Of a stretch of DNA of 64,000 bases, positions 1-64,000 are shown one piece after another. Origin of the DNA: Deltaproteobacteria bacterium (GTDB taxonomy: Bacteria; Desulfobacterota; Desulfarculia; Adiutricales; Adiutricaceae). The notes below the pieces were generated by a model. It did no database searches. It had not been told where the DNA came from and saw only the letters and a program-made list of their open reading frames with translations. The DNA lies in the NCBI GenBank assembly GCA_031276865.1, contig JAISMF010000020.1, positions 1 to 64,000 on the forward strand, in the 5' to 3' direction. Both the position numbers and the translations under genes were made by a program. The stretch's first letter is position 1. The number at the start of each line of letters is the position of its first letter.

Positions 1-427
1 CTCCCATATTTAGTCAAATAAAGGTCCCTTTTTTGATTAAGGGAGTAATATGCTAAATTAAAAGAATGCAATTGTCAAGAATTCCTCCTAAAATCACCAC
101 CAATTACTTGAAGCACCCCGCCCGGGCCTTCCGTCTTCGGAGCCGGGCGGACGCCTTTCAAGCGTTAAATTTAGTTATTGTAATTAAATATTAAATTTGT
201 ATTTTATTGCGGCGGGGAGGCTGCGGATTCGGGAGGGATGGGGGAAATAGGCGCTTCGTTTCAGCGGAAGATAGGGAGGGGTCGCGGGGGGGGGCTTCGG
301 GAGGGGGGCGCCGAAAAAGGGGGGGACGGGGGAAAACAGGGCGGCGGGACTGGAAAATCCTTTTTAAGCGCCGCCGCGGCGAAGTTTCCCCCGGGGCTTG
401 CGCGCTTTTAAATCCGCTCCGGTTATT

Positions 428-1300
428 TCAGGCGCCGAAGCGCTTGGGAGCGGCGTAGCGGGAGGGAGGCATGTGGAGGCGGGTGAAATTCTGGGCCTGG
501 GCGGGCTCCTCCGGGACTTCCAGCTCCCGGGCCAGCCGCAGCATGGATTCCTTGAGGATTTCCAGGTCCTTGTAATATTCGATGAGCACGATGGGTTTGA
601 GTCCGGCCCGCCTGGTCCGCTCCAGGACGAAGGAGAGCCAGGCCCACTCCCGCTCCTCGGGGTATTCGTGGGTGTCCACCCCCAGGCGTCTGGGCTCGGC
701 GGGGAGGTAGGGTCTGGAGACGTGGATTTCCACCACCTTTTCCAAGGGAAGGCGCTCCAGGTAGTAGAAGGGATCGAATCCCATGTTCACGGCGCTGATG
801 GCGGCGTGGGCCAGATCCAAAACGAGCCCGGCGTTGAATTTTTCTAAAAACTCGGCGATGAAATCCGGGTCGCAGACGAGGTTGTAGAGGCCGGTCGGGT
901 AGAAATTATAGTTCTCCAGGCCCACGGGGCCGTCGTAGGCCGTCCGCAACAGCTTCATATTGCTCTTGGCGCGCTCGCGGATGGCTTTGGCTCCCAGGAT
1001 GGGGGACAGGGGCATGACGCCCTCGTGGCGTCTGGCGGAGGGACCCAGATCGCAGCTGAAAAGGGCGGGCCGAGTCGCCTCGAGGTGGGCCTTGACCGGC
1101 GGAAACTGGTCTTTGAAGTCGTCTTCGACGACGCCGTAGCCCCAGTGGAAGACCCGGGGAATCTCGGGGGGCAGAAAGGAGGGGGGATCGGGGTTCTTGA
1201 CCTCCAGAACGTCGGCCATCCGAATGAGCTCGTTGGTCGTGGGGTTCGACCGATCGAAGAGATGGGACACCGGTAGGCCCAGAAAAGCCGCTCTCGTCAT
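428..1300 (-). CDS. DUF692/MNIO-like TIM-barrel protein
   Basis: ORF 428..1414(-); Met at 1300 preceded by AAGGAG. Motifs GLENYNFYPTG, LVLDLAHAAISAVNMG, VVEIHVSRP resemble the DUF692 / xylose-isomerase-like fold. Confidence 0.6.
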   Translation of the reverse strand: MTRAAFLGLPVSHLFDRSNPTTNELIRMADVLEVKNPDPPSFLPPEIPRVFHWGYGVVEDDFKDQFPPVKAHLEATRPALFSCDLGPSARRHEGVMPLSPILGAKAIRERAKSNMKLLRTAYDGPVGLENYNFYPTGLYNLVCDPDFIAEFLEKFNAGLVLDLAHAAISAVNMGFDPFYYLERLPLEKVVEIHVSRPYLPAEPRRLGVDTHEYPEEREWAWLSFVLERTRRAGLKPIVLIEYYKDLEILKESMLRLARELEVPEEPAQAQNFTRLHMPPSRYAAPKRFGA

Positions 1301-1897
1301 GAATCGCTCTCCTTCGGGTTCAAAAGGAGGGAAAACGTTTCCCGCGCGTCCGTGTTTTCCGCCCCGCCGTCCGGGGGCTCCGCCCCCGGACGGCGGAAGG
1401 GCGCGTGAAATCAAAAACCGTATCGTTCGAGCTTCGGTAAGTCCGTTTCGGGATAAATCCGGCTAATCGTCCCGCTGCTTCGAGGACGGCGTTTTACCCG
1501 AGGCGGGGCTGTTTCAAGTATAGCACAGTTATTTTACGAAACCGTGAAAAAAATTTGTTTGAAAAAATTTCCCCGGGTGCGTTTACGCCCGCTAAAGCTC
1601 CAAGATCCGGATGAAAACCGCGCGGTGCGCTTTCCCTTAAGGATTCATCATCTAGTCTTCTATATGATTTTTGACGCGTTTAAAAAAAACCGATTGAAAG
1701 ATCCCGAGGGAAAACCGCGGAAACGGAGGAAGCCACGCGAGCCGTTAAAGCCCGTAAGACGCCCGCCTCCGACGGTTTCCGGCGGATGAGGCTAAAGATG
1801 GTTTTTGGGGAAAATTTTCAAAATTATTCAAATTCAACCGGACGCCTAATTGAACCGGACGCCTAGCGATTTTTTTTAAAGCCGGACACGGAAAAAT

Positions 1898-2914
1898 TCA
1901 CCTAGGGAAACGGAGATTTTTTTTCAAGATCACTTCGCCTCGCGAAAGATCCTTTCCGGCGGAATACTTGGCGAAATCCTCTCCCGGACTTAAAAGCCCT
2001 CGTCTCCCAGGGCCCGGCCCGACGCGTAAAAAAACAAGGTCGTTCAAGCTTAAGTTCTTTCCCTTTTTTATATCCGCCCCGGCCACGGCGAAGCGGCGGA
2101 TGAGATCCGGCCTCTCGGAGGGAAGCGGAGCCTTAACGGGGCTTCCCCAATAAGGGCCGCTTCTGGGATCCCCTTGGGGGATTTTTTCCCGCCCGGAAAG
2201 CCTCGCCGCCTCGGAGGGGAGGATGCTCATGAAGTTGTCGCCGCCTTTGAGGGTTCTATCGGTCGTGAAGTGCTTCTCCACCGCCAGGGCGGATTCTCCC
2301 AGGGCCATGAGGGCGGCCTCCGTTCCCAGGCTGTGATCGGAGAGGCCCGCCGGAAGGCCGCGTTCGAGCCACGCGGCCATGACCGCGAGGTGGACATCCT
2401 CCGGGGGGCAGGGATACAGGGAGGTGCATTGCAGGAGGGCCAGGGGCGGCGCCTTGAGGAGGGCCAGAGCCTCGTCCACCTCGCTTTGAGCGGAGGCTCC
2501 GGTGGAGAGGATCAGGGGAATTCCCGAAAGCGCGGCGGTTCGGATGAGGGGATGGAAGTCGATGTCCCCGGAGGAAATTTTTATGAAGTCGGCTTTAAAG
2601 TCGCATGCGAGCTCCACCGCCTCCCGGGAGAAGACGCTTACGCCGCATCTAAGGGAAAGATCGTGGGAGAGCTTGATTAAATCCGCGAGAAGTCCGAAGT
2701 CCGTCTCCTCTTTCAGAAGCTCGGAGTAGGCCGGATTGTCCGGGTGGACGAGTTCGGAAACCCGGTAGGCCTGAAACTTCACCGCCCAGGCGCCCGTTTC
2801 GGCGGCGGCCTCCACCATGGAGCGGGCGAGGGCCGGATCGCCTTGGTGGTTTCCCCCTATCTCGAGGATTATCCTCCCCTTTTCGGGGCGGTTCATTTCC
2901 CGCATGGACACCAT
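1898..2914 (-). CDS. N-acetylneuraminate (sialic acid) synthase family protein, NeuB-like with C-terminal SAF-like domain
   Basis: EIGGNHQGDPALARSMVEAAAETGAWAVKFQAY, KISSGDIDFHPLI, LSDHSLGTEAALMAL, EKHFTTDRTLKGGDN. Confidence 0.85.
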   Translation of the reverse strand: MVSMREMNRPEKGRIILEIGGNHQGDPALARSMVEAAAETGAWAVKFQAYRVSELVHPDNPAYSELLKEETDFGLLADLIKLSHDLSLRCGVSVFSREAVELACDFKADFIKISSGDIDFHPLIRTAALSGIPLILSTGASAQSEVDEALALLKAPPLALLQCTSLYPCPPEDVHLAVMAAWLERGLPAGLSDHSLGTEAALMALGESALAVEKHFTTDRTLKGGDNFMSILPSEAARLSGREKIPQGDPRSGPYWGSPVKAPLPSERPDLIRRFAVAGADIKKGKNLSLNDLVFLRVGPGPGRRGLLSPGEDFAKYSAGKDLSRGEVILKKNLRFPR

Positions 2915-2974
2915 GTGTCTTCCGGCCGGAAGCCCTCCGTCTTGACGATTAAAAGCGTCCGGCGCGACGACGGC

Positions 2975-3310
2975 TTAGTAGGCCGAGGTCAGGACTCCTC
3001 CGGAAAAGGTCGCGCGCAGCACGTCGTCCGCCCCGTCTATCATCACTATCTTGTCGTTTTCGGATCCCGGCATGTCCACGAAAAGCCGCAAAACCGAGCG
3101 CTTGAAGGAGAAGGTGTAGAGGTCGTCGCCGGAGACTTTTTCCCGGGAGCTGGGCTCCCCCAGGGCCATGATGAGCTCCGCCGGAGTGGTGCGTCCGATG
3201 GTGACGTTTAAGGTGATGGTGTCCAGATCGGCGGGATAGGGCTCGTAGCAGCCGGCGAATAAACACGCGAAAAGAAGGACCGCGAGGGCGGGGAGGGTTA
3301 TTTGTCTCAT
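2975..3310 (-). CDS. small lipoprotein, BamE/SmpA-like
   Basis: Signal peptide with lipobox LFAGC; short beta-rich protein with 'IGRTTPAELIMALGEPSSREKV' similar to SmpA/OmlA folds. Confidence 0.6.
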   Translation of the reverse strand: MRQITLPALAVLLFACLFAGCYEPYPADLDTITLNVTIGRTTPAELIMALGEPSSREKVSGDDLYTFSFKRSVLRLFVDMPGSENDKIVMIDGADDVLRATFSGGVLTSAY

Positions 3311-3491
3311 TAAAAGCCACCTTATGAATTTGGAATTTTTTTTTGGCGCGGATTAAGGATCGAAAAAGGCGGCGTCTTTTCCAGGAAGAAAACGGTTCGC
3401 CGGATCTGGTCTTCCAAGCTTTCCAAAGAGCCCGCTCGAGCCCCTCGGGGCCTCCTCCGAAGCCGATAAGGGAGGGCCGACTCCGGGGGGG

Positions 3492-4502
3492 TCAGATCTC
3501 CCTTCGCGCCCGGTCTTCCTTTCCGACTTGATCCTCGTCCGGCGCCAGGCCCTCCTTTTGGGAGCGGCCGAGGTCCTCGTCTTCCATTCTTTTCAAATCG
3601 GAGGAATAGGAGCCGGGGAGGGGATCCATTTTGATGATGATCCCCTCCAGGCGGATGAGCCCCGTGGACCGGTATTCCGGACGGTTGAGGGAGAAGAGGT
3701 AGGATCTCTCCAACAGCAGGGGATGGAGGTGCGTGAGGAGGTTTTTTTTGAAGTTGTCCTGGCTGATGAGGTTTAAAACCGACACCTGGGGCAGGGCGTA
3801 GGGATTGAAGTCGAAAACCGCCGGACTTTTAAATATCCTGGAGGGCGGACAGCGCTCCAAAAGCATGGTCACGTCCAGGGCCTCCTTGGGGACGCAGCCT
3901 AAAAGGAACGTGTTGTGGGAGCGGTAGAACTCCTTGCGGCCCACGGCCCGGATCCATAGTTCGCCTTGGGAGTTTATCTCGATGTTTTTATAATTGCTCC
4001 CGAGCAGCCAGGAGGCGTGGCGCACGTTGTTCTTGATGGCCACGTCCTGGAGGCCCAGGAGCACGTTTCGAGCCGAAAGGCCCGGAGGCCCCTCGTCCCC
4101 CTCGCGGTAAACGCTCGTTTCGGAGCCGGCCCCCTGGGCCAGAAAGCTCCAGAAGCCCTCGGCCAGCCGCTCTTCTTTCGCGAGCTGGCTGTAGAGCTTG
4201 TCCTGCAAAAGGAGCGCGTTGCGGTGGGCCGCGGCCGGATGGGTGAGGAGGTAGTCCTTGCGGTATTTCCGGAAGGACCCCTGGTTTTTTTCCAGATCCA
4301 GGGCCTCGAAGGCCAGATTCAGCTCCACCGCCCTGGCGTTGGCCTTCTCTTTGCGCTTCCCGACGGTGTCGGGATGGAAGGTTTTCAAGAGGCTGCGATA
4401 CATGGTCTTAAGGACCGCGAAGAGCTCCTTTTCGCTCAGCTCGCCCACCAGGGCCGGGGTCAGGCCGAATATTTCAAAGGGGTTGCGGGCCACTTCATCC
4501 AC
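3492..4502 (-). CDS. J-domain (DnaJ-like N-terminus) protein
   Basis: NPFEIFGL...MYRSLLKTFHPDTVGKRKEKANARAVELNLAFEAL with HPD; overlaps surE stop by 8 nt. Confidence 0.7.
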   Translation of the reverse strand: MDEVARNPFEIFGLTPALVGELSEKELFAVLKTMYRSLLKTFHPDTVGKRKEKANARAVELNLAFEALDLEKNQGSFRKYRKDYLLTHPAAAHRNALLLQDKLYSQLAKEERLAEGFWSFLAQGAGSETSVYREGDEGPPGLSARNVLLGLQDVAIKNNVRHASWLLGSNYKNIEINSQGELWIRAVGRKEFYRSHNTFLLGCVPKEALDVTMLLERCPPSRIFKSPAVFDFNPYALPQVSVLNLISQDNFKKNLLTHLHPLLLERSYLFSLNRPEYRSTGLIRLEGIIIKMDPLPGSYSSDLKRMEDEDLGRSQKEGLAPDEDQVGKEDRARREI

Positions 4503-5262
4503 CGGAGGGGGGGCCCGGATCTTTTCCGGAGAGCCTTTGGAGGGTGTCCGGCGAGACTCCCACGGGAACTATGGGGGAGACGGTGACGCGGCCCTGGGTG
4601 TAGTGCCAGACGTCCGTCTCCCGGGGTTCCAGATGATCGTCTTTCCGGCGGTAGCGGACGCACTCCAGGGTGTCTTCGTCTATTCTAACGGTTTCCAGGA
4701 AATCGTAGGGGGTGGCCTCATGGGGTTTCACCCACTTGAAGCCCGGGACCTTTATTTCCGGCGGGATGTTGATGTTTAAGACCACCTCCCGGGGTATCTT
4801 CCAGCCCGGGTAGGCCGAAACGGCCGCGGCCGTGACTTCGCCCACCTTCTCCCAGTCGGGGGGGAGCTCGTTTCCCACCGAGACGGCCAGGGCGGGATAG
4901 CCGGCGCAGGCGGCCTCCAGGGCCGCCCCCACGGTGCCGGAATAGTTTATGTCGTAGGCCAGGTTGGTGTCGTTGTTGACCCCGCTTATCACCAGCTCTA
5001 TGGGCGGGTGGTTGAAGAGGCTTAGGCCCAGGCGGCAGGCGTCCGCGGGCGAGCCGGAGACCGCGTGGGCCTCGGCTCCGGAAAGCAGGGCCGCTCTCTT
5101 GACGGTCATGGTTTTTCGGAGGGTGACGGCGTGGGAGGAGCCGGAACGCTGCTCCGCCGGGGCGCAGACGATCACGTCGTGTCCGGCCGCGGCGAGACCC
5201 AGGTAGGCCGCGTTAATGCCGTCGGCCGACACGCCGTCGTCGTTGGTTAAAAGGATCCGCAA
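4495..5262 (-). CDS. surE: 5'/3'-nucleotidase SurE
   Basis: MRILLTNDDGVSADGINAAY, APAEQRSGSSHAVTL, SGVNNDTNLAYDINYSGTVGAA. Confidence 0.93.
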   Translation of the reverse strand: MRILLTNDDGVSADGINAAYLGLAAAGHDVIVCAPAEQRSGSSHAVTLRKTMTVKRAALLSGAEAHAVSGSPADACRLGLSLFNHPPIELVISGVNNDTNLAYDINYSGTVGAALEAACAGYPALAVSVGNELPPDWEKVGEVTAAAVSAYPGWKIPREVVLNINIPPEIKVPGFKWVKPHEATPYDFLETVRIDEDTLECVRYRRKDDHLEPRETDVWHYTQGRVTVSPIVPVGVSPDTLQRLSGKDPGPPSGG

Positions 5263-5317
5263 GGTCTCTCCTATGAGGAAACGATGTCTTTAGGCCCCTT
5301 CGGGCGCGGGTTGATGG

Positions 5318-6007
5318 TTAGTTGGAAACCGGGAGGGCCGCGGAGCCCGCCTCTCCGGCGGCTTCCAGGGGCGGGGTCACCCTGTTTAAAGTTTCTCCCT
5401 CCGGGGCTCCGATCTCTCCCCGCATGAGGAGGCGCAGACGGGGCCGTTCGGGGTCGTTGGAGAGGACCGTCACGGATTTCACATAATTCTGGCCCGCCCA
5501 TTCGCGGTAGAGGTCCACGTTCACCGTCACCTTGCCGCTTTTTCCGGGCGGAATGAATTTATCGAAGCTCACCACCGTGCAGCCGCAGCCCGGCACCACC
5601 TCGTAGATGAGCAGGGCGTCGTCGCCCTCGTTTGTCATGGTGAAATCGTGCGCGATGGTGGTTCCGGCCGGACTGGCGCCGCCGTCGAACTCCATGGCGT
5701 CGAAGCTTATTTTGGGAGCCGTGACGGCCTCCTCCCCTTCAGCCGCCCCCTCCGCCGGGGCGGGGGCGCCGCTTTGAAGCGTTTGGTCCGCCTGGGGGCT
5801 TTCCCCGCTTAAAGCGTTTCCGGCGCCCTTGGGTCCGTCCGGAGCCGGGGCGGCCGGGTCGTCCGGAGCCGGGGCGGCCGAGACGTCCGGAGCCGGGGCG
5901 GCGTCCCCGGCCGCGGCCGAAGGGGCGTCCTGGCCGGAGGCGGGAAGGCTCATCCAGGGGAGGGCCAGGAGAATAACGGTCAGAAGGGGGATCGATAGTT
6001 TTATCAT
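5318..6007 (-). CDS. DUF1573 domain protein with Ala/Pro/Asp repeat linker
   Basis: ISFDAMEFDGG...HDFTMTNEGDDALLIYEVVPGCGCTVVSFDKFIPPGKSGKVTV is DUF1573-like; signal peptide; AAPAPD repeats. Confidence 0.75.
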   Translation of the reverse strand: MIKLSIPLLTVILLALPWMSLPASGQDAPSAAAGDAAPAPDVSAAPAPDDPAAPAPDGPKGAGNALSGESPQADQTLQSGAPAPAEGAAEGEEAVTAPKISFDAMEFDGGASPAGTTIAHDFTMTNEGDDALLIYEVVPGCGCTVVSFDKFIPPGKSGKVTVNVDLYREWAGQNYVKSVTVLSNDPERPRLRLLMRGEIGAPEGETLNRVTPPLEAAGEAGSAALPVSN

Positions 6008-6721
6008 GCCTTGCTCGCGAAAACAGCCTTTCTGGAATTGAACGGAAGCCGGAGCTCTCCGGTGTGAGGGAAATTATACACCGATTAGGCGGCGTTTTCA
6101 GCTGAAAAGCGAAAACGCCTATTCGGCGAGCGTCTCCCCGGCGAGGCTTGGTCCTTCGGCGCCCTGAAACGCCGCCGGAGGCGCGGGGGGCGATGATGGG
6201 GGGGCTTTTTCTCCGATGCCAAGTGAGCCTCCCCGGGGCGAATTGGCGGTGGATGTTGATATGGTCTATATTTTAATATAATTTTAAAAATTTTTATTAT
6301 TTTAAGCGTAATAATTAAAGACAATTTTCTAAATAATGAAATTATTTCAAATTAAATCCACCCGAGGCTGAAAAGCTGATGAAACAGGTGAAAATCCGCC
6401 GCCGTCTTCGCCGGATTTTAGCTAAAGCTTTCCCGGGCGGTTTGTTCATTCCAAGCGGGAGAAAGCCGCCGAAGAACGAAAAAAGCCCCGGGTTCCGCGG
6501 GGCGCGGGTTTTTCAGCCGTTTCCGGATCTTGGCCAGGGAAAGCGGCGCCAGGTCGGGGAGCCTTGTTTAAGGGGCGGATTTTGAATTGGACGGTTCCTG
6601 GCGGCGGGAGGGCGGGGCCGCGAAGGAGAGGGCGGCGGCGGAGACGGGCCGCGCTCGATGCGCGAGGGCCGCCGAGGCGCTCCGGCCGGAGGGGTCGGCG
6701 CTTTGAGGGGCGAAAGGCGGG

Positions 6722-7921
6722 TTAGTAATCCAAGAGGGAGGAAAGATCGTCGTCGTCGTCTCCGAAATCATCGTCTTCGTCGTCATCCTCTTCCGCGGCG
6801 TCGGATTCACCGGCGCCTTCCTCGTCGGCGCTTTTTTCCTCGTCTTCTCGTTTTTCGTCCTCCGTCGGTTTCGCGGCCAGTCCCTCGACTTCCGAGTAAA
6901 CGGACGCGATTTTATTCAGGAGAGACTGGCCGTCGCCGGACTCGGCGGTCCAGGACGATATAAGCGACATCAAAGCGGAGGCGCCGCCCAGACGGTAAAA
7001 TCCGGAAAGATACGCCGAAACGGCTCCGGCCTCGCGCTCCGAGGCTCCCGGAAGATCCATGAAAAAGGAGTCGTTCACGCTGATGACGGAGTTGGGCTGA
7101 AGTTTCACAAAGCGAAGCTCTCCGGCGGGGAAAAAGGCCGTCTCCCCCTTGGAGTTGCGTAAGGACAATCCGGCCGGGGAGCACAGAAAACACGCGTCCG
7201 GCGAGTTGGATTCGGATTTGTCGTACAGGAGGACCGCGGCGGACGGGTCCGCCCCCGGCGCCAGCCTTCCCGCCGCGTTCTCCAAAGCGGCGGACGGGAT
7301 GTTCGGGGAGACGAACAAACTGGACATGTAAAAGAGCCTCTCCTTTACTTTCGCGAGTCGCGCTTCGTCCGCTGGATCGTCTTTAATGGAGGGGGCGTCT
7401 TTTACGGAAGTCGGGGCGGAGGCGCCGGTTCCGGCGTCGGCGCTTCGTTTCGTTTTCGTCTTTTTCTTGACGAACCTGGGATCGATGGGGTATTGGGGGT
7501 TTAGTTGGGGGAAAAAACCTCCGGCCGCGTACCCGTCTTTCACGGTTTTGATGATAAAGGCGAGTCGCTCCGCCCGTTCGGGATCCAGGCGGTTGAAATT
7601 GAACACGTGTTTTTCGTTTATAAACAGGGCGTTTAATTTCGTCTCAATCGATTCTATGCCGCTGAACGCGAAATGAAACGGCTCCATGCCATTGCTTTTG
7701 CCGTGAACGCCTATATCGGTTATCATGAGGCTCGCTTTGCAGTTTTTCAAAAGAGTGTCGTCATAGAGAAAGTCCACGTCTTGAACGTCTTCGTAAGCCG
7801 CGTACGATTTTATCGCGTTGGAAAGCTCTTTTAGCGGTATGGTTGGCCATAAAAAGATCCGAGGAGAGTTTAGAAGCCCGCCGCCGTACTGATTAAACAC
7901 GCCGTCGATTATATAATTCAT
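6722..7921 (-). CDS. Uncharacterised protein with two copies of a ~110-aa domain and an acidic C-terminus
   Basis: 399-aa ORF; copies at aa ~22-131 and ~202-312; ends EEDDDEDDDFGDDDDDLSSLLDY; adjacent to a related gene. Confidence 0.7.
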   Translation of the reverse strand: MNYIIDGVFNQYGGGLLNSPRIFLWPTIPLKELSNAIKSYAAYEDVQDVDFLYDDTLLKNCKASLMITDIGVHGKSNGMEPFHFAFSGIESIETKLNALFINEKHVFNFNRLDPERAERLAFIIKTVKDGYAAGGFFPQLNPQYPIDPRFVKKKTKTKRSADAGTGASAPTSVKDAPSIKDDPADEARLAKVKERLFYMSSLFVSPNIPSAALENAAGRLAPGADPSAAVLLYDKSESNSPDACFLCSPAGLSLRNSKGETAFFPAGELRFVKLQPNSVISVNDSFFMDLPGASEREAGAVSAYLSGFYRLGGASALMSLISSWTAESGDGQSLLNKIASVYSEVEGLAAKPTEDEKREDEEKSADEEGAGESDAAEEDDDEDDDFGDDDDDLSSLLDY

Positions 7922-7970
7922 TGTTATTTTCCTCGTGAAAAATGTCGCGCGGTTTTCATTTTTGATTGAT

Positions 7971-9359
7971 TTAGACGTATTTTAAGAGTTTTAAGCGTCT
8001 ACTTAGGCCAGGCGTGATAAACAACCCGTAAAAAATCCGTTTGAATTTCAAGGGGGTGAATTCTATTTCCATGGCCGAAACTTTAGCTATTCCGTAACGA
8101 GCGTTGTAAATCGAATAAACGTAATCAATCAACCCCGCGCGTTCGCATGCGGCCGCGTCGGCTTTCGCGACTAATTTCCGAGAGCAACTGGTGAGAAGGA
8201 CGGCCGCCGCGGGGAAGCAGACGTAGGTTAAAGTAAAGGCCAGACTAAACCGTTCCGTCAGACGGGTGTCGGAAATGAGCCATTTGTATCCTTTAAGTAA
8301 GAGCCGTCTTAGGGATTTTATGGAGATGAAACGGAATTCAAAAACCAAGGGTAAATATATGGCTTTCAGGAAGAGACCCAATATCAGACTCGGGATTAAA
8401 AACACCGAGAGCATTTTTAACATTTCTTTGTAATCGTTATTCACGCTTAAAGACAACGCGTAAAGAAACATGGATTTTAATTCGGTTTTAGAACATTGTT
8501 TGATCGCTTTCGACGTGAGGAACAGGTGGTGGCCTTTTTTGGCCGGAAGCATAAAGGAGTTGATTTCGGAGCTTTTATAGACCTGTATTAAAATCCGTTC
8601 TCCGACGTTGAGCTCCGCCGCCGCCTCGTTTAAAACGTTGTAAATTCTGGTTTTATCCAAAGACAATTTAGCGTCCAGATTGATGGGCTGGGCCTGGAGT
8701 TGAAACACGGCTATTTTATCCATATATCTATGGTACAGATACGCGAGCGGAGCGACTATTAATATGGGCGCCCCCAGGAGAATCCAGGGAACGAGGCAGA
8801 ACGCGTAAAATATATAAGCGTGGTAAGGTTTTAAAACGGAATCGGCGCCAGCGGCCGCCGTCTGGGAAAATGGCGCCTTTTCTTGAGGCGCGGCTTTAAG
8901 ATCTTTTTTCGCTTTGATGACGTCTTTAAGGATGTTTAGAAGGGTCGCGCGGTTCTTCGATTCAACGCTTGAGAATTCGTGCGATAACTTTTTATTGATT
9001 ATCAATTCTTTATCTACAACGTCCGCGTGGTGTAAATCGCTGAATTTAATCATGAAGCGGTCGAACGCGTCTTTCCAGTATAGCGCGTTTTCCGTCAATA
9101 TAAGCCCCGCTTTTCCGTTGGAGAATATCGAAGTGTCCAGCAGCAGGAGGATATCCGCCGGATTGATATGTTTAGCTATGGCTTTCACGGCGTTGGCGGC
9201 TATTTCCGGAGGTATGTCCGGGGCGAAGAACATTTGATCGCTTTCCGACTCGAGGATCTTTTGAACGTCTTCCTCTTCTGTTTTCTGTTTTTGGACGTCT
9301 TTAAAATAGGGATCGGAGGAATATTTTTTTAAAATATCACGTACGGAAATTTCCGGCAT
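7971..9359 (-). CDS. Membrane protein: N-terminal domain shared with neighbour plus degenerate M48 (HtpX-like) peptidase domain
   Basis: EINSFMLPAKKGHHLFLTSKAIKQCSKTELKSMFLYALSLSVNND and SRKLVAKADAAACERAG align with M48 proteins but lack HExxH; start Met at 9359 with AAGGTGG. Confidence 0.7.
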   Translation of the reverse strand: MPEISVRDILKKYSSDPYFKDVQKQKTEEEDVQKILESESDQMFFAPDIPPEIAANAVKAIAKHINPADILLLLDTSIFSNGKAGLILTENALYWKDAFDRFMIKFSDLHHADVVDKELIINKKLSHEFSSVESKNRATLLNILKDVIKAKKDLKAAPQEKAPFSQTAAAGADSVLKPYHAYIFYAFCLVPWILLGAPILIVAPLAYLYHRYMDKIAVFQLQAQPINLDAKLSLDKTRIYNVLNEAAAELNVGERILIQVYKSSEINSFMLPAKKGHHLFLTSKAIKQCSKTELKSMFLYALSLSVNNDYKEMLKMLSVFLIPSLILGLFLKAIYLPLVFEFRFISIKSLRRLLLKGYKWLISDTRLTERFSLAFTLTYVCFPAAAVLLTSCSRKLVAKADAAACERAGLIDYVYSIYNARYGIAKVSAMEIEFTPLKFKRIFYGLFITPGLSRRLKLLKYV

Positions 9360-10169
9360 TTTATCCACCTTTTATTTTAGCGATTCGACGTTGGCAGTTG
9401 AAATTAACGCGTTAAATAAATTTTCCGCGAAAGACCTTCGAGGCTTTTAAAGCTCCCTGGTTCCCCCCGGGGAGCGCCGTGAAAATAAGAGCGGGCGTTC
9501 GCCGCCGGAGACGGATAAGGCGGGGCGGAACGTTTCGTCCGGAAGCGAATTTTCCCATTTGGCCGCGACCGCTTCAGCTTACAGCCTTGGTTTCGTGAAG
9601 TCAAATTAAATTGAAAACGGCTGGGAGGAATATCGCCTGAAAGGAAAAATTAATTTCCCCGGGGCGTATGTCGTCGTTTTTTAAAGAAGGGAGATTCAAT
9701 TAACTAAAGCGTTTTTAGCGTGAATCGGACGATTTTATTCACGATGGCGGCGGGATTGTTCCATTTTCATCTCTTTTCGCGGACGGTTTATAATTTTTTT
9801 AAAACGGACGATGTTTCCGATAATTATTAAAATTCATCCTAAATTATTTACATTCGGAACCGCTCTCCTCCGGACTCCGGCGACCCGCGCCGGAATCCGT
9901 CGCGGTCCGCCCTTTCTTTTCCGTAAAACCGGATCCCCGGGGCCGGGAACGCCTGGACCCTTCAGCGGACGAGGGAAGCCGGCGAGAAATTTCGCCGGGT
10001 TTTTTCGCCGGCGCTTTTAAACTGGCGAGCCTCGAAAAGAGTCCGAGCGCCCGTCCGGCGGGGCTTTTCGCCCGCTCCGGCGAAGCTTGAAAAAGAGGGC
10101 GGCGGAAAAAGTTCCGGAGAATCTCCGGCGCCTTTTCCGCCGCCTGGGGGGGCGCTTTTTTAACGCGCC

Positions 10170-11435
10170 CTAAATCTTTCCGTCCATGGACTTCCAGCCG
10201 AAGCTTAAATCCGCTTTGTATTTTTCGAAGACCATGGCCTCGTCTTCGATGAGGCTTAGGAGCTGCGCCGAATTTAGCGAGCGGGTGAGCTGGTGGAACT
10301 TAAAAAGCCTCGCCAGAAAAAGCGGCGTCACGGAGAGCGCGAGGGCCGTCCGGCCTTCGCAATCGAGGCCGCGGAAGATCAAAGCGCCTTTGTAGATGAT
10401 CTTCACCCAGATTTCCGGATCCACGTCCAGGGATTCGAGGGGGAGTTTTTTCAGGTTTTCCAGAAGGCCGGCGTGTTCCGGAAAGTGCTTGGCCCAAAAC
10501 GGCTCGGATTGGCGGGCGATTTCCCTTATCATGTTTCCGGCGCTTTCAGGGGTGATGGTCAGATCCCGAGGCGGCAGGATCTCGGGTTTTAGATCCGTTC
10601 CCAGGATGGGGGTGGGGCGGGAGTTTCGCACCTTGAGCCAGATTTCGGGGTAGAGCTCCATGAGCTCGTAGAGGCTTTTCAGATTGGCGCGGAACTCCGC
10701 CGCCACGCCCGCGTCTATGGGTCTTCTGACGTGCCCCACCCTGGGGTCGCCCATGAAGGACTGGAAGACGGGTCCGTGCCGCACGGCTTTGACCTGCATG
10801 GTGAGTTCGCAGGCGGCGTAGTTGTCCTCGGTGGGCCAGGAGGTGTTCTCCAGGAGCTCGCGGTTGAGGGAGCCGGAGAAGGCGGCGTCCCCCAGGTTGG
10901 GATGGCGGATCCGGCGGCCGAAAACCGCCCGGAACATGGGATAGGTGAGGAGGTAGGTGACCGGGGTGTCGAAGAACTGCCTGGAGTATATGGGCGCCGT
11001 GTAGCTGGCCCCGTTTTTCAACACGGGCTCCGCAAGTCGGGGGACCCAGCTGGTTTTAACGGTGGAGATGCGGGCGTCGAAGGCCAGGACCACCTTGGGC
11101 TCCAGGCGCTGGGCCACCTCCATGAGGTTGAAGAAGCTGTTCTTCTTGAGATTTTGATCCGGAGGCGTGCTCACGTAGATCCTGGGCACGCCGGCCGCGG
11201 AGTTTAAGAACAGGTCCCGGGTGTCGTCTTGGGAGAAGCAGTCCGAGTTCACCACCACCCCTTTCAGGTCGGGGTAGTACTTCCGCAGTCCGCCCGCCAC
11301 CTTTTCCAAGGACAGCTTTATGTTGTCCATGTTGTTGTGGGAGAGGATGCCGGCGACTATGTCGGCCCCCGTGACGGAGTCGGGGTTGATCTCGGTGAAG
11401 ATCCGTCCGTCAGTTTTTAGCGCGGTCGTACACAC
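10170..11435 (-). CDS. GT-A type glycosyltransferase-like protein (GpgS/mannosylglycerate-synthase style)
   Basis: VAGILSHNNMDNIKLSLEKV..., VVVNSDCFSQDDT, VVLAFDARISTVKTSWVPRLAEPVL, GDAAFSGSLNRELL. Confidence 0.6.
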   Translation of the reverse strand: MCTTALKTDGRIFTEINPDSVTGADIVAGILSHNNMDNIKLSLEKVAGGLRKYYPDLKGVVVNSDCFSQDDTRDLFLNSAAGVPRIYVSTPPDQNLKKNSFFNLMEVAQRLEPKVVLAFDARISTVKTSWVPRLAEPVLKNGASYTAPIYSRQFFDTPVTYLLTYPMFRAVFGRRIRHPNLGDAAFSGSLNRELLENTSWPTEDNYAACELTMQVKAVRHGPVFQSFMGDPRVGHVRRPIDAGVAAEFRANLKSLYELMELYPEIWLKVRNSRPTPILGTDLKPEILPPRDLTITPESAGNMIREIARQSEPFWAKHFPEHAGLLENLKKLPLESLDVDPEIWVKIIYKGALIFRGLDCEGRTALALSVTPLFLARLFKFHQLTRSLNSAQLLSLIEDEAMVFEKYKADLSFGWKSMDGKI

Positions 11436-12269
11436 TGAAAAACCTCGAAAAATAAACCGTCGCCCGGCGGGTCGCGGACGGGCCTCGCGGGCCCCGGGGG
11501 CGTTCGCGGGCCTTTTTTTCGCCGGGGGCGAAAACGCGCGGGGCGGGGGGCGCCGTCGGGCGGGGGCGTCTGAAGGAGAAGGGGGGGGGGAGGCGGGATT
11601 CTAAAATTAAAGACGGGCCCGGCGGCCCGGATTATCCGCTTGATGGAGGGCGAAAATCTTAATTAGCCGCGGTATCATAACACATCGCCCCGGAAAAGGG
11701 GGAAAAAATGGGGTTTTCGAGTCCAAAGGCCCGCGGGCGGCCGGGCGGCGCCCCTAAAAATTAGATTTTCCGCGCCTTACCGGCGCCCCCTCCCGAGCTA
11801 AGCGATTTTTCCGCCTTCCCAGACCCCTGTCAATCCTCGGGGCGGGTTTATCCAGTTTTTTTACATCCTCCGCGCTTTTTTCTTCGTCCAAGAAAGGAGC
11901 CGGAAATGAAACGGAAAGCGTCCGCCGCCCTTGTTTAAAGGCCCGCGGCTTAAAAACGGAAATGGTCCGGAAGACGCCGGGGCGCCTCGGGCAATCCGCT
12001 AAAGAGGCCCCCGGTTTTTTTTCCGGCCGCGGGCCCTCCCGCCCGAAAGTTCCCCTCCGGACGGGGGGCCTCCTCCGGAATGGGGGGGCGCCGGATCCCC
12101 GTTGGACAAAGGGGGGGGCGATTTGATATAAGGTGTTTGTATTTTTTTTGGCTCCGCCTGATTTTCCCCCCGCCCCGCGTCCGGAGGGCGGCCCCCACGG
12201 GGCCGCCCTCCGGGAGGGCGCGGGGCCGCGGGGCTTCACCGACGACAAGTCGCTTCAGGGAGGAGATTC

Positions 12270-13904
12270 ATGGTCACATGCGTTTTCGTAGCCTCGGACG
12301 TCAAGGCCGAGAAGATCAGGTTTCTGGACAGTCTCAGGAACTTCTGCGCCGCGGGCGCCGGCGGCGGCGGGGGCTGCGGCGGCGGGGGCTATTTCAAGAC
12401 CATAGCCGCGGCGGAGGACGACTCCAGGCTGAGGGAGATTTCCGCGAAGCTCAAGACCGCGCCCGAGGATTTGTACGGGATCCGCGCCGAGGAGGCCATC
12501 CTCCTCCTCAACCGCGGCAAAGAGGCGGAGATAATCGAGCGGGTCCTCTCCAAGTTCTTCGGGCTTTCCCAAAGGTTCTCCCAGATCCCCGTGGAGGGGG
12601 CGGATCTGGACTCGCCTTTGGCCTTCGATCTCCAGGGGCTGGACGCCGTCCTGGCCGCCAACCTCGCGGCTCCGGTGGTGGCGGTATCCTCCTCCCCCTC
12701 GAAGGCCCTCTCCTTAAGGCGCCACTACCTGGACAAAGGCGCCGAGGTCATCCTGGTCGCCCTCCTGGGAAAGGCCGCGGGGCCCGAACTCGAGGCGCTC
12801 GAGAACCTGGGGCCGGGCTTTTTGGCCGTCGGGGGTTACGACGAGCTGGCCGCCAAGTTCGGGGACCTGGCCGGAGCGGTGCACTCCTTCAAGCCCTCGG
12901 TGCTCGCCCCCAAGAGGTTCGAATTCGAGCTGGTGGAGAGGGCCAGGGCCGACAAGAAGACCATCGTCCTGCCGGAAGGGGACGACGACCGCATCCTCCA
13001 GGCGGCGGACGACATCCTGCGCCGCGGCTTCGCCTCCATCGTCATTCTAGGAGACGAGTCCCGGATCCGGAAGCGGGCGGGGGAGCTGGGTCTTGGTCAT
13101 TTGGACCAGGCCGAGCTTTTAAAGGTCGAGTCCGCGCCCTTCCGCGGGGAGCTCGTGAACCTTTTCGCGGAGCTCCGGAAGGCCAAGGGGGTCACCCCCG
13201 AGCAGGCCGACAAGCAGCTAAACGACCGTAACTGGTTCGGCACCATGATGGTCAAATCCGGCCGGGCCGACGGCATGGTCTCGGGCGCGGCCGGCTCCAC
13301 GGCCGACACCATCAGGCCGGCCTTGTCCTTGATTAAAACCAGGCCGGGCTGCTCCATCGCGAGCTCGGTCTTTTTAATGTGCATGAAGGATCGGGTGCTG
13401 GTATTCGGCGACTGCGCCATAGTCACCAACCCCACGCCCGCCCAGCTGGCCGAGATCGCGGTGATGAGCGCCCGCACGGCCGCGGCCTTCGGGGTGGAGC
13501 CCCGGGTGGGGCTTTTAAGCTACTCCACCGGCTCCTCCGGCGCCGGTCCCGACGTGGACGCCGTGACCGAGGCCGTGGCCCTGGCGAAAAAGAACCTGGA
13601 GACCCAGTATCCGGGCCTCGCCCTGGACGGGCCCATGCAGTTCGACGCCGCGCTGGACCCGAAGACGGCCGCGAGCAAAATGCCCGGATCCCCCGTGGCC
13701 GGCAAGGCCACGGTTTTGATCTTCCCCAGCCTCAACGCCGGAAACATCGGCTACAAGGCCGTGCAGCGCACCTCCGGCGCCGTGGCCGTGGGTCCCGTCA
13801 TCCAGGGCCTGAACGCTCCGGTGAACGACCTCTCCCGGGGCTGCACCGTTCCGGACATAATCAACACGGTGGCCATAACCGCCTGCCAGGCTCAGGCGGG
13901 TTGA
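12270..13904 (+). CDS. pta: phosphate acetyltransferase
   Basis: KTIVLPEGDDDRILQAADDILRRG, MMVKSGRADGMVSGAAGSTADTIRPAL, LSYSTGSSG, ATVLIFPSLNAGNIGYKAVQR. Confidence 0.92.
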   Translation: MVTCVFVASDVKAEKIRFLDSLRNFCAAGAGGGGGCGGGGYFKTIAAAEDDSRLREISAKLKTAPEDLYGIRAEEAILLLNRGKEAEIIERVLSKFFGLSQRFSQIPVEGADLDSPLAFDLQGLDAVLAANLAAPVVAVSSSPSKALSLRRHYLDKGAEVILVALLGKAAGPELEALENLGPGFLAVGGYDELAAKFGDLAGAVHSFKPSVLAPKRFEFELVERARADKKTIVLPEGDDDRILQAADDILRRGFASIVILGDESRIRKRAGELGLGHLDQAELLKVESAPFRGELVNLFAELRKAKGVTPEQADKQLNDRNWFGTMMVKSGRADGMVSGAAGSTADTIRPALSLIKTRPGCSIASSVFLMCMKDRVLVFGDCAIVTNPTPAQLAEIAVMSARTAAAFGVEPRVGLLSYSTGSSGAGPDVDAVTEAVALAKKNLETQYPGLALDGPMQFDAALDPKTAASKMPGSPVAGKATVLIFPSLNAGNIGYKAVQRTSGAVAVGPVIQGLNAPVNDLSRGCTVPDIINTVAITACQAQAG

Positions 13905-13905
13905 C

Positions 13906-14712
13906 ATGAACGCGACCGTCGGTTTCCTGGGCTACGGCCGCATGGCCCAGGCCATCTCGGAGGGGCTGGATAAAAACGGCCTGGTCCCCTACAAAAGGCA
14001 GATGGCGAGCGACGTGGCCCGGGGTCTTTTGGAGAAGCTCAAAGAGAAGCGCGGCTTCATCGCGGCCAGGGACAACCGCCAGCTCGCGGAGAAATGCCCC
14101 ATCGTGGTTTTGGCCGTGAAGCCCCATCAGGTGCGGGGGCTGTTAAGCGAGGTGGGGGAGCGCGTCACCAAGGAGCAGTTGGTGATCTCCATCGCCGCGG
14201 GCGTGACCCTGCAGACATTGGCCGGAGGCCTGCCTCCGGACACCCCCCTCGTCCGGGTCATCCCCAACCTCCCCGCCCTGGTGGGGAAAGGCGTCACCCT
14301 CTTGGCGGCCGCCCCCTCCGCGGGCAAGGACGACGTGGACAACGCCAGGAAGATCTTCTCGGCCGTGGGCGACGTGGTGGATCTCCCGGAGGGCATGTTC
14401 AACGAGGGCACGGCCGTCTCCGGCTCCGGCCCCGCCTATTTCTTCCTGGTGATGGAGGGCATGATCCGGGGGGCGGCGCGGCTGGGTTTAAGCTGGGACA
14501 CCGCCAGGCGGCTCGTGGTCCGCACCTGCCTCGGGGCGGCCTACGCCGCGGATTCGCGTCCGGAATTAAGCCTCGCCGAGCTGCGCGATCAAGTGACCTC
14601 GCCTGGCGGCACCACCGCCGAGGGCCTCCTCGCCTTGGAGGAGGGGAGGATCGCCGCCCTTTTCCACGAGGCGCTCAAAAGGGCCAGCGAAAAGGGCAAG
14701 AACCTCGCCTAA
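13906..14712 (+). CDS. proC: pyrroline-5-carboxylate reductase
   Basis: VGFLGYGRMAQAISEGL, AAGVTLQTL, VRVIPNLPALVGKGVTLL, DQVTSPGGTTAEGLLALEEG. Confidence 0.92.
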   Translation: MNATVGFLGYGRMAQAISEGLDKNGLVPYKRQMASDVARGLLEKLKEKRGFIAARDNRQLAEKCPIVVLAVKPHQVRGLLSEVGERVTKEQLVISIAAGVTLQTLAGGLPPDTPLVRVIPNLPALVGKGVTLLAAAPSAGKDDVDNARKIFSAVGDVVDLPEGMFNEGTAVSGSGPAYFFLVMEGMIRGAARLGLSWDTARRLVVRTCLGAAYAADSRPELSLAELRDQVTSPGGTTAEGLLALEEGRIAALFHEALKRASEKGKNLA

Positions 14713-14932
14713 GGGGCCTCTTCCCCGCGGCCTCCGGCCTCCTTCGGCCGCCTCATTTTTTTTCCACCCCTCCGGCCTTCCTTTCCGGAACCCGCCCTGG
14801 GCGGTCCTTCCGCGGGAGCGAGGCCGGTTTTTATCGTTTTTCCCCGTCCGGGCCGCTTCGTCCCGGACGGGGGCGGCCGATCCGATTGCCTCGCCGGCTC
14901 GGACGCGTTCATAGGCCGACCCAGGCGGGTTT

Positions 14933-15841
14933 ATGACGGCACCGTTTTCCGCCGCGTCCGGTTCGGGCGCTTTCCAGGGGCGCGCCAAGGGCGGAGGCGT
15001 CCTCCTCTTATTTCTTCTTCCGCTCCTTTTTTCGCTTCTCCTGGAAGGCTGCGCCGCCTACGATTCCCGGGAGCTCTGGCGGAAAAACGTCTTGCGCTCG
15101 GGCCCCCGGGGCTTCCAGGCGGAGGATTTCAACATCCCCCCCTTCCACCTGGCCGGACTTTTGAAGGTGACGGAGAGGGGGGGGGATCTGGTGGTCTACC
15201 TGGAGGGTGACGGCCGCGGCGTGAGCCGCGGCCGGGTGAATCCCGACCCCACGCCGGAGGTTTCCATGACTTTGGATCTGGCCCTCCAGGATCCCCATCC
15301 CCGGGTGCTGTATCTGGCCCGCATCGGGCAGTACATGCCCGCCTACGCCACCGAGAAGTACCGGATCTACTGGTCCTCGGGGCGCTTGGCCCCTCCGGCC
15401 GTGGAGGCGGCCTCCCGGGCCATCGACCAGGCCAAGGCCAAGTGCGGGGCGGAAAAGGTGCACCTCGTCGGTTTTTCCGGCGGCGGGGGCCTCGCGGTCC
15501 TTTTGGCCGAGGAGAGGCGGGACGTGCTCACCTTGGTGACCGTGGCCGGCCTTTTGGACACCGACTGGTGGGTGCGGTCCAGGAACTACAAACCCATGTC
15601 CCAGTCCCTAAACCCGGCCGACCGCGCGGAGGATATAAGCCAGATCCCGCAGATCCACTTCTACGGGACCCGTGACGAGCTCATCCCTCCGGAGATGTCC
15701 GGCGTCTTCGCCGCCGGACGCTCCTTTTCCAGCCTGGAACGGGTGCCCGTTCCGGCCTTCCACGACCGCGGCTGGTCCGAAAGATGGCCGGATCTTCTGG
15801 AAAGACACGTGCTGCCCCTGCGGCGGGCCTTCGGCCGCTAG
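14933..15841 (+). CDS. lipoprotein with alpha/beta-hydrolase fold
   Basis: Signal/lipobox LLLEGC; VHLVGFSGGGGLAVLLA nucleophile elbow; Asp/His-containing C-terminus. Confidence 0.6.
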   Translation: MTAPFSAASGSGAFQGRAKGGGVLLLFLLPLLFSLLLEGCAAYDSRELWRKNVLRSGPRGFQAEDFNIPPFHLAGLLKVTERGGDLVVYLEGDGRGVSRGRVNPDPTPEVSMTLDLALQDPHPRVLYLARIGQYMPAYATEKYRIYWSSGRLAPPAVEAASRAIDQAKAKCGAEKVHLVGFSGGGGLAVLLAEERRDVLTLVTVAGLLDTDWWVRSRNYKPMSQSLNPADRAEDISQIPQIHFYGTRDELIPPEMSGVFAAGRSFSSLERVPVPAFHDRGWSERWPDLLERHVLPLRRAFGR

Positions 15842-15909
15842 CCCGGGAAGTTTCCCCCCGCCGGAAAAAGGCCGGCTGGGTCGCGGGCGGCGGTCGCTAT
15901 TTAAAAATC

Positions 15910-15934
15910 AAGCCCCCCGGGGGGCTTTTTTTCT
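15910..15934. terminator. Rho-independent terminator between convergent genes
   Basis: aagccccccggggggcttttttt between the lipoprotein gene (+) and hisC (-). Confidence 0.75.
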
Positions 15935-16030
15935 TTCGGGCTCCGCCCCTTCGGGTTTCGCGGGAAAAGCGCCCCCCTTAAGCCGCCCCCCCCGCGGGGC
16001 CGGGGCGTTTTCCGAAAGGCCCCTTCCGCC

Positions 16031-17161
16031 TCAACTCCCCGCCGCCTTCGCCTTTTCCACGGCCTCCAGGAGCGCCAGGTTCTCCTCTTCCAGGCCCACG
16101 GTGATTCTCAACTGGAAATCCAGACCGTAGGCGCCCAGGGTCCGCACGATGACGCCCTCCCGTAAAAGACTCCGGGCGACGTCCTCCGCTTTGATCCGTC
16201 CCGTGTCCGCCATGAGGAAGTTGGCCTGGCTGGGATGGCAGCTCAAGCCCCTCTTGGGGAGCTCGGCCGCGAGGAAGTCCAGACCCTTCCAGGTGAGGCG
16301 TTTGGTCTCTTCGACGTGGATGTCGTCTTCGAGGGCCGCCATGGCCCCGACCTGGGCCAGGAGGTTGATGTTGAAGGGCTGCCTGGCTTTGTTCACCGCC
16401 TCCGCCAAAACGGGATCCATGAGGGCGTAGCCCGCCCGGAGGCCGGCCAGGCCGTAAAGCTTGGAAAAGGTCCTGAGGATGACCGTCCGGCCGGTGGAAA
16501 GTATTTTACGGTAGTCCGGCCGCGGCGCCCGGGCGAACTCCACGTAGGCCTCGTCTAAAAGAAGGAGGCAGTCCCCGGGAAGGGCGTCCAGGAAGCTTTC
16601 TATTTCGTCCCCGTCCAGCCAGGCTCCGGTGGGGTTCACCGGGTTGTCCAGAAAAACGAGGCGGGTGGAGCCGTCGACGGCATTAAGGAGCTCCGGCAGA
16701 TCGTGCGCGTAATCCTTCAGAGCCACCTCCCTCGCCTCGGCTCCGCTGGCTTTGGCGTTCTGGTGGTAGAGGGAGAAGCTGGGCTTGGACATGACGGCCG
16801 AAAGCCCCGGCCGCAAAAGGGCGTGCGCGAGAACCAAGATGAACTCCGAGGAGCCGTTGGCGCAGACCAGGCATTCGGCGGGGAGATCCAGCTTCTCCGC
16901 GATGGCCTTCTTCAGCCTGGCCGAGGAGGCGTCGCCGTAGCGGTGAACGCCGGGGAGGGCTTTTACCAGGGCCTCGAGGACCCTGGGACTCGGCCCCAGG
17001 CAGCTTTCGTTGGAGGCGAGTTTGATTATCCGCGTGAGCCCCAGCTCCGCCGCCACATCCTCGATCTGGCGTCCCGGGGCGTAGGGGTCGAGCTCGTTTA
17101 TGTAGTTGGGTATCATATCCCTGGGAAACATGTGCGCCTCCGCGTTTTCTCTTTCTTCCAA
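16031..17161 (-). CDS. hisC: histidinol-phosphate aminotransferase
   Basis: IIKLASNESCLGPSPRVLEAL, LDEAYVEFA, VILRTFSKLYGLAGLRAGYAL. Confidence 0.88.
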   Translation of the reverse strand: MEERENAEAHMFPRDMIPNYINELDPYAPGRQIEDVAAELGLTRIIKLASNESCLGPSPRVLEALVKALPGVHRYGDASSARLKKAIAEKLDLPAECLVCANGSSEFILVLAHALLRPGLSAVMSKPSFSLYHQNAKASGAEAREVALKDYAHDLPELLNAVDGSTRLVFLDNPVNPTGAWLDGDEIESFLDALPGDCLLLLDEAYVEFARAPRPDYRKILSTGRTVILRTFSKLYGLAGLRAGYALMDPVLAEAVNKARQPFNINLLAQVGAMAALEDDIHVEETKRLTWKGLDFLAAELPKRGLSCHPSQANFLMADTGRIKAEDVARSLLREGVIVRTLGAYGLDFQLRITVGLEEENLALLEAVEKAKAAGS

Positions 17162-17518
17162 ATTTGAATGTCCGGCCCGTCCGAGCCGGAGCCATCGGGG
17201 CCGTTCGCGAAACGGCCGTCCGCCGCCCTTGGCGGGCGTTGAAAACGGCCGGTTGGGAACTCCCTAACCGGTGTTTAGGGCCGCTAAATTATTTTCCGGC
17301 CGGATGCGGCTGAAAAACAATACGTAGCGTTTATACACCAATTCAAGTCTGAAATAAACTAAAATTTTAAAATTAAATCTCATCTGAGATACGTTTCTCT
17401 TCCAATAATTCCGGTTGATTTTAGCCTCACGGATCCTGGGAATGGAATTTCCGGTACCTGTTGTTGAAAAACGAAGGCGGTCGTAAAAAACGGAGGGAAA
17501 AAGGCTTCGTGAACAGCC

Positions 17519-17757
17519 AGGCGAAAAAAAAGAAAAAACGAGAATGAGCGAGAAAGAGGCAAAGAAAAAAACTGGAAAAAGCGAAAAGGCGAAAAGGCGA
17601 AAAGGCGAAAGAGATGAGAAAAGCAGGGATGAAAAAATTTAAAAAAATGAAGAGGGAAAAATGATGAAAAGAAAAAAGTGAAAAAGAGAAAATGAAAAAA
17701 GATTGTAAAAAGAGAAAAAGAGAAAAAGAGATAAAGAGAAAACGAAAAAAAGATGAG
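17519..17757. repeat. Polypurine (A/G) tract with 8-nt tandem units
   Basis: (gcgaaaag)x3-4 at 17581-17612; (aaaaagag)x3 at 17707-17730; + strand almost entirely purine. Confidence 0.8.
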
Positions 17758-18538
17758 GCTGAATAAATAGATGAGAGAAACTATTTCTTTACGGCGTAAA
17801 ACTTTTAAAAAAAATACGAAAAAATAAGCGGATAGCGAGAACTTCAAGCTTATAAAATATATTCATAGGTTTTATTGTCGCTGCTAAATTTAATAAGCCG
17901 TGGTTTTTCTAGCCTGGAGGCGGAGATTTAGCTCATCCGGCCTCCCGGATTTAACCGGCGGCAATTATTCTCTCCGGCGGAAAAATTTTTTGATATTATT
18001 TTTCCCTGCTGATAAACGCTTTTACAGATACTGGCGATAAGCGGGGAGGGTCGTATCCATTACGGTTGTCGAGTATGATTGAGATTTTTTCCACGGGGAT
18101 GGTGAAAAAATCATTAAACTTAAATATCGTTATTTAGGAAAAAAATATAATTCGAGGGGAAACGATTATAATCAGCGAATACTGAATATAAGGATTTTCT
18201 GGGTATATGGAAAAAGGAATCCGAAAAAGGGAAATTAATTTAGAAAATAGAAATCCCGGTGAATTTTGAATATTATTTCACCGGGCCGGAAGCGGAGGGA
18301 GGTGCGGAAATGAGCGCGGAACCCGAGTAGAAACTCATACGGGGATGTTAAAAATTATAATTGAAAACTACGTTTTGAATTATAGAATTAGGCGTCTCCA
18401 TTTACCCTAAGAAGTCAGGGGCCGGAAAACGTTATAATTCGGAGTTTGGAGGCGGGGAGGATAGTGCCGGAGACGCGGCGGTTTCCCGGCGATAAGGGTT
18501 TCCTAGGCGGAGGAGTCGAAGGAAGGGAAGAGAGCCGG

Positions 18539-19969
18539 TTAAAGTTCGGCGTTCAGCTGTCCTATATAGAGGTCCACCTGATTCTGCACCCTGGGGTCCT
18601 TTTTCATCGTCTGCTCCAGCTTGTTGAGGGCGTAAAGCACGGATGAATGCCGTCTTCCGAAGGCATGTCCGATGTCGTCCAGAGTCTTTCCGGTGAGCAG
18701 CCTGCAGAGGTAGATTCCGAAGGACCTGGCCTCGCTCACCTTCTTTTGGCGGCAGTTGGAGGTGATGGCCTGCTGATCCACTTTAAAGGTATGGCAGACG
18801 AATTTGAGGATGCGTTTAATGGTCAGGCCGTCTTCTCCGCCGCTGGCGATATTCGACAGGCACTCTCGGGCCATGTTGAGATCGGCGGTCCTCTGGAAAA
18901 GGCGGCATCTGGCGGCTATGCTGGTGACGCTGGCCTCGAGCAGCCTCACGTCAGACGTGATGTTGGAGGCTATAAGCTCCAGCACCCTGTCGTTAAGAGT
19001 GATGTTTTCTTTTCCGGCCTTGCTGACCAGTATTTTCACGCGCGTGTCGAAGTCTGGCGGCTGAATGGGGGCCACCAGGGATGAGCAGAACCTTGACTTC
19101 AGGGCCTGGTTTATGCGGGGGATGTTCCCTGGATGGTAGGTGGTCGTGAGCACGACCCTTTTCCCTTTGTCGAGAAGGTAATCCATCGTGTACCCCACCT
19201 CCTGCTGGATTTTCCCTTTTCCTCCCAGGAAGGTGATGTTGTCCAAGACGAGCACGTCGCACTTATGGCGGAATCTAATTTTAAAATCGTCCATGGAATA
19301 GTCGTGCAGAGCCCTGGTCATGGCGTTGGTGAAATCCTCCGCCGTCATGTAGATGAGATTCAAATCCGGATGCTGGGCCAGGATGGCCTGCGCCATGGCC
19401 TGGGAGAGATGGCTTTTTCCCAGCCCGTGATCAGAAAGAAAGCAGAGAATGTTGTTCCCCAGGTCGTCGTTGCGGGAAAAGGCCCGCGCGGCCGAGTAGG
19501 CGAAGCAGTTCGTGTCTCCGACGATGAAGTTATCAAAAGTGAAATTGGGGTTGAACTGCAAAATGTTCTGAGTGAGCCTGGCGTGGGCGTTCATCTGGGC
19601 CAGGGGGTTCAGCTGCGGCGGAAGCCACAGCCCCCCGTTCTCGGAACCGCCGTCGTAAAGCCCCATATTCGGCGGTTCGGGGCTCCAAGCGAATTTGATT
19701 GCTATTTTTCCTATACCGTTGGCGCGGGCGATGGATGTCAGAGCGTCTTCGATTTCGTTTTTAAAGTGACCCTGAACGTATCTTAAAAAAAATTCGTTGG
19801 GGGCTACCACCTCTATGACGTTCGGAAGCTCGATCTTGGCTCTCAAGCGCGCGATCCAGGTCTTGAACAAATCCTCGGGGACTCTGGCGCTTAACTCCGC
19901 AACCGCGCTGGGCCACAGTTTACCCATCTCCAAAGACAAGTCTCCTCCGTCAACAATAATTTTGCTCAT
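18539..19969 (-). CDS. dnaA: chromosomal replication initiator DnaA
   Basis: FDNFIVGDTNCFAYSAARA, SDHGLGKSHLSQAMA, VLVLDNITFLGGK, C-terminal FGRRHSSVLYALNKLE; start Met (MSKIIVDG) at 19969. Confidence 0.9.
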   Translation of the reverse strand: MSKIIVDGGDLSLEMGKLWPSAVAELSARVPEDLFKTWIARLRAKIELPNVIEVVAPNEFFLRYVQGHFKNEIEDALTSIARANGIGKIAIKFAWSPEPPNMGLYDGGSENGGLWLPPQLNPLAQMNAHARLTQNILQFNPNFTFDNFIVGDTNCFAYSAARAFSRNDDLGNNILCFLSDHGLGKSHLSQAMAQAILAQHPDLNLIYMTAEDFTNAMTRALHDYSMDDFKIRFRHKCDVLVLDNITFLGGKGKIQQEVGYTMDYLLDKGKRVVLTTTYHPGNIPRINQALKSRFCSSLVAPIQPPDFDTRVKILVSKAGKENITLNDRVLELIASNITSDVRLLEASVTSIAARCRLFQRTADLNMARECLSNIASGGEDGLTIKRILKFVCHTFKVDQQAITSNCRQKKVSEARSFGIYLCRLLTGKTLDDIGHAFGRRHSSVLYALNKLEQTMKKDPRVQNQVDLYIGQLNAEL

Positions 19970-20640
19970 GAGAATTAACCTTAATTGTCGGGAGTATCTG
20001 ATAAAAAATAAAGAAAGCAGAGAGATGACACGGCTTTTCAAGCTGGGATGATTTATGCGGGGTGATAATTTAAAAAGTGAACTTGAAAACAGAGAATAAT
20101 GGATTTTTAAAAATTTAACAAGTCGTAAAGCGCTGAATCACGGTATCCGTCAGGGACGCTAAAAGCGGGTTTTAGGCATTTCTTCATCGGAGGAGGAAAG
20201 CTCCGGTATTATTAAAGAAAAAGGGATCCTTCAAGGATAATTGAAGCTGAAAGCGAATCGGGCCGCCCGCGCCGGGCGGACAAATCCAGGCCCCCGGGGT
20301 CTCTTATTGAGAAAATGGCCGTCTCGGGGGCGTTTTTTGAACAACTTTAAAATTCTTTAAAATTCTCTGTTTTTCACGCGTTTTTAAAAAATAACAAAAA
20401 ATTTCACGATTATCGTTAAGCGCCTAAAGAATATTGAGAAAAATACTTTACTAGTCGTTTTTTAATTATTTCAAAGTCCGTGCCGGATGGGTCGGCGAGG
20501 AGGGAGCCGGAGGCAAGTTGGCGGAATTATTAGGCTTTTTCCCCAGCGTGGCGAAGGGGAGCTTCTAGTCGAACCAGGCTCTGATTTTTCCCGCGGAAAG
20601 GGAAGGAAGGCGGCGCCGCGATAAGCGGCTAATCTAAGAT
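19690..20640. repeat. Copy A of ~950-bp decayed tandem duplication (functional dnaA 5' end + spacer + decayed xseA 3' end)
   Basis: Anchors repeat at a constant offset of ~939-956 bp: gttcgga 19820/20774, agagatgacac ~20021/20975, acaactttaaaattct 20341/21291, cacgcg 20375/21325. Confidence 0.85.
20528..20615 (-). pseudogene. xseA 3'-end fragment (decayed)
   Basis: gtcgaaccaggctctgatttttcccgcggaaagggaaggaagg resembles functional xseA gtcgaccctggctcttatttttccttcggagagggtcagaaggaagg. Confidence 0.65.
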
Positions 20641-20923
20641 CAAACTGAATTTGACCGCCGCTTCATAAACGCCGATGGCGCTGGCGGCGGAAGAAAGCGC
20701 TATCACGAAGTTTTTTACAAAGAGCGTCGGAAGGCGATAAAAAATAACTCGTTTTGAACGATTATTTCATAATGTTCGGACGCGGCGTCTTGGTTCTCAA
20801 GGGCGCGAACTAGGCTCTGAAAGCGTCTTCGGGTAGTTTGAAGCTCTACTCCCCGGCCGCGGCTCGCTACGATTCACCTGTTTTCAAAGCCTGGTCTTCA
20901 CCCTCGATAATAACTTCGGTCAC
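20640..20923 (-). pseudogene. dnaA 5'-end fragment (decayed)
   Basis: Aligned to dnaA at offset ~954: aatgttcggacgcggcgtcttggttctcaagggcgcgaactaggctctgaa vs gacgttcggaagctcgatcttggctctcaagcgcgcgatccaggtcttgaa; start ATG is GTG (20921-20923). Confidence 0.75.
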
Positions 20924-21590
20924 GCGAAGAACCTCTAATCGTTGGGATTGTAAGAATCAAAATATTGATGGCGGAGAGATGACACTGCTTTTAAAGCTGA
21001 ATGAAAATATCTAGGGATTAATGAAAAGCGAACTTGAAAACGGAGAATAAATGATTTTCAAAAATTTATCAAGCCGTAAACCGTCGTATACCGGTTCCCG
21101 TTAGCTACGCTTGACGCGGGTTTTAGGCGTTTCTTCGCCGAAGGAGGAAAGGTCCGGTATTATTGAAGAAAAAGAGATCCTTCAGGTGAATTGAAGTGGA
21201 AATCGGGTCGGGCGGTTTAAGGGCGGCGGACAAACCCAGGCCCCGGGGTTCTCTTATTGAGAAAAGCGCCGATTAGGAGGCTGTTTTTGAACAACTTTAA
21301 AATTCTTGAAAATTCTCTTATTTTCACGCGTTTTTAATAAAATCGAAGAAACATCCGGCTTTTATTAATCGCCCGAGATTATTGAGAAAATCTTTCACCG
21401 GTTTATTTTTTTCATAGACGGTATCTGTCGGGGGCGGCGGGGATGGCTCCTGGGGCGAACAGGCGGGATATTAAGCTTTTTTACCGGCGGCGGCCGCGAG
21501 GATGGAGTCGACCCTGGCTCTTATTTTTCCTTCGGAGAGGGTCAGAAGGAAGGTGTCGCCCATCTTCACCGACGCCGAGCTTCGCAGAAC
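20640..21590. repeat. Copy B of the tandem duplication (decayed dnaA 5' end + spacer + functional xseA 3' end)
   Basis: Same anchors as copy A; shares ccccggggt-tctcttattgagaaaa, tccggtattatt-aagaaaaa and gaacttgaaaac-gagaataa. Confidence 0.85.
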
Positions 21591-22841
21591 CCGCCCGTCG
21601 GGGAGGGTGGCCAGGGAATAGCCCCGGGTGAGGATTACCAATGGCGAAATTAGTTGGAGGCGGTCCACGGCGTGGTTCAGTTCCTGAAAGAAGGGGGCGA
21701 GAAGCTTCAATTTAATGTGGGCCAGGGTCGCCACGAGATTTTCCAGCTCCTCTTTTTGTCTGGCGATCTTCGTTCCGGGCGAGAGGTAGTTAAGCTTCTC
21801 TTTAAGTTTTTCCAACTCGCCCTTGGATCTAAGCAGCGCCAGGCTTATCAGGCTTACCAACCTCTCCACCAGGCCGTCTATCTGGAGGCTCTCCTGTTTG
21901 AGCCTGTGCTGGAAATTTAGAAGACGGTGTTTAAGCTCCCTTATTTCGGCCGCTTTCTCGTTTAATTTAGCCCCGGCGGACTTCTCCAGTCTTTTCCGGA
22001 GGAGCGTCAGATCCTCCAGGATCCTCGCCTTGTCCGGAAAGATGCGCTCCGCGGCGGCGGTAGGGGTTATGGCCGAGCCGTCGGCGGCGAGCTCGGCGAG
22101 GGATAGATCCGTGGCGTGCCCCACGGCCGCGAAAGTGAGGATCCTGGAGTTGGCCACGGCACGCACCAGAATCTCCTCGTTGTAGGCCCAGAGGTCCTCG
22201 AGGCTTCCTCCGCCCCGGGTGAGCACTATGAGGTCGAAACCTCCCCAGCTGTTTACATCCTCCACGGCCGCGGCCATTTCCGCGGCCGCTCCCTCCCCTT
22301 GGACCTTCACGGGGTAGATGGTTATGGCGGCCTGGGGAAAACGTTTGAACGCCGTCTTTAAAAAGTCCTCCACGGCCGCTCCCTTGGGGGAGGTCAGAAG
22401 GGCCACGCGTCTGGGCCAGAAAGGTAGTTTTCTCTTGCGGGCGGCGTTGAAGAGGCCTTCGGCGAGGAGACGGGCTTTAAGTTTTTCAAAGGCGAGGCGG
22501 AGGGCGCCTTCGCCCCTGGGTTCCATGGAATCCACTATGAGCTGGTATTCCGATCTGGCGTAGTAGGTGGTCAGATGACCGCAGGCCAGGACGTTGAGGC
22601 CGTCTTCGGCTATCGAGGCCGCCCTGCCGCGGTTGCTACTCCAGATTATGGCTTTGATCTTGCTCTTGGCGTCGTTTAAATAAAAGTAGAGATGCCCGCT
22701 GCCCTGCCGAAAGCGCCCGGAGATCTCGCCTTCCACGTAGACCTTGGGAAACCTCTCCCGAAACAGGGAGTCGATCCTGTTGGTGAGGGAGGTGGGGGTG
22801 AATATTTCGGCGGGCCTATCCTGAGCGGACATGACTGTCAA
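21471..22841 (-). CDS. xseA: exodeoxyribonuclease VII large subunit
   Basis: VYVEGEISGRFRQGSGHLYFYLNDAKSKIKAIIW, LTSPKGAAVEDFL, IVLTRGGGSLEDLWAYNEE, AVGHATDLSLAELAAD. Confidence 0.93.
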   Translation of the reverse strand: MTVMSAQDRPAEIFTPTSLTNRIDSLFRERFPKVYVEGEISGRFRQGSGHLYFYLNDAKSKIKAIIWSSNRGRAASIAEDGLNVLACGHLTTYYARSEYQLIVDSMEPRGEGALRLAFEKLKARLLAEGLFNAARKRKLPFWPRRVALLTSPKGAAVEDFLKTAFKRFPQAAITIYPVKVQGEGAAAEMAAAVEDVNSWGGFDLIVLTRGGGSLEDLWAYNEEILVRAVANSRILTFAAVGHATDLSLAELAADGSAITPTAAAERIFPDKARILEDLTLLRKRLEKSAGAKLNEKAAEIRELKHRLLNFQHRLKQESLQIDGLVERLVSLISLALLRSKGELEKLKEKLNYLSPGTKIARQKEELENLVATLAHIKLKLLAPFFQELNHAVDRLQLISPLVILTRGYSLATLPDGRVLRSSASVKMGDTFLLTLSEGKIRARVDSILAAAAGKKA

Positions 22842-25287
22842 CTTTCTCCGCGGATTTTATATTAAAATAGATGACTTTTTTTTGGCGTCGGGCGTATTTT
22901 GGTTGTCATTTTGTCAGCGCCGGAACGGGTGGCTTTTAGTTTTATGGTTTATACCACAATGCTCCCGGAGATTGCAAGACGCCGGGATAAAATATTTTCA
23001 ATTATTTAAATTATTTTCTTCCGAGCGCGTCTTTAAGCCGTTTTATTTCAAAAGGCGGAAAAAGGCGGGGGATAAATTCGTAGAAAAAAATTATAAAATA
23101 GATCAAAAATGTATAAAAACTTTAAAAAAAATATAATAATGCCTAAAAAAGCGCGAAAATAGCGGGATTTTTTAAAGCTTATTAAGTTAATATTTTGAAT
23201 GCTTATAATAATTCGGGAATATCCGGCTACTTTCAAAAAAAGATATTTATTCAAGTTTCTATTGAAATTAAATTAAAAAACCGGCGTCGGAATATACTTA
23301 TACCTCCGGAGCGGAGCGTGAAAACGATACAGATCGGCTATCAAAGAAGGAACGCTGAAATGAGCGTCAAAAAATAATAGGGAGTTTAAATTCCACCAAA
23401 ATGTGGAAAGCGCGCTAAGAAAAACTCCCTTGTGTGGAAAATAAGTGAAAATACTTCCAGCTTCTTTTTCGGCGACGGTTTACGTCTTCCTCACGCGGTT
23501 GTTCACATCCTTTCCCGCGTGTATTATTTTGATTTTAGCGGCGCCGTCTTTTTCCGGAGTCCAGGATTGTCAACTGATTTACAGTTTTTTTATGAAGGTT
23601 ATAAAATCGTTTTTTTCATTACAGTTTTAGCCGCTCCCCGTCTTTGGTCTCTATCTTAAGATCTTCTTTTCTACCTTCCCTCCCGGCGCCGCTTACGAAA
23701 AGGGTTTTCGTTTTAAAACGGCCCCGGAACAGGGGCTTGAGATTAGAATTCATCCTTATAAATCATCCTTCATATCCTGGATCCATTTCTTCGCCGAAAT
23801 CACCGAACTGAATTTCCTCTCAAGACTTCCCTTTCATGACGGGGGATGGGTGACGGTTCTCTTTTTGTCGCCTTCGGCGCCATGATCTCCACCATGCACT
23901 GAAAGACGCTGGCTAATATAGATGATTTTGATCGCGGCCGAGGGCTTTCGGGATTATCAACGGATCCGGCGGCGATGCTTTCCGGCGCCGCCTTCGGAAG
24001 AACTTCGTTGTAACGAACTATGTTTTTTTAAATAAACGCCTCAACGGGCGCGGCTTAATCAGAGTGTTCTTTTTTTACCTTCAGAATTCGGCTTGAACTA
24101 GTCTTTTGATATTTTTTCTATAATTAATAAATAATTATGTCGAAAAACGTTCTTGTTTCGCCCAATGAACATGTTTTACCGGCATTTAAACGAATAGAAA
24201 AATCAAAAAGATTAAAATTTCAGACTTTCATTAAAGAATCTTCGTAAAACACGCGGAGGTCCGAAAAAAAATTACCTCCCTTATTTTTTCTCTTGACGTG
24301 ATCCGTATTTTTTACCACGTTCGCCACCGCTTCCGGAAGATTGTTCAATATGAGCGAATTTTCCTCTCTTTTCCGGCTTCAAGGCTTGATTTTTCCTTCA
24401 CTTCTCTTTTTAGAATCATGCCGCCGCGGTCGCTTATCGTTATGAACATTCGTTCATAAATTTTTCCGTCTGTTTTTCCGTTTTGAAACATTTCTCTTCC
24501 GGTGAACTCCCGTAACCCTTTGGAAATTCGTGGACGCGTAAACTAGGGAAGACGGCGGAAAAAAAAGCCCGAGCCAAAACAACCGAAAGGTTCCGCTGAT
24601 TTTTTTAGCCGACTTTTTTATTTTCTCGTCCCTCTGGTATCGCTTTTCCCCTGTTTCCGGTCGGGTCTTGTTTATTTCTCTTCCCAGTTCCGGCGGTTAA
24701 TGAATAATTTTCGCGTTTCACCGTTCTTCGGGGAAATGAATCAGCCTTTCCCGCCTTGATAATCCTCCGCCTCCCCCCCCCTTTTTTGGCGAAAAGCCAG
24801 CGTTCTTCCGCTTTTAAAACATTTCCGGCCGTCTTTATTTTTCCTTTTTCGGGTCCGAATGTTCCCTTTCGGAACATTTTTTTGGTTTCGCCGGTGAAAT
24901 ATCTCTTAGGAGCTTCGCCGTTTGTTTTAGCGGGAAGGTTTTTTTTCGTCCCTGAACCAATTTCTCCGTCGGGAAGGCTCTCTGGATTCCCGCGGAAGCG
25001 AGAAATCCGGTGTTTTCACGACGCGCCGCGGCCGGGGCTTGGACGGTTTTGGGAATTTTTTCCAACGTCTTCGTTTCGGGCTTGTTTGAAAGAGCCGGGA
25101 GGGCCGCGCTTTTCGCCTCTTCCCCCCGTCCCGGCTCCAGGCGCCTTTTCTCCGGAGCGATCCCTGGCTTTGGCCCTTGCCGAGGCCTTTTCCCCCTTTT
25201 TATTTTCCAGTAAATGTTTTAGGATGAGATTTTACAAAAACGGCCTCCGGGGCCGTTGAAACTGATAAATTCCGGCCGCGAGGACTG

Positions 25288-26892
25288 ATGATGATTAGAA
25301 AACTTTTCCCTCCCGCCCTGGGCCTTCTTTTAACGCTGGCGCTCGTTTCCGTCCCGCCCCTTTTCGCCCAGAAGCCCCCCCAGGGCGATTCGCTGGTGAG
25401 CCCCAGCCTGGCCGACGCCACCAACCTCATTCCGGCCCTGGCCTCGGACGTCTCCTCGAGGGACGTGCTCAACAACGTCTACCGGGGGCTCGTGAAATAC
25501 GATAAAAATCTCAATATCATCCCGGATCTGGCGGAATCTTGGGAGATATCCGACGACCAGCTCACCATAACCTTTCATCTGAAAAAAAACGTGATCTGGG
25601 AGGACGGGACTCCGGTGACCTCGTCCGACTGCCTCTTCACCTGGGAGCTCATGAGCGACCCCCTGACCCCCACCGCCTACGGCGAGGATTTCCGCCAGAT
25701 TGAGAAGGCCGAGACCCCCGACGAGCACACCTTCGTGGTGACCTACAAGAGGACCCTGGCCTCGGCCCTCATCAACTGGGGCTTCTCCATCATGCCCAGG
25801 CATCTGCTGGAGGGAGCGAACCTGGACGACAGTCCTCTGGCCCGAAAACCCGTGGGAAACGGGCCCTTCAGGCTCTCAAGCTGGGAGGTGGGGCAGAGGA
25901 TAGTGCTGGTCGCGAGCGACACCTACGAAAAGGGCCGTCCTCCGTTAAACAGCCTTATAACGAGGATCATCCCGGATCTGCCCACCCAGATGATGGAGCT
26001 CAAGACCGGAAACATCGATCTCATGAACCTCACCCCCGATCAGTGGGAGGAGGCGCGCAACGACCCCGCTTTGAGCGCGGCTTACGATTTCTACCGCGCT
26101 CCGGCCTTCAGCTACACCTACCTGGGCTTCAACCAGAAGGATCCCCGCCTTTCCGATAAAAGGGTGCGGCAGGCCATAAACTACGCCATCGACAAAGAAG
26201 AGATCCTGGTCGGAGTCCTGGGCGGTTTCGGACAGGCGGCCAACGGCCCCTTCCAGCCGAAGATGTGGGCCTACAACCAGAATGTCAAGCCCTATCCCTA
26301 CGACCCGGAAAAGGCCAAAGCCCTGCTTTCCGAGGCCGGCTACGCCGACACGGACGGAGACGGCTACCTGGACAAGGACGGGGCCCGCTTCGTGCTCACC
26401 ATTTTGTACAACCAGGGAAACCAGTTAAGGGAGCTGAGCGGCCTCATCATCCAGTCGCGGCTCAAACTCGTGGGGATCGAAGTCAAGCTCCGGGTGGTGG
26501 CCTGGCAGTCCTTGACCAAGGAGTTTCTCGACAATCATAATTTCGAGGCCGTGATCATGGGCTGGACCATCCCCCTCAATCCCGACCTCTACGACGTCTT
26601 CAACTCCGAGAAGACCAAGCCCGGGGAGCTCAACTACATAAGCTACGCCAACCCCGAGGTGGACGAGCTCATAGACGTGGGCCGCTTCAATCTGGATCAG
26701 GCGGTGAGGAAGAAGGCCTACGACCGCATCCAGGAGATATTCCACGAGGACGTCCCCTACGTCTTCCTCTACATCCCCGACGAGCTCGTAGCCGTATCCA
26801 AACGCTTCGTGGGTCCGGAGGTGGCGCCCCTGGGCTTCGGCTTCAACATCGACGAATGGTACGTTCCGGCCGACCGCAGGCGCTACAAGTAA
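25288..26892 (+). CDS. peptide ABC transporter substrate-binding protein (SBP family 5)
   Basis: Signal peptide; LNNVYRGLVKYDKNLNIIPDLAESWEISDDQLTITFHLKKNVIWEDGTPV; VRQAINYAIDKEEIL. Confidence 0.92.
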   Translation: MMIRKLFPPALGLLLTLALVSVPPLFAQKPPQGDSLVSPSLADATNLIPALASDVSSRDVLNNVYRGLVKYDKNLNIIPDLAESWEISDDQLTITFHLKKNVIWEDGTPVTSSDCLFTWELMSDPLTPTAYGEDFRQIEKAETPDEHTFVVTYKRTLASALINWGFSIMPRHLLEGANLDDSPLARKPVGNGPFRLSSWEVGQRIVLVASDTYEKGRPPLNSLITRIIPDLPTQMMELKTGNIDLMNLTPDQWEEARNDPALSAAYDFYRAPAFSYTYLGFNQKDPRLSDKRVRQAINYAIDKEEILVGVLGGFGQAANGPFQPKMWAYNQNVKPYPYDPEKAKALLSEAGYADTDGDGYLDKDGARFVLTILYNQGNQLRELSGLIIQSRLKLVGIEVKLRVVAWQSLTKEFLDNHNFEAVIMGWTIPLNPDLYDVFNSEKTKPGELNYISYANPEVDELIDVGRFNLDQAVRKKAYDRIQEIFHEDVPYVFLYIPDELVAVSKRFVGPEVAPLGFGFNIDEWYVPADRRRYK

Positions 26893-26956
26893 AGCTTCCC
26901 GAAAAGACGGGCGGATTTTCCGGTCTTCTTTAAAGCGATGGCGCCTAAAAAAACGG

Positions 26957-26994
26957 AAACCCCCCGGCTTCCCAAGGAATCCGGGGGGTTTTTT
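26957..26994. terminator. Bidirectional Rho-independent terminator
   Basis: aaaccccccgg...ccggggggttt perfect 11-bp stem plus T-run between convergent genes. Confidence 0.85.
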
Positions 26995-27018
26995 ACGCGG
27001 TGAGCGGCCTAAGGTTCC

Positions 27019-27567
27019 TCAGTAGGGCAGGATCTTTTTTCCGGCCGTCTCCTCCAGGGTTATGGCGCAGCCCAGGTAGAGGGCGGAGCCGCCGCAGATG
27101 ACTCCCTCGTAGCCCGCCACTTTAATTATGGCGGAGCTTCCCGAGTAGGTTCCCACGGCCAGGATGAGGAGGAGCAGCGTCAGGGAGCCCACCACGAGGG
27201 CCAAGACTCCCCCCTTGTAGACCGCCAGGAAAAGGAGGAAGACGTAAATGGACCAGATGAGCATGAAGGTGCCCACCAGACCGGCGGAACCGGGCTCGGC
27301 CCAGCCCAGCTTCGGGAGGATGTCGAAAGCGGCGACGGAGATCCAGAAACCTCCAAAGGAGGTGAAGACGACGCAGCCGAAGGTGTTGCCGCGGAAAAAC
27401 TCCATGACGCCGGAGAGCATCTGGGCGAGTCCTCCGACGAAGAGGGCCTGGGCCATGACTTGGGCTCCGTTGTCGAGGATCCCGGCGTTTACGAGGGAGA
27501 GGAGGATGGTGGAGAGGCCGAAGGTGATGAGGCCCAGGGGGGTGGGATTGGCTAAGGTGAGCGGCAT
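27019..27567 (-). CDS. GPR1/FUN34/YaaH (SatP-like) acetate transporter
   Basis: LANPTPLGLITFGLSTILLSLVNAGIL, GGLAQMLSGVMEFFRGNTFGCVVFTSFGGFWIS; Met at 27567 with AAAGGAG. Confidence 0.92.
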   Translation of the reverse strand: MPLTLANPTPLGLITFGLSTILLSLVNAGILDNGAQVMAQALFVGGLAQMLSGVMEFFRGNTFGCVVFTSFGGFWISVAAFDILPKLGWAEPGSAGLVGTFMLIWSIYVFLLFLAVYKGGVLALVVGSLTLLLLILAVGTYSGSSAIIKVAGYEGVICGGSALYLGCAITLEETAGKKILPY

Positions 27568-28507
27568 GATGCTCCTTTCTTGTGAAACCGCCTCTTTGCG
27601 AGACAAGGGCGGGGCGGGAGAGAGTTCCGGACCGGGGCCTTCCGGCCTGACGGACTTTCCCCGGAGTTTTTCGGCTCGAAAAGGAGGGGTGGCGGGGAAA
27701 GGGCCCCGTCGGGGCCCGGAACAGAGATTTATGGGAATCAGCCTTCTTACCTTAACCAAAATATTTTTGTTTTGTCAAGAAATTATTTTGACCCTCCTCG
27801 GGCCTTCGCCCGGGGCGGAATCATCCGGGCAATTTTAGTTATGAAGCCCTGAATCAAAAATTAAATTCGTCAAGAAAACTTGGCTGTTTTTTTAAAAATT
27901 TTTCCTTATCCGGCCTCGCTAGGGGGAAACGATCCCCGCCGGAGCGGCTTTTCCCGCGCGAATCTTCGGCCGGGGAAGGAAAAACCCGCCAAGGTCTTAA
28001 ATCCGGTCCGACCTGGGTGGCGCGCCGCGTATTCGTCATCCCGGCCTTCCGGAGAGACCCTGTCGGCGGATCCGGAAAGCCCTTTTATATCCATGGTTAT
28101 TTTAGAAAGAAGACAACTATATATGGCGTTATTTTCATCATTTACCAATGACGAAACAAGGGCTTCGCCCGCTGGCTCCTCTCGGAGAGAAGAGGGGCGG
28201 GCGCCCGCAAACGCCGCGGTCCCAAGTTTCCCGGGGAGTCGCCGGCCGGAAAACAGCCTTCCCGCTGAAGCCGCGCGTTCGGATGACAGCGATTTGGCGC
28301 CTGTTTTAAGTTCCCGCTAAGTCGCTCTCTCTTTAGGGAAAGGAGGAGATTGGAGCGTTTGAATTGGCGCTCCGCTTGGATCCGGCGACTGTTACTCTTT
28401 ATAGGCTATAAATATAAAAATTATTTCCCATATATTGTATGAGAGAGCGAAAATTTCAACGCCGGGCTTTTCGCGCGGGCGTCCAACATCTTAAACCCGG
28501 TGCGCAA

Positions 28508-29599
28508 TCAGATCTTGAGGGTCGCGAGCGGCCGGAAGGCGCAGACGATCTCCCCCAAATTAGCCGAGAGCAAAGCGTCGATCACGTCGGAAATTTTTTT
28601 ATAAGCTTCAGGCGCTTCTTCGTAAAGCAGATCCTTGTCATGGCAGATAACATGGCTTTTAAGAGACGTTTTATAGATTTCCCCCCGGTGATATTTTTCT
28701 CGCAACCGGCCTTTGCATTCCGAGCGTTTCCATTTTCTGCCAGCCCCATGAGCCAGGGAAAACAACGATTTAGTCGTATCGGAAGCGGGTTTGAACAAGA
28801 AAGAAAGAGTTCCCCGCGACCCTGGAATGACGACTGGACCATGAAGAGCGCTAACGGCGCCTTTCCGGTGGTAAAGACCGCCATCGCCTTCTTCCACAAA
28901 GTTATGGGGAGAATCAAGGACGCGCTTGAGTTCTCCGCGAGAATCCAGGAATTGCGAAATTTTTAACGCGCACATTTCGCGGTTGCGTTTAGCCCAGACA
29001 ATTAGGTCATTTTGAGACGTCAAATAGGAGCGCGCCAGATCCGTGCCCATGGCGATGCCTGAAAAGCGGCTCATGAAAGACTCGTAGAACAGCTGGCCTC
29101 CGTTTCTTGATCCGCTGTGAACCAGGATGAATATTTTGTCCTTATCAAGGTCCAGGCGCTTGAATTCTTCGGGGAGATAGACCTTTTCAACAGCCTGAAG
29201 TTCCAGAAAATGGTTGCCTCCTCCCAAGGTGCCTAACTGGCTAACGTTGGATTCATCAGGATAAGGATGATCGTCTAATTCGATATCTCTTAGACTTTCC
29301 AAACTATCAAATATAGAGGCCAGCCTATCCAGTTTAATTTTTTTAAGCCGCGCGGAGGTTTGAAAAAGACTCATCCCGCAGCCGATGTCATTTCCAATCA
29401 ATTGTGGAAAAATAAGTCCATCGCTTAAAACAACCGCTCCCACCGGAGTTTTTCCAGGATGAAGATCGGGCAGGCCCACGATTTTTTTAATATTTGGGAG
29501 TTTCGCGGTTGTTTTTAACTGGGCGATGGCCTCATCCTCCATCCAGCATTTCGGAGTCGAAATCAGGGTGATTAAATCAGACAAAGCGGATCCTTTCAA
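28508..29599 (-). CDS. RtcB-family RNA ligase homologue (RtcB2 type)
   Basis: GLPDLHPGKTPVGAVV, IGNDIGCGMSLF, LGTLGGGNHFLE, LVHSGSRN, SPHNFVEE, HGAGRKWKR; non-ATG (TTG) start. Confidence 0.88.
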   Translation of the reverse strand: MKGSALSDLITLISTPKCWMEDEAIAQLKTTAKLPNIKKIVGLPDLHPGKTPVGAVVLSDGLIFPQLIGNDIGCGMSLFQTSARLKKIKLDRLASIFDSLESLRDIELDDHPYPDESNVSQLGTLGGGNHFLELQAVEKVYLPEEFKRLDLDKDKIFILVHSGSRNGGQLFYESFMSRFSGIAMGTDLARSYLTSQNDLIVWAKRNREMCALKISQFLDSRGELKRVLDSPHNFVEEGDGGLYHRKGAVSALHGPVVIPGSRGTLSFLFKPASDTTKSLFSLAHGAGRKWKRSECKGRLREKYHRGEIYKTSLKSHVICHDKDLLYEEAPEAYKKISDVIDALLSANLGEIVCAFRPLATLKI

Positions 29600-29645
29600 A
29601 TCTTAGTTTAATCGTTTCAAAGAGATTTTTACGCATGAGGGCGTC

Positions 29646-29891
29646 TTAATGGTTTGAGGACGGAAGGGGGCGTAGACTGGCGAATAAATACTTTTCATTG
29701 GCGTCCAGCGACAATAAGGCCATCCATACATACATTAATAAGGCGGCTTGCTGAGCGGAAAATTGAAAGAAATTCTTATCGCGCACCAAATATTTATTAG
29801 ATAAAGGTATCCGTATTGGAGACGCCGTTAAAACGTCGTTTGTTTCCGGCGCGTCCAAATCGTGTTTCTTCGCGCGCATGGCGTCCTCCAT
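29646..29891 (-). CDS. small hypothetical protein
   Basis: 81-aa ORF upstream of rtcB-like gene, same strand; no family recognised. Confidence 0.35.
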   Translation of the reverse strand: MEDAMRAKKHDLDAPETNDVLTASPIRIPLSNKYLVRDKNFFQFSAQQAALLMYVWMALLSLDANEKYLFASLRPLPSSNH

Positions 29892-30191
29892 AAAACAACG
29901 TTTATTAATTTAGACGAATCCACCTAAAAACCTAAAAACCCTAGGGAACGCCGATGTAATCGACAAGATGCGCGAAAAAATTCGCATTAGGGATGATTAA
30001 TCCAGCATCGGCGAATACTCTTTTTCTCCGTCGGATTTTTTAGAGACCGGTCTATTTTGTAACTGGCATCCTTGGAGAAAAAGATTAGCCGGAGTCGAAA
30101 AAAAAATACGATTAAGGAGCGAAGGCGTTGATTGGGGGTTCAAGCGTTTTTCCCCATCCTTTCTTTCCGTCACCCTGGTTTAAATCTCCGG

Positions 30192-30674
30192 TTAGGTCGG
30201 GTTCCGTTTCCAGAAGCTTTTCACATCGTTTTCGTCCGCGCATTCCATGTAGTCCTTTTCCAGGATTTCGCACGTCTCGCAGTAACTTTCCTCTTCATAT
30301 TTCCTGTCAGGAATATAGCATACCTTCCAAGATAATCCGAAAATCCCGGAGTACGTGATTTTCCCCTCCTCTATAACCGTTCCCATGGCGTTCAAGGAGT
30401 ATGTGTTCGGTTTATAGTTCAAAGTAGTGGTTTTCATGAGATCGCGGAACGCGTCCTGTTCCGCGGTCGTGGTGAGATCCTCCGTCTCGATGGCCCACCG
30501 CATCAACTCCTTCGAGGCGTCCACGTCCAGCTTCCATTCGCCTCCGATTAATGGGTTTTTCGAATCCCCGCACCCGAAAAAGGCGGCCGACAGGAAAACG
30601 GAGGTTAAAAGGGCGGATATTGTTTTAAGCACGGCGTTCTCCTCCGAATTTTTCGAAAATACGCTTGATACCAT
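30192..30674 (-). CDS. hypothetical lipoprotein
   Basis: Signal-like LKTISALLTSVFLSAAFFGCG lipobox, then soluble Cys-containing domain; no family recognised. Confidence 0.55.
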   Translation of the reverse strand: MVSSVFSKNSEENAVLKTISALLTSVFLSAAFFGCGDSKNPLIGGEWKLDVDASKELMRWAIETEDLTTTAEQDAFRDLMKTTTLNYKPNTYSLNAMGTVIEEGKITYSGIFGLSWKVCYIPDRKYEEESYCETCEILEKDYMECADENDVKSFWKRNPT

Positions 30675-31200
30675 ATCGTCTTTTAGGGATAAAAGATGTC
30701 GGGCGTTTGAAAATCATGTTCAGGTCTCTAGCGGGCGTTTTTTAGCCGTTTCGCCTAAGTCGCGCCCTTGATCTCCATGTCTTTTAAGCCATGCCGAGGC
30801 TTAAAAGCTTTTACAAAAGATCCGTTTTATATTATTCATATGGGATTTATCTCTTAGCCCGAGTTTCAAAATTATCAAAAAGATAAACGCTTTGTATTCG
30901 AACTTATTGAACTGTTTAACACACCCATATCACCAGGAATGAAATACTCGGGAAAGATGCGGACCGATCCGCGTCAAATCCGGGAAAGATCCGACTTTCA
31001 TAACCATGCGCGCAACTGTGAATAATATAAATTACCGTGTGTTTTTAGGACCTTTCATGCGCGGGCGATTAATGAGGAGGCGCTCCCTAACAGATTAAAT
31101 CATGAAAAAAATTTAACATCCGACCACATGAATAATTCTTCCATCTCATTCTTTAGTATCCCAGGTAATTGTTTGATCCCGCTTTTTACGCCTGCTCCCA

Positions 31201-31800
31201 TCAAAAGTCACAAGCCTTTTCAGGACGGGTCTTCGTCAGGTAATCTCTGATATCCCTCATCCCAATCAAAGCTATAGAGCTGGGAAACGAAAGTTTATCT
31301 TTTCTATCATAGCGTTTAATATAACCTAAACGGATCTCTCTTAATAAAATTATTAAAGGTTCTTCGGAAACGCGGTCGGCTTCATCAAATAAAATAATTA
31401 ACGGCTTATCAAGTTTGGCGCGTATATAATTTAAGAAATATTTTACTTTTGTAGTGGAAGTTAAAGGAGGTAAAGATTTGAATTCTTCAATAAATTTTTC
31501 CGAATCGACATAACCCTCTTCCAGTAGAGCGGTAAACATCTTATTTTCAATTTCTATTATTCCGTCCTTTCTATGTTTTACGCCGTCTAAAGCCTCAAGA
31601 TAACGGTATGAAGCGTGACGCTCTCCGGAGGAATTAATAGTGGCGGTCAAAGATTTAAGTAACGTGGTTTTACCCGATTGACGGGGAGCGTGAATGATGA
31701 AAGACAAATTTACTTTAATCAGATCGTAAACCTCGGGTAGGCGCGGAAGAACCGGAAGCATGAAGCGCGTATCCGGAACGCATGGTCCGGTTGTGTCAAA
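31201..31800 (-). pseudogene. truncated AAA-family ATPase (AAA-like domain) gene remnant
   Basis: FDTTGPCVPDTRFMLPVLPRLPEVYDLIKVNLSFIIHAPRQSGKTTLLKSL with Walker A and LIILFDEADRV; frame stops after RDYLTKTRPEKACDF; no ATG found upstream of FDTTGPC in frame. Confidence 0.6.
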
Positions 31801-32409
31801 TATTTTAATAGAAAAGCGAGTCGTTTCATCCTTGCTGCCAACGTTCGCTTCTAGTTTGATAACTATATATAATAAAAAGAAATTATTTATAATAAAGATG
31901 TGTTAATGATAATATATCACCAGCGTTTCATTATAAAATATATTCAAGTTAAACGCGCGTGGGAGCTTGAGACGGTTCCGCGAACGGGCTCATCAAAGTT
32001 TTTTCAACGGGGCGGAGGGCGGGTTCAGCCCGTCCCCCCCCGCGCCGTTAATCCTATTGACGTCAAGCGTTAGAAAAAAAGTTAGGCACCACGTTTAATC
32101 AAAATAAAAGACTGATAATACCTGGAATTTTTAAAACTGGACCTCTAACTGTGAAACTCGGGTTCGTTTCAAATGGCGCCTCCTCACGTGACGCTTCGGG
32201 GTGAACCCGGCCCAACCCGGCGGAAAATGAAAAAAACTCCTTTGTTCCGATGGGATTTTTCCGCTTTCGGAAGGAGTTCTTAACGTTGTTTTCCGGAGGG
32301 CGCCGGTTTTTCCAAGGATCCGTTCCCGCCGCCATCCTCCCCGTCTTTAAGATCCGCCTCGTCCCCGCGACCGGCAGGGCGCGTTTTTCGGCGGCGGGGC
32401 GCGGGTTTT

Positions 32410-33150
32410 TCAGCTTTCGGTGCGGTTGCGGATGCGCTGCTCTTCCAGCATGTAGTAGTTGATGGCCTTTTGGAGGGCGCGGGTGGCGTTCAGATCGAGC
32501 CCCTGGAATTTCAGCCCGAGCTTGGCCATGGAGTCCCCCGGGGCGTAGTTGATGCGCACCACCGTGGCCTCGCCGTTGATGGTGGTCTGGCCCGTCTGGG
32601 ACATGTAGTTGGGGAAGAAGAGGGTGAACCAGAGCTGCATGCCCAAGGTGGCCTGGGGCGGAGCCGGCACCCCTATCAGGACGCCTCCGGCGGAGAAGTC
32701 GAAGAGCACCACCCGCCCGAAGGAGGGGTGGGTCTGGATGCTTATGTGATCGTTGCTCACTATGGTGAGGCGGTAGTCCATCCTGGCGTTGGTCTCGCTG
32801 ATTTCGCCGGGGCGGGGGGCCTGGAGGTAGATGGCCTGGACTTTCTCGGTGGGGCTGAACTGGTACTCGCCTATTCTGATTATCTTGCTGGACCATCCCC
32901 AGCGCAGCACCTCCCCGCTCACGGGCTCCAGGCCCACGAAGGTGACCTCCACCTCCCGGCCCTGCATGGACGGAGTCATTTTGGGATCGGTCTCGGAAAT
33001 GATGATCTCGTTTTCCGTTATGTCGTAGACGGATCCGTTGCGCACGTCTATGCGGTCGTTGATGAGATCCATATCCAGGATGAGGTCCATGCGCATGCCT
33101 GGCCGCAGGAGGCGATCTATGGACCAGTTGGTCCTTTTGACTTCGGACAT
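32410..33150 (-). CDS. PilZ-domain protein with YcgR-type N-terminal region
   Basis: RMDYRLTIVSND...VLFDFSAGGVLIGVP resembles RxxxR / DxSxxG PilZ motifs. Confidence 0.65.
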   Translation of the reverse strand: MSEVKRTNWSIDRLLRPGMRMDLILDMDLINDRIDVRNGSVYDITENEIIISETDPKMTPSMQGREVEVTFVGLEPVSGEVLRWGWSSKIIRIGEYQFSPTEKVQAIYLQAPRPGEISETNARMDYRLTIVSNDHISIQTHPSFGRVVLFDFSAGGVLIGVPAPPQATLGMQLWFTLFFPNYMSQTGQTTINGEATVVRINYAPGDSMAKLGLKFQGLDLNATRALQKAINYYMLEEQRIRNRTES

Positions 33151-34057
33151 TTAAGATCCCCCGGGGTTGTGCGTGGAGATTGGAACGTTAAGGATGAAAA
33201 ACGAAGACGGCGGACAAAATAAAAAAAGCGGTGAAAAAAACGGGAATCAAAAAAATAGCGGCGGAAAGATGTTAAGATCGGGTTCGCCGGAGCTTTTCCG
33301 GAAGGGGGGGGCGCCTTTCCCCCGCCAGGGGGACGGGGCCGTTTTCCGCCGCCCCTCCCCGCGGAAGGAAGGATTGAAACCCGGGGAAGCGGTTTCGCTC
33401 AAAATAACAGAGCCGTTTTTATTTTAAAAGGGGCTTGCGGCTTTTTTTCCGGAAAAGGGGAGTCCCTGGAAGAGGCCTTGAATGAATAAAACGGGCTTGC
33501 CAAAATAAAAAAAAGTCATTAACTTGCGCTTGAAGCCCCGACCGGAGGGCGGAAGGATTTGGCTCGAGGGCGATTAGGGCCGCGTCCGGCGCTTTTCCGC
33601 AAACAAACATCCCCCCGCGGCTGAAATTCGCCCCGCTCGTCCCATCCGTTTTCCAAAGAAAGGGGAGCGGGAAAGGGAAGCGTCCCAGCCTTCAATTCGC
33701 CGCGGTCTGGCGGCTCGGACCCCCGGGAATTCCCCGCCCGGTTCGCTATTTTACAAAAGAAAAGCTCTTTTGACAAGATTAAGGAAAATCCGCGGGGTAA
33801 AGGTTGTGTAATTACAGGTATGAGTTAAAAAATTTATCTTTTTTCGTATATTTATATTATATAATTTTTATTTAAGCTATTATTAATAGCCATTTATCGG
33901 CATTCCCCGCGGATTTCAGCGGGGCCGATCTTTTCCCCTCCGGGTTTTCGGCCGGGCCGCCTCCCAAGGCGCGGCCTCGCCCCCATCCTCCCATCCCCCC
34001 CAAGAGTCCCTCGGGGGATCCCGTTTATTTTGATTCTTCCGGAAAAGGGTCGAATCC

Positions 34058-34063
34058 TATAAT
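34058..34063 (+). promoter_or_regulatory. Possible -10 element (TATAAT) for the M16 peptidase gene
   Basis: TATAAT 13 nt upstream of the ATG at 34077; no well-spaced -35. Confidence 0.4.
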
Positions 34064-34076
34064 ATAAAGTGGTGTC

Positions 34077-36854
34077 ATGCGCTCCCAAATAATTACATCC
34101 TTGAAAGTAGCGGTGCTTTTTATGCTCTTAAGCGTCATTCCGTCCCCTCCGGCCTACTCCGGGGCGGACACGGCCTACACTCTGGAAAACGGCCTCAAAG
34201 TCATCCTGGCCCCCCAGCCCGGAAACCCGGTCGTCTCCGGACGGGTGCTGGTGAAGGCGGGCAGCTCCTCGGAGAGCGGCCAGGCCGAGTACGGCCTGGC
34301 CCATCTCATGGAGCACATGGCCTTCAAAGGCACCTTGAAAAGGGAGGTGGGGGAGATCTCCCGCTTGGTGGAGACCAACGGCGGGGACATCAACGCCTAC
34401 ACCAGCTACGACGAGACCGTCTACTACCTGTCGCTTCCCGGAACCAAGCTCGAGCTGGCCTTGGATCTCCTCCAGGACATGGTCTTCTTCCCCAAGTACG
34501 ATCCGGACGAGTACGCCAGGGAAAAGGAGGTGGTGATTGAGGAGATCAACCGCTCGGACGACAACCCCGACCGCTCCCTCTCCGAGGAGTTCTTCGCCCT
34601 CGCCTTCTCCGGGGGGCACCCCTACGGCCACCGCATCCTAGGCTCGGCGGACACGGTGCGGGGGGCCTCCCGGGACACGGCCTTCGCCTTCCACAACAAG
34701 TTCTACCGCCCGGACAACGCGGTCCTCATTTTAACCGGCGGGTTCTCCGTTCCGGAGGCCAAGACCCTGGTGGAGAAGTACTTCGGAAGCGTTGAAAACC
34801 CAGCGGGGGCCGTAAAGGAGGATCTTTCCGACACCCCTCCCGCCCTTGGTCCCGTGGTCAAGATCGTCTACGACAAGGGGGCGGCCCAGCCCCAGCTTTT
34901 AATGGGCTTCCGCTGCCCCCCGGCCTCCTCCGGGGAGGCGGCCTCGCTCGAGCTTCTCTCCGCCCTCCTCTCCACCGGAAATTCATCGCGGCTTAACGAG
35001 GAGATCCGCTACAAACAGGGGCTGGTCACCTCCATCTATTCCGCGGCCTTCACCTTAAGGCGCTCCGGAGTCTTCGCGGTGGGCTTCGTGACCGAGCCGG
35101 ACAAGGTCGTTTCGGCTCTAAAAGCGGTGTTTTCCGAACTAAACAAACTGCCCTCCGAGGTTCCGGCGACAGACGAGCTGGCCCGGGCCGTGGCCATCAC
35201 CACCAAGAGCTTTCTGGACCAGCAGGAGACCCCCTGGTCTTTGGGGCGGCAGATAGAGTCCTTCGAGCTCTACACCGGCGACTACCGCCTGAAAGACGCC
35301 TACGTGCCGGCCTGGAAAAGGATCGCCTCTCCGGATCTGGTGTCTCTGGCCCGGGAGCTCTTCAAACCCGAAAACCTCACCTTGGTCCTCATGCTCCCGG
35401 AGGGGGAGAAGGGGATAACGGAGGCGGATCTCTTACAGGCCGCGTCCGAGTTGTCGCTTCCGGAGCCGGCTTCCGGAAATATCCTCCCCAAGGCCGCTTT
35501 TCAAAGCTTCACCCTCGAAAACGGGGTCAGGGTCCTGGCCCAGGACGACCCCTCCATCTCGCTGGTCGAAGTGAAACTAGGGGTTTTAGGCGGCCGGCTC
35601 TCGGAGGGCGTTAAAGACGCGGGCCTTTCGAGTTTGACCGCCCAGGTCTGGGCCCTGGCCTCGACCAAACGGAAGGCGCCGGAGATGGCCAGGGCCGTGG
35701 AGGCCCTGGGCGTCTCCATCAACGGCTACGGCGGCCGCAACACCATGGGCCTGGACGCGAGCTTCATGGGCTCCAACTGGCGGGAGGGCCTCTCCCTTTT
35801 CGCCGAGCTCCTGAAAAGCCCGGCCTTCAACGAGGAGGACTTCCGCAGCAAAAAGGCCGAGCAGCTGGCCTACCTTTTGAGCCTGGAGGAGGATCTGCCC
35901 TCCAGGCTCTTCAAGATCCTGCGCCTTTCCCTCTACGGGGCTCATCCCTACGCGGTGGACACCGAGGGGACCAAAGAGTCGGTGGAGTCCTTAAAGAGGG
36001 AGGATCTGGAGCGTCACTACCATGAGCTGATCCGCCCGGAAAACGTCGTGATCGCGGTTTCCGGAGACGTCGACCCGCGTGAGTTCGTCGCCGCTTTGGA
36101 AGAGGAGCTCAAAGACTGGAAACCCCGGGGAAAAGAGGAGAAGGTGGTGGTTCCGGATCCTCCGGCTCCGGTGAAGGGACCGCTTTTGACAACCGAGGAG
36201 CTGGATCGGCAGCAGACCCACCTGGCGGTGGCCTTTTTGGCTCCCGCCCTGGGCGCTCCGGATCAGGCGGCCATGGACGTTTTAAGCTCGGTCCTCTCCG
36301 GCATGGGGGGCGTCCTCTTCCAGGAGCTGAGGGAAAAGAGGAGCCTGGCCTACACCGTGGCCGGACCCTACGGCGCCGGCCTCAAAACCGGAGCCATCAC
36401 CTTCTACATCGGCTGCTCCCCGGAGAAGACCCGGGAGGCCTTGGACGCCATGCTCGCCATCGTCGGGGATCTCAAAAAGGAGCCTCTGGACCTGGAGACG
36501 GTGGAGGGCGCCAAGACCTACCTCCTGGGCGTCAACAAGCTTAGGCATCAGACCCTTTCCAGCCGGGCCTCGGAGGCGCTCGTATCCTCCATTTACGGCA
36601 TGGGTACCGACCGTTACGACCGCTACCAAGACGAGATCGCCCGGGTGACTCCGGAGGATGTGATGGAGGCGGCCAAAAACTACCTAAACGTCGAGAACTC
36701 GGTTTTAGCCGTCCTGGGTTCCGCGGGCTCCATCTCCACGGCCTCCGCCATCGTTACGGGGGAGCCCCTCCCCTCGGAAACCCTGGCGCCCGAGGGGCTC
36801 TCCGGCGAAGGGGGCTTTCCGCCTCCGGCCGCCCCGCCCGCCGAAGCCCGCTAG
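34077..36854 (+). CDS. M16 family (pitrilysin) zinc peptidase, two-domain
   Basis: GLAHLMEHMAFKGT (HxxEH), KEVVIEEINRSDDNPD, repeated M16 C-terminal domain; signal peptide. Confidence 0.92.
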   Translation: MRSQIITSLKVAVLFMLLSVIPSPPAYSGADTAYTLENGLKVILAPQPGNPVVSGRVLVKAGSSSESGQAEYGLAHLMEHMAFKGTLKREVGEISRLVETNGGDINAYTSYDETVYYLSLPGTKLELALDLLQDMVFFPKYDPDEYAREKEVVIEEINRSDDNPDRSLSEEFFALAFSGGHPYGHRILGSADTVRGASRDTAFAFHNKFYRPDNAVLILTGGFSVPEAKTLVEKYFGSVENPAGAVKEDLSDTPPALGPVVKIVYDKGAAQPQLLMGFRCPPASSGEAASLELLSALLSTGNSSRLNEEIRYKQGLVTSIYSAAFTLRRSGVFAVGFVTEPDKVVSALKAVFSELNKLPSEVPATDELARAVAITTKSFLDQQETPWSLGRQIESFELYTGDYRLKDAYVPAWKRIASPDLVSLARELFKPENLTLVLMLPEGEKGITEADLLQAASELSLPEPASGNILPKAAFQSFTLENGVRVLAQDDPSISLVEVKLGVLGGRLSEGVKDAGLSSLTAQVWALASTKRKAPEMARAVEALGVSINGYGGRNTMGLDASFMGSNWREGLSLFAELLKSPAFNEEDFRSKKAEQLAYLLSLEEDLPSRLFKILRLSLYGAHPYAVDTEGTKESVESLKREDLERHYHELIRPENVVIAVSGDVDPREFVAALEEELKDWKPRGKEEKVVVPDPPAPVKGPLLTTEELDRQQTHLAVAFLAPALGAPDQAAMDVLSSVLSGMGGVLFQELREKRSLAYTVAGPYGAGLKTGAITFYIGCSPEKTREALDAMLAIVGDLKKEPLDLETVEGAKTYLLGVNKLRHQTLSSRASEALVSSIYGMGTDRYDRYQDEIARVTPEDVMEAAKNYLNVENSVLAVLGSAGSISTASAIVTGEPLPSETLAPEGLSGEGGFPPPAAPPAEAR

Positions 36855-36999
36855 GGTTCTTTTTTCCCGTCTCGGGGGGGACCTGTTTTCCGCCGGACAC
36901 CCGGGGGACGGCTTTTCCCCGGACCGGGGGCTTTGCCCCCGGGCCGGATGAGTCTTTTCCCCCGGGCCGGGGGGAGGGTGTTCCCGCCGCCTAATTCCG

Positions 37000-37033
37000 C
37001 CGCCTTCCGGAGTCCGCTCCGGAAGGCGGTTTT
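37000..37033 (+). terminator. Rho-independent terminator downstream of M16 peptidase gene
   Basis: ccgccttccgga-6nt-tccggaaggcgg perfect 12-bp stem followed by ttttcc. Confidence 0.65.
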
Positions 37034-37616
37034 CCTTCTCGCCGCGTTTTATTTTCCTCACGCCCTTGTTCCCTCCGCCGTCTTTCGCCCGCCGGTTTTT
37101 CCCCTTTGTTTTTTTCCGCGTTCCGTTTTCTCTCCCCGTTTAACAAACGGCCAATTTCACCCCCCGTTATTCCGCCCGCCGTTGTTTTTCATCCTCCGCT
37201 TGCCTTGTTTGTAAAATAGTCTAATAATCATTATGAATGACTAATAACGTCTATAAATATTATTAATTTATAAAAAAATATATAAATATATTAATATAAA
37301 TATTAAAAGATACTTTTAGTTTATAATTTATAAAATTTAAAAAAAATAGATAAAATATATAAAATAATCAAAATTATTCTAAAAATGATGAAAAGTCTAA
37401 AAATAATAAAAAATCTAAAAAAATTTAAAAAATAGTCGAAAGGTTTCAGCCGGCGAAAGAGCCGCCGAAGTTCGCAAGAGGACTCCCATCCGGCGCGCCC
37501 GCGGTTTTCACTTATAATTTTCCCTTTCACCCACTATAATGGCGGAGGTTTTCTTTCCCGAAACGCCCCTCCGCCGTCCCTTTTGAAAAAACTTAGGCGG
37601 AAAATTTAACCACCGG

Positions 37617-39860
37617 ATGACGAAAATGCCAGAAAGCACCCCGGTCGGGGACTCCCCCGGCCTTTCCACCGGCCTGGAAAACGCCGGGCCGGACCGCTAC
37701 CTCCCCCCGCCGCTCCACAGGCTCTACATAAAACTGGCCCTGCGGCCGGAATACCGCGGCCTCCAGCATCTGGAGTCCCTCAGTTCCCCGGGGATGATAA
37801 TCTCCAACCGCGCTTCCTTATTGGACGCGGCCCTGATACTCTCCGTCTGCCCGCACCCCCTGCGGGTGGTTTTAGACGAGCTCTGGGCCGGAAACCCCCT
37901 TCTGAAGAAGCTGGGACTTTCGGATTTCCTCCTGCCGGTGAACCTCCAGAAGCCCTTCGCCGAGCAGGGGGTGAAAGAGGCCTTGGAAAAAGGGGAGAGG
38001 CTCCTTATCTTTCCCGAGCTAATTTTCACCCGGGCGGGATCCATTACCGAGGTCTCGGACGAGGCCGGACGCTTCATCGTGGAGGCGGGGCTTCCGGTGG
38101 TGCCGGCGATCCTGGACGGACCCCAGTACTCCCGCTACGGCCTCGCTTCGAGGCACGTCCACAATCTCCCGAAAAAATATCCCACGGTGGTCACTTTTTT
38201 TCCGCCGCGGAAGATAAGCCTTCCCGAAAGGGAGGGGGAGAGCCGGCGGAGCCGCGCCAGGCGCTGCGGCGACGCCGTCTACCACGAGCTCAAGGACGCC
38301 CGCTTCTGGGCCAAGGATTTTAAAAAGAACCTCTGGACCGCCTTGGAGGACGCCGCCCGGCGCTACGGAAAAAACAGGCTCATCGTGGAGGACCACGAGC
38401 GGAAGCCCTTAAGCTACGCCCGGCTCATGCGCTCGGCCAGGTTGTACGCCCTGCGTTTCGAGGAGCTCACCCGCCGGGGCGAGCGGGTGGGGATAATGCT
38501 TCCCAACTGCCTTCACAACGCGATAAGCCTCTTCGGCCTTTGGTCGGTGGGGAGGGTTCCGGTGATTTTGAACTACACCCAGGGGCCGGCCCTTTTAAAC
38601 ACCGCCGTCGAGACCTCCGAGGTGAAGACGGTTCTGACCTCGAGGCGCTTCATAGCCGAAACGGGTTTGGAGAAGGCGGCCGCGGGGCTTAAGGCGAAGC
38701 TCGCGTACGTGGAGGATTTCGCCTTCGATCTGGGTGACGAGATAGCCGCCCGGCTGCGCTCCCCGACGCCGGAGAGCCCGGAGAGCCCCGCGGTCATAGT
38801 CTTCACCTCGGGATCCGAGGGGAAACCCAAGGGGGTGGTTCACAGCCATCGGGGGCTTTTAGCCAACGAGTACCAGACCACCTGCCACTTGGAGTACTCG
38901 GAGGACGACGTCTTCTTCGACCCCATGCCGCTTTTTCACACCATCGGGCTCAACATGCTCCTTTTAACCCCGGTGCTCCAGGGCATGTACTCCTTCCTCT
39001 ACCTCAACCCCCTGCACCCCCACCGCATACCCAAGCTCATCTACGAGCTGGGGGCCACCATGGTGGTGGCCTCCGACACCTTCGCCAACGCCTGGGCCCG
39101 GGAGGCCCATCCGCGTGATTTCTCCTCGTTGCGCGTACTTCTGGCCGGCTCCGAGCGCATCAAGGAGAAGACCCACGAGCGTTTCTTCAAGGATTTCGGC
39201 TTGCGTCTCTACGAGGGCTACGGGGTCTCGGAAGCGGCCCCGGTCACCTGCGTCTCCACCCAGATGCGCTTCAAACAGGGGCCCTGCGGAAACTTCCTCC
39301 CTGGCATTCAGCACCGTCTGGAACCCGTGGAGGGCATCGAGAGAGGGGGGGAGCTCCACATCAAGGGTCCCAACATCATGCTGGGCTACCTCTTCGCCGG
39401 ACAGCCAGGCGTCATCCACCCTCCCGAAGACGGCTGGCACAACACCGGAGACATCGTGGAGGTGGACGATGACGGCTACGTCTGGATAAAGGGCCGCCAT
39501 AAACGCTTCGCCAAAGTGGGGGGCGAGATGATATCCCTGGTGGCCGTGGAGGAGGTCATAAACCAGCTCTGGCCGGGAAAACCCCAGGCGGTTTTGGCCG
39601 TGGAGGATGAGAACAAGGGCGAGCGCCTGGTTTTAGCGACCGAGGAGAGCGTGGTGGACGTGGTGAAACTCCGGGACAGCATCCGCGCGGCCGGCCTCCC
39701 CGAGATAGCCGTCCCCAGGCAGTTCGTGACCCTGGAGAAGATCCCTTTAAACCCGGTGGGGAAGCTCAATTTCCCCGAATTAAAGAGCCTCTTGGAGAAG
39801 ATTTTACAGGAGCGGGCTGAAAAAAAGGCCGCTGAACCCGCCCCGGAAAGCTCCGAATGA
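37617..39860 (+). CDS. Aas-like protein: PlsC-type acyltransferase domain + AMP-dependent acyl ligase
   Basis: IISNRASLLDAALIL and LLIFPELIFTRAGS at PlsC motif positions; ligase motif VIVFTSGSEGKPKGVVHSH, LYEGYGVSEAAPV, HNTGDIVEVDDDGYVWIKGR. Confidence 0.88.
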   Translation: MTKMPESTPVGDSPGLSTGLENAGPDRYLPPPLHRLYIKLALRPEYRGLQHLESLSSPGMIISNRASLLDAALILSVCPHPLRVVLDELWAGNPLLKKLGLSDFLLPVNLQKPFAEQGVKEALEKGERLLIFPELIFTRAGSITEVSDEAGRFIVEAGLPVVPAILDGPQYSRYGLASRHVHNLPKKYPTVVTFFPPRKISLPEREGESRRSRARRCGDAVYHELKDARFWAKDFKKNLWTALEDAARRYGKNRLIVEDHERKPLSYARLMRSARLYALRFEELTRRGERVGIMLPNCLHNAISLFGLWSVGRVPVILNYTQGPALLNTAVETSEVKTVLTSRRFIAETGLEKAAAGLKAKLAYVEDFAFDLGDEIAARLRSPTPESPESPAVIVFTSGSEGKPKGVVHSHRGLLANEYQTTCHLEYSEDDVFFDPMPLFHTIGLNMLLLTPVLQGMYSFLYLNPLHPHRIPKLIYELGATMVVASDTFANAWAREAHPRDFSSLRVLLAGSERIKEKTHERFFKDFGLRLYEGYGVSEAAPVTCVSTQMRFKQGPCGNFLPGIQHRLEPVEGIERGGELHIKGPNIMLGYLFAGQPGVIHPPEDGWHNTGDIVEVDDDGYVWIKGRHKRFAKVGGEMISLVAVEEVINQLWPGKPQAVLAVEDENKGERLVLATEESVVDVVKLRDSIRAAGLPEIAVPRQFVTLEKIPLNPVGKLNFPELKSLLEKILQERAEKKAAEPAPESSE

Positions 39861-39889
39861 TTTCACCCGCGCTCGCCTGATCCGCCCGA

Positions 39890-39958
39890 AAAAAGCGGCC
39901 CTTCCGGCCGCGGGCTTTTTTTAATCCCCCGTGAGGATAAACCCTCCGGGGGTTTTTT
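39890..39958 (+). terminator. Tandem terminator-like hairpins downstream of the Aas-like gene
   Basis: gcggcc-cttcc-ggccgcgggcttttttt, then aaaccc-tccgg-gggttttttt. Confidence 0.6.
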
Positions 39959-40321
39959 TTGTCCCCGAAACATTTTATGTAAAATTAAGTATAATTATTT
40001 ATAAAAATATATTTTTAAATATTAAATATATAAAATAATATAAAAATAAAACGGCCGGAGCCGCCGGGAAAAGAAATTTGAAAAATAATTCCAAGTTCGT
40101 GAAAAAAATTTTTAATTTTTTTAAAAAAAGGTGGAGACGAAGCTTGAGCGCTGAATTTCTTCAATGTTTACGGCTATTTACGCCGCTAAAAATTTTTACC
40201 GCGGCCGGGAGAAAGGTGTTTTTCGGGCCTTTTCATCTCTTTTTAGCCGTTTTGAAGGGATATTTTATTAAGTGTAATTTTTATAATAAAATACCATATC
40301 TAGGGACCTAAAAAAATAATT

Positions 40322-40340
40322 CACAAATATTTGTGGATAA
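40322..40340 (+). promoter_or_regulatory. 14-bp perfect palindrome cacaaatatttgtg overlapping DnaA-box-like tgtggataa
   Basis: Direct reading of tcacaaatatttgtggataaaa within an AT-rich spacer. Confidence 0.45.
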
Positions 40341-41206
40341 AAATATTTTTTTAATATAATTTAGACAAATAAAAGATATTAGAAAATATTTATTTCCTAT
40401 ATTGACTACTAAATATTTTTTTGATATAACAAATTGGTTTTTAGACCTTTTAAAAATGTGATAAGGATACTTAGCCAGTCTCGTATTTTTTGTGAACTAG
40501 TATATGTTTCTGTATTTTTATGAGACTTTATGAGACGTTTTAGGTCTCTAGTGATACAATATGTAGTTAAAATATCTTAGTAGGAAGATATTTAAAAAAT
40601 TTATTGCCAAGCTAAAAAAATAGATGTAGAATCTAAATACGGTCTTTTATTTCATTTTTCGACTACTTTAATTTTCAAATTAAATTTTACCCCTTGATTT
40701 TAACTATAAGTTCAATCAGGATCTGCGCTTCGTTTTCATCTTTCCCCAATCCTCGGCCGCAGTGGCCAGAAAAACTGTACGCAGTGTTAACGGAGCTAGT
40801 TTTTACATTTTTATTTCTTATTTGGTAATTAAAGACTTGTTCATTGTTTAAATTCTACTATAGGTAGTTTTAAATCTTTTTTTAACATATATTGTATCAA
40901 TAAGATGTATTTTAGATAATATGGTATGATTTTTGCTTTTCCGGCAGAGGATGGCTTCGGCCCTTTTCCGGCGGAAAAATTATCCGTTCGCATCGTTTTT
41001 GGGTGGGAAGGCCGCTTTGGGTGAAGCGGTCTGGATTTTCAACCGATTTCGGCCCCCGGACTTGAGTTCCGGGGATGATTTCGGCTTAACGCTTGAGTCG
41101 AAAGGCTTTTTCCCGGGAGACCGGAGCGCGCGCCTTTTTGGCGCGCCGAGATCCGCGGGCGTTTTGGGTGCGCCCGCCGCTTCGAGCTATTACAAGGAGG
41201 CTTAAT

Positions 41207-44200
41207 ATGACGCGTTTAACCCGACCCTATAAGGTAATAGTCAAGGGCGGCGGATTTTTGCCCGTGCTTCTTGCTGTCCTGGCGTTGCTAAACGCTCTCG
41301 GGCTTTTGAGTCCGACGGAGGCGGAGGCGCAATGCGCCCAGCCCGCTAATTCGACTTACTGCCTGGGCTACCCGTCTACAGGAACTATTACTTTTGATCC
41401 TTCGACTGGAGCTGCCAATTATCTTCCAGGTAATGTCACGCAGGATGGAGCCACCGGCGTTGTCATCACGAACGTTGGCTCTTTCTCCAATCGTGACGTG
41501 ACAATTATAGTAAACAGCAAGCTCGTAAACGGCACTGAGAACTACTCGGTCGTCGGCGGAGCCGTTAACATCAGCGGCGCCTCGCCCGGGTTATCCGAAG
41601 TATTCAACAACACGATTCATATCACCCAGACCATAAGCGGAGCGGGTAATGCAGTCGTAGTCGGAAGAACGGCTATCGCTGGTCTCGCCGGTTCGTTTCC
41701 CGCCGCTGCTGTGAACGGCAAAAGTGTAAATGTTTGGGGGAATACTATTTTAGTTGACGATGTGCAGGTAACCGGAGGAGCTGATACAGTCGGAGATGTG
41801 ACGGTTAACGACAGGTTAATAGGCGGCTCTTCAAACGTGAATCACACCGGGGCGGGCATGAGCGAGGTTACCGCAAACACGGTTGAACTCCATGTAACAA
41901 AAGCCGGAAGCGTCTTCCGTGTGGCCGGAACAATCTATGGCGGTGTTTACAACCCCGGCGTAGCCGCGGATTACTATATTAAACGAAGTGCGGTGACAGA
42001 TAACATCGTGAGGATAATCGATGAAGATACCGCGGATGGCACGTCTAGTATCGTTCTTGGTTCCAATGTTATTGGAGGCAGCAGCGCCGGCGGATTAAGG
42101 ACGGATGTTTCCTTTAACATGGTGGAAATAGATCTGAAAGAGACATCCATCTCCATAGGCGAAAACATTTTTGGCGGCTATTTAGACGAAGGCGACAACG
42201 CTACGATTCAAAACAACACCGTTGTGATAAATTTTGGAGGGACCGCCACGTTCACGGGTACAGATCAGAAAATAGCGGGCGCCTTAGGAACCCACTCCGG
42301 CGGCGGCGTGAGAAACAGCACCTATGAAGGAAACTCCGCCACTATCAACGGCGGGACGGTTAATGCTTCCGTCTACGGAGCGATCAACTCGTTCGCTAAT
42401 GCCGAGGCTGAAGCCAATACCTATAAAGGCAACCAGGCGGTGATCACCGGCGGCACGGTTAGGGGCGATGTGGTCGGCGCCAGTATGGCATATTATGGAA
42501 GATTTGAAAAAGGCTCTCCCAACAAAGCGGAAATTAACGCGGCCGAAAACGTTTCTGTAGATGGTAATGTTTACGGCGTGCAGATTGAGTATATAGGCGA
42601 GGCCAAATTCGGCTTGGTGAATATAACGGGCGCCGCTGGTAAATCAGTCTCCATCACTGGCGATGTGGCGGGCGCCTTCGTGGGCTCCACTACGCCCACA
42701 AACATAGCGCGGGCCAGCGAGAACACGGTTAATATCGATGGAAGCGCCGCGGAGATCGACATCACCGGATCTGTTTTAGGTGGTAAAGTCATGGCCTCAT
42801 CCGGAGGCGGCGACACAAACGCGGCGGCCGTGAACAACGTCGTCAATATCACCGGAATCAAAACCGCCGATGGTGACAGCTTGGGTGATATCAGCGGTGG
42901 TTATGTCGGGCAGACGGGGACTTCGGTAGCCGGCGACACGTTTTTCGCCACGGGCAATCGGGTTAACATCACCGACAGCGACATTTCTTCAAACGTGACC
43001 GGAGGTTATATTTACGCGATTGGCGCCGGCGGCGCCGGTGCTTATTCAGCGACCGGCAACACGGTCACCCTGGCTGGAACCGTAAATGTTTCCGGCGCCC
43101 CGGTTTTGTCGGGCGGATTGATCGATGATGCGGGTTCCATCACGGGACCGGAAGACGCGTTCACCGGAAACGAGCTCGTTTTAAATATGGCGAAAGTTTC
43201 GGGAAAATTCGGAACGATTCAAAATTTCGCGAGTTACAGGTTCATGGTGAACACTGACGACGCCGCCGCCCCGCTGCTTCAGACGGCAAATTTGAACTTG
43301 ACGGACGGTACGAATAACGCCACGATGAACATAAGCTCCGTTTACGGCGAGACGGTCGCGATCCCGGGCGCCAGTGTCACCTTGATTCAATCGGACGCGG
43401 CACCAACGACAACCGGAACTTTCAGCGGCACCGGCACCGCCAACCACGGCACCCTCTTCGTCTACACGTATGACCTCGCTCTTGACGGAAACAACGTGGT
43501 CGCCACGGTCGCGTCGATCGGAATCAACGCCAAAAGCGAGGGCATTGTGAAGACCCCCTTGGCGGACGTCAGCTTCCTCAACCAGGGAGCCGATCAGTTG
43601 GCCGACTCCGCCATTTCCGCGGCCAGGACGAGCCTCATCGGGAGCCAGGGCTACGCGGTCTACGGCGTCCTGGGCTACAGCAAATACCGCTACGAGACCG
43701 GCTCGCACGTGGACGTTAAAGGCCTCACCGGCCAGTTAGGCGTGAGCGTCGGAACCGACACCGGCACCACCAGCGGCCTCGGGGCCGTCTTCTTCGAGTT
43801 CGGAAGAGGCACCTACGACACCTACGACGAATTCCCCATCGTGGGCGAGTACCACGCCTACGGCGATCTCACCTACGTGGGCGGCGGAGTATTCGGGCGT
43901 CTTGATCTGGGAAGCGAGTTCCAGAGCCGGCCCTACTTCGAGGCCTCGGCCCGTTTGGGCAAATCCTGGTTCAACTACCAAACCGACGAGTTCGGGGATA
44001 TCCTCGTGGACAACCACGAGTTCAACTTCGACGGGAAATATTACGGCTTCCACGCCGGCGCCGGCTACATCTTGAACGTGGATCAGCTGGGCACCACCTT
44101 CGATCTCTCCTCCAAGTTCTTCTACCTGGAGAGGGAGGCCGCGGACCACGACTTCTTGGGCGAGCACATCCACTTCGATAAAACCGAGTCCTCCAGGCTG

Positions 44201-44473
44201 CGCACCGGCGGCCGGGTGAGCATCGCCGTGAACGACCGGATCAAGCCTTTCGTGGGCGGCTACTACGAATACGAGTTCAAAGGCGATGCCGGAGTCACCA
44301 TAAGGAACGTCCAACTCGCCGGCGACAAGCTCAAGGGCGGATCGGGCATCGGCGAACTGGGCGTGTCCTTGGAAAGCCTGAGCACCCCCATCAAGTTCGA
44401 GCTGGGCCTGCAGGGATCGGGCGGAAAACGCACCGGTCTGGGAGGCACCATGTCCCTGAGCTACGCCTTCTAA
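41207..44473 (+). CDS. autotransporter (type Va) with extended signal, beta-helix-like passenger and C-terminal beta-barrel
   Basis: Met at 41207 with AAGGAGG; TEAEAQ cleavage region; repeated NTV-x-I-GGTV-like passenger; C-terminal barrel ending LSYAF. Confidence 0.85.
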   Translation: MTRLTRPYKVIVKGGGFLPVLLAVLALLNALGLLSPTEAEAQCAQPANSTYCLGYPSTGTITFDPSTGAANYLPGNVTQDGATGVVITNVGSFSNRDVTIIVNSKLVNGTENYSVVGGAVNISGASPGLSEVFNNTIHITQTISGAGNAVVVGRTAIAGLAGSFPAAAVNGKSVNVWGNTILVDDVQVTGGADTVGDVTVNDRLIGGSSNVNHTGAGMSEVTANTVELHVTKAGSVFRVAGTIYGGVYNPGVAADYYIKRSAVTDNIVRIIDEDTADGTSSIVLGSNVIGGSSAGGLRTDVSFNMVEIDLKETSISIGENIFGGYLDEGDNATIQNNTVVINFGGTATFTGTDQKIAGALGTHSGGGVRNSTYEGNSATINGGTVNASVYGAINSFANAEAEANTYKGNQAVITGGTVRGDVVGASMAYYGRFEKGSPNKAEINAAENVSVDGNVYGVQIEYIGEAKFGLVNITGAAGKSVSITGDVAGAFVGSTTPTNIARASENTVNIDGSAAEIDITGSVLGGKVMASSGGGDTNAAAVNNVVNITGIKTADGDSLGDISGGYVGQTGTSVAGDTFFATGNRVNITDSDISSNVTGGYIYAIGAGGAGAYSATGNTVTLAGTVNVSGAPVLSGGLIDDAGSITGPEDAFTGNELVLNMAKVSGKFGTIQNFASYRFMVNTDDAAAPLLQTANLNLTDGTNNATMNISSVYGETVAIPGASVTLIQSDAAPTTTGTFSGTGTANHGTLFVYTYDLALDGNNVVATVASIGINAKSEGIVKTPLADVSFLNQGADQLADSAISAARTSLIGSQGYAVYGVLGYSKYRYETGSHVDVKGLTGQLGVSVGTDTGTTSGLGAVFFEFGRGTYDTYDEFPIVGEYHAYGDLTYVGGGVFGRLDLGSEFQSRPYFEASARLGKSWFNYQTDEFGDILVDNHEFNFDGKYYGFHAGAGYILNVDQLGTTFDLSSKFFYLEREAADHDFLGEHIHFDKTESSRLRTGGRVSIAVNDRIKPFVGGYYEYEFKGDAGVTIRNVQLAGDKLKGGSGIGELGVSLESLSTPIKFELGLQGSGGKRTGLGGTMSLSYAF

Positions 44474-44502
44474 AAGCCCCTTTCCGCCGCTTTTAAAGCG
44501 AT

Positions 44503-44549
44503 AAGGCCCCTTGAGAGTCCCTCCGGACGTCTCGAGGGGCCTTTTTTTT
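44503..44549 (+). terminator. Rho-independent terminator after autotransporter
   Basis: aaggccccttgaga...tcgaggggccttttttttt. Confidence 0.8.
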
Positions 44550-45032
44550 ACCGAAAGCCTGTTTTTCCGACGGTCAAATTCAATTCGCGCGCCGAGGCCC
44601 CGGCGAGCCTTGGCGGGGGAGGGGATTTGTAAGATTGGGGGATTCGAGGGATTGATTGAGGGAGGGAGTTTTCGGTTTTTATGGTATACTTAAGGACGAT
44701 GAAGTTTTTTCCTCTCCCGGCCGCTTTCAAAGCCCGCCGGGCGCCGGCTTTTTCCGGCCTGTTTTTTTTCAAAGGCCGGAACCGTCGAGTGTTATTTCTC
44801 AAAAGAAACTTGTCCCGGCTAAAGAGATCCCTAGGGCGTTTTTTTCGGGGAGATTTTACCTTTGGACGGGGCGGCCTCGCCTTTGGGGCTTGAGATGTTT
44901 TTTAGTTGTTTTAAAATTTCCCTCAAGTTTCTCTCGAAATAAGGCACGCTTTTTGCTTCTAAAAACCGCGGGTAATTTCAAGGCTCCCGGCCGGATTTCC
45001 GGACGGATCTGTTTCTCTCAGGGTGGATCCAC

Positions 45033-45797
45033 GTGGATATCGCGACAGTAATCGGCATATTCTCCTCGGTGAGCCTTTTAATCATCTCCATCAACATGGG
45101 GGTGGGTCTGGGCGCCTTTCTGGATCTTCCCTCCCTTTTAATCGTGGTGGGGGGGACGGCCTGCGCCACCATGATCAACTACCCCCTAAGGGACTGCCTC
45201 AACACCTTCTCCATACTTAAAAACGCCTTCGTGACCCAGACCACCTCCATGGGGGACATAATCACGGGTTTCATCACCTTCTCCGCCAAGGCCCGAAAGG
45301 AGGGGCTGCTCTCTTTGGAGACCGACATCGACTCCGTGGGCGACGATTTCCTCCAAAAGGGCCTCCAGCTCACGGTGGACGGCCTGGAGCCCCAGGCCAT
45401 CGTGGACATTTTGGAAACCGAGATATCCTTCCAGGAGTCCAGGCACCGCTTGGGGGCGGACATTTTCCAGGCCATGGGCACCTTCGCTCCGGCCTTCGGC
45501 ATGCTGGGAACCTTGATCGGCTTAATCTCCATGCTCCAGCAGATGGACGACCCCTCCTCCATCGGCCCGGCCATGAGCGTGGCCCTGGTCACGACCTTCT
45601 ACGGGGCCATTCTGGCGAACGTCGTCTTCGTCCCCATCTCCGGTAAATTACGGGCCCGCTCCAAGGCGGAGACTTTGGTAAAGGAGCTCATCGTGCAGGG
45701 CATCCTGGCCCTCTGCCGCGGCGACAACCCAAGGATCATCGAGCAGAAGCTCCACGCCTTCATCCCCCCCTCGGCCCGGATCTCGGCCTTTAGGTGA
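45033..45797 (+). CDS. motA: flagellar motor stator protein MotA
   Basis: MDIATVIGIFSS...LIVVGGTACATMINYP, FAPAFGMLGTLIGLISML; GTG start. Confidence 0.92.
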   Translation: MDIATVIGIFSSVSLLIISINMGVGLGAFLDLPSLLIVVGGTACATMINYPLRDCLNTFSILKNAFVTQTTSMGDIITGFITFSAKARKEGLLSLETDIDSVGDDFLQKGLQLTVDGLEPQAIVDILETEISFQESRHRLGADIFQAMGTFAPAFGMLGTLIGLISMLQQMDDPSSIGPAMSVALVTTFYGAILANVVFVPISGKLRARSKAETLVKELIVQGILALCRGDNPRIIEQKLHAFIPPSARISAFR

Positions 45798-46624
45798 CGA
45801 AACAGGTGTCCGAACGACGGAAAACCGAACCCGAGGAGCCCAAACCCGACAGCACCATGGTGCTCTACACCTCGCTTGTCTTGATTCTCCTCACCTTTTT
45901 CATCATGATCAGCGCCAAGGCCAACTTCGACGAGACCAAGTACGGCAAGGTGGTGGAGTCGGTGACCCAGACCTTCGGACCCTTCAGGGGGGGTAGAACC
46001 GCCATCGGAGAGGACGCCGGCCTCGACCTCGAATCCCCCTCCCTGGGGGAGAGGGCCGGCTCCCGGGTGGCGGATCCGCAGATGGCGGGGATCCGGAGCC
46101 TTTTGGCCCCCGGCATCCTGGACGGACGGGCGAGGATAGTACACAATAAGGGGCAGAGGATCATCAGCCTCTCCTCCGAGATACTCTTCCTCCCCGACTC
46201 GGCGGAACTCACCCCGGAGGCCGCCGAGCTCCTTTTAGCCTTCGCCCGGATCATGCGCGATTCGGACATCGAAATCGCGGTGGAGGGCCACACCGACAAC
46301 CTTCCGCCCCAAACCGAGGGGGTGGAGGACAACTGGGATCTCTCCGTGGACCGCGCCCTTTCCGTCCTCTTCCTTCTGCAAGGCGAGGGGGGGGTGGCGG
46401 CGGAGCGGCTTTCGGCCTACGGCTACGGGGGCGAGAAGCCGGCCGTTTCCAACAACAGCCCGGCCAACCGGGCGAAAAACAACCGGGTGGATCTGGTTTT
46501 GGATTTCGACTCCACCCGGGCCGGGGCCCTTAAAGGCCTGACCGAGGAGGATCGCAGCTTCGATTTCCAGGGCTTCGAGTTTTCGCTGCCGGAAAAACCC
46601 GGAGAGGAAAGCGAGGTCTATTAA
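45794..46624 (+). CDS. MotB-like / OmpA-domain protein, paralogue 1 (Ser in place of the plug Asp)
   Basis: TM LYTSLVLILLTFFIMISAKANFDE; C-terminal OmpA-like VEGHTDNLPP...RLSAYGYGGEKP..NNSPANRAKNNRVDLVL. Confidence 0.88.
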   Translation: MTKQVSERRKTEPEEPKPDSTMVLYTSLVLILLTFFIMISAKANFDETKYGKVVESVTQTFGPFRGGRTAIGEDAGLDLESPSLGERAGSRVADPQMAGIRSLLAPGILDGRARIVHNKGQRIISLSSEILFLPDSAELTPEAAELLLAFARIMRDSDIEIAVEGHTDNLPPQTEGVEDNWDLSVDRALSVLFLLQGEGGVAAERLSAYGYGGEKPAVSNNSPANRAKNNRVDLVLDFDSTRAGALKGLTEEDRSFDFQGFEFSLPEKPGEESEVY

Positions 46625-46720
46625 AGGGGGCGCCTTGGGGGCGGAAAGCCCCGGGGGCGCCGCCCGGGGTCCCCCGGCGCTCGGCGGCGCCCGCGGATTT
46701 AGAGCGAAGGGAGATGGGCC

Positions 46721-47500
46721 ATGCCCAGAAAAACGGCGGAAGGATACGACGGACCCCCCTCCGGGGCTTGGCTTTTGACCTTTTCCGACATGGTGACCCT
46801 CCTTTTAACCTTCTTCGTCCTGATTATCGCCATCACCACCGTGGATCCCAAGAGCCTCGCGGACGAGGGGGACGAGGCCATTGACGAGCGGGTTTTAATC
46901 GAGATCTACGGCAACGGGCTTTTGAGCTTCTCCAACCCCAACCTCATGAAACCCGTGACGGAGCTCTTCGAGCACATGGAGGAGCTGCCCCCCGGGGCGG
47001 TTCTAAACCAAGAGGAGATAAAAAACGCGATCTTCCAGCTGTCTCCGGACCCTTCGGTTCCGGGCTCCTTTCAGGAGCAGGAGCGGGAGGTGAGGGACTC
47101 GGTGTCCGTCTTCAAAGACGAGCGGGGCATGGTGCTTCGCTGGGACGAGGCGTTGCTCTTTCCCGAGGGCTCGGCCCTCCTAAGGGAGGACAACCTGGTC
47201 CTTTTGGGGAGGCTCGCGGAGTTTTTAAGCCGCCTGTCCCTTCCTGTGAGCGTGGAGAGCCACACGAATCCGCTCTCCGAACTCGAGGGGGGGATCGGAC
47301 CCTACTCCTACGAGCTCTCCAAGGAGCGCTCCCGGGTGGTGATGGATTATTTAACGGGGCTGGGTTTGAAGCAGTCCCGCTTCAGGCTGGGGGCCTTCGG
47401 CGGCTCCAGGCCGCTTTCCCTGGATCCCTCCGGCTCCAGGGTCAACAGCCGCCTGGAGATAGTGCTCTACAAGGCTCACCAGAGCTCCTGGAAAGGATGA
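46721..47500 (+). CDS. motB: flagellar motor stator protein MotB, paralogue 2
   Basis: AWLLTFSDMVTLLLTFFVLI plug with Asp; OmpA-like C-terminus VESHTNPL...RFRLGAFGGSRPL. Confidence 0.85.
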   Translation: MPRKTAEGYDGPPSGAWLLTFSDMVTLLLTFFVLIIAITTVDPKSLADEGDEAIDERVLIEIYGNGLLSFSNPNLMKPVTELFEHMEELPPGAVLNQEEIKNAIFQLSPDPSVPGSFQEQEREVRDSVSVFKDERGMVLRWDEALLFPEGSALLREDNLVLLGRLAEFLSRLSLPVSVESHTNPLSELEGGIGPYSYELSKERSRVVMDYLTGLGLKQSRFRLGAFGGSRPLSLDPSGSRVNSRLEIVLYKAHQSSWKG

Positions 47501-47507
47501 CAAGACT

Positions 47508-48209
47508 ATGGCCAACGCCGACAAGACGCCAAAAAAACAGGCTCAGCAGCCGCAGGAGGATCCCCGGGCCCAAGCGCCTCCTTCCGGAGCCCAGGCCCCT
47601 CCTCCCGGTAAAAGCGGAAAACTCGTCCTCATCGTCCTGGTCCTGGGGGCCATGGTGGTGGGAGGGGCCGGGGCCTTCATGGTCCTGAAGTTCATGGGAG
47701 GCGGCGGAGACAAGACCCAGAGCGCGGAAGAGGCGCCGCCTCCGGAAACGGACGCGGCGGCGCACTCCGCCGCCCCGCCGGCGCCTACGGAGGATGAGGA
47801 GCCCATCACGGCCCCCTCCAAGAGCGGACGCTCGGGCGGTGGCGCCGCGGCCGAGTCCGGACACGGCGCCGGAGGCGCCGGAGAAGGCCAGGGGGCGGAG
47901 GTGACGGGTCCGGTGACCGTCAAACTCGACCCCTTCACCACCAACTTGAACTCGTCGGGCGGCCGGGCCTTCATCAAGCTCACCATGAGTTTCGAGGTGG
48001 ACGGAAGCGCCGGGGCGGATCAATTGACGGCCAAGATGGACGACGTCCGGGACGCCATCATCACCCTTTTAATGAGCGTCTCGGCGGACGACATCTCCAC
48101 GCCGGACGGGATTTTGCGCCTTAAGACCCAGATCCAGTCCCGGGTGAACAACCTGCTTCCCGACTACAAGGTCAGGAAGGTGAACATCACGGACATCGCC
48201 ATCCAGTAG
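47508..48209 (+). CDS. fliL: flagellar basal-body-associated protein FliL
   Basis: Single TM LVLIVLVLGAMVVGGAGAFMVLKFM; VTVKLDPFTTNL...FIKLTMSFEVD...DAIITLLMS...YKVRKVNITDIAIQ. Confidence 0.85.
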   Translation: MANADKTPKKQAQQPQEDPRAQAPPSGAQAPPPGKSGKLVLIVLVLGAMVVGGAGAFMVLKFMGGGGDKTQSAEEAPPPETDAAAHSAAPPAPTEDEEPITAPSKSGRSGGGAAAESGHGAGGAGEGQGAEVTGPVTVKLDPFTTNLNSSGGRAFIKLTMSFEVDGSAGADQLTAKMDDVRDAIITLLMSVSADDISTPDGILRLKTQIQSRVNNLLPDYKVRKVNITDIAIQ

Positions 48210-48216
48210 CCCAAAA

Positions 48217-48260
48217 AAGCCCCTCCGGCCGGAGGCCGGAGGGGCTTCGATCTTTTTCAG
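48217..48260 (+). terminator. Terminator-like hairpin after fliL
   Basis: aagcccctccggcc-gga-ggccggaggggctt then tcgatcttttt. Confidence 0.55.
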
Positions 48261-48289
48261 GAGGGCTTGACGGGCCGGCGGGGGCCTGA

Positions 48290-48354
48290 CAAGGCCTAGA
48301 CGAGTCCAAACAAGTCCCAAACGAGTCTCGAGCAAGGCCCAAACAAGTCCCGAT
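48290..48354 (+). repeat. Degenerate 11-nt tandem repeat (about six units) in fliL-fliM spacer
   Basis: caaggcctaga / cgagtccaaa / caagtcccaaa / cgagtctcgag / caaggcccaaa / caagtcccgat. Confidence 0.75.
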
Positions 48355-48412
48355 CGGGCGCGGAAATCTTAAACGGCCAAAAAACAGGCCGAAAGAGAGA
48401 GAAGGCTCATAA

Positions 48413-49402
48413 ATGGCCAAGATACTCACCCAAGACGAGGTGGACGCCCTCCTCAAGGGCATGGGCGGCGGCGAGGTGGAGACCGAGACCAACGAGCCAG
48501 GAGACGAGACCGGGATAACCCGCTACGACCTCACCAACCAGGATAGGATAATCCGCGGGCGCATGCCCACCTTGGAGATCATAAACGACCGCTTCGCGAG
48601 GTTTTTTCGGCAGACCATGTCCACCTCGCTTAGGAAGGTCATCGACATTTCCGCCTTCTCCATCGACATGATAAAGTTCGGGGAGTTCATGCGGGCCCTT
48701 CCGGTTCCCACCAGCCTCCACATCTTCAAGCTGGAGCCCTTGAGGGGCCACGCCATCATGGTCATCGAGACCAAGCTGGTCTTCAACCTCATCGACAGCT
48801 TCTTCGGCGGATCGGGGCGGGGCTACATCAAGGTGGAGGGCCGGGACTTCACGCCCATCGAGTCCAGGCGCATAACCAACGTCATCAAGCTCGCCTTGTC
48901 CGATCTGGAGCGGGCCTGGAATCCGGTGCACCCTTTAAGTTTCAGCTACGTGCGGGGGGAGACCAACCCCCAGTTCGCCTCCGTCGTGGCCCCCACCGAG
49001 GTGGTTTTGGTGGTGAAGTTCGAGGTCGAATTGGAGCAGACGGTGGGGACGCTCATCATCTGCCTGCCCTACTCCACCATCGAGCCCATCCGCTCCAAAC
49101 TCTACGCCGGCTTTCAAAGCGATCAGCTGGAGGTGGACACCGCCTGGATCAACCGCTTCATCGAAAGGGTGAGGGAGGCGGAGGTGAATCTGGTGGTGGA
49201 GCTGGGGCGCTCCCAGATAACCACGGAGGAGCTCATGAACCTCTCGCCCGGGGACACGATAAAGCTCAACCACGACGTGCGGGAGCCTTTGGAGGTCAAA
49301 GTGGAGGGTGTGCCCAAGTTCAAGGTCTTCATCGGAAGCTCCAGAGGCCAAAAGGCGGTTAAGATCCACTCCGACATCACGCCCAAGCTCTGGGAGGACT
49401 AG
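48413..49402 (+). CDS. fliM: flagellar motor switch protein FliM
   Basis: MAKILTQDEVDALLKGM; YDLTNQDRIIRGRMPTLEIINDRFARFFR; C-terminal SPOA domain. Confidence 0.95.
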   Translation: MAKILTQDEVDALLKGMGGGEVETETNEPGDETGITRYDLTNQDRIIRGRMPTLEIINDRFARFFRQTMSTSLRKVIDISAFSIDMIKFGEFMRALPVPTSLHIFKLEPLRGHAIMVIETKLVFNLIDSFFGGSGRGYIKVEGRDFTPIESRRITNVIKLALSDLERAWNPVHPLSFSYVRGETNPQFASVVAPTEVVLVVKFEVELEQTVGTLIICLPYSTIEPIRSKLYAGFQSDQLEVDTAWINRFIERVREAEVNLVVELGRSQITTEELMNLSPGDTIKLNHDVREPLEVKVEGVPKFKVFIGSSRGQKAVKIHSDITPKLWED

Positions 49403-49501
49403 CTCCCCCTTTTCCGGAACCTTTCCGGAGGAGCGCCTTTTTTTGTTTTTCCGCCCGCGAACCCCATTTCCGGAACCTCTTAGAAGCCGAGGAGCCAGAG
49501 T

Positions 49502-49942
49502 ATGTCAGAAGAAAAACCCAACCTCACCCAGCACGATTTGGACAGGCTCATGAGCGACGATCCGGGCCTCGAGCAGGATTGGGGGGATCCGGGTCCCGCG
49601 GCCCTTCCGGCCGCGGGAGACGGCGCCTCCCGGGATCAGGCCTCGGCCTTCGGACCGCCGCCGCCGTCTCTGGAGGGCTCCTCCAAGCCGCTGGACTTCA
49701 TTTTGGACATCCCCCTCGAGGTCTCGGTGGAACTGGGCCGGGCGAAGATGATCATAAACGATCTTTTGCAGCTGGGACAGGGATCGGTTATCGAGCTCTC
49801 CAAACTGGCGGGCGAGCCTCTGGAGATCTTCGTGAACGGAAAGCTCGTGGCTAGGGGCGAGGTGGTGGTGGTAAACGAGAAGTTCGGCGTGAGGGTGACC
49901 GACATCGTCTCTCCTATGGAGAGGGTGAAGAGCCTGGCCTGA
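49502..49942 (+). CDS. fliN: flagellar motor switch protein FliN
   Basis: [69 protein letters not shown]. Confidence 0.95.
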
Positions 49943-50333
49943 GTTTTCGCCGCGCGTTTCACGCTCGGCCGGGGCCATCTTTTTAAGCGCCGCCCGGATC
50001 GCTTCCCGTTTTCCTCTTCCGAAAGTCGCCTCGCCCGGGATTTCCCGCCCTTCCGGATTCGCCGTGAAAGTTTTTTTCGCCGTTTCCGCGCGCGTTTCGC
50101 GTGAGGTTTTTCCGGAATTATAATTTTAATTTTTTTCCCCCCCCCCCTCGAATTTACGCGCCTTAGCCTTTTTGAATCCCCCCCAAGGCGACGCGGGTTG
50201 AAGCTTAAAAAGCGCCCGAGGAGGGAGCGTCCCCCCTTTTCACGTTCGCCCGCGCCGGCGGCGCTTGACGGTTCTTGAGGGCGAAAAAAGCCTTTCCGGC
50301 AGCGCGCGGGGCTTTAAAGGCTTCGAGGGGCCG

Positions 50334-50381
50334 AAGGTTTGAAAGGCTCAAGGTTTGAAAGGCTCAAGGCTTGAAAGGCTC
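50334..50381 (+). repeat. 16-nt tandem repeat, three units, in fliN-fliO spacer
   Basis: aaggtttgaaaggctc x2 then aaggcttgaaaggctc. Confidence 0.85.
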
Positions 50382-50594
50382 AAGGCGGTGAAGGCTTTCA
50401 CGGCTTCGTCTTTCCGGACTAAGCGCGCGGATTCCGTATTTTCGGGAAGAAAACCTTTTTCGTTTCTCCCTGTCGTTTTCCAAGAGACGGGTGGCTTTTA
50501 TATTTTTTCCCAGCTTTAAAAGAGATTCCGGATCTGTTAAAAGAAGACGTTTCATCTTTTCGGAAACATTCCATTTTTATTTTTCAAAGGAGGC

Positions 50595-51587
50595 TTGAAA
50601 GTCATGGGGGATGCCCGCGGAAGAGACGAAGGCGGAGCCGTCGTGGTTAAGGGAATGAAGTTTCTCCTCGTTTTTTCGGGCCTTCTTTTTCTTTTAAGCG
50701 CCCCCTTGGCCGCCGGCGGGGCCGGTTTTTTGGTCCTCACGGCGCAGGAGTCCCTCGCTCAAAGCGAGGGCGGCACTCTAAGCTCGGAGGATCTGGGATC
50801 GGACGCGTCTTCCGGCTTCACGCCGTCCGGAGCCCCCGGCGCCGAAAACGCCGACCGGGGCGCCGCCCTCGCCCGGCCGGGGGTGTCGGGAACGCCCGGC
50901 GCCGGAGTTTCGGCGCCTTCCGACTCCGTCCAGGCTCCCTTGGCTCCGGGTAGCGCCTCGCCGACGGTCAGCGCCTCCCCCTCGGCCGCCGCCGGTGGAG
51001 GCGGGGGCGCGTCTTCCGGGCGCTCCCTCATTCCGGGGGAGGGGGATTTCGGAACCTTCTCCTTTTACGTCAAGGCCTTAGGGGCCTTCATTCTGGTCAT
51101 AGCCTGTCTTTTAATCTTCCTCAAACTCTTAGGGAGGATGAACCGCGGACGCGTGGCGCGGGGCGGAATGGAGTTCACCCTCAAAGGCACCCTGAGCCTT
51201 GACTCCCGGCGCTACCTGGCGGCGGTGGAGGTGGACGGAAGGCTTTTAATTTTGGGAGTGGCGCCGGAGAGGATAAGCTCCCTCGCCCACTGGAATTTGG
51301 ATCCCCCCTCCGACGACGAGGGGGCCTTCGGCTCTTTGGGCCTGGAGGATACGAAGACGGATTTCAGCTTCGACGCCTCCCTTGGTAAAAGCCCCGCGAG
51401 CGACGTCCCCGCCAAATCGAGGGACGGCTTGAAGGAGCCGGCCTTCTACCGGGGAAAGACGGAGGAGGAGGAGAAGGCGGAGGAGGGCGTGATTTTGGAC
51501 CTGGACGAGCCCGATTACGGACGGGACGCCGATCTGCCGGAATTTTCCCCGGAGAAACCGGGAAAAAGCGGAAAAGGGCCTGAATGA
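50595..51587 (+). CDS. fliO: flagellar biosynthesis protein FliO
   Basis: Position before fliP; TM then FTLKGTLSLDSRRYLAAVEVDGRLLILGVAPERISSL; ATGA overlap with fliP. Confidence 0.8.
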   Translation: MKVMGDARGRDEGGAVVVKGMKFLLVFSGLLFLLSAPLAAGGAGFLVLTAQESLAQSEGGTLSSEDLGSDASSGFTPSGAPGAENADRGAALARPGVSGTPGAGVSAPSDSVQAPLAPGSASPTVSASPSAAAGGGGGASSGRSLIPGEGDFGTFSFYVKALGAFILVIACLLIFLKLLGRMNRGRVARGGMEFTLKGTLSLDSRRYLAAVEVDGRLLILGVAPERISSLAHWNLDPPSDDEGAFGSLGLEDTKTDFSFDASLGKSPASDVPAKSRDGLKEPAFYRGKTEEEEKAEEGVILDLDEPDYGRDADLPEFSPEKPGKSGKGPE

Positions 51588-52417
51588 CTAGGATCCTTCG
51601 GCTGGGGGCCCGTTTAAAGAGGCCGGGCTTCATCCTGCCCATGCTGGCGCTTTTATCGCTTCTGGGGCTTTCCCAGGGGCTTTGGGCCCAGGGGGAGGGG
51701 AACATGGTTCCCATCCCCACGGTGAACATAAGCCTGGGGGGTTCGGACGATCCGGACCGTATCGCGACCGTGATAAACATCATGTTCATCCTCACGGTCC
51801 TGGCCTTGGCCCCCTCCATCCTCGTCATGATGACCTCCTTTGTGCGCATCGTGGTCATCTTCGGCTTCATGCGCCAGGCCATGGGCACCCAGCAGACGCC
51901 CCCCAACCAGGTGATAATAAGCCTCGCCCTCTTTCTGACCTTCTACATCATGCTCCCCGTCTGGCAGAATATCGAGGCCAACGCCTTCAAACCCTTTATG
52001 GCCAACGAGATAACCCAGAGGGAGGCCTTCGAGAGGGCGCTTCACCCCATAAGGGAGTTCATGTTCCTCCAGACCCGGGAGAAGGATCTGGCGCTCTTCA
52101 TGCGCATAGCCGGAGAGGACAAGCCCCTTAACAAAACGGAGGTGCCCACCACCAGCTTGATTCCGGCCTTCATCATCTCGGAATTGAAAACCGCCTTCAC
52201 CATCGGCTTCCTCCTTTACATGCCCTTTCTGGTGATAGACATGGTGGTGGCCTCGGTGCTGCTTTCCATGGGCATGATGATGCTTCCTCCGGTGATGATC
52301 TCCCTTCCCTTCAAGCTCATGCTCTTCGTCCTGGTGGACGGCTGGAATCTCCTCGTGGGATCCGTGGTGCGGAGCTTCGGGGACGTGAACGCGGTCTTAA
52401 ACATCCCGGGGGGCTAG
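51584..52417 (+). CDS. fliP: flagellar biosynthesis protein FliP
   Basis: LALAPSILVMMTSFVRIVVIFGFMRQAMGTQQTPPNQVIISLALFLTFYIM. Confidence 0.96.
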   Translation: MTRILRLGARLKRPGFILPMLALLSLLGLSQGLWAQGEGNMVPIPTVNISLGGSDDPDRIATVINIMFILTVLALAPSILVMMTSFVRIVVIFGFMRQAMGTQQTPPNQVIISLALFLTFYIMLPVWQNIEANAFKPFMANEITQREAFERALHPIREFMFLQTREKDLALFMRIAGEDKPLNKTEVPTTSLIPAFIISELKTAFTIGFLLYMPFLVIDMVVASVLLSMGMMMLPPVMISLPFKLMLFVLVDGWNLLVGSVVRSFGDVNAVLNIPGG

Positions 52418-53287
52418 CTTCGGCGGGGGGCCCCCGCCAAAAAAACGCGCCGTGAAATTTTTTGGCTTGGCCGACGCCTTGGGAAGGCCGGGAAACCCGG
52501 GCGTCCGGAAGAAGACTTCTTCCGGAAGGCGCCGGTTTTTCTTTTAAGCGTGTTCACCAAAACGTCCGGTTTTTTTAGCGTCCTTTCGGGTTTTAAGCGT
52601 CATATCGGTTTTAAGCGGCGGGGGGAAGCCTTGGAGGAGGGGGGAAACGCCGGAGCGCAAGAAGATCGAGGCGGAAGGCTCGCCTTGCGGACGAGAGCGA
52701 CGCTTTTCTAGCGGAAGAAGGCTTTACGGCGCCGTTTCGTCATTCTCTTTCGTCAAGCGCCCCGGCCCCGGCCGGGGTTTTCCGCTCTTTTCCGCGGTAG
52801 GCCGCGCGCTTTATTTAGATCTTTTTGTTTCTTAAATTTAATGACGATAAATATTTTTATTTAATATATATATTATTAACTGTAAATTTAGATAATTTAT
52901 AAATGCGGGGCGCCGCTTCCGCCCGCAGCGCCTTGAAATTCTTCGCGCGGGGCCCTTTGGCTCTCACGGCCGGGGTTTCCCCGGCTCTTTTCCTAAAAAC
53001 ACCCCGGGTTTTTCTTCGCCGCTTTTTTACTCCGCCGATTTTTTTTCCGCGCCGGACGCTTCGCGTTTTTTTTTCCAAGCGCGGCGGGATTACCCTGGGA
53101 AATCCGCCCCTTTCGGGGCCGGAGGGCGGAAATTTTTCCCGTGACGGCCCTTTAAAGGTAGAATAGGGAAAAAAGTGGCCCGAAAGATGAATACATGTTT
53201 TCGGGGCCGTCCCTTGACGGGATTTTTGTCTTCGATGCCCCGGGGATCTTTCGGGGCGGGGCTTTATGGATTCGCAGGAGGCGGGTT

Positions 53288-53608
53288 ATGACGGTTGAAT
53301 TCATCATCGACTACGGCCGCCGGGCCATGGAACTCATCTTGATGCTCTCGCTTCCCATGCTGGTGGTGGGTCTGGTCATAGGGCTTTTGGTGAGCGTCTT
53401 TCAGGCCACCACCCAGATCCAGGAGATGACCTTGCAGTTCATCCCCAAGATCGTCTGCATCTCCCTGGTCATGGTCATAGCCGGCCCCTGGCTTTTGGAC
53501 GTATTGACCGAGTACACCCGAAACATCTTGGAGCGTTTCCCCGAGTGGGTGAGGACCACCGGAGGCCTCATAACCCAGGGCGTGGATCCCGCCAACATGA
53601 ACAGGTAG
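53288..53608 (+). CDS. fliQ: flagellar biosynthesis protein FliQ
   Basis: LMLSLPMLVVGLVIGLLVSVFQATTQIQEMTLQFIPKI; Met at 53288. Confidence 0.93.
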   Translation: MTVEFIIDYGRRAMELILMLSLPMLVVGLVIGLLVSVFQATTQIQEMTLQFIPKIVCISLVMVIAGPWLLDVLTEYTRNILERFPEWVRTTGGLITQGVDPANMNR

Positions 53609-53612
53609 CTTT

Positions 53613-54410
53613 TTGGGCGCCCCCATCATAAACGCGGACGAGTTCGCCGCCTTCGTTTTGGTCCTTTTACGGATCTCCCTGGTGGTGGCCGTCGCTCCGG
53701 TTTTGGGGAGCGCCAACCTCGTAACCGAGGCCAAGGTGGCCCTTTCTTTGACCCTGGCCTTCGTGATCTCTCCTCTGGTGCGCTACGACGCCTCGCTTAT
53801 GCCCATGAACCTCTTCGGGTTCGCCCTGCTCGCCTTGGGCGAGATCTTCATGGGCCTGGTAATCGCCTTCATGGTGCGGCTGGTTTTGGAAACCGCCAAC
53901 TTGGCCGGCGAGTATCTGAGCTTTCAGATGAGCCTCACCATGGTGAACCTCATGGACCCCCAGAGCGGGGCCCAGGTGCCCGTGGTCTCCCGGCTGGTCT
54001 ACATCGTCTTCACCCTCCTCTTCCTCGTCGCCAACGGCCATCTCGTGATCATCAAGGCCCTGGCGGACTCCTTTCAGCTGGCGCCTCCGGGGTATTTCTA
54101 CCTCTGGGACGCCTCGATCTTCACCGAGATGATGCGCGCGGTCGCGCGCATGTACATCCTGGCCGTGAAAATAGCCGCCCCGGTGGTGGGCATGCTCTTC
54201 TGCTGCAAGGTCTCGTTCGGGATAGTGGCCAAGGCGGTGCCGCAGATGCAGGTGCTTTTCGTGGGCATGCCCCTCTACATCCTGGCCGGGCTCGCTCTTT
54301 TGGGCTTGTCCATGGATTTCTGGCCCCGCCTCATGGGGGCCGACCTCTTCTCCGCCCAGGAGGCCCTGAAAAGGTGCCTGGAATACTTTTCGCCCTTTCA
54401 AAGCCCCTAA
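53613..54410 (+). CDS. fliR: flagellar biosynthesis protein FliR
   Basis: FVLVLLRISLVVAVAPVLGSANLVTEAKVALSLTLAFV, AGEYLSFQMSLTMVNLMDPQSGAQVPVVSRL. Confidence 0.92.
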   Translation: MGAPIINADEFAAFVLVLLRISLVVAVAPVLGSANLVTEAKVALSLTLAFVISPLVRYDASLMPMNLFGFALLALGEIFMGLVIAFMVRLVLETANLAGEYLSFQMSLTMVNLMDPQSGAQVPVVSRLVYIVFTLLFLVANGHLVIIKALADSFQLAPPGYFYLWDASIFTEMMRAVARMYILAVKIAAPVVGMLFCCKVSFGIVAKAVPQMQVLFVGMPLYILAGLALLGLSMDFWPRLMGADLFSAQEALKRCLEYFSPFQSP

Positions 54411-54863
54411 AGAGCCGGAAGCCCTCCCCCGGATCCTTCGCCCCCGGGTTCCGGTTTAATTCGGGCTTAAGATAAGAAATTACCATAAAATTATGGTAAA
54501 ATTTAGAGAAAAAGGAGAAAATAAGAAAAAGGTAAAGACATTTTAGAGAAATTATTGTACACTGCATCGGCCACCTTCGGGGAGCCTTTCCGGCGGAAGC
54601 CCGAAAGCGAGCCCGCGGGCTTCGGCTCCATGAAAGGCCGGCCTAAAGCCGGGCCCTAAGCCCCGGCGGAAAAGCTCCGGAAGACTCCTCGGGAGCGGGG
54701 CGGAAACGCCGCGCGCGACCGGAAGGCGAAGATTGGGGCGGTCGACATTTTTTCGCGGAGCCTTCTTCCGGCCTTCCCCCGCCCCCCGGGCTCGAAGCTT
54801 CGATTCTTTTCTTTCCATTCTTTTCAGCGCTTCAACGTTTCCCGAGCTTGTTTCCGCTTCATT

Positions 54864-54899
54864 CGCTTCAGCCGCTTCAAACGCTTCAAACGCTTCCGC
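54864..54899 (+). repeat. 9-nt tandem repeat, four units, upstream of flhB
   Basis: cgcttcagc / cgcttcaaa / cgcttcaaa / cgcttccgc. Confidence 0.75.
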
Positions 54900-55023
54900 C
54901 GCCCGCGCGGACGCGAAAGCTTCCTTCGCTCGAATTGTTTTTTCCCGTTCGCCGCGGTCGATTTTCCGGCTTTTCTCCTTTCGGCGGCTATCTCGCCCCT
55001 TGTTTTTCAGATGGAAGTGAATT

Positions 55024-56097
55024 ATGGCCGACGATTCCGGCGAAAAGACCGAACAGCCCACGGGGCACAAGCTCAGCCAGGCCCGGGAAAAGGGGCAGGT
55101 GCCCAAGAGCATGGAGATATCCGCGGCCGTGGTGCTCTTGGTCTCCTGCGGGGCCCTCTTTCTTTTGGGGCCCGCGGGCTGGGACCGCCTGGTAGCGCAG
55201 TATCGTTACTTCATGAACCGGGTGGTGGACTTTTCCGGCACGTCCGGGGATTTGATGGCGCTGGGGGTGTACGCCATAAAGGAGATAATAATAATCTCCA
55301 TCCCCCTGGCCTTGATAATCCTTATAACCAGCGTCCTTATCAACCTCTACCAGCTGGGGGGCTTCATGCTGGTCATGGACAATCTGACGCCGAAACTAAA
55401 TAAGCTCAACTTCATTCAGGGTTTCGGGCGTTTCTTCACCGTGCGCACGATCGTGGAATGCCTTAAAAGCGTCTTCAAGATGTGTATAATATTCCTCATC
55501 GGCTATCTGGTGATAAAGGACCATCTGGACGATTTCATTTTAATGGCCGACATGCCGCCTTTGGAAATCGCCCTTTTAGTCCTTTCCATCTCTTTGGAGA
55601 TATTCATAAAAACCGCCCTCCTCCTTTTAGTCCTGGCCGCGATGGACTACGGCTACCAGCGCTGGCAATTTAACGAGGACATGAAGATGACCAAGCAGGA
55701 GGTCAAAGACGAGTACAAGCAGATAGAGGGGGATCCGGTGGTCAGAAACCGCATCCGCCAGGCCCAGAGGGAGGCCAGTAAAAAGAGGCAGCTAAACGAC
55801 GTGCCCAAGGCCGACGTGGTTTTGGCCAACCCCACCCGCCTGGCCATCGCCCTGCTCTACGACAAGGAGAAGGCCCCGGCCCCGGTGGTTTTGGCCAAGG
55901 GGCGGGATTTTCTGGCCGAAAGGATCAAGGACATCGCCCGGGAAAACAAGATTCCGGTGGTGGAGAACAAGCCTTTGACCCGGGCCCTCTACGGAGCGGT
56001 GGAGGTGGGGGAGATCATCCCCGAGGAGTTCTACAAGGCGGTGGCCGAGGTGTTGAGCTACGTCTACCGGGTGAAGGGAAGGAGGCGCCGTGTCTGA
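55024..56097 (+). CDS. flhB: flagellar biosynthesis protein FlhB
   Basis: GEKTEQPTGHKLSQAREKGQVPKS; ADVVLANPTRLAIALLYDKEKAPAPVVLAKG (NPT cleavage motif followed by R). Confidence 0.94.
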   Translation: MADDSGEKTEQPTGHKLSQAREKGQVPKSMEISAAVVLLVSCGALFLLGPAGWDRLVAQYRYFMNRVVDFSGTSGDLMALGVYAIKEIIIISIPLALIILITSVLINLYQLGGFMLVMDNLTPKLNKLNFIQGFGRFFTVRTIVECLKSVFKMCIIFLIGYLVIKDHLDDFILMADMPPLEIALLVLSISLEIFIKTALLLLVLAAMDYGYQRWQFNEDMKMTKQEVKDEYKQIEGDPVVRNRIRQAQREASKKRQLNDVPKADVVLANPTRLAIALLYDKEKAPAPVVLAKGRDFLAERIKDIARENKIPVVENKPLTRALYGAVEVGEIIPEEFYKAVAEVLSYVYRVKGRRRRV

Positions 56098-58309
56098 GGG
56101 GGCCGTCGGCTGGATAACGGAGAAGTTTAGAGGGAAGGGCGCGGGCGACGTCATCATGGGCCTGGGCGTGGTGGGGATCCTTCTGGTCTTCCTCTTCCCC
56201 CTTCCCACTCCGGCCCTGGATCTCCTTTTGACCTTCAACGTGACGGTTTCGGTCATCGTCCTGTTAACCGCCCTCTACACCCTGAAACCTTTGGATTTTT
56301 CCGTCTTCCCCTCGCTCCTCTTAATCCTCACCCTTTTCAGGCTGGCCTTGAACATCGGCTCCACCCGCTTGATCCTCCTCAACGGCGCCCAGGGCACCGA
56401 GGCCGCGGGGGAGGTCATCCAGGCCTTCGGAAACTTCGTGGTGGGCGGAAACTACGTGGTGGGGGTGATCATATTCATCATCCTCGTCATCATAAACTTC
56501 ATGGTCATCACCAAGGGTTCGGGGCGCATAGCCGAGGTGGCGGCCCGCTTCACCCTGGACGCCATGCCCGGAAAGCAGATGGCCATAGACGCCGACCTCG
56601 CGGCCGGTTTGATCCAGGAAGCCGAGGCCAAGTCCCGCAGGGAGGTGATCGCCCGGGAGGCCGACTTCTACGGGGCCATGGACGGCGCCTCCAAGTTCGT
56701 TCGGGGCGACGCCGTCGCCGGCATCATCATAACCATCATCAACATCGTGGGGGGCTTCGTCATCGGGGTCCTCCAAAACGGCCTCTCCCCCGGGGTGGCG
56801 GCCGCCACCTACACCATCATGACCGTGGGGGACGGTCTGGTGAGCCAGCTTCCCGCGCTCATGATATCCACCGCCGCGGGCATCATCGTCTCCCGGGCCG
56901 GATCCGAATCCACCATGAGCCGGGAGTTCGTCTCCCAGTTCACCCTGCGCCACGAGGCCCTGGCCCTCTCCGGCGGGGTGGTCTTTTTTCTCGGGCTCCT
57001 CCCCGGGCTTCCCACCGTGGCCTTCTGCCTCACGGGGATCGTCATTTTGGCGCTCGCCTTCGCCTTGTGGCGCCGCCGGCGTATGGAAAGGCTCATGGCC
57101 GAGGGCGGCGGGAGGCGCTCCGCTCAAGCCCTCCCCGGGGGCGGCGGCCCCTCCGGGGCCGCCCCCCCCCTTTCGGGCGGCTCCGCCCCCGGAGCGCCTC
57201 CCGCCGGCCCCCAAATCCAGGCCCCGGGCCCGGCCGCCTCGGGGGCGCCGGCGGCCGCGGAAAAGGTGGAGGCCCTCCTCCCCCTGGACGTTTTGGAGCT
57301 GGAGGTGGGCTACGGCCTCATCCCTTTGGTGGACGAGGAGCAGGGGGGTGAGCTTTTGGAGCGCATCCGCTCCATCAGGCGCCAGTTCGCCCTGGAGGCG
57401 GGCTTCATCGTCCCGCCCATGCACGTGCGGGACAATTTGCAGCTGCGGCCCGGGGAGTACGCGGTCTTGATTAAGGGGGACGAGGTGGCAAGAGCCGAGA
57501 TGATGGTGCGCCACCAGCTGGCCATGAACCCCGGGGACGCTCGAAAGGACGTCCCCGGCATCCCCACCACCGAGCCGGCCTTCGGTTTGGACGCCTTATG
57601 GATCCCGGAGGAGCGCAAAGACGAGGCCCAGCAGTACGGCTGGACGGTGGTGACTTTGGCCTCGGTCATGGCCACGCATTTGACCGAGATAATACGGGCC
57701 CACGCGGACGAGCTCATAAGCCGCCAGGACGTCCAGCGCCTCATAGACCAGGTCGCGCAGACAAACGAGAAGGTGGTGGAGGAGCTCGTCCCCAACCTTT
57801 TAAGCGTGGGCCAGGTGCAGAAGGTTTTGCAGAACCTCCTGCGGGAGCGGGTCTCCATCAGGGACATGCCCTCCATTTTGGAGGTCCTGGCCGATCACGC
57901 GCCCGTCACCCACGACGCCGATCTTTTAACGGAGTTCGCGCGCCAGAGGCTCTCCCGGTCCATCATCCGCAGCTACGTGACCCCCCAAGGCGAGCTCCCC
58001 CTCATGACCGTGGGGGCGGACATCGAGGACGCCTTGGCCCGGAGCATAAACGAGACCGAAAGGGGCGCCTACCTCACCCTCGACCCCGACACCGGCCAGA
58101 GGATTTTAACCGCCATCTCCAACGCCGTGGGCGAGCTCACCCGCCAGAACCTCCAGCCGGTGGTGCTCTCCACCCCCATGGTGAGGAGGCACTTGCGTAA
58201 ATTGACCGAGCGCTTCATAAGCAACCTGGTGGTGCTCTCGCACAGCGAGCTCACGGCCACCACCAGGCTCAAGATCATGGGGGAGGTGACCTTCTCCTAT
58301 GCGGATTAA
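56090..58309 (+). CDS. flhA: flagellar biosynthesis protein FlhA
   Basis: FNVTVSVIVLLTALYTLKPLDFSVFPSLLLILTLFRLALNIGSTRLIL; VARFTLDAMPGKQMAIDADLAAGLI. Confidence 0.96.
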   Translation: MSEGAVGWITEKFRGKGAGDVIMGLGVVGILLVFLFPLPTPALDLLLTFNVTVSVIVLLTALYTLKPLDFSVFPSLLLILTLFRLALNIGSTRLILLNGAQGTEAAGEVIQAFGNFVVGGNYVVGVIIFIILVIINFMVITKGSGRIAEVAARFTLDAMPGKQMAIDADLAAGLIQEAEAKSRREVIAREADFYGAMDGASKFVRGDAVAGIIITIINIVGGFVIGVLQNGLSPGVAAATYTIMTVGDGLVSQLPALMISTAAGIIVSRAGSESTMSREFVSQFTLRHEALALSGGVVFFLGLLPGLPTVAFCLTGIVILALAFALWRRRRMERLMAEGGGRRSAQALPGGGGPSGAAPPLSGGSAPGAPPAGPQIQAPGPAASGAPAAAEKVEALLPLDVLELEVGYGLIPLVDEEQGGELLERIRSIRRQFALEAGFIVPPMHVRDNLQLRPGEYAVLIKGDEVARAEMMVRHQLAMNPGDARKDVPGIPTTEPAFGLDALWIPEERKDEAQQYGWTVVTLASVMATHLTEIIRAHADELISRQDVQRLIDQVAQTNEKVVEELVPNLLSVGQVQKVLQNLLRERVSIRDMPSILEVLADHAPVTHDADLLTEFARQRLSRSIIRSYVTPQGELPLMTVGADIEDALARSINETERGAYLTLDPDTGQRILTAISNAVGELTRQNLQPVVLSTPMVRRHLRKLTERFISNLVVLSHSELTATTRLKIMGEVTFSYAD

Positions 58310-59744
58310 ACGTTTCCGGGCGCCGGATCTGCCATCGGTCGTGAAACTCATCAAAGAGGAGTTCGGCCTCGCCGCGGTGATACTTTCCCAGCGGGACAAT
58401 CCCGAAACCGGCGAAGTCGAGGTGACGGCGGGCGTCCGGGAGGAGGATCTCGCGCGCAACCCGCCGGAGGGATCCCCGCCGGAGGCCTTGGGCCCCCCCC
58501 CGGTTCCGGCCGCGGGGAAGGGCGGCCTCCCGAAAAAGGCCCCCGCGGGCGAGGCTTTCCGGGAAAGTCCCGCCGCCGCCCCTTCGGCCGCTTCGGGGGG
58601 CCCGGCCCCCCCGATCGCCGCCGCCGCGGCAGGGATCTCGCCGGACGCGAGACCGGGGCTCGGGCCCCCGCGGCCCGCGCCCCGCGCGGCCGGGGGCCCC
58701 CTCTCCGACGGGGGGCTCGAGGCGGCGGGCGTCCGGGGCCCGAGAACGGATCTCGCGGCCAGGGATCTGCGCCCCGCCCGGGCGGCGGTTCCGGCGGCGC
58801 CCGCGGCGGGGCTCAAGGCCTATCGGGAGACGGAGCGGCCCTCCGGCCCCTCCCTGGCCCTGGAGAGCGAGTTCGCCGATTTTCGCCGTGAGGTGGAGGA
58901 TGGGCTCGCCGAGCTCAAAAACATGCTCCTGGACCTGGCCCACCGCCAGAGCCTCGCGGAAAAGTGGCGCGGCCAGGAAGGCCTCGCCCGGCTCTACCGG
59001 GTCCTTTTGGAAACCGGCCTCTTTCCGGAGCACGCCCGGGACTTCGTGGAGATGGCGGCCGAGAGCCGGGAGGCCTGGGGCGGCGAGCTTTTGGAGCAGC
59101 TCCGGCAGACGGTGCGGCCCCTGGTAAAATGCCTCCCCCCCAAAGGGACCATCCCCCGGGTCCTCGCGGTCACCGGCCCCAGCGGGGCCGGGAAGACCGC
59201 CACCGTCATGAAGCTCGCCTCGCTTTTAAAGCAGGAGGGAAAAAAAACGGCCCTTATCTCTTTGGATACGCTAAAATTGGGGGCGGCGGAGGAGCTGGCC
59301 CAGTTCGCGCGGATCTCGGGTTTGGGCCTCAAGGTGGCCCAGAGCCGGGGGGAGTATCTGGAGGCGGCCGAGCTCTTTCAGGGCGCCGAAAACGTCCTGG
59401 TGGACACAAGCACTAGGGATTTTTCGAGCGGGGGGAAAAGGGGGAACCTCACCCGGGCCCTGGCCGAGTCAGGGGCTTTAAACCTCTTGGCCCTTCCGGC
59501 GTCTTTAAAGACGGAGGATCTCCTGGCCTCGCACCAGGCGGCCTCCGGCCCCCTCCTCTGGGGGGTCTGCCTCACTAAACTGGACGAGACGGCGAACTTG
59601 GGAAACGTCTTCAACTTCATCAAGGCCTCCGGACCCGTCTTCGCCTACTTTTCCAAGGGCCACAAGTCTCCGGACGACTTTCTGCCGGCCGGAGCCGGAA
59701 GGCTCGTGGACATGTGGCTGGAAAACGCGGGGCTCAAGACCTGA
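58299..59744 (+). CDS. flhF: flagellar biosynthesis SRP-type GTPase FlhF
   Basis: MRIKRFRAPDLPSVVKLIKEEFGLAAVILSQRD; VTGPSGAGKTATVMKLASLL; GVCLTKLDETANLGN. Confidence 0.88.
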   Translation: MRIKRFRAPDLPSVVKLIKEEFGLAAVILSQRDNPETGEVEVTAGVREEDLARNPPEGSPPEALGPPPVPAAGKGGLPKKAPAGEAFRESPAAAPSAASGGPAPPIAAAAAGISPDARPGLGPPRPAPRAAGGPLSDGGLEAAGVRGPRTDLAARDLRPARAAVPAAPAAGLKAYRETERPSGPSLALESEFADFRREVEDGLAELKNMLLDLAHRQSLAEKWRGQEGLARLYRVLLETGLFPEHARDFVEMAAESREAWGGELLEQLRQTVRPLVKCLPPKGTIPRVLAVTGPSGAGKTATVMKLASLLKQEGKKTALISLDTLKLGAAEELAQFARISGLGLKVAQSRGEYLEAAELFQGAENVLVDTSTRDFSSGGKRGNLTRALAESGALNLLALPASLKTEDLLASHQAASGPLLWGVCLTKLDETANLGNVFNFIKASGPVFAYFSKGHKSPDDFLPAGAGRLVDMWLENAGLKT

Positions 59745-59889
59745 GGGTTCGCCCGTCGTTTGTGGAATCCGTTTTCCGATTTCCGGACGCGTCCCTTTTT
59801 TTTCTTTTCAGCCTTTTTTCGCGGCGCCCCCGCTTTCACCCGGCGACGAACCCGACTTTCACCCGACTTTCACCCGACGGAGGTGCGAA

Positions 59890-60774
59890 ATGACTAAAAC
59901 CCCCTTGAAGGCCTCTTCGGGCCCCGGAAAAACCGCGGCCCCGCCGGGCTCCGGTAAAAGCGTCAGGGTCGTCGCGGTCTCCTCCGGAAAGGGCGGAGTG
60001 GGGAAGAGCAACCTCACCTTGGGCCTGGCCTACGCCCTGACCTCCCTGAAGCGCCGGGTGCTCATCTGGGACGCCGATCTGGGGCTCGCCAACACCGACG
60101 TCCTTTTGGGCATACGGGCCGAGCGCACCATCCACGACTGGCTCAAGGGGGAGAGATCCTTAAAGGAGATCGTGATAAAGGCCCCGGGCGGCATCTCCAT
60201 CCTCCCCGCGGCCTCGGGCATTTTGGAGCTTTCGGACATCACCGGAGACGACAAGTCCAGGCTCCTCGCCGATTTCGAGGAATGGAAAGAGGAGTTGGAC
60301 TTCATGCTGGTGGACACCGCGGCCGGCATCGGGCCCAACGTCGTGTTTTTCAACCAGGTGGCCCCCGAGAGGCTGGTGGTGGTGACCGGGGAGCCCACCT
60401 CCATCACCGACGCCTACGCCCTGATTAAAGCCCTAAGCGCCCGCCACGGGCTCAAAAACTTCTACGTGCTCCCCAACATGGTGAAAGACCTCCGGGACGC
60501 GAAAAACGTCTTCAAGCTCCTCTCCGACGTGGCCGGAAACTATCTGCCGGACGTCTCCTTGGACTATTTGGGCTTCGTCCCCCGGGACGACTGCGTGCCG
60601 GAGTCCGTGCGGCGGCAAACCCCCTTCTTCACCGCCCGGCCGGATTCCGAGGCCTCGAGGAGGCTTCTGGACTGCGCCCGGACTTTGGCGGCCAAGGAGC
60701 CGCCCCCCTCCTCCGGAGGGGGGCTCTCCCTCTTCCTCAACCGTCTGGGCGAGAGCTCGCTTACGGTGAATTGA
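59890..60774 (+). CDS. flhG: MinD/ParA-like flagellar number regulator FlhG
   Basis: VVAVSSGKGGVGKSNLTLGLAYAL; VLIWDADLGLANTDVLLGI; DFMLVDTAAGIGPNV. Confidence 0.92.
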   Translation: MTKTPLKASSGPGKTAAPPGSGKSVRVVAVSSGKGGVGKSNLTLGLAYALTSLKRRVLIWDADLGLANTDVLLGIRAERTIHDWLKGERSLKEIVIKAPGGISILPAASGILELSDITGDDKSRLLADFEEWKEELDFMLVDTAAGIGPNVVFFNQVAPERLVVVTGEPTSITDAYALIKALSARHGLKNFYVLPNMVKDLRDAKNVFKLLSDVAGNYLPDVSLDYLGFVPRDDCVPESVRRQTPFFTARPDSEASRRLLDCARTLAAKEPPPSSGGGLSLFLNRLGESSLTVN

Positions 60775-61583
60775 TGAACGGGATCCCTCCGACATACGCG
60801 GACGGCGCCAAGCCCGAAAAGGCCGGCTGGAAGGGGCTTTCCATGGAGGATCGCACGGCCTACGTGGAGAAGTACGCCCCTTTGATAAAGTACCTGGCCG
60901 ACCGCTTGGCGGCGAGGCTGCCGGATCACGTCATAAAGGAGGATCTGGTGAGCTCCGGGGTCTTGGGTTTGATCGACGCCATCGAGAAGTTCGAGCCGGA
61001 TCGGGGGATACTTTTCAAGACCTACGCCGAGTTCCGCATCAAGGGATCCATGTTGGACGAGCTTCGGAACCTCGACTGGGTGCCCAGGACGGTGCGAAAA
61101 AAGGCGAGCGAGCTCGACAAGCTCTGGCGCTCCCTGGAGCGGGAGCTGGGCCGCCCGCCCTCGGACGAGGAGTGCGCCCAGGCCATGGGGATAGAGCTTA
61201 AGAGCTATTTAAAGATCCTAGACGAGGTCTCGGTCATTAACATGCTGGATCTGGAGGCCTTCCGCACGGAGTCCAAAAGCGGCGAGCGGGAGACTTTGGA
61301 CATCTACGAGATAATCGAAGACGAGAACGCGACCGACGCCTTGACCGCCCTGGGCCGGGAGGAGCTGAGAAGGATCCTGGCCGAGGCCATCGAAAGCCTG
61401 CCGGAAAAGGAGCGCCTGGTGGTCACCCTCTACTACCACGAGGAGCTCACCATGAAGGAGATCGGGCAGGTCATGAACTACACCGAGTCCAGGATAAGTC
61501 AATTGCACTCTAAATCCATCGTGCGGCTCCAGGGGAAGATCAACCGCTACTTCGAGCACCGGGGAAAAGAGGCCCGGAAGTAA
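60771..61583 (+). CDS. fliA: RNA polymerase sigma factor for flagellar genes, FliA/WhiG type
   Basis: YAPLIKYLADRLAARLPDHVIKEDLVSSGVLGLIDAIEKFEPDRGILFKTYAEFRIKGSMLDELRNLDWVPRTVR. Confidence 0.94.
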   Translation: MMNGIPPTYADGAKPEKAGWKGLSMEDRTAYVEKYAPLIKYLADRLAARLPDHVIKEDLVSSGVLGLIDAIEKFEPDRGILFKTYAEFRIKGSMLDELRNLDWVPRTVRKKASELDKLWRSLERELGRPPSDEECAQAMGIELKSYLKILDEVSVINMLDLEAFRTESKSGERETLDIYEIIEDENATDALTALGREELRRILAEAIESLPEKERLVVTLYYHEELTMKEIGQVMNYTESRISQLHSKSIVRLQGKINRYFEHRGKEARK

Positions 61584-61586
61584 ACC

Positions 61587-63527
61587 ATGGCGGATGTTTC
61601 CGACAGGGATAAATCGGCCCCCCCTCCGCCCGCGGACGACTGGGATTCCATCCCCCTGGATCCGGACGCCTCCTGGGACGAGCCCCTGAAAAGCCCCGCC
61701 CCCCCCCAAAGCGCCTCCGCTCCGGAAAATACTCCCGAAAGCCCCGAAAAAGCCTCCGACGACTCCCCGCCTCCCCCAAAAAGCCCCGAAAAAGCCCGAC
61801 AAAACCCCGAAAAGGCCCCCCTTTCGCCGCTCTCCGCCTTCAACGAGGCCTGGGGCGAAGACCCGGCGCCGCCGCCGGCTCCGCCCGCCTCCCGTCCGGG
61901 GGGTCCGGCCGAAGAGGATGGGGTCTATCCCCTAAGAAAAGTCATCCCCCGCGGCTCCGCCGCCCTCGGAGGCGCCTCCCCGGCGGGGGACGGCCCCGAT
62001 GGCTCCGAGTCCTCAAGCTTGGGCGCCGGAGGCGGGGAGGGCGGCGACGCCTTTGACGAACCCGAAGGCGCGGCTGAAAACGAAAGCCCGCCCGCGGCCG
62101 GAGTTCCGGCCAAGTCCGAAGCGGAGGCCGGGGGCGCGGAGGATTTTTCGGGGCTAGTCGCCTTAAATTCCGGGCCTCCGGGGGACGGCGCCTTGGGGGA
62201 CGGCGTCCTTGGGGGAGGGGACGGCGGCCGCGGAACCGGGAAGACTTTGGAAACCCTGGAAGACGCGGAAAGGGAGCGCCGCCCTCTCGATGTTAAAAGC
62301 CCGGAGGCGGCCGACCCGGCCGCCTCCGGCGCTCTAGAAAGCGCGGACGAGGACGACTTCGAGATAGAAGGCGATCTAAGCGGCGCCCCGCCTCCGGCGC
62401 CCTCCAGCGGAGGCTTCGAGGACTCCTGGAACGCCGCCCGGGGCGTCGCCGGCGAATCCCTCTGGGAGGAGTCGCCTCCCGCCCCGGCCGAAGCCCCGAA
62501 AGCCGCCGAAGCCGCCCGCGGAGAGGATCCTTCCGGATCCCCGTCCGCTGGGGGCGCGGCCCCGGATCCGGAGGACGATCTGGACGGGGATGGAGGGGAG
62601 GCGCCGAAAGAGTACCTGGTCGAGGAGGACGATCTGGACGGCGGGGGATCGGGGGACGACTTCGGATCCCTTTTGCGGGCGGAGGAGAGCAAGGCCGGCT
62701 CCATCGGGAGGCCCGCCGAAACGGACGGCGGAACCGGAGGGGAGCCGGACGCGGGGTCGAAGGCGCCCGCCGCGGCCGCCGACACCGAGACGGTGGCCGC
62801 GGACCGCACCAGGTTTCTGGAAAGCCTCCTGGACGGCTCGGACACCTCGCTTCCCAAAAAGGTGGAGCTGGACCTGGACGGGATCTTCGACCAGGCCAAA
62901 AAGGAGGCCGAGGCCCTGGCCCCGGACGCCACCCGCGTTCCCGCCGAGGCCCCCAAGGTCGAGGAGGGGGCGGACGCCCTCGCGGCCGCCACGGCCGGAG
63001 AGACGCCCGCCCCCCCTCCGGAACCCCTTCCGCCTCCGGCCCAGAAAAAGGTCTCCAAGCTCAAACTCTTATTTTTCCTGGCGCCCATAGTTTTGGGCGT
63101 GGCGGGTCTTATTTTCGGGCTTTACCGCATCTTCGGCTCCGGCGGCGCTCCCGAGGAGACGCCGGAGCTCGTTTTAACCGACCCTTTGGAAATCGACGGG
63201 GAACCCCAGCCCGGCGAGCTCGCCATGCCGTCCTTCCTTTTGACCCTGGAGGGCGACGACGGAAAGCGGGCGGTGGCGCAGGTGGATTTCATCATCCATT
63301 ACCACGATCGCCCCGATCTCGACCTCTTGAAAGACAACATGGTGCAGGTGAGGGACATCTTCTACCGGATAACCAAGTCCAGGGGACCCATGATTTTAAC
63401 GGACGCGACCGCCAGGCGCCAATTGCAGGCGGATCTTCTAAGCACTTTAAACGACCTCCCGCCTTTTAAAACCGAAAGCGACCCTAGGGTGACCTACGTC
63501 CAGATAAGCCTCTTAAGGGAAAAATGA
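61587..63527 (+). CDS. FliL-like protein with ~480-aa low-complexity N-terminal extension
   Basis: C-terminal TM LLFFLAPIVLGVAGLIFGLYRIF then MPSFLLTLEGDDGKRAVAQVDFIIHYHDRPDLDLLKDNMVQVRDIFYRIT...LQADLLSTLNDL; N-terminus Pro/Ala/Gly/Glu/Asp-rich. Confidence 0.7.
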   Translation: MADVSDRDKSAPPPPADDWDSIPLDPDASWDEPLKSPAPPQSASAPENTPESPEKASDDSPPPPKSPEKARQNPEKAPLSPLSAFNEAWGEDPAPPPAPPASRPGGPAEEDGVYPLRKVIPRGSAALGGASPAGDGPDGSESSSLGAGGGEGGDAFDEPEGAAENESPPAAGVPAKSEAEAGGAEDFSGLVALNSGPPGDGALGDGVLGGGDGGRGTGKTLETLEDAERERRPLDVKSPEAADPAASGALESADEDDFEIEGDLSGAPPPAPSSGGFEDSWNAARGVAGESLWEESPPAPAEAPKAAEAARGEDPSGSPSAGGAAPDPEDDLDGDGGEAPKEYLVEEDDLDGGGSGDDFGSLLRAEESKAGSIGRPAETDGGTGGEPDAGSKAPAAAADTETVAADRTRFLESLLDGSDTSLPKKVELDLDGIFDQAKKEAEALAPDATRVPAEAPKVEEGADALAAATAGETPAPPPEPLPPPAQKKVSKLKLLFFLAPIVLGVAGLIFGLYRIFGSGGAPEETPELVLTDPLEIDGEPQPGELAMPSFLLTLEGDDGKRAVAQVDFIIHYHDRPDLDLLKDNMVQVRDIFYRITKSRGPMILTDATARRQLQADLLSTLNDLPPFKTESDPRVTYVQISLLREK

Positions 63528-63950
63528 CGTTTTTTCCCCCGGAGTCTAGCGCGCCGGCTAAAGCGGAATCTCTAAACGCCCTGGGGGAAATGGACGCCGG
63601 CCGAAGCGTTTTTAAAAACAAGCGCCCACCCTATTTTTTCGGTATTCCGTTTCCTTGGAAAATTTCCGAAACTTTTTCCGTAAAGTGAAAGGGAGCGGCG
63701 GGAAGGATGACATTTTCCGGCTATGAGATTCGGGCGCTCAGGGGAGCCTTTTTGGATCTTTTGTAGGTTTTTTTGCCGCCGTTTCGGGGCGTAAAACAAG
63801 CCTTCCTCATTCCATCCGGCTTTCGATTTCTCTTTTTTTCGTTTATCCAGGGCGCGCGGCCCGGTTTCGATCGTCTTTACGGCGCCCCATAACTAATAAC
63901 CGATGACATGACAACCGCGCGACCATGAATTTTAATTGAAAGGAAAATCA

Positions 63951-64000
63951 ATGACAGGCAAATTAGCTCCCCTGTTTATCGCTCTGCTCGCGGCTTTCGC
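63951..64000 (+). CDS. N-terminus of an exported/membrane protein truncated by window edge
   Basis: ATG after GAAAGGAAAAT; MTGKLAPLFIALLAAFA signal-like sequence open to window end. Confidence 0.5.
   Translation, partial: MTGKLAPLFIALLAAF

Follow-up and report, generated by a model that had tools for sequence, protein, structure and literature searches.

We suggest that two adjacent genes, A and B, on the minus strand of the window (the whole 64,000-nucleotide stretch of DNA analysed) form an accessory cassette in which a membrane-anchored scaffold (B) is joined by a soluble partner bearing tandem PH-like domains (A), and which serves in defence or in envelope stress. The function is what we infer, and we put the probability of this reading at about one half. 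The underlying observation, made in a first-pass annotation of the sequence, was that one domain of about 110 amino acids is present three times in the two genes; it is confirmed here, and the interpretation placed upon it is partly supported. The features are listed by window coordinates, G036 denoting a relative of a second genus.

6722..7921, minus strand: gene A, 399 aa, with two PH-like copies, a low-complexity linker and an acidic C-terminal tail
6722..6866, minus strand: D/E-rich acidic tail of gene A, which the G036 orthologue has too
6977..7333, minus strand: PH-like domain copy A2, whose DDTxFGxAK loop is degenerate; tree support 97/88
7514..7867, minus strand: PH-like domain copy A1, of the KNC...GVHG subfamily common to single-domain proteins of genus g7; tree support 99/93
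7971..9359, minus strand: gene B, 462 aa if begun at the likely ATG, with a conserved N-terminal stretch, a PH-like domain and a three-TM membrane half
7974..8903, minus strand: membrane half of gene B, residues 156-465, with a possible degenerate M48/HtpX-like core
8904..9239, minus strand: PH-like domain copy B1, spanning residues 44-155 in the 465-aa ORF; matches the BnzA N-terminus at 5.1e-16
9370..9810, no strand assigned: GC-poor region (0.465) upstream of gene B, without a convincing gene

The list of open reading frames starts gene B at a GTG at 9368 (the 465-aa ORF). The likely start is the ATG at 9359, since a Shine-Dalgarno-like stretch (AAAGGTGG) precedes it and the orthologue begins at the same residue. 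Gene A starts 49 bases past the end of gene B. The GC-poor region upstream is presumed to be the promoter region; no sigma-70-like site was scored within it. Matches to acidic-tail models (WRNPLPNID, ANAPC15, L10) and to MINT_RAM7 were discarded as artefacts of composition.

The domain and its predicted fold

Aligned in pairs, the three segments score 111, 54 and 60, against means of 25-27 for shuffled sequences and above all 2000 shuffles in each case. An independent profile, built from 42 copies of the domain in unrelated bacteria with the window and its family excluded, was scanned over the 295 ORFs of the window and recovered the gene B copy (E = 1.1e-21), the first copy in gene A (2.9e-18) and the second (4.1e-7), the next ORF standing at 1.3. 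The first-pass annotation had proposed that the segments should find one another by profile search, and each of them is found by the 42-copy profile. A profile of the three copies themselves also matches further proteins in related genomes, with up to five copies per protein.

AlphaFold2, given B1 with 55 relatives, predicts with a pLDDT of 91.6 a short strand followed by the conserved IP...A helix, then seven strands, at 38-94, and finally a long helix at the C-terminus, at 100-120. This bears out two earlier readings of the sequence, namely a beta-rich half with a terminal helix (here seven strands and a C-terminal helix after the IP-x5-NA helix) and a PH/GRAM-like fold, for the model is a PH superfold. 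The single domain modelled is the gene B copy; the gene A copies are tied to it by profile alignment and would, on that basis, share its fold. In a Foldseek search of the PDB, the best 50 matches consist almost wholly of PH, FERM-F3 or FACT-type PH domains, including RhoGEF PH, Rtt106, FERM F3 and Pob3/SSRP1, with a best E of 0.048 and a TM-score of about 0.44. We would hence place the domain in the PH superfold at the level of fold, not of family; a sequence search of the PDB returned no relative.

Eight columns of the domain are conserved in at least 90% of copies. The strongest block, D-D-T-x-F-G-x-A-K-x-G, sits between the first and second core strands of the PH fold; it is partly kept in B1 and A1 and mostly lost in A2. 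The domain had been called unrecognised, which holds insofar as no Pfam, NCBIfam or PHROG model matches it, but it already lies inside the PADLOC model for BnzA. We know of no paper that describes it, within the open-access literature searched.

A conserved pair at unrelated sites

The A-B pair recurs in G036, adjacent and in the same order, with identities of 40.6% over 475 aa and 38% over 168 aa; the gene A orthologue there keeps two domain copies, a variable linker and the acidic tail. The sites are unrelated. In G036 the pair lies downstream of glmM (ftsH...ybbR-glmM) and before two response-regulator genes, and in the window its neighbours are an unnamed gene and a DUF1573 gene, each present in 35 of the 37 genomes of the family. 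The glmM of the window genome has neither A nor B next to it. The unnamed gene (window 10170-11435) encodes 421 aa without a Pfam match.

In both genomes the pair is GC-poor. GC3 in the window is 0.545 for gene B and 0.672 for gene A, against 0.79-0.88 in adjacent genes, and the G036 pair stands at 0.357 and 0.435, where the genes upstream have 0.78-0.83 and those downstream 0.66-0.70. The low GC of gene B could partly reflect the composition of a membrane protein, though its GC3 is low as well. Since the pair is GC-poor in both genomes and in the window interrupts an otherwise conserved gene order, it looks like an accessory cassette that has moved horizontally and as a unit, a view drawn from two examples. 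Its distribution is patchy: among the 63 genomes of the class, two carry the membrane half of gene B, and nothing credible resembling it was found in 34 domain-bearing genomes.

At the junction equivalent to that of the window, no copy of the domain occurs in the ten relatives read there, G036 included, and two of them (G028 and G019) carry other, unrelated genes, which suggests that the junction between the unnamed gene and DUF1573 is an insertion hotspot. At this junction (window 6008-10169; loci L191 and L192 in the relatives) G028 has a 563-aa ATPase-like gene and G019 a GC-poor 394-aa gene. In G001, of the same genus as the window genome, the contig ends inside the equivalent junction, so that absence of the cassette there is unproven. 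Neither copy of the cassette sits inside an obvious defence island.

A phage origin is not supported. No relative was found in viral contigs, and two matches labelled 'Acinetobacter phage' look like a host contig with fadL; a record named Acinetobacter phage MD-2021a (L141, CAKLQH020000070.1) contains fadL together with a J-domain protein, and its sequence looks like that of a host. Among plasmids, nothing matched gene B.

The first-pass annotation had argued from the shared domain to a co-acting pair. That argument is not supported in this form: the domain is promiscuous and turns up as a module of many unrelated architectures, and its sharing within one operon is therefore no evidence in itself for co-action. 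The conclusion fares better than the argument, in that the same adjacent pair, in the same order, is found again in another genus, where it occupies an unrelated site. It may nonetheless be posited that A and B are independent users of a common module and neighbours by chance, as each of the three copies falls in an old subfamily of its own and tandem arrays of the domain are common in the family. We consider this quite improbable, given that the pair recurs elsewhere with its domain layout as well as its order. In the tree each of the three subfamilies is common to the window and G036, so that the A-B layout predates the divergence of the two cassettes. We note that the evidence for co-conservation is thin, two examples of the pair being known.

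The domain elsewhere, Bunzi and the M48 lead

A genome scan, which is a sample and not a census, yielded 48 domain loci in Pseudomonas, Acinetobacter, Xanthomonas, Stenotrophomonas, Lentisphaeria, Bacillus and others. By regular expressions, 18 of the 50 domain proteins at these loci carry a J-domain signature and 4 of 50 a zinc-ribbon-like motif, and Pfam confirms DnaJ, TerB, GYF_2 and HhH alongside the domain in example proteins. Relatives of the window genome also encode very large proteins with several tandem copies (up to five) and proline/glutamine-rich linkers (L024 8975-17741 in G028, L030, L025 9454-12945 in G008, L028 in G032), three of them in consecutive genes of G028; these are a lineage-specific expansion. 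The window genome itself holds one further copy, in a 200-aa zinc-ribbon protein (L029 1641-2243, G000:C42). Genus g7 has a conserved single-domain protein, close to A1, that adjoins a C5-cytosine DNA methylase gene in two genomes (L062 8696-10493, L061 3369-5384). Within the window, a divergent J-domain protein, under the Pfam cut-off, adjoins surE (3492-4502).

The PADLOC BnzA model (PDLC03833) matches every domain protein tested, covering only the first ~150 of its 544 positions outside true BnzA. A Vibrio plasmid encodes a protein pair with end-to-end matches to BnzA and BnzB (1e-177; BnzA over model positions 3-534), and the domain is thus the true N-terminus of BnzA. The same model matches many unrelated proteins through the N-terminal PH-like domain alone (L056, L073, L094, L074, L065, L113, L085), so that single-gene BnzA calls need a coverage filter.

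These matches raise the prospect of Bunzi-like anti-phage defence, with the PH-like domain sensing a phage cue and the membrane protein B acting as effector. The complete plasmid pair places the domain in a true Bunzi system, and the cassette is accessory, GC-poor, patchy and located at a variable site, all of which would suit defence. We nevertheless hold this unlikely, if worth serious attention: the BnzA match in the window is confined to model positions ~1-147 of 544, BnzB was not found in the window genome and gave one marginal match (8.7e-4) among the 37 family genomes, the flanks of the cassette are housekeeping genes, few defence-type genes occur among 93 neighbours of domain proteins elsewhere, and the domain is widespread in non-defence architectures. 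A plain Bunzi system is rejected, since both BnzB and the rest of BnzA are missing.

The membrane half of gene B has predicted hydrophobic segments near residues 184-202, 315-333 and 374-392 and a weak Pfam match to peptidase M48 (E = 0.006; 16.8 bits against a cut-off of 20.3). Four motifs (EINSF, TELKSMFLYALSLS, CSRKLVAKAD and TPGLSRRLKLL) are co-linear with M48 motifs, the HExxH position reading YALSL in the window and YSIAF in G036. As a lead from sequence, the membrane half may descend from M48/HtpX without its zinc ligands. It is then conceivable that the setting is membrane-protein quality control, B being a pseudo-HtpX (a dead M48) that provides a scaffold for genuine proteases or chaperones, or inhibits them, and A its adaptor, and the frequent fusions of the domain to J-domains are in keeping with this. 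Several results weigh against the idea, which we also regard as unlikely: Bac_export_2/FlhB scores about as well as M48, Pfam M48 finds no match in the G036 orthologue, M48 profiles from related genomes do no better on gene B than on shuffles, and hhalign of the membrane half against M48 is not significant (P = 0.12). The full-length model of gene B (pLDDT 63.9 overall) is good in the PH-like domain only and poor in the membrane half, and a structure search with this low-confidence model has PH-type matches at the top and no M48 structure among the 50 matches listed. Given the profile and hhalign results, we do not accept membership in M48; the FlhB identity, sub-threshold and no better, is set aside.

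Proposed working and comparison with known systems

For the cassette of scaffold and soluble partner that we favour, we posit that B would be an inner-membrane protein whose PH-like domain and central core, possibly a dead M48, face the cytoplasm, and that A would bind B, or the target of B, through its own PH-like domains and so be held at the membrane. The conserved loop between the first two core strands is the predicted ligand site; it is kept in part in B1 and A1, and A2, having lost the loop, would be structural. At the cytoplasmic face the complex would have a scaffolding or sensing role, not an enzymatic one. Its setting may be phage defence or envelope and protein-quality stress, two settings proposed because the same domain recurs in BnzA and in J-domain and TerB proteins.

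Though the domain is found across many bacterial phyla and forms part of a known anti-phage protein, it has no Pfam or NCBIfam model, and hence its proteins are called hypothetical. Naming it would make defence annotation cleaner and would tie Bunzi to the J-domain and TerB proteins by way of a single binding surface that can be tested; the A-B cassette offers a compact two-protein case in which to test the domain's binding target. A bolder proposal, which we rate as rather doubtful, is that the domain defines a new PH-superfold family serving as a recognition module common to defence (BnzA) and chaperone (J-domain) proteins, and that A-B is an undescribed two-gene membrane system of defence or stress with a catalytically dead M48-like scaffold.

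Among known systems, BnzA of Bunzi (PADLOC PDLC03833) has an N-terminus of ~120 residues homologous to all three window copies, whereas the window proteins lack its remaining ~400 residues. With peptidase M48/HtpX, gene B possibly shares co-linear motifs and the TM layout, but the HExxH and third zinc-ligand positions are not conserved and the score falls under the family cut-off. The J-domain and TerB proteins of Xanthomonas, Acinetobacter, Helicobacter and others have the domain in common with the cassette, often as one copy per protein, although A and B themselves contain neither a J-domain nor TerB. Finally, the bacterial PH domains (PF08000 and related families) have been predicted to bind protein rather than lipid and have links to envelope stress, one family member being under envelope-stress control (PMC2817789). 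The window domain shares with them the PH superfold, with its seven strands and C-terminal helix; it differs in matching no Pfam model and in adding a conserved N-terminal IP-x-K-x-x-x-A helix and the DDTxFGxAKxG loop.
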